21,338 nt of DNA. Source: a virus. Positions 1 to 21,338 of this stretch are shown here, in pieces. The DNA lies in the IMG/VR virus record IMGVR_UViG_3300035698_001876, positions 1-21,338 of that record. One strand, given 5' to 3'. How positions within the stretch are numbered: position 1 is the first letter of the stretch; each line of letters opens with the position of its first letter. The translations under genes and the position numbers were made by a program. The notes beneath the pieces are model-generated. The model searched no databases, was not told the DNA's origin, and worked only from the letters and a program-made list of their open reading frames with translations.

Positions 1-210
1 AAACAAACATAAGATTTATATTCCCATAACAAACAAAGCATTTACATAACAAACAAAGTATTTACATAACAAACAAACATAAGATTTATATTCCCATAAC
101 AAACAAACATAAGATTTATATTCCCATAACAAACAAACATAAGATTTATATTCCCATAACAAACAAAGCATTTACATAATAAACAAACATAAGATTTATA
201 TTTCCATAAC
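1..210. repeat. Phased direct-repeat array of 30-bp and 20-bp units
   Basis: Eight head-to-tail units fill this stretch with no spacer. Five 30-bp units start at 1, 71, 101, 131 and 181; three 20-bp units start at 31, 51 and 161. Each unit starts with AAACAAA and ends with CATAAC or CATAAT, and the 20-bp unit looks like the 30-bp unit with ten internal bases missing. Copies are nearly identical (a few single-base changes at 59, 180 and 202). Every unit start is a multiple of 10 bp from the next, so the shared core ATAACAAACAAA recurs on about one face of the helix. The array is cut by the window edge, so it may be longer. It lies just upstream of the small terminase gene, so a terminase recognition (pac or cos) site, an origin, or part of a terminal repeat are all possible; the function is inference. 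Confidence 0.9.
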
Positions 211-435
211 ATATCAATGACTTACCACACGTACACGTACACCAAACACATACACGTACACCTAGCATTATGTAAATTGACTTATCATTATGACAAAGTG
301 AGGAGTTTTACCATAATATCTCCCACATGTAGTTTCCAGAATAAGTCCTTGTATATATGGAAACGACTTATGACAAGGCCCACCGTGGTTTTTTGGGGGT
401 GTCTGTTTAGTATAACTAGGACCTTAACAAACATT

Positions 436-464
436 TTGGGTATTTTATTGCCCAATAATTTTTT
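436..464 (+). terminator. Weak candidate intrinsic terminator
   Basis: TTGGG (436-440) can pair with CCCAA (451-455) across a 10-base loop, followed by TAATTTTTTT-like T-rich sequence to 464. The stem has only five pairs, three of them GC, so it is weak. It would end transcripts arriving from the left, before the terminase promoter. Confidence 0.25.
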
Positions 465-586
465 GTGTATTTTACCCTAAAGAACTGTCGTGTAGTTGCT
501 TAGAATTTGGTGAAAAGGGGAAAACTCTCGGAAAGATACACCAAAGGGCTAAAAGTTGGTGTTACCGTGTACATTATGGGTTAGTG

Positions 587-616
587 TTGGTGTAGTTTTT
601 ACCCTTGTGCTAAAAT
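587..616 (+). promoter_or_regulatory. Candidate sigma70 promoter for the terminase genes
   Basis: TTGGTG (587-592), an 18-bp spacer, then TAAAAT (611-616) preceded by TGC at 608-610, giving an extended -10. The predicted start is near 623, about 45 bp before the small terminase start codon. Each hexamer deviates from consensus, so this is moderate evidence only. Confidence 0.4.
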
Positions 617-668
617 TGCCCCATAAGTTAACATAAAACTACACTAAAACAAGTTACAAGGAGCAGCC

Positions 669-1214
669 ATGACTAAAGATATCCCAACAGTAGATGTGAC
701 AAGTGAAAAAATGCCAGAAGACCTCAAAACAAAGCTTGAGTCTCTCACCCCCTTTGCGAGGCGGTACGCTGAGTTTCGTGCTAAAGGGTTGAAACAACCT
801 GACTGTGCTAAAAAGGCTGGTTCTGGTGCTAAGAATAGAGGAGCTCTAGGTAGAGTAGGTTGGAACACAGAACAACTAGACGGTGTTAAAGAATATATCC
901 TTTGGTTAGAACACAAAAGAGCTAAAGCTGCTGTTATTGATGATTTAGAGATTGTTGAAGGTTTTAGAGAAGTTTATAAAGAGGCTATGTACAATAACAA
1001 GTTTGGTGAGGCTAACAAAGCCTTAGAACACCTAGGGAACATGATTGGTGCTTTTGCTTACAAGAGCTCTCCTAAAGAAGATCAAGAGAGAGGCTTACGA
1101 GGCAAAGAGAAACAGAACAACACTGATGCTTTTACACAAGATCTGCACGAACAGGAATTAGGCGATAGGGCTGTGCGTCTACAAAGAATGTTACAAGATG
1201 CTAAAAAGACTTAG
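669..1214 (+). CDS. Terminase small subunit (Terminase_2-like)
   Basis: 181 aa. The small terminase binds the packaging start site as a ring and hands DNA to the large subunit. Residues about 25-75 (LTPFARRYAEFRAKGLKQPDC onward in part) resemble the N-terminal helix-turn-helix of Terminase_2 proteins, with a run of A/G-rich helix-forming residues ending in KEYILWLE. A second segment, about 92-130 (DLEIVEGFREVY, then ALEHLGNMIGAF), is the pattern often following it in phage small terminases. The C-terminus is charged and probably helical. ATG at 669 is set by AAGGAG at 658-663. It is the first gene of the packaging module, 198 bp upstream of the large subunit, and directly downstream of the repeat array that may be its binding site. 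Small terminases diverge strongly, so position supports the call as much as sequence. Confidence 0.8.
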   Translation: MTKDIPTVDVTSEKMPEDLKTKLESLTPFARRYAEFRAKGLKQPDCAKKAGSGAKNRGALGRVGWNTEQLDGVKEYILWLEHKRAKAAVIDDLEIVEGFREVYKEAMYNNKFGEANKALEHLGNMIGAFAYKSSPKEDQERGLRGKEKQNNTDAFTQDLHEQELGDRAVRLQRMLQDAKKT

Positions 1215-1253
1215 TTCAACAAGATACACGCTAATGGATATCGCCCTAGTACC

Positions 1254-1263
1254 TTGCTATAAG
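1254..1263 (+). promoter_or_regulatory. Candidate extended -10 element upstream of terL
   Basis: TGCTATAAG at 1255-1263, with TGGATA at 1235-1240 seventeen bases before the hexamer as a possible -35. Transcription would start near 1270, within the AT-rich repeats, and read into the large terminase gene. The surrounding sequence is so AT-rich that chance matches are likely. Confidence 0.3.
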
Positions 1264-1264
1264 T

Positions 1265-1334
1265 ATTCATTATATATATTCATTATAAGTATTCATTATA
1301 TATATTCATTATAAGTATATATATATATATATAT
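1265..1334. repeat. 13-bp tandem repeat and AT dinucleotide run
   Basis: Four copies of a 13-bp unit, alternating ATTCATTATATAT (1265, 1291) and ATTCATTATAAGT (1278, 1304), lead into an alternating AT tract to about 1334. Read on the minus strand the units give TATAAT every 13 bp. The block fills most of the 198-bp gap (1215-1412) between the two terminase genes; no gene is present in the gap. It is an easily melted stretch and may be a control region, a recombination product of slipped replication, or both. Confidence 0.85.
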
Positions 1335-1412
1335 AAGTACCCTCGGGAACTGTCCACACTATAGCACACTTTTTAATAACATGCAAACAAACACTTTGGA
1401 ACAAAATAAAAA

Positions 1413-3020
1413 ATGATAAACCAAGAACTAACTTTAGAAGAGATAACTCAAATGGAAAAGGAAGTGCTCGATGTCCTCATCGAAGAAGCACGGAAAGACT
1501 TCTACACCTTCGTAAAGCTAATGGCCCCTGTAGTGTTACCTGATGATTTTACTGACGGAAGACATATTGAATTAATTTGTAAAGAGTTACAAGAGGTGGA
1601 AGAAAGCGTCAAAGATCTTTCAAAAAACCCTAAGAGGTTGCAGTTGTTCCTTCCCCCCGGATCTATGAAATCAAAACTAGCCTCCAATTTATTTCCTGCA
1701 TGGTCACTTGGAAGGAACCCTAATTGGTGCTTCCTCGCTATTGGTTCTGACTTCGACTTTGCAGTAGATAACTTTGGACGACCAACTAAAGATCTCGTTG
1801 ACTCAGACCAATACAAATCAATTTTTCCTAACACAGTGCTAAAAAAAGACGTTCAATCGGCTGGTCGTTGGGACACAACAAAAAAGGGACGGTTTGTTGC
1901 AAGGGGGGCAGGACAGAATATCGCTGGTCGTCGTGCTCACATAAGTATTGTTGATGACGCCTTAACAGAACAAACAACAGATGTTGACAGAAAAAAGATA
2001 AATGGTTGGTACAGAAAAGGTTTAAGAACACGCCTTCTCCCCCGTGGAGCAGAAATTATCATTAACACAAGGTGGCACATTGAGGATTTATCAGGGTTCA
2101 TGTCAAAGATTGACGGTGTAAAAGGAGGTAATGAAAAGTCTAGAAGACCGTGGCACGTTATTTCTTTACCCGCCCTCCTAGACCAGCAGGCCTCTGATTA
2201 CCTTTTAAGAGGGCTGGACGATGATGAAGAACGTTTTGCTATAGGTACCTCCTTCTGGCCCGAGTTCTGGCCCACAGACCTCTTAAAAGAGAAAAGAGAC
2301 GGTATGGAGCCAGCCGAGTGGTTAGCCCTTTACATGCAAACACCCATTGCGCAAGAAGGGGCGATCATTAAAAAGGCTCAATTCAAGCTTTGGGAAGAAA
2401 GTGAACCCCCTCCTTGCAAGAATGTTGTTATTAGTATGGACACTGCTTTTAGTAAGAATGAGACTGCCGATTACTCGGCTTTCAGTGTGTGGGGTGTTTT
2501 CACTAACGAAGTATCTACATTTGAAGGGAACACCGTCCTTCAAGAGTCTTTGATACTGCTTTCAGCAGGTCGGGGAAGGTGGGATTTTGCCGAGCTATGT
2601 GATAAGGCCCAAGAACTTAATAGTAAATACAACCCAGACTTCTTCATCATTGAAGATAAAGGCTCCGGACAATCTTTGATACGAGAGATGCAAAAAAGAA
2701 GTTTACCTATTATGCCTTACCTTCCTGAAAGAGACAAGATGTACCGATTACAAGCAACAACACCTTACTTTCAAGCAGGACGTATATGGGTTCCTCAAGA
2801 CAAGGACTGGGTAGACGAACTTGTGGCTGAGGTCATTTCTTTTCCTAAAGCCCCCCATGACGATTATGTTGATACAGTATCTCAAGCCATTTTATGGATG
2901 CGTGATAACTACTTAATTGACAACGATGGTTACAGCAACTACGATGAAGATGAAGATGTTGGTGATTGGTATAATAAAAGAAAAACTTATTGGTCGTCTA
3001 TGACCTCCGCCGCTGGGTAA
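1413..3020 (+). CDS. Terminase large subunit (packaging ATPase and nuclease)
   Basis: 535 aa, the usual length. It is the DNA-packaging motor, docking on the portal, pumping DNA into the prohead and cutting the concatemer. The ATPase half has a Walker A-type loop PPGSMKS at 81-87 after the hydrophobic strand LQLFL, a Walker B ISIVDD (177-182), and a coupling motif NTRWHIEDLSG (218-228). The C-terminal RNase H-like nuclease shows SMDTAFS (D343), D353 in TADY, IIED (E414/D415) and PHDDYVDT (D483, D484, D487). The loop departs from the usual GKS ending by having MKS. No good Shine-Dalgarno lies before ATG 1413 (TTGGA is about 12 bases away), but the next methionine would remove little. The C-terminal tail is acidic and asparagine/aspartate-rich. 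It is preceded by the small subunit and followed by the portal. Confidence 0.97.
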   Translation: MINQELTLEEITQMEKEVLDVLIEEARKDFYTFVKLMAPVVLPDDFTDGRHIELICKELQEVEESVKDLSKNPKRLQLFLPPGSMKSKLASNLFPAWSLGRNPNWCFLAIGSDFDFAVDNFGRPTKDLVDSDQYKSIFPNTVLKKDVQSAGRWDTTKKGRFVARGAGQNIAGRRAHISIVDDALTEQTTDVDRKKINGWYRKGLRTRLLPRGAEIIINTRWHIEDLSGFMSKIDGVKGGNEKSRRPWHVISLPALLDQQASDYLLRGLDDDEERFAIGTSFWPEFWPTDLLKEKRDGMEPAEWLALYMQTPIAQEGAIIKKAQFKLWEESEPPPCKNVVISMDTAFSKNETADYSAFSVWGVFTNEVSTFEGNTVLQESLILLSAGRGRWDFAELCDKAQELNSKYNPDFFIIEDKGSGQSLIREMQKRSLPIMPYLPERDKMYRLQATTPYFQAGRIWVPQDKDWVDELVAEVISFPKAPHDDYVDTVSQAILWMRDNYLIDNDGYSNYDEDEDVGDWYNKRKTYWSSMTSAAG

Positions 3021-3022
3021 GT

Positions 3023-3051
3023 TTGACATCCCTGCCAAAATAGCGTATAAT
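3023..3051 (+). promoter_or_regulatory. Perfect-consensus sigma70 promoter before the portal gene
   Basis: TTGACA (3023-3028), exactly 17 bp, then TATAAT (3046-3051). Both hexamers and the spacing match the bacterial housekeeping consensus. Transcription would start near 3058, about 43 bp before the portal start codon. It lies immediately after the large terminase stop and is the strongest promoter in the window, presumably driving the head block to the terminator at 9949-9982. Confidence 0.85.
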
Positions 3052-3084
3052 CTTTTATACCCGACAAAACCATTAATATATAAC

Positions 3085-3090
3085 AAGGAG
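3085..3090 (+). promoter_or_regulatory. Ribosome binding site fixing the portal TTG start
   Basis: AAGGAG lies 10 bases before TTG at 3101. No ATG or GTG is available in frame near it, so this site is the main reason for choosing the TTG start. The first in-frame methionine is about residue 129, far inside the conserved region. Confidence 0.65.
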
Positions 3091-3100
3091 CACTCAACCA

Positions 3101-5569
3101 TTGACCAAGGATACTGACACATCACCTAAAGCTCGTAATTCTTTAAGCGCTTATATTCAAAATGAAAATGAAGCAGCAGGTGATGACGTAGCCTTTACTT
3201 TGCAAGAAGACGGCTCTGTTGAAATTGAGTTAGACTTTCAACAAGAGGAAGACTCACCCTTTGAATATTCTCCAGACTCACACTACAAAAACATTGTAGA
3301 AGAAATAGAAAAGGATGTTCTTGATGAACTTAGTGTCAAGATTAGAGAAGACATTGAGCAAGACGAAAACGATAGGTCTGACTGGTTAAAAACAATTGAG
3401 TTTGGTTTAGACCTCTTAGGTTTAAAGGTTGAAGAGAAACAAGTTCCCTTTAGTGGAGCCTGTTCCGCCCAACACCCACTTCTAATGGAAAGTGCTGTTA
3501 AGTTTCAATCTAAAGCGTCTAATGAACTTCTTCCTTCCAAAGGCCCAGTTAAAACAAAAGTTCTTGGTGACGTTACTGTGGAAAAAGAACAACAAGCTAT
3601 AAGGGTACAAAAACACTTAAATTATCAAATCACAGAAGAGATGACAGAGTTTTACCCCGATACTGAACGTATGTTGTTGTACGTTCCTCTAGTAGGGTCT
3701 GGCTTTAAAAAGACTTTTTATGATTCCCATCTTGAAAGAGCTGTGTCAGAATTTGTTCCGGGGGACCAGTTAATTGTTCCCAATAGTGCTAGTGACCTGT
3801 TCCGTTCCGAACGCTACACTCACATTTTATACAAGACAAAGTACGAGTTAGATGCTGATTGCGCCGCAGGTCTTTATGTTAAACCTGATGCTTTTCCTGA
3901 TCCATCTGCTCCAAAACTAACACAAGTACAACGAAAAACACACGAGCTCATAGGCGTAGAAATAGGGATTAGTGAGAATAGTTCTGTTTACACGCTATAC
4001 GAACAGCACGTAGAATGTTACATAGAGGGAATAGATGAAAGAGAAGACACAGAATATCAGCTTTCCTCTCCGTATATTGTTACAGTGGAAGCTAACAGTG
4101 GTGAGATTATTGGGGTTCGTAGAAACTGGAAGAAAGACGACCAAAAACGAAAAAAGAAAGTACAGTTCACACATTATGGATTTGTTCCGGGTTTTGGTTT
4201 CTATTGTTTTGGTTATTTGCATTTGCTTGGCAACTTGCAGCTTTCTCTTACTAGTTCTTTGCGCTCCCTTGTGGATGCTGGTCAGTTTGCCAATTTGCAA
4301 GGTGGTTTCAAGCTTAAGGGGGTGAGAATCGTTGACGACGGTGGTCCAATTATGCCCGGTCAATTTAAAGACATTGAGGCGATGACCCAAGATGTTAGTA
4401 AAGCTATTATGCCCTTGCCCTTTAAAGAACCCTCTCAAGTACTTTACCAAATGTTGGAGTTCCTAGATAAAAAGGGACAAAAGTTTGCGGATAGCACTGA
4501 GCAAGTTATTGCTGATAGCTCTAATAATGGCCCTGTAGGGACAACTATGGCCTTGCTTGATGCAAGTACTAAGTTATTTAGTGCTATTCATAAAAGGCTG
4601 CACAACTCTTTAAAACAAGAGCTAAAGATTATAGCTTCGATAAACGCTGAGACCCTTCCAGATGCGCAGGACTTTGACTTAGAAAATGAAACTGTGTCTA
4701 TCTCTAGGGATGACTATAATTCGAAAGTAGACATTGTTCCAGTAAGTGACCCTAACATTAGCTCTAACTCACACAGAATGGCTAAAGCGCAAACAATGCT
4801 ACAAATTGCCCAACAGTCGCCTGAGATACACGACATGCGAGAGGTTCTGAAACATGTTTACGTCAATATGGATTATGCTAATATTGATAAAATTTTACCA
4901 GAGCCAGATGAGGCGCAACAGAACGACCCTATGACAGACATTCAAATGGCTTTAGAAGGTAAACCTATTAAAGCTTTTGAGGGACAGGATCACAAGGCAC
5001 ACACCGCGCTTAAACAAGCTTTTATGCAAGACCCTATGTCAGGCGCTAACCCCATGATGCAAAAAGTATCAGTGGCGTTGCAAGCCAACATACAAGAACA
5101 TTTGTTACTAGGTTTTGTCGAAGCTACTAAAGCCACTATGACCAGTCAAGGAGGTAATCCTGACGATGCTGAAGGAATGGCCAAGGCTGCTCAGCAAGTT
5201 GCTCAAATGAATCAACAACAACTTCAACAAGAGCAAGAACAGCAAGAGTTAAATCCAAGAGATCAAGCTTCGATGATGTTGGCACAAGCCGAGATGTTAG
5301 ACACTCAAACACAGGCCAAGAAACAAGACTTTGAAGAAGACTATAAAACAGCAGAACTAGAATTGAAAAAAGAAAAAGTAGATTTAGATCTTTTGAAGGA
5401 GTTGCGTAGGATGACAGAGTTTGATAAGAAAATGTTACAAGACATGCAAAAACTTGTTCAAACTAAAGGCTTAGACGCAATGATACAAGGGCTTTCACAG
5501 CAAGTGGCTTCTAATAATGAAAAGGGAACACAGCAAGATAAGCAGAAAGCTGTTGACAAGGTTAGTTAA
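3101..5569 (+). CDS. Portal protein (P22-type, long C-terminal barrel)
   Basis: 822 aa, in the size range of P22-like portals. Twelve copies form the ring at one capsid vertex through which DNA enters and leaves, and to which adaptor proteins attach. The first 60 residues are acidic. The conserved body starts around IVEEIEKDVLDEL (about 65-77), with FSGACSAQHPLLMESAVKFQSKASNELL in part at about 117-144, typical of this portal type, and continues through LVGSGFKKTFYD (about 197-208) and GDQLIVPNSASD (about 221-232). From about 685 the protein is glutamine-rich and then strongly helical with coiled-coil character to about 790, as expected for the helical barrel that projects into the capsid in P22. 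The start is TTG at 3101. It follows a consensus promoter and precedes small head genes. Confidence 0.92.
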   Translation: MTKDTDTSPKARNSLSAYIQNENEAAGDDVAFTLQEDGSVEIELDFQQEEDSPFEYSPDSHYKNIVEEIEKDVLDELSVKIREDIEQDENDRSDWLKTIEFGLDLLGLKVEEKQVPFSGACSAQHPLLMESAVKFQSKASNELLPSKGPVKTKVLGDVTVEKEQQAIRVQKHLNYQITEEMTEFYPDTERMLLYVPLVGSGFKKTFYDSHLERAVSEFVPGDQLIVPNSASDLFRSERYTHILYKTKYELDADCAAGLYVKPDAFPDPSAPKLTQVQRKTHELIGVEIGISENSSVYTLYEQHVECYIEGIDEREDTEYQLSSPYIVTVEANSGEIIGVRRNWKKDDQKRKKKVQFTHYGFVPGFGFYCFGYLHLLGNLQLSLTSSLRSLVDAGQFANLQGGFKLKGVRIVDDGGPIMPGQFKDIEAMTQDVSKAIMPLPFKEPSQVLYQMLEFLDKKGQKFADSTEQVIADSSNNGPVGTTMALLDASTKLFSAIHKRLHNSLKQELKIIASINAETLPDAQDFDLENETVSISRDDYNSKVDIVPVSDPNISSNSHRMAKAQTMLQIAQQSPEIHDMREVLKHVYVNMDYANIDKILPEPDEAQQNDPMTDIQMALEGKPIKAFEGQDHKAHTALKQAFMQDPMSGANPMMQKVSVALQANIQEHLLLGFVEATKATMTSQGGNPDDAEGMAKAAQQVAQMNQQQLQQEQEQQELNPRDQASMMLAQAEMLDTQTQAKKQDFEEDYKTAELELKKEKVDLDLLKELRRMTEFDKKMLQDMQKLVQTKGLDAMIQGLSQQVASNNEKGTQQDKQKAVDKVS

Positions 5570-5590
5570 GTGTGCTAGTATTGCGTTATT

Positions 5591-5791
5591 ATGGAAAAAT
5601 CATTAGAACAAAGTCTTCTCGAAGAAGCTTTAAAAATCTTCAAAGAGAAAAAAGATAAACAAGAAGCGTATATAAGCTCTTCTATTTTAGATAGAGATCA
5701 CTATACGCATAGCGTTGGTCAAGTACACGCGGTTAAAGAACTGATTGAAGAGTTCAAACAATTGCATAAAGTGTTCTTTCCTTCTATCTAA
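5591..5791 (+). CDS. Small helical protein of unknown function
   Basis: 66 aa, rich in Glu, Lys and Leu and probably a helical hairpin (about 1-25 and 42-62). It contains DHYTHSVGQVHAVKELIEEFKQL, a pattern I associate with small proteins found right after the portal in related marine podophages, whose role is not known to me. No Shine-Dalgarno is visible before ATG 5591; the start is 21 bp after the portal stop, so re-initiation by ribosomes ending the portal is possible. Its place between portal and scaffold suggests a head role. An internal or accessory head protein is possible, but I cannot assign one. Confidence 0.7.
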   Translation: MEKSLEQSLLEEALKIFKEKKDKQEAYISSSILDRDHYTHSVGQVHAVKELIEEFKQLHKVFFPSI

Positions 5792-5824
5792 AATAGAACC
5801 AACGAAAAAAAGGAAAACAGTTAT

Positions 5825-6322
5825 ATGAGTACAACTCTACAAGGCGGTTACACACCTCCTTCAAAACTAGACAAAAACGGTTGGATCACCCCGCCTGAAG
5901 TAAAAGATCCTAAGAACTTACCTCTTCCTCTCGGTTGGACACTTCTTGTTCGCCCTTACCCCGTAATTAATGCTAAAACAAGTACTATTATCATGCCAGA
6001 GACTGACATTGACTATATGAACTATGTTTCTAATATAGGGCGTGTTGTTGCTGTTGGTCCTTGTTGTTGGACTCGTCCTGAACACCGCGATGTGGATGGT
6101 AATAGATTTGCGTGGGTAAAAGAAGGTGACTTTGTAAGCTACCCTAAAAACGCAGGGGCACGTAGAAAATTCAAAGGTGTTTCGTATGTTCTTTTAGTAG
6201 ACGATGAAGTTGTTGAAAAGTTAGAAGACCCTCAAATATTTGATGGTGATTTTTACACGTTAGACATTCCTGAAGACCATTTAAAGAAATACAACACCAT
6301 TCATAAGAAGGAGACTAAATAA
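5825..6322 (+). CDS. GroES-like co-chaperonin (Cpn10 family)
   Basis: 165 aa against about 97 for bacterial GroES, with extra residues at both ends. GroES caps the GroEL folding chamber; phage versions such as T4 gp31 adapt it to fold capsid proteins. The Cpn10 core runs from about 34 to 136: PLGWTLLVRPYP (first strand), a loop containing TIIMPE (53-58), where IIM (55-57) matches the position of the IVL tripeptide that contacts GroEL, then IGRVVAVGP (71-79), a longer roof-loop region with two cysteines (80-81), VKEGDFVSYP (98-107), and YVLLVDDEVVEKLED (121-135). The N-terminal 33 residues are proline-rich and unmatched; the tail (about 137-165) is charged. AAAGGA supports ATG 5825. It sits between portal and scaffold, so a role in prohead assembly with host GroEL is likely but inferred. 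Confidence 0.85.
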   Translation: MSTTLQGGYTPPSKLDKNGWITPPEVKDPKNLPLPLGWTLLVRPYPVINAKTSTIIMPETDIDYMNYVSNIGRVVAVGPCCWTRPEHRDVDGNRFAWVKEGDFVSYPKNAGARRKFKGVSYVLLVDDEVVEKLEDPQIFDGDFYTLDIPEDHLKKYNTIHKKETK

Positions 6323-6324
6323 TT

Positions 6325-7452
6325 ATGGCTTATATCCCTATCAAAACCGATTTAGACACAGTGTCAGTAAACAATCCCTTGAAAGAAGAAACACCACTAA
6401 GTGCTGCTGAGGCTGTTATTGAAGTGTCTTTAGAAGACGCTGTGCCTGAACAAAAAACGGAAGTTAAGGTAGACAAAACTGAAGATATAAAAATTATTGT
6501 CGAAGACGACTTTTCTTCAGTTAAGCAAGAACCAAAAAAAGAAGAGCCAGCTGTTATCCAACCTGTTGACGAGGTTAAGAAACCTTCAAGGGCACAAAAA
6601 CGAATCAAACAGCTACACGATGAGAAAACTAAAGAACGTGACGCGCGTGTAGCCGCTGAAAAAAGAATTACAGACCTCGAACTACAGCTACAAGAAGGTA
6701 CGAAAACCTCAAAGACAGCCATGAAAGCTGCTCTTGAGAATAATCTTGAGAACCTTCGTAAAGGTATGAAGGAGGCTATCGAGAGTGGGGAGGCCGAAGA
6801 GTCTGTTCGTCTAAGTGAAGAGATGATGAATGCTAAGGGTAAATTGGAAAGTCTTTCAAATGACTTAAATACAATTGAGCAACAAGAGAAGGCCCCAGTT
6901 AAACCCACCCCTAAAATTACCCCAGACCTATCTGATGTCCCTGAAAAGGCAATAGATTGGATTGATACCCACCCACAATTTAAAACAGATGAACTATTCT
7001 ACGTATCCGCTATGACAATAAGTAACCAACTTGTAAACGAGGGTTTTGACGACGAGTCTAAAGATTTTTACTCTGAACTAGATAAACGCCTTTCCCCCCG
7101 TTTTCCTGAGTTGTTTGGTGTAACCAATAAAGATGATGTAAAATCTACTCAACAAGATACAAAATCGTCACAAAGCCCTGAACAAGAACACCAAGACGTT
7201 AAAGATACTCAGAGCAAAACCTCCTCAACTCAAAATACTGAACAGACTGTTTCGGGGTCTTCGCGCACCCCTCCACATCAAAATGGAACCAAAAGTCGCA
7301 GTGGTAACAGTATAACACTAACCCAGAAAGATGTTAAACAAGCAGAACGCTGGGGTTTAAGTTTGGAGCAAATTGGTCGTAGAATAGCCCACACAGATAA
7401 GAATAGGCGTGACGATGGTTACGTAGCTATTAATATAAAAGGAGCTAACTAA
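6325..7452 (+). CDS. Capsid scaffolding protein
   Basis: 375 aa, highly charged. Scaffolds guide assembly of the major capsid protein into a prohead and then leave. The first 80 residues are acidic and probably disordered; from about 88 (SRAQKRIKQLHDEKTKERD) to about 190 the protein is a long coiled coil; a more structured region follows (about 205-262, DLSDVPEKAIDWIDTHPQF onward in part), then a Gln/Ser/Thr linker, and a basic C-terminus (LTQKDVKQAERWGLSLEQIGRR) of the kind that contacts the capsid shell. AAGGAG lies 12 bases before ATG 6325. The stop overlaps the next start as TAATG, implying coupled translation. The call rests on composition and position (portal - scaffold - capsid order), not on a recognised active site. 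Confidence 0.75.
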   Translation: MAYIPIKTDLDTVSVNNPLKEETPLSAAEAVIEVSLEDAVPEQKTEVKVDKTEDIKIIVEDDFSSVKQEPKKEEPAVIQPVDEVKKPSRAQKRIKQLHDEKTKERDARVAAEKRITDLELQLQEGTKTSKTAMKAALENNLENLRKGMKEAIESGEAEESVRLSEEMMNAKGKLESLSNDLNTIEQQEKAPVKPTPKITPDLSDVPEKAIDWIDTHPQFKTDELFYVSAMTISNQLVNEGFDDESKDFYSELDKRLSPRFPELFGVTNKDDVKSTQQDTKSSQSPEQEHQDVKDTQSKTSSTQNTEQTVSGSSRTPPHQNGTKSRSGNSITLTQKDVKQAERWGLSLEQIGRRIAHTDKNRRDDGYVAINIKGAN

Positions 7453-7997
7453 TGACTAGTAATAAAAATACTAAAAGTAAAACTGAGACTATCCCTGAGA
7501 CAGTGAAAGCGCATGAAGAGGTTGAAAACTTTTCTAGTGAAGACTATTCTAGGGAGCGTCCTAAACGCCGTAAAGTTTACGAACGTCCAACAGAATCTGA
7601 AGTACCTCTAGAAGTTGCTAATTTTTTTGCAGAAAAGGGCTACGAATTAAGAATGACACGGTGGGCTATTAAAGGAGATCCTGATTATAGGTACCTTAAT
7701 CGCCGAGAACAAGAAGGATACGAGTTTGTTACGTCTGATGAGTTGCCTAAAAGCTACCTTCGTACGCTACGAATTCGGGACACACAAGTTACTAAAGGTT
7801 TGATTACCAACGGTGGTGATTTGTGTTTGATGAAAATTGATAAAGATTTACGTAAAAGTCGTGAAGAGTTCTTTGAACAAAAGGCTCAAGCAGCCTTAAA
7901 CGCTGTTGACATTAACGTTATTGAGAAAAAGGGCAGACTTAAAAATGTTGGTTCTCGTTCTCAAGTCATGTATAAAGAGCCTACGTTTCAAGCCTAA
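7452..7997 (+). CDS. Conserved phage head-associated protein
   Basis: 181 aa. The N-terminal 50 residues are charged and low in hydrophobics. The middle has a compact conserved-looking core, YELRMTRWAIKGDPDYRYLNR (about 69-89, cited in part) then GYEFVTSDELP and TNGGDLCLMKIDKDL, and the C-terminus (about 135-180) is basic. I recall this pattern, a strand pair followed by V-G-D-L-x-L-M-K and a helix ending in a disordered basic tail, from proteins next to the capsid gene in marine podophages; its function is not established as far as I know. AAAGGAG precedes ATG 7452, which overlaps the scaffold stop by one base. It is expected to act in the head, for example as a minor capsid or assembly factor. 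Confidence 0.7.
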   Translation: MTSNKNTKSKTETIPETVKAHEEVENFSSEDYSRERPKRRKVYERPTESEVPLEVANFFAEKGYELRMTRWAIKGDPDYRYLNRREQEGYEFVTSDELPKSYLRTLRIRDTQVTKGLITNGGDLCLMKIDKDLRKSREEFFEQKAQAALNAVDINVIEKKGRLKNVGSRSQVMYKEPTFQA

Positions 7998-8019
7998 TTC
8001 TAAAAAAGGGGGTTAGTTC

Positions 8020-8048
8020 TTGTTACGTGTATAAAGGTTCTCTATGTT
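8020..8048 (+). promoter_or_regulatory. Weak candidate promoter before the capsid genes
   Basis: TTGTTA (8020-8025), 17 bp, TATGTT (8043-8048), in the 94-bp gap before the capsid-associated gene at 8092. Both hexamers match consensus at four positions. It would give extra transcription of the two most abundant head proteins, which is biologically plausible but poorly supported by sequence. Confidence 0.25.
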
Positions 8049-8091
8049 ACTAGAAACTAAGTAAGGTTGTTACATAAGGAGATTATATACA

Positions 8092-8961
8092 ATGCCTACA
8101 GGTACTAAAAAAGGACTAACCGCCTCTCGAATGGTCGGTAGTGGTTCAGAGAATGCAAGCCTCAGTAAATATGAGATTGCCTCTGGCTACGCGACTGGCC
8201 TAGGTAAGGGCGACCCAGTAAAGCTTGCAACTGACGGTACGCTTATTCTTGCCACAAATGATTCAACTGATGCTATTGGTGTCTTTAATGGAGTGTCTTA
8301 TACAGACTCTACAGGAGCACCAAAATTTAGTCAGCAATGGATTGCGTCTACAGTAGCTACAGATGTTGCAGCTCTTGTTGACGACAACCCTAGTCGAGTG
8401 TTTACTGCTAAAGCTGAAGGTGCTGTGCCTCTGGTTCAGAAGGGGGACATTTTCGCGATGAACCTAACCACGCCGGATACAGCTACAGGTCAGTCAACTT
8501 CTACTGTTAAAGTATTAGCTGAAGTGACAGGTAGTGAAGATATTTCAGAAGTGACTGATATTGGTGCTAATATCACTAATATTACAGATGCTGATGCCTT
8601 TACTATTCGGACATCTCAAGTAACTGCTGGTGCGGCTGTGACAATCACAATTGCAAATGGCGATGGCGCTACAGAGCTCTTAGCAGATCTTAACGCTGTG
8701 GATAATATTACAGCAACTTATAACAGTAGTGGTTACTTGAATATTGTAGCTACTGATGGTTATGACCTTGTTCTAACAGACGGTGCGGGAACGCCTTTGG
8801 CAGATTCTAGTGGTGGTACAGGTGCTTTACCTGCTCCGGGCACTTCTTCTGAAGTTGTTGCAGCCTCTGCTGGTTTGGTAAAGGTTGTTGGTAATATTGA
8901 CACTACTGATTACTCTCTAGAAGTGGTATTAGTAGACCATGATCTTCGAGATGATGGTTAA
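8092..8961 (+). CDS. Capsid-associated protein with inserted flagellin-IN-like domain
   Basis: 289 aa, 30 bp upstream of the major capsid gene. The N-terminal part (about 1-145), with YEIASGYATGLGKGDPVKLATDG (23-45, cited in part) and AIGVFNGVSYTDSTG, matches my memory of structural proteins encoded just before the capsid protein in marine phages, probably decoration or stabilisation proteins. Residues about 167-232 (FTIRTSQVTAGAAVTITIANG, then ELLADLNAVDNITATYNSSG, then LNIVATDGYDLVLTD) read like a flagellin hook IN motif: a strand pair, a helix with L-x-x-x-L-N, and a strand-rich end. The last 35 residues (GLVKVVGNIDTTDYSLEVVLVDHDL) look like the close of the original domain, so the IN-like unit appears inserted. 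AAGGAG precedes ATG 8092. Surface exposure of the insert is inference. Confidence 0.7.
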   Translation: MPTGTKKGLTASRMVGSGSENASLSKYEIASGYATGLGKGDPVKLATDGTLILATNDSTDAIGVFNGVSYTDSTGAPKFSQQWIASTVATDVAALVDDNPSRVFTAKAEGAVPLVQKGDIFAMNLTTPDTATGQSTSTVKVLAEVTGSEDISEVTDIGANITNITDADAFTIRTSQVTAGAAVTITIANGDGATELLADLNAVDNITATYNSSGYLNIVATDGYDLVLTDGAGTPLADSSGGTGALPAPGTSSEVVAASAGLVKVVGNIDTTDYSLEVVLVDHDLRDDG

Positions 8962-8991
8962 CATTAAAGTATAGGAAAAGGATAATTAATA

Positions 8992-9921
8992 ATGCCTGTA
9001 AATAGAAATAGTATTCCTAAGTCGCTAGTACCCGGCACACATGAATTCGTCGGCTTGGCTTATGGGGAAACTCCTCAAGAGCACATGCCTTTGTACGAAC
9101 TCAATAAGTCAGTACGAGCGTTCGAGGAAGAAGTATATATCAGTGGTATGGGCGGTGCTCCTACTAAGACAGAAGGTGCTGCTGTACAGTTTGATGATAT
9201 TCAAGAAACGTACACTTCACGCTACAACATGGAAACTGTCGCAATTGGTTTCGCTGTAACAAAAGAAGCGTTTGATGACGATCTTTATGACAACATTGCC
9301 CGAGCTAAAGCCCAAGAGCTTGGACGTGCAATGGCGGATACTAAGCAAGTAAAAGCGGCTGCAACCTTTAACAACGGTTTCAATAGTTCTTATAATGGTG
9401 GTGACGGGGTTCCTTTGTTCTCTGCTGCCCACCCTACAATTAGTTCTACCTACTCTAACACAGTAGCGACTGATTTGAGTGAAAGTTCTATTGAGGATGC
9501 CTGTATCGCTATTGGTAACTATACCAATGATCGAGGTATTCTAATGTCTGCCCGTCCAGTCAGTCTACACATCCCCTCTGCACTTTACTTTACCGCAGAG
9601 AAAATTCTTGGATCTAGTCTTTCAACTGGGCAAGGTATTTATGGAGCAGCTAACGCTGTGACTGGTAAAACAGTAAATGACAAAAATGCTGTCGGAGGTG
9701 AATTCTCTGGTGGTACACATGTCAACTACCGCTTTACTGACCAAGATGCTTGGTTCATTAAGACAAGTGTATCAAACGGCACAAAAATGTTTGTTCGTGA
9801 AGAGTTGGCTGGGAGTGAAGATGTTGACTTCGCTACAGACAATCTTTTGTTCAAGTTCCGTGAGCGTTATGCCTTCGGTTGGACTGACCCACGTGGTTGG
9901 TACGGTTCTTCTGGTTCTTAA
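8992..9921 (+). CDS. Major capsid protein (HK97 fold)
   Basis: 309 aa. It builds the icosahedral shell. The sequence resembles the Mu gpT-like branch of HK97-fold capsid proteins: an N-terminal region with TPQEHMPLYELNKS, an E-loop region around FDDIQETYTSRYNMETVAIGF, a long helix with KAQELGRAMADTKQVKAAATFNNGF (about 104-128, cited in part), the characteristic GDGVPLFSAAHP (137-148), and a C-terminal strand FKFRERYAFGWTDPRGWYG. No cleaved prodomain is seen; the scaffold is a separate gene. AAAGGA lies before ATG 8992. A strong terminator follows 27 bp after the stop, as is common after highly expressed capsid genes. Confidence 0.92.
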   Translation: MPVNRNSIPKSLVPGTHEFVGLAYGETPQEHMPLYELNKSVRAFEEEVYISGMGGAPTKTEGAAVQFDDIQETYTSRYNMETVAIGFAVTKEAFDDDLYDNIARAKAQELGRAMADTKQVKAAATFNNGFNSSYNGGDGVPLFSAAHPTISSTYSNTVATDLSESSIEDACIAIGNYTNDRGILMSARPVSLHIPSALYFTAEKILGSSLSTGQGIYGAANAVTGKTVNDKNAVGGEFSGGTHVNYRFTDQDAWFIKTSVSNGTKMFVREELAGSEDVDFATDNLLFKFRERYAFGWTDPRGWYGSSGS

Positions 9922-9948
9922 AACAACCACTAAAGACAAATAAATAAC

Positions 9949-9982
9949 AAAACCCCAAGGCTTAAAACACCTTGGGGTTTTT
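9949..9982 (+). terminator. Strong intrinsic terminator after the capsid gene
   Basis: AAAACCCCAAGG (9949-9960) pairs perfectly with CCTTGGGGTTTT (9970-9981) across a 9-base loop, and the 3' arm runs into five T residues and then CTTT. This is a textbook rho-independent terminator. It separates the head block from the tail block. Confidence 0.93.
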
Positions 9983-10001
9983 CTTTGCCTTATGTTATAA
10001 T
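9972..10001 (+). promoter_or_regulatory. Extended -10 promoter overlapping the terminator stem
   Basis: TGTTATAAT at 9993-10001 is a perfect extended -10 (TGnTATAAT). TTGGGG (9972-9977), 18 bp upstream of the hexamer, is a poor -35 that is also part of the terminator's 3' arm. The predicted start is near 10008, 50 bp before the next gene. It would restart transcription for the tail block. Confidence 0.7.
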
Positions 10002-10057
10002 AAGGCAGCACTTCAACAATGCACTAACACACTATTAGTAAAAAGGTTTAAAATATA

Positions 10058-10393
10058 ATGACTTCAATTAAAAGACATGTTGTTCTTTACAACTCCTCAT
10101 TAGCAACCACAGGCGACTGGGTTCGCCTCGATAATAGGCATGACGAAGATACTGCTAGGATTCTTCAGGTAGTACTTACATCAGGGGATACTGTGACGTT
10201 AGAGGGCACAACTAAAGATGTACGGGGGTCAACCCCAGCTATTGTTATTGCAAGTATCGAGGCTAACGACATTTCCACCATCCAAACATACACTGCCGAC
10301 AATGCTGGTGACCTTTTATCAGGCCCTTGGGCCTATATTAGAGTAGTTAAGACAGGTACTACTGGGAACGCTAAAGTACAAGGTTTTGTGTAA
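10058..10393 (+). CDS. Conserved structural-cassette protein, unknown function
   Basis: 111 aa, probably all beta. It starts with a strand-rich IKRHVVLYNSSLATTGDWVRLDN (4-26, cited in part), continues with LTSGDTVTLEGTTKDVRGSTP and ends with WAYIRVVKTGTTGNAKVQGFV. The pairing of GDWVRLDNR near the start and GPWAYIRVVKTGTTG near the end is one I associate with short proteins encoded right after the capsid gene of related phages. It could be a head decoration or tail-attached beta-sandwich protein; nothing proves either. AAAGG lies upstream of ATG 10058. It is the first gene after the terminator/promoter pair. Confidence 0.7.
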   Translation: MTSIKRHVVLYNSSLATTGDWVRLDNRHDEDTARILQVVLTSGDTVTLEGTTKDVRGSTPAIVIASIEANDISTIQTYTADNAGDLLSGPWAYIRVVKTGTTGNAKVQGFV

Positions 10394-10412
10394 GGAATAA
10401 AAGGGGTCTTTT

Positions 10413-10574
10413 ATGCTAAACGTCAGTATAAGGCCTTCAATATCTGACGCTAGTATTTCTTCTTCTATTGCACAAAGTGTTGTCGAAGTTTTAGAGATAA
10501 GAGCCACCACTGTAGCTAACTGCATTCGTGTGACTTCGCAAGGGCAAATACGGATCATTCGTCAACAGGCGTAA
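10413..10574 (+). CDS. Small unrecognised protein, 53 aa
   Basis: ATG 10413 to TAA 10574. AAGGGG at 10401-10406 lies six bases before the start, and the gene fits exactly between its neighbours (19 bp after the previous stop, 24 bp before the next start). The protein starts MLNVSIRPSISDASISSSIA and ends GQIRIIRQQA. It is rich in Ile, Ser and Val and predicted to be strand-rich, with one cysteine and no membrane segment. I do not recognise it. It resembles the neighbouring beta proteins in composition, and may be a small virion or fibre-associated protein. Confidence 0.65.
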   Translation: MLNVSIRPSISDASISSSIAQSVVEVLEIRATTVANCIRVTSQGQIRIIRQQA

Positions 10575-10598
10575 CACCAAAGGATACAAAACTAGAAC

Positions 10599-11735
10599 AT
10601 GTCTACTTATAGCACCATATCTGACTTAACTTTAGCTTCGACAATAGACGCAGCGGATGTCTTTGAGATTGAGTCAGGCGGGGTATCAAAAAAAGTAACT
10701 CAAAGTACTCCTAAATCTGTTACCATTACTACTACGGCAGCGTTTACGGGGGGGCTTGAAACGGTAGCTAAGCTGGGTGTACACACCGTTAACTTCAATC
10801 CTACGGCAGACAGTGAAGATATTGCCACTGGTTTGATGCGTAAAGTTGATTATCAAAGTGACTTTAACTTTACAGGTTCAGGGCATCTTATTGCAGGTTA
10901 CGACTATTTCTCAGTTTCAGGTAATGGGGATATATCACAGGGTTTTGTCCACGAAAGTAAATTCAAGAAGTCTGGCACAGGGGACATGGGTTCACTTGTT
11001 ATGTATAAACCTTCTATCGACACGTTAGCGGAAGGTACAATCGCAGCCTTTACTATTCTTGAAAATAATATCGATTTAGGGGCTACCTCAGCAACAGTCA
11101 CAGACGCGTACATTATTAAAAACTCATCCTCTGACTTTAAATTAGAGACAGCAGGTCAAATTTTAGCTGCTAGTGGGGGGGAGGTAATGTCTTCCGCACA
11201 CGCAGGTATAGCGGCAAATAACTACTACTTCCCAGCTAATTGGGGCTCTTCGTCTACCCTAGCCTTTAATCAAAGTGTTCTAGTGGGTTCTATGCCATTT
11301 CACGTACCCGCGCGAACTACTTTTACTCGTATTGGTGTTGAAATCACTGTTAATGGTGGGGCAGGTAACGTGACACGTTTAGGTATTTATAAGTTTACTA
11401 ACGGTGTACCCGATACCCTTGTTCTCGATGCGGGTACCGTGGATTGCTCTACGACAGGGGTGAAAGAAATAACAATAGCACAAACACTTGAAGCAGGTGT
11501 TTACTCGTTAGTATACCAAAACACTGGTGGCACGGGTGCGGCTACAGCGCGTTCTATTGCCTATACCGAAGGCGAGATTATAAAACACTTTGGTCATGTG
11601 GGGGCTGATCCAGCTTCTAACACGGCACAAGATTGGTTGTACGTAACAAATTCTGGGGCTTTACCAAGTCCTTTTGGAAGTGTAACAAGACTTCGTGTTG
11701 GGGGTCTCCCAGCCGTATTTTTAAGGGTTGTTTAA
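10599..11735 (+). CDS. Tail fibre-like protein
   Basis: 378 aa, rich in Thr, Ser, Gly and Ala. The N-terminus, TISDLTLASTIDAADVFEIES (5-25, cited in part) followed by VSKKVT, is a short module seen at the start of many phage fibre proteins. The middle (about 45-195) has alternating hydrophobic strands with aspartate-rich turns. The C-terminal part (about 220-330), PFHVPARTTFTRIGVEITVNGG (cited in part), then TRLGIYKF, then LEAGVYSLVYQNTGG, looks like a beta-sandwich of the type found at fibre tips. AAAGGA precedes ATG 10599, and the stop is 3 bp before the next start. It is likely a receptor-binding or head/tail fibre protein; which host structure it meets cannot be told. Confidence 0.6.
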   Translation: MSTYSTISDLTLASTIDAADVFEIESGGVSKKVTQSTPKSVTITTTAAFTGGLETVAKLGVHTVNFNPTADSEDIATGLMRKVDYQSDFNFTGSGHLIAGYDYFSVSGNGDISQGFVHESKFKKSGTGDMGSLVMYKPSIDTLAEGTIAAFTILENNIDLGATSATVTDAYIIKNSSSDFKLETAGQILAASGGEVMSSAHAGIAANNYYFPANWGSSSTLAFNQSVLVGSMPFHVPARTTFTRIGVEITVNGGAGNVTRLGIYKFTNGVPDTLVLDAGTVDCSTTGVKEITIAQTLEAGVYSLVYQNTGGTGAATARSIAYTEGEIIKHFGHVGADPASNTAQDWLYVTNSGALPSPFGSVTRLRVGGLPAVFLRVV

Positions 11736-11738
11736 TAT

Positions 11739-13070
11739 ATGTCTACAGTTAGTTTATCATTAGGTTCAAGTTTATCTTTTAGTTTAGGTACGTCGTTAAA
11801 CCCTAACTCAGTATGGGAAATTCCTACAGGGTTTTCTAAGTGGGAGCCTGACTTCACCTTATTCAGAAATGCGGATAATACTTATTCTCACGACTACGAC
11901 CTAACCCAAGATCTACCTGCATCAGGCACAGAACTTTATATTTCCCCTTCTGGTGACGACACAACTGGTGATGGTTCTTTAGGGAGCCCTTACAAAACAA
12001 TTCTAAAAGTACTCCTATCTGGTGGCACAACTGTGTGGATGCTTGATGGATACTATAACAGAAATTGGGACGGCGGTGCGGGCAGTTATAACTTTTCTCT
12101 TGATGTAGCATTAAGAGCAGTAAATCCCGGTAAAGTTTTTATGGGGCGCTCTAACCAATTCGCATCTTGGACACAAGAGGCAGGCCCTAATGACGATGTT
12201 TACTCAGTTTCTCGGTCAAACTCTCGTATCGTCTTCGATGACACTTATAGAGATACAAGTCTTCTATTAGCTGATGGGACAGGTATTCGTAGACCTTACA
12301 CTCTTCAAACAAGTATTGTTAACTGCCAAGCTAACCAAGGTTCTTATTACATATCAGGATCAACTGTTTATGTACACACGTGGGATTCTCGGGAACCTGA
12401 CACGGATGTGCAAATTACGTTAATTGAAAATAACATCGCACAAACTAATGAGCAAACGTTATATTTAGAGGGAATAAACTTCTATGGGGAAGCTCCTTTT
12501 AGGTACACTCAAACGGCTACTAATACGGCTAAGGTTACCGCTAACAAGTGTTCTTTCTCCTTGGAGTATAACGGGGATGGGTTTGACATTAATGACGTTG
12601 CTTTTGCTTATACTTTTGAGTGTGTAGTTCACGATAACAATAATGACGGCTTCAGTTATCATATAGATAGCTCTCATGCTACCGTCACAAAAGCCTTGGA
12701 ATTTGGTAATAAAGGTGTTCGTAGTGGTGAAACAGGGGATGAGTCCTCTAATATTTCCACTACACATGACGGAGTTGCTATAATAAGAGCTAACTGTGTT
12801 TACAGTGATTGTTTTGGTCCCGTTGTAATTGACGTAAGCGGTAGCCACTCTATAAATTTAAACGTTAAAGCGTCTAATTATCTTGGTGCTGAGATTGATG
12901 CAGATGCCTCTGGTTTTGCAATTGCAGGAGATGGCTCCTTAATGTGGATGCAGGATTGCTCAACAAGTGGTACAATGACCTACGATAGAGCTGCTGGCTC
13001 CAATGGGGTGTTGTATGATTTAGGCGGTTTCAACGGGATAAAAGGACTTAATTTTGGGACTATCTCCTAA
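11739..13070 (+). CDS. Beta-helix tailspike-like protein
   Basis: 443 aa. After a Ser/Leu-rich start the protein has LYISPSGDDTTGDGS (65-79) followed by SPYKTI, the signature that begins many right-handed beta-helix (pectate-lyase-like) proteins. The following 300 residues have short strands, Asn/Asp-rich turns and ladders such as VFDDTYRDTSLLLADGTGI and FECVVHDNNNDGFSYHID, consistent with helix coils. Phage proteins of this form are often tailspikes that bind or cut surface polysaccharide. I cannot identify catalytic residues, so enzyme activity is unproven. No C-terminal trimerisation or autocleavage domain is evident. It starts 3 bp after the previous fibre gene and precedes the first adaptor gene. 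Confidence 0.65.
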   Translation: MSTVSLSLGSSLSFSLGTSLNPNSVWEIPTGFSKWEPDFTLFRNADNTYSHDYDLTQDLPASGTELYISPSGDDTTGDGSLGSPYKTILKVLLSGGTTVWMLDGYYNRNWDGGAGSYNFSLDVALRAVNPGKVFMGRSNQFASWTQEAGPNDDVYSVSRSNSRIVFDDTYRDTSLLLADGTGIRRPYTLQTSIVNCQANQGSYYISGSTVYVHTWDSREPDTDVQITLIENNIAQTNEQTLYLEGINFYGEAPFRYTQTATNTAKVTANKCSFSLEYNGDGFDINDVAFAYTFECVVHDNNNDGFSYHIDSSHATVTKALEFGNKGVRSGETGDESSNISTTHDGVAIIRANCVYSDCFGPVVIDVSGSHSINLNVKASNYLGAEIDADASGFAIAGDGSLMWMQDCSTSGTMTYDRAAGSNGVLYDLGGFNGIKGLNFGTIS

Positions 13071-13088
13071 AAAGAAAGGTATAAGATT

Positions 13089-13778
13089 ATGGTAGCAACA
13101 ACTTCAGGCACAACTCTTTTTACTTTAGATGTTGATGACATTATAGAAGAGGCTCTAGAACCCATTGGGGGGGACTGGACAAACGGTGTTGAGCAGTCTA
13201 AAGCAAGACGCGCCTTAAATTTAATTTTAATCGAGTTACAAAATAAGAACATTCCGCTTCACAAGATAGCAACGGATACTGTTACACTTGTTAGTGCTAA
13301 ACAAGAGTACTTACTTGGGAGTGATGTCAGCGACATTTTAGAAGCTACTTTGAAAACAACTTCTTCAGCAACTGAGTTTACTTTAGGGCGTTGGGGGGCT
13401 AGAGCATGGCACGATATTCCTAATAAAGATACGGCACAAAGACCTACTTTATTTTCAACAGAAAGAAACGCTGACGTTGTAACAGTTAAGTTTTGGCCTG
13501 TCCCTAACGCTTCTAGTACTTGGACAGCAGAGTTACTTGTAGTTAAGCGTGTTGAGGACATAACATCTTCTTACCAAAGAGTTGACTTGCCTTATAGGTA
13601 TTACCCTTTGTTGGTAACTTGGTTGAGTTATAAACTAAGTATGACTCGTACAGGTGTAACAGAAGAAGTTAAAAACAGAATTGAACGAGAGTTAGATAAA
13701 ATTATGGCAGACACTTTTGAAGAGGATCGCGAAAGAGTTGATTCTTTCATTGTTCCCGGTGGAATAAGTGGACGCTAA
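13089..13778 (+). CDS. Head-tail adaptor-like protein
   Basis: 229 aa. The N-terminal helices (LDVDDIIEEALEPIGGDWTNGVEQSKARRALNLILIELQNKNI, about 13-55; read here only as a pattern of two helices with conserved ARRALN) are followed by a strand-rich middle with DTVTLVSAKQEYLLGSDVSDI and TVKFWPVPNASSTW, and by a helix pair with DLPYRYYPLLVTWLSYKLS (about 168-186). This matches a family I recall from marine podophages, placed with tail accessory/adaptor proteins that form a ring under the portal. The similarity in plan to the second adaptor at 15319 is clear: helices, then strands, then helices. AGAAAGG precedes ATG 13089. It is separated from the second adaptor by two surface-protein genes, which is unusual. 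Confidence 0.65.
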   Translation: MVATTSGTTLFTLDVDDIIEEALEPIGGDWTNGVEQSKARRALNLILIELQNKNIPLHKIATDTVTLVSAKQEYLLGSDVSDILEATLKTTSSATEFTLGRWGARAWHDIPNKDTAQRPTLFSTERNADVVTVKFWPVPNASSTWTAELLVVKRVEDITSSYQRVDLPYRYYPLLVTWLSYKLSMTRTGVTEEVKNRIERELDKIMADTFEEDRERVDSFIVPGGISGR

Positions 13779-13799
13779 GAAAAAGGAAAGAAATATACA

Positions 13800-14186
13800 A
13801 TGGCATCTTTAAGTAACTATTTAGAAAACGAACTATTAGACCATGCTTTAGGCACAGGTTCTTTTACGGCCCCATCAAACGTGTACATGGCACTTTTTAC
13901 AAGTGACCCTACAGACGCAGGTTCTGGAACCGAGGTATCAGGTGCAGGCTATGCACGGCAACTTGTCACCTTTGGAGCAGCTTCAAGTGGGAGTGTTACC
14001 AACTCTTCAGCAGAGGTTTTCACCGCCTCTGGGGGAACTTTCGGCACAGTGACTCACACAGCTTTGTATGACGCATCAACAAGTGGTAACCTTTTGTTTC
14101 ACGGAGCTTTAGCGACAGCTAAGACTGTGACAGATGGTGAGTCCCTTACAATAGCAATCGGTGCATTTACAATAGCCCTCGCTTAA
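13800..14186 (+). CDS. Conserved phage structural protein (Gp80-like)
   Basis: 128 aa. It starts MASLSNYLENELLDHALG, then NVYMALFTSDPTDAGSGTE, GAGYARQLVTFGAA, and ends LTIAIGAFTIALA. This pattern, one N-terminal helix followed by a beta domain with VYMALFTSDP and YARQ, is widespread in phage structural cassettes and often annotated as tail fibre or capsid-associated; I recall similarity to mycobacteriophage Gp80-like proteins. Its exact role is unproven. AAAGGA precedes ATG 13800; the next gene starts 9 bp after the stop, and in my memory the two types often sit together. Confidence 0.65.
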   Translation: MASLSNYLENELLDHALGTGSFTAPSNVYMALFTSDPTDAGSGTEVSGAGYARQLVTFGAASSGSVTNSSAEVFTASGGTFGTVTHTALYDASTSGNLLFHGALATAKTVTDGESLTIAIGAFTIALA

Positions 14187-14195
14187 GGACACATA

Positions 14196-15257
14196 ATGGC
14201 TCGCAATACTAAACACAATTCAAAGGCATCCGCTATTTCAGATAGAAGTGGTTTCAAGTTTCCTATGAACGAAATGGTTGTAGAGCCGGGGACAGGTTGG
14301 CTAGTCCACAGAAGTGAGTCAGACGGGCAATGGAGTTTAACTGCACACCCCCTTAATAATCTAGAGCGTTATCTAAAACACAAACAAGGTGACCCTTTTC
14401 CTGTTGAGAACGCTCGCCCTCGGCCTTCTACAGAAACCGTGTCAGCCGTAACAGCGTACCCTATAACGGTAAACTTTGGTGCTCAATATAGTATCCTAGC
14501 AGATATTAGAAAACAGTATCCTACAGTTTTAGGTTTTAGTGGTGTGGGTACGATGTCTGATGTTACTGCTTCTAGAATTTTACCTATGGCACCTTCTTTA
14601 TCCGGCACGGCTACGGTAACCTTAGGTGAAGCTACAAGAGCCCTCTTAGCCTCCACTTCTTTTACAGGGGTATCTACGGTAACTGTTGAGAATACTTCCG
14701 AAGAGTACGATGGGTCTGTGGCAGCTACGGAGGATGACGGGGTTGAGTTTTATGGGTCTGTGGCAGCTGATTGGAATGCTTCTGAGAATAGTGGTTTATC
14801 TTATGGAATGGTTTCAACAGCTACCGCAGGTACTTATGTGGGTTTCAGGTTCTTAAGTATAACTTTAGCCCAAGGGGCCACTATTGCTTCAGCTACTCTT
14901 ACACTAAGCCAAAAAGACCACACTACGCCTACGGGAATTACAGCTGCTTCTAAATGGTACGCTTGGGACATAGACAACGCAACCGCCTTTGACGGAGACG
15001 TTGACCAACCTAGTACCTTGATTGGGGCTTCCTTCACCACAGCTAATACCTCTGTAACAAGCGCCCCTACTTCGAGTTTTACCGCAGTGGAGCACGATGT
15101 TACAAGTATCGTACAAGAGCTTGTTGATAGAGGTGGTTGGAGTTCAGGGAACTCTATGAATTTTGTTGCCGTGATAGTAGGTGCAGATTCCTATAATATC
15201 TGTGAAGGTTACGACGGAACAACTCCTGCTAATTTGGTTATAAGAGTTGCTACCTAG
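14196..15257 (+). CDS. Virion surface protein with DNRLRE-like C-terminal domain
   Basis: 353 aa in three parts. The N-terminal 70 residues (SDRSGFKFPMNEMVVEPGTG, then LVHRSESDG) are a conserved phage module, likely for attachment to the virion. A Ser/Thr/Val-rich middle (about 80-168) has short strands. The C-terminal domain (about 171-353) has YVGFRFLSITLAQGATIASA (214-233), then TLTLSQKD, then DVTSIVQELVDRGGWSSGN (301-319) and a final NLVIRVAT, the layout of DNRLRE-type beta-sandwich domains, related in fold to carbohydrate-binding domains. A 17-bp direct repeat (14710-14726 and 14752-14768) encodes DGSVAA and YGSVAA at the start of this domain. AAGGA precedes ATG 14196. Glycan binding is inferred. 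Confidence 0.65.
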   Translation: MARNTKHNSKASAISDRSGFKFPMNEMVVEPGTGWLVHRSESDGQWSLTAHPLNNLERYLKHKQGDPFPVENARPRPSTETVSAVTAYPITVNFGAQYSILADIRKQYPTVLGFSGVGTMSDVTASRILPMAPSLSGTATVTLGEATRALLASTSFTGVSTVTVENTSEEYDGSVAATEDDGVEFYGSVAADWNASENSGLSYGMVSTATAGTYVGFRFLSITLAQGATIASATLTLSQKDHTTPTGITAASKWYAWDIDNATAFDGDVDQPSTLIGASFTTANTSVTSAPTSSFTAVEHDVTSIVQELVDRGGWSSGNSMNFVAVIVGADSYNICEGYDGTTPANLVIRVAT

Positions 15258-15259
15258 TA

Positions 15260-15268
15260 TGGTATAAT
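15260..15268 (+). promoter_or_regulatory. Extended -10 promoter before the second adaptor gene
   Basis: TGGTATAAT (15260-15268) is a full extended -10, located directly after the previous stop codon, but no acceptable -35 hexamer lies at 16-18 bp. The predicted start is near 15275, giving a leader of about 44 bases. The same ATGGTATAATACT string recurs at 20347. Confidence 0.5.
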
Positions 15269-15318
15269 ACTTGTACAGGAAGAACCAGCACTAAACAGTA
15301 GAAAGCGCAGCACACACA

Positions 15319-15993
15319 ATGACAGCAATTATTAACTACAGCACCTTGATACAAGCTATACAAGATGAAGCGGAAGACGACGGAGTAGAATTTGTTGCTT
15401 TTTTACCTGTTGCTGTTGACCTTGCGGAAGAGCGCCTTTTTCGTGAACTTGACTTACCTGAACTAGAAGAAAAAACAACAGGAACTACAACAACAAACAT
15501 TCAAGAAGTGTCTAAGCCTACGGGGTATGAGCACGCGCAGTACTTTGTAATAGGCCAAGGCACGTCTAAAAGAGTTCTGAAAAAGAAAACAGAAAGTTTC
15601 ATTGAGGACTACTGGCCTGACAGTGACACTACAGGGTTACCTAAATACTACGCAGACGCTAGTAGCACACAGTTTATCTTAGCCCCTACCCCTGAGACTA
15701 ACTACCCTTATTTATTAAGGTACGTTAAAAAACCTACTAAACTAGGTACTTCTAATGCTACTAACTATTACACAAGTAACACACAAGATGTTTTGTTCGC
15801 TGCTACGATGTTAGAAATGGTGCAGTTTATGAAGGCTTTTAGTCAATTACCTATTTGGGAACAGAAATTTAACAACTTAAGAGATGGTTGGAACTTCCAA
15901 TCCACAAGATATCGTAGAGATGGTGACACCACTCCGATGAACCAAGATAACACGCCAAATAGTTTGAAACACGTAATTTCAAACAACGCGTAA
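15319..15993 (+). CDS. Adaptor protein, SU10-like
   Basis: 224 aa. It has the plan of the SU10-type phage adaptor family: an N-terminal helix (INYSTLIQAIQDEAED), a second helix LAEERLFRELDLPELEE (about 35-51), strands with YFVIGQGTSKRVLKKKTESFI, the DTTGLPKYYADASSTQFILAPTPE segment (about 109-132, cited as a pattern of G-x-P-K-Y-Y and L-x-P-T-P), a strand YLLRYVKKPT, and a C-terminal helix region with DVLFAATMLEMVQFMK. In these phages twelve such subunits sit below the portal and carry the nozzle and fibres. No strong Shine-Dalgarno is visible before ATG 15319 (only GAAAG). It has its own candidate promoter 50 bp upstream. Confidence 0.75.
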   Translation: MTAIINYSTLIQAIQDEAEDDGVEFVAFLPVAVDLAEERLFRELDLPELEEKTTGTTTTNIQEVSKPTGYEHAQYFVIGQGTSKRVLKKKTESFIEDYWPDSDTTGLPKYYADASSTQFILAPTPETNYPYLLRYVKKPTKLGTSNATNYYTSNTQDVLFAATMLEMVQFMKAFSQLPIWEQKFNNLRDGWNFQSTRYRRDGDTTPMNQDNTPNSLKHVISNNA

Positions 15994-16014
15994 AGAAGGA
16001 TTTGACAAAATAAG

Positions 16015-17124
16015 ATGGTCGCTACATACTCAGATAAGCTACGCTTTACCAAGCAAGGAACAGGGGATAATCCTAACACATGGGGAACGATCCTTAACAC
16101 TCAAGTAATTGATCTTATCGGGGAAGCTATTTCAGGTGTTGAGTCTGTTAGTGTAACGGGTTCGTCTAACGTTTCTTTAACAACCAACAACGGTTCGGCA
16201 GATACGTCGAGAGCCGCTGTGTTGGTCTTAACAGGCACTCTAGGTGCCGACATTGAGTTACTGGTTCCCGCAAGTGAAAAAACTTACTTTGTTAGAGGTG
16301 CTTGGACAGGCGCGTACACGGTATCTATTAAGATTAGTGGTAGTTCTACTGAGGTTGTGACACGTACAGGTGAAAAGAAAATTATGTACGTAGATGGGAC
16401 GGATGTCTTTGACATGGTTGATACTGGTTTAGTTGTCACAGATAACGACACTACTTCAGGTAACTTGAATGCTAAACTAACAGCGACGCTACCTTTAGTT
16501 AAGACTGAAGTAGATGACGCTTCTAACGAAACCTTAGATCTTTCTTTAAACTCTAACTACACCCTAAGTAGTGTTGGTTTACAAGGGGGGCAAGCGTTTA
16601 AGCCCGGTGGGACGTCTGCCACAGACATTACCTTTCTTAGTGGGGGACACTCTTCGGAAGATGGTGTCTTTATGGATGTTGCGTCAGACCTAACAAAAGA
16701 GTTAGACGCGGCGTGGGCAGCGGGTACCGCTCAAGGTGGCTTAGACACAGGCACAGTAGCGTCGGCCTCAACTTACTATTGTTTTGTTATCCACAACGTA
16801 ACCACAACAACAACAGACGCACTTTTTTCACTTTCTAGAACCTCCCCGTCGATGCCGTCAGGCTATACTAAAAAGCGTTTAGTAGGTTTTATAAGGACAG
16901 ATGGAAGCTCCTTACTAGAAGAGTGGAATATTATTTGGTCTTCTTTTGGTCCTTTCACCGGGCCTACAGCATGGCAAATTACAAACACTAACTCTTCGAA
17001 TGTTGTCACACAGGTTTATCTTGTCTTCGGTACTGACCCAGCTAGCACAGGCGCTCGACAAGTCTTCACAAGTGCAGGAGCAATAGAGGCTGACGATGAT
17101 GTAACAGCTTTTGCGTCAAGTTAA
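16015..17124 (+). CDS. Tail fibre protein
   Basis: 369 aa. The N-terminal 40 residues (YSDKLRFTKQGTGDNPNTWGT, with NTQVIDLIGEAISG after it) are a common phage fibre N-terminus in which the G-x-x-x-x-x-W-G-x-x-x-N-x pattern is well kept. Residues about 44-136 (LVLTGTLGADIELLVPASEK, then YFVRGAWTGAYTVSIKI, then GEKKIMYVDGTDV) are a second conserved fibre module. The C-terminal half (about 185-369) is strand-rich and variable in character and probably holds the receptor-contacting region. AAGAAGGA lies before ATG 16015. It is placed between the adaptor and another fibre-like gene. Confidence 0.7.
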   Translation: MVATYSDKLRFTKQGTGDNPNTWGTILNTQVIDLIGEAISGVESVSVTGSSNVSLTTNNGSADTSRAAVLVLTGTLGADIELLVPASEKTYFVRGAWTGAYTVSIKISGSSTEVVTRTGEKKIMYVDGTDVFDMVDTGLVVTDNDTTSGNLNAKLTATLPLVKTEVDDASNETLDLSLNSNYTLSSVGLQGGQAFKPGGTSATDITFLSGGHSSEDGVFMDVASDLTKELDAAWAAGTAQGGLDTGTVASASTYYCFVIHNVTTTTTDALFSLSRTSPSMPSGYTKKRLVGFIRTDGSSLLEEWNIIWSSFGPFTGPTAWQITNTNSSNVVTQVYLVFGTDPASTGARQVFTSAGAIEADDDVTAFASS

Positions 17125-17141
17125 CAAGATAGAGATAACGT

Positions 17142-17756
17142 ATGACTTTACAAGCAGGTGGCTCTTTAGCCATATCAGATATTCGAGGTGAGTTCGGTGG
17201 TACTATACCAGACAGCTTGAGTGAATACTACAAAGGTGGTGGACTTGTTCCCAGTGATGCAGTTGTTGGTGACATTCCTACAAGCGGGAGAATATCGTAC
17301 AGCGATTTCTTTAACAGTTCTGCCATACTAGATCCTCCTGTAGCAATTGGGGGGATTCTTATTTCTAAGAGTTTTTCTGGTGCCGCGCCTATAACTGGTA
17401 GAGGGACTGTTTCAGATCAGACATACACATTTAATGCTTTGCACAGAGACGCAAGTTATAGGGTTGACTGGTTTTTAACGGCTACAGCGCAGTATGACTT
17501 TACTTACAGTAGGGTACGTATTTTTGTTAATGGCGTGCAGCAGTATAACGGTAAAGTAGGACACGGAAGCACTCTTTCAGGTTGGGAAGACTCCTACTTT
17601 AGAGACAACACTGGGCAAAGGGACAGAGCATCTCCTATTTTAACTCTTGGTTTTGGTGATGTTGTTCAAATTATTATGACTGTAGGGAGTAGGTTAGAAA
17701 GTAGTGCAAGTTTAAACCACTCCGATTTTTACTACGAGATAGAGAGGACTGCTTAA
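17142..17756 (+). CDS. Short fibre-like protein
   Basis: 204 aa. The N-terminus carries SLAISDIRGEFGGTIPDSLSEYYKGGG (about 8-34, seen as paired motifs ISDIRGEFGG and SLSEYYKGG), then IPTSGRISYSDFFN (46-59), a module I recall from the start of many marine phage fibre or host-interaction proteins. The C-terminal 130 residues are a beta-sandwich-like region with Tyr-rich strands (YRVDWFLTATAQYDFTYS) and a loop GWEDSYFRDNTGQRDRA. No transmembrane segment or signal peptide. The stop is one base before the next start. Likely a virion adhesion component; partner unknown. Confidence 0.6.
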   Translation: MTLQAGGSLAISDIRGEFGGTIPDSLSEYYKGGGLVPSDAVVGDIPTSGRISYSDFFNSSAILDPPVAIGGILISKSFSGAAPITGRGTVSDQTYTFNALHRDASYRVDWFLTATAQYDFTYSRVRIFVNGVQQYNGKVGHGSTLSGWEDSYFRDNTGQRDRASPILTLGFGDVVQIIMTVGSRLESSASLNHSDFYYEIERTA

Positions 17757-17757
17757 G

Positions 17758-19209
17758 ATGTCAGGTGATACAAGATTGAAATTAATTGAGTTCCTCCCCG
17801 GTTTTAATAAGAACACAACTAACTATAGGGCTGAAAACTACTGGGTTGATGGGGATAAAGTGAGATTTCGTAATGGGAAGCCTGAAAAACTAGGTGGATG
17901 GGTGGGTGAAACTGTCGCTCAAAACACAGACGCAGCTATTAGTAATTTTACAGGTATATCTAGGAATGTGCATACTTGGACAGATTTAAGTTTCAATAAG
18001 TACTTTGCCACAGGCAGTGAGAAAAAGGTTGAGTTATTCACAGGTTCTCAGATATATGATGTAACTCCTTATAGAGAAACACTGACCCTTACAGATGTCA
18101 TAACAACTGCTTCAGGGGTATCTGTCGTTACGATAGCCGATACAAATCATGGTTTGACGGCGGGGGATTTTATTTACGTGGATAGTCAAGTAAGTTCAGT
18201 AGATGGTATATCCTTACTAGGAGAGTATGTAGTAGTTAGCGTTGTGGATACCGACAATTACACGATAGACTCAGGTACGTCTGCATCAGGTACAACAGCT
18301 AGTGATGGGGGTGACTTAGTTTTAAACTACTTACTAGAAAATGGGGACGTTGACAATGGGAATGTTTTAGGTTACGGCGGGGGTACTTTCGGTTCACCCG
18401 GATCGTCTGTGATAACTTCAGTTTCTCTTACAGACCCTCTTGACACAACTAGTGGCGACGCTACTGTAACCGTTAATGATGTAGCTCATGGGCTTGTCGT
18501 AGGAGACTTTATTACAGTTGTATCTCAAGCTTCTGCTTTAGATGGTATTGACTTAAGTGGAGGAGACTTTGAAGTAACGACAGTTGCGGGGGTAGATGAG
18601 TACACAATTGAAGCTGTAAATAACGTTACTTTAGTTGAAACAACTGCCACAGGGACTACTTCAGGTGGAGGTGGTGCGTTTGTTGTTCAGTATGGGGGAG
18701 AGGGTTGGGATAAGCCCCGCGCAGGAGTTGGGGGCTCTTTTCTTAGACAATGGTCTTTCGATAACTGGGGAGAGGATTTGATAGCGTGTGTGCGCAACGG
18801 TAAGATTTACCAATGGGATGCTTCTAACGGAACTTCTACACGCTTGCAAGTAGTATCTAATGCCCCTACACAAAATCTCATGGTTCTTGTAGCACAACCT
18901 TCTAGGCACTTAGTTGCTTTTGGTACACAAGAGTCTGTAGGAGATGTCTTTGACCCACTTACAATTAGGTGGGCGGCTCAAGAGACTTTAACTACGTGGG
19001 CTATTACAGCTACAAATACAGCAGGGGAATACCGTTTACCTAAAGGCAACTACATTGTTTCTGTTATTCAAACTAAAAATGAAATCATTATTCAAACTGA
19101 TAACACTGTGTACTCTATGCGATTTGTCGGGGGTAATGATGTTTTTCAGTTTGATATCTTAGCAGATAACGTTAGTGCTATTTCACAGAACTGTGGGGAC
19201 AGACATTGA
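17758..19209 (+). CDS. Tail nozzle-like protein, N-terminal frame
   Basis: 483 aa, ending in frame 0 at TGA 19207-19209, but almost certainly the first two thirds of a longer protein of about 709 aa. The family is the tubular/nozzle protein that closes the short tail of podophages. Conserved parts: EFLPGFNKNTTNYRAENYWVDGDKVRFRNGKPEKLGGW (11-48, seen as W-x-D-G-D-K-V-R-F-R-N-G), TIRWAAQETLTTWAI (402-416), and the end MRFVGGNDVFQFDILADNVSAI. Two tandem beta domains lie inside: NHGLTAGDFIYVDSQ (130-144) and AHGLVVGDFITVVSQ (243-257), each followed by DGI and a YTI strand. The frame then ends QNCG-DRH instead of continuing to the conserved glycine-valine-tyrosine strand found in the next frame. 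GAGAGGA precedes ATG 17758. Confidence 0.8.
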   Translation: MSGDTRLKLIEFLPGFNKNTTNYRAENYWVDGDKVRFRNGKPEKLGGWVGETVAQNTDAAISNFTGISRNVHTWTDLSFNKYFATGSEKKVELFTGSQIYDVTPYRETLTLTDVITTASGVSVVTIADTNHGLTAGDFIYVDSQVSSVDGISLLGEYVVVSVVDTDNYTIDSGTSASGTTASDGGDLVLNYLLENGDVDNGNVLGYGGGTFGSPGSSVITSVSLTDPLDTTSGDATVTVNDVAHGLVVGDFITVVSQASALDGIDLSGGDFEVTTVAGVDEYTIEAVNNVTLVETTATGTTSGGGGAFVVQYGGEGWDKPRAGVGGSFLRQWSFDNWGEDLIACVRNGKIYQWDASNGTSTRLQVVSNAPTQNLMVLVAQPSRHLVAFGTQESVGDVFDPLTIRWAAQETLTTWAITATNTAGEYRLPKGNYIVSVIQTKNEIIIQTDNTVYSMRFVGGNDVFQFDILADNVSAISQNCGDRH

Positions 19210-19888
19210 CGGTGTAGTATACTTTATGGGTACTAACAGTTTTTATATTTACGATGGCGTTGTACGTGTTCTTAAATCGTCCTTAGAAGAGTTTTACTTT
19301 GACCAAGATGGTGGGGGCAGGATTAATTACTCTCAAAAAGACAAGGTTTTCTGCGCGACAAATAAAGAGTTCAACGAATTGATCTGGTTAGTTCCGGTAG
19401 AAGGTAACGACGAGGTTTCAAGGTATATCCTTTATAATTACGTAGAAGGTACTTGGTGTGATGGTACTTTAGATAGGACTACATGGATTGATCGAAGTAT
19501 CTTTCAAAATCCTTATGCTATTGATTCTAGTGGTAAACTATTCGTCCACGAAGAAGGTAAAGATGACGACGCGAACGTTATGACTGCATTTTTACGTAGT
19601 GGTGATTTAGACTTAGACGAAGGTCAAGAGTTGATGTTTGTGGATCGTTTTGTTCCTGACTTTAAACTCGTACCTAACCGCAGTGCTAATTTGTACCTTT
19701 ATTTAAAGAAGTACCCTAACAGCCTTGAAGTTGAAAAGGGTCCGTATACTTTTGACAACAATACAGAGAAGGTTAGCCTTCGTGCACGTGCAAGACACGC
19801 TTCTATTAAGTATGAAGTAAGCACACTAGGCTCAGACTTTGAGGTAGGGTACCCTCGGTTTAGTCTTCAAACTGACGGGGGTAGGTAA
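19175..19888 (+). CDS. Tail nozzle-like protein, C-terminal frame (+1)
   Basis: 237 aa from a GTG at 19175 with no Shine-Dalgarno; it overlaps the previous frame by 35 bp and is very unlikely to start by itself. Read through in the +1 frame at the four G at 19195-19198, the joined protein reads ISQNCG then TDIDGVVYFMGTNSFYIYDG, which aligns without gaps to the family pattern N-G-x-V-x-W-M-G-x-x-x-F-x-x-Y-D-G. Further family marks follow: YNYVEGTWCDGTLDRTTWID and a strand-rich C-terminus with VDRFVPDFKLV. So this is the C-terminal third of the nozzle protein, reached either by programmed +1 frameshifting or because the sequence carries one extra G. The next gene starts 5 bp after the stop. Confidence 0.75.
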   Translation: MLFHRTVGTDIDGVVYFMGTNSFYIYDGVVRVLKSSLEEFYFDQDGGGRINYSQKDKVFCATNKEFNELIWLVPVEGNDEVSRYILYNYVEGTWCDGTLDRTTWIDRSIFQNPYAIDSSGKLFVHEEGKDDDANVMTAFLRSGDLDLDEGQELMFVDRFVPDFKLVPNRSANLYLYLKKYPNSLEVEKGPYTFDNNTEKVSLRARARHASIKYEVSTLGSDFEVGYPRFSLQTDGGR

Positions 19889-19893
19889 GGGGT

Positions 19894-20304
19894 ATGCCAA
19901 TTAGCTTTGGGAGACTTCCTGAACCAACCTTTGTTACTGATGAGGTTTCTAAGAGTTACGTAAATCAGTTGCTTCGTGTGTTGGTAAATAACTTTAATAA
20001 CATTAGCCTCAGCCTTGACCAAGCAGGGAGTACAATAAATATTAGTACTGCCTCTGGTAACACGACAATAGATCCGTCTGGCAATCAGTGGAACGGTGAC
20101 ACGGATGGAGGGGCTTTTACTTTTACTTTGCCTGTCGGGGTACAAGGAAATACATATAGACTTGTAAATGTAGGTACAAGTGGTAACGACTTAACAGTAA
20201 CACCTGCTGGCTCTGAATTACTTATAGGGGTCAACTCTAGTTTTACTTTAAGTGATGGTGAGAGTTTACAAATAGCGTATGACATGACAAATGGATGGTA
20301 CTAA
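19894..20304 (+). CDS. Small fibre/tail-associated protein
   Basis: 136 aa. A helical N-terminus (TDEVSKSYVNQLLRVLVNNFNNISLSL, about 15-41) is followed by a beta domain with FTFTLPVGVQGNTYRLVNVG (about 77-96) and LTVTPAGSELLIGVNSSFTLSDGESLQIAYD (about 101-131), ending in WY. This Gly/Asn-rich beta module with F-T-L-P-x-G-x-x-G-x-T-Y and T-L-x-D-G-E-S-L is frequent in phage fibre and head-fibre proteins. The helix could trimerise. GTAGG and AAGGGG lie before ATG 19894. It ends the tail block. Confidence 0.6.
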   Translation: MPISFGRLPEPTFVTDEVSKSYVNQLLRVLVNNFNNISLSLDQAGSTINISTASGNTTIDPSGNQWNGDTDGGAFTFTLPVGVQGNTYRLVNVGTSGNDLTVTPAGSELLIGVNSSFTLSDGESLQIAYDMTNGWY

Positions 20305-20327
20305 TAAATGAGTAGAAGTTTTAACAC

Positions 20328-20356
20328 TAGACAAATAAAGAAAGAAATGGTATAAT
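20328..20356 (+). promoter_or_regulatory. Extended -10 promoter placed for a leaderless transcript
   Basis: TAGACA (20328-20333), 17 bp, TATAAT (20351-20356) preceded by TGG (20348-20350). With usual geometry +1 falls at 20363, the A of the ATG of the next gene, and no Shine-Dalgarno lies before that ATG. The promoter quality is good; the leaderless reading is inference from spacing. Confidence 0.75.
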
Positions 20357-20362
20357 ACTCTT

Positions 20363-20689
20363 ATGGCTAATGTAAATAAAAAAGCAGCAATACAACGACA
20401 GCAAGGTCTTCCTTCGAAAGAACAAATTCTTACTGCTCCTGAAAACACAGATACAGTTCCAGCACAAATTAACAGTGCTAGTGGTGAACCCCAAGCTCCG
20501 GCAGCCTTAACAGAAGGAGAGTTTGTTTTCTCTATTCCTTCTATTGTGGCGCTAGGTGAAGGTGACTACGATTCAGGTGTAGCCCTTTTAGAGCAAATTC
20601 ACGAAGAGTTACGGTTAACAGGGGAGGACATGGTTAGCCAACTGAATAACGAAACCCCTCAAGGTCTTGCAGGAGCTGCCCCACTTTAA
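20363..20689 (+). CDS. Conserved small protein of the late cassette
   Basis: 108 aa, acidic. The first 50 residues are polar and probably disordered (KKAAIQRQQGLPSKEQIL, then Ala/Pro/Ser-rich). The conserved part is AALTEGEFVFSIPSIVALGEG (47-67, cited in part) and DSGVALLEQIHEELR, a pattern, L-T-x-G-E-x-V followed by a G-D/E-G turn and helix, that I recall from small proteins just before the internal virion proteins of related phages; function unknown. No Shine-Dalgarno precedes ATG 20363, and the promoter at 20328-20356 would begin transcription at the start codon. AAGGATAACTC after its stop serves the next gene. Confidence 0.7.
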   Translation: MANVNKKAAIQRQQGLPSKEQILTAPENTDTVPAQINSASGEPQAPAALTEGEFVFSIPSIVALGEGDYDSGVALLEQIHEELRLTGEDMVSQLNNETPQGLAGAAPL

Positions 20690-20703
20690 GGATAACTCAC
20701 ACA

Positions 20704-21204
20704 ATGACTACTAGCGACGCCTTAGTAAAACAAATAAAGTTTGCTAAACCAGAAGATATCCCCCAAATAGTATCTTTTGGTTACGCCTCCTTTAATGAAA
20801 ACTCTTTAAAAGGTTTTGGCCTAGACCCCTCCTTTTCAAAAGCCGTTTTATCTGTGACTGATTGGGTTGTCAACGATGTTATACTAGTTAAACGTAATGA
20901 CGACAACGACCAGTTTATTGATGGTGTAGCTGCTATGCAAACCTCAACAACGTGGTGGTCAGACTGTCCGTGTTTATTTATGACACTTTACTTTGTAACA
21001 CCTGAAAAAAGAACACTTTCTCTTGCTTCGGCCCTTTTGAAGGCCTCTAAGGAGTATGCTATAATGAAGCAATTGCCATTGATACTAGATCTAGTCGGGC
21101 AGAAAGATATGGAAAGAAAAAAGAAACTTTTAAAGTACCTAGGTTTTACTGAAGCCGGGTCACTTTTTATCTTTTCTCCCCTCCAATATAAAGAAAAGGA
21201 ATAA
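20704..21204 (+). CDS. GNAT-like N-acetyltransferase
   Basis: 166 aa, usual for GNAT proteins. Members move an acetyl group from acetyl-CoA to an amine. The order fits: IKFAKPEDIPQIVSFG (first strand and helix), a middle with DGVAAMQTSTTWWSDC (strand 4 region), LFMTLYFVTPEKRTLSLASALLKASKEYA (motif A, about 96-124), PLILDLVGQKDMERKKKLLKYLGF (motif B helix, about 127-150). The acetyl-CoA loop is degenerate: the usual R/Q-x-x-G-x-G/A reads R-T-L-S-L-A here, with Ser where Gly is expected, so activity is uncertain. Such genes recur among late genes of marine podophages; substrate unknown (virion or host protein are both possible). AAGGA precedes ATG 20704. Confidence 0.7.
   Translation: MTTSDALVKQIKFAKPEDIPQIVSFGYASFNENSLKGFGLDPSFSKAVLSVTDWVVNDVILVKRNDDNDQFIDGVAAMQTSTTWWSDCPCLFMTLYFVTPEKRTLSLASALLKASKEYAIMKQLPLILDLVGQKDMERKKKLLKYLGFTEAGSLFIFSPLQYKEKE
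21037..21065 (+). promoter_or_regulatory. Candidate promoter inside the GNAT gene
   Basis: TTGAAG (21037-21042), 17 bp, TATAAT (21060-21065) preceded by TGC, an extended -10. It would start near 21072, 140 bp before the last gene. It lies inside coding sequence and may be chance. Confidence 0.35.
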
Positions 21205-21210
21205 ACTCTA

Positions 21211-21338
21211 ATGGGCAGTCTTCTCGGTGGTGAACCAAAAACAACAACACAAACACAAACAAACGTTGTTGACCTCCCCAAGTACATTCAAGGACCTTTA
21301 CAAGATCTTATAGGCCGCGCTGAAGAGCTGTCCCTTCA
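21211..21338 (+). CDS. 5' end of a late virion protein gene (partial)
   Basis: Open from ATG 21211 to the window edge, 42 codons seen. AAAAGGA lies 11 bases before the start, and the gene begins 6 bp after the GNAT stop. The N-terminus MGSLLGGEPKTTTQTQTN then VVDLPKYIQGPLQDLIGRAEEL, a Gly-rich start, a Thr/Gln stretch, then Pro-Tyr and an amphipathic helix, is a familiar opening for long virion or DNA-ejection proteins that follow the tail genes in podophages. The product cannot be named from this fragment. Confidence 0.6.
   Translation, partial: MGSLLGGEPKTTTQTQTNVVDLPKYIQGPLQDLIGRAEELSL

Follow-up and report, generated by a model that had tools for sequence, protein, structure and literature searches.

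The DNA analysed here (the window) is the 21,338-base stretch at positions 1 to 21,338 of IMG/VR virus record IMGVR_UViG_3300035698_001876, from an uncultured short-tailed phage. It carries the head and tail module of such a phage, with genes for the terminase, the portal, a GroES-like protein, the major head protein, tail proteins and the nozzle. The gene for the GroES-like co-chaperonin (5825–6322; phrog_3188, E 8e-9) separates the portal gene from the head genes. At the very start of the contig, positions 1–210 are occupied by an AT-rich tandem array made of 3.4 identical copies of the 30-base unit CATAACAAACAAACATAAGATTTATATTCC and adjoining 20-base units, which is probably either the point at which the assembly stopped or a noncoding array ahead of the terminase genes. 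A search for tRNA genes across the window returned none.

The nozzle gene is distributed over two reading frames as follows.

17758–19209, plus strand: frame-0 part of the nozzle gene, 483 aa, ending at TGA 19207–19209; matches positions 8–257 of the PHROG 3287 profile (E 5e-32) and is 66% identical to the relative locus L072.
19192–19207, plus strand: zone of the frame change, in which the best-scoring positions, scored against L072, are 19195–19201 (GGGGACA).
19199–19888, plus strand: C-terminal part of the nozzle gene in the +1 frame, 229 residues, with its stop at 19886–19888; matches positions 260–523 of the PHROG 3287 profile (E 1e-19) and is 61% identical to L072.

Both open reading frames are present as the initial annotation had described them, with frame 0 ending at TGA 19207 and the protein continuing in the +1 frame, and the product sizes that it had predicted, 483 and about 709 aa, are correct. 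Residues ~1–480 of the frame-0 part derive from the family, the final three being an out-of-frame tail, while the +1 frame is open from 5′ of the junction through 19888. Because the two halves match consecutive parts of the PHROG 3287 profile (8–257, then 260–523), with nothing notable absent between them, the split is confirmed as a real property of the sequence as given.

PHROG 3287 comprises virion structural proteins, the phage ‘stabilization protein’ of the P22 gp10 kind, and its full-length profile is matched across the two parts of the gene, which also shares with this family its setting in a short-tailed phage morphogenesis module; the relatives checked differ from it in having one frame each where the gene here has two. 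A sequence profile built from the relatives matches solved phage tail proteins, including 9nwi_Y (2e-35) and 8zkk_O, annotated as ‘nozzle gp16’ (2e-16). The fold was examined on a structure predicted for the close relative L072 rather than on the broken protein. This model has a mean pLDDT of 71, rising to about 81–92 for residues 331–510, and it is most similar to nozzle and tail proteins of phages, at Z scores of about 22–30, showing the beta-propeller fold of nozzles. It resembles the nozzle or tail protein of Pa223 (9nwi, Z 30.5), VP1 gp16 (8zkk, Z 27.6), the SU10 protein (7z47, Z 27.4) and P22 gp10 (8u10 and 8eap, Z 25.1), these matches spanning 408–468 residues at an rmsd of 3.2–4.3. The gene product is thus an ordinary P22-gp10-like tail nozzle, and the name first given to it was the right one, both by profile matches and by the predicted fold of L072.

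Compared with the nozzles of Pa223, VP1, SU10 and P22, the branch represented here has an extra insertion in the N-terminal half, at roughly residues 110–330. Two similar segments, ‘VTIADTNHGLTAGDFIYVDSQVSSVDGI’ and ‘VTVNDVAHGLVVGDFITVVSQASALDGI’, lie within the insertion, in the stretch 18050–18700; the former shows similarity to an endosialidase beta-barrel domain (Pfam PF12195), at an E value of 1e-7 that is slightly short of the curated cut-off.

Around the junction, the nearest relative joins to the split gene without a gap, reading QHCG-IDTNG-IVYWMG against QNCG-TDIDG-VVYFMG here, and the longer alignment (VGQHCGIDTNGIVYWMG in L072, ISQNCG-TDIDGVVYFMG in the window) likewise contains zero gaps; the proposal that the joined reading fits the family gaplessly therefore holds against this relative. 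When every possible shift position was scored against L072, the best score fell at 19195–19198, a position three bases downstream was only 2 points lower, and all others were clearly lower. Since that second position is nearly tied, the frame change is resolved to about 19195–19201 and not uniquely to GGGG. The earlier assignment of the change to the four G or their immediate neighbourhood is accordingly right; judged from the alignment, the change likely falls at GGGG itself, although this is not proven. Distant relatives carry a similar N-C-G motif seven residues earlier, which can mislead alignment by eye. They also have about seven extra residues between the NCG-like and DxNG motifs, and a larger deletion in the window was considered on this account and rejected, as the L060/L072 sequence aligns without a gap.

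We then compared the junction across all fetched loci that cover it, searching with both halves. The resulting 53 loci represent 52 distinct contigs or genomes: 51 IMG/VR loci from 50 contigs (L060 and L072 share one), Roseobacter phage CRP-902 and phage DSL-LC04. At each of the 53, one frame runs through both halves uninterrupted by a stop, so that none of the 52 distinct relatives shares the split, and in CRP-902 and DSL-LC04 the nozzle is annotated as a single gene. The nearest relative, L060/L072 on IMGVR_UViG_3300029169_000029, encodes 711 aa in one frame. We also looked for a second copy of the phage itself; a search of viral_contigs for the junction pattern and a DNA comparison with the phage collection gave no match, and a protein search of genome_contigs gave no relative. 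The absence of the split from every relative checked argues that it most likely stems from a single inserted base and not from a deliberate ribosomal frameshift.

The initial annotation had raised such a frameshift as its main alternative to an indel, in which a glycine tRNA on GGG|G would re-pair one base on, in a programmed or leaky manner, and yield a 483-aa and a 709-aa product; if true, this would add a novel site of recoding, in a gene for a tail nozzle. Re-pairing on GGG|G is possible in principle. However, the relatives are not only unsplit, none of them has a shift-prone site, and L072 reads TGC GGT ATT at the corresponding place. In-frame GGG|G is moreover commonplace, occurring 56 times in the genes of the window and 12 times in the nozzle reading frame itself, so the presence of this tetranucleotide at the junction is uninformative in itself. 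The 0-frame codon that follows GGG is GAC, a common codon (33 per thousand), and the stop comes three codons later, which means that no slow A-site codon is present to promote slipping. As the earlier description had also stated, no Shine-Dalgarno-like stimulator is visible by eye in the bases preceding GGGG and there is no clear downstream RNA structure, the folding of this region being no better than that of shuffled sequences (z +1.15; separate folds +0.34, +0.22 and +1.63). Finally, the junction corresponds to residues 482/483 of the L072 model, within strand 482–485 of a beta-propeller predicted with confidence, and a product of 483 aa would therefore stop partway through this domain.

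A known example allows a direct comparison: in Listeria phage PSA, +1 frameshifting takes place on a proline codon lying just ahead of either a stop codon, as in the tail shaft case, or a pseudoknot (PMC5009743). PSA resembles the nozzle case in that a phage structural gene and the +1 direction are involved, whereas neither a pseudoknot nor a stop codon was found in that position at the nozzle site. A literature search on the decoding of GGGG produced nothing bearing on the nozzle. The programmed frameshift is therefore not supported, and we regard it as very improbable. A version restricted to this lineage, with a +1 shift at GGG|G giving two forms of the tail nozzle, is compatible with the comparison alone if the recoding site is very young, given that the nearest gene-bearing relative is only ~65% identical; we consider it less probable still.

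Another possibility is a genuinely split gene, whose two polypeptides would arise by reinitiation and associate non-covalently into the nozzle. In-frame start codons do exist near the overlap (GTG 19175, GTG 19193 and ATG 19226), but none of them is preceded by a Shine-Dalgarno-like sequence, in a phage in which AGGAG-like sites are found at many genes, and no convincing reinitiation signal was recognised there. The break would also fall inside predicted propeller strands, and no relative checked has a split; this arrangement ranks below both frameshift readings in our estimation.

An older, real inactivation in a defective or degrading phage lineage is the least probable of the explanations weighed. 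A frame break in a tail-assembly gene would, if real, inactivate it; however, the remaining genes of the window all look intact, each in one frame against L048, L060 or L072 wherever matched, and the +1-frame part, 229 codons long, contains no further stop and is conserved like the rest of the gene. Divergence by codon position follows the same pattern in the C-terminal part (0.31/0.21/0.53) and in the N-terminal part (0.28/0.20/0.59), and this equal conservation on either side indicates that the break, if real, is recent.

A private net +1 indel, introduced by sequencing or assembly error or by recent mutation, is thus very probably the explanation of the split. In the living phage lineage, the nozzle would be encoded in a single uninterrupted frame some 710 codons long, and the contig would carry a single indel of its own at ~19195–19201, making recoding unnecessary. 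The earlier caveat that an indel remained likely was well placed, the split being private among 52 relatives, and the annotation is corrected to a single nozzle gene instead of two.

As to the origin of the indel, we infer that it is probably a sequencing or assembly error, a genuine mutation that arose recently in the phage population sampled being possible and less likely. A benchmark of virome assembly counted under 2 indels per 100 kb in assemblies from short reads and 474 per 100 kb in those from unpolished long reads (PMC6487183). At these rates, a single indel in 21 kb agrees with the short-read expectation and is far below that for unpolished long reads. A counterpoint to an error is the shortness of the G run: homopolymer errors typically involve more than four bases. 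The further argument that longer G runs staying in frame speak against such an error is correct in its facts: runs of seven G are indeed present at 10748, 11175 and 13167, all three in intact open reading frames. It nevertheless counts for little, since an indel frequency of one per 21 kb is compatible with published error rates and a lone error does not have to fall in the longest run. More generally, a phage contig assembled from a metagenome can look recoded on account of one indel, and comparison of the junction among relatives settles most such cases.

At 19180–19198, a small inverted repeat, CACAG-AA-CTGTG, abuts the GGGG directly on its 5′ side. It is not seen at the corresponding place in L072, and the hairpin including the site folds only mildly better than shuffled sequences (z −1.6); such a hairpin could favour a local error.
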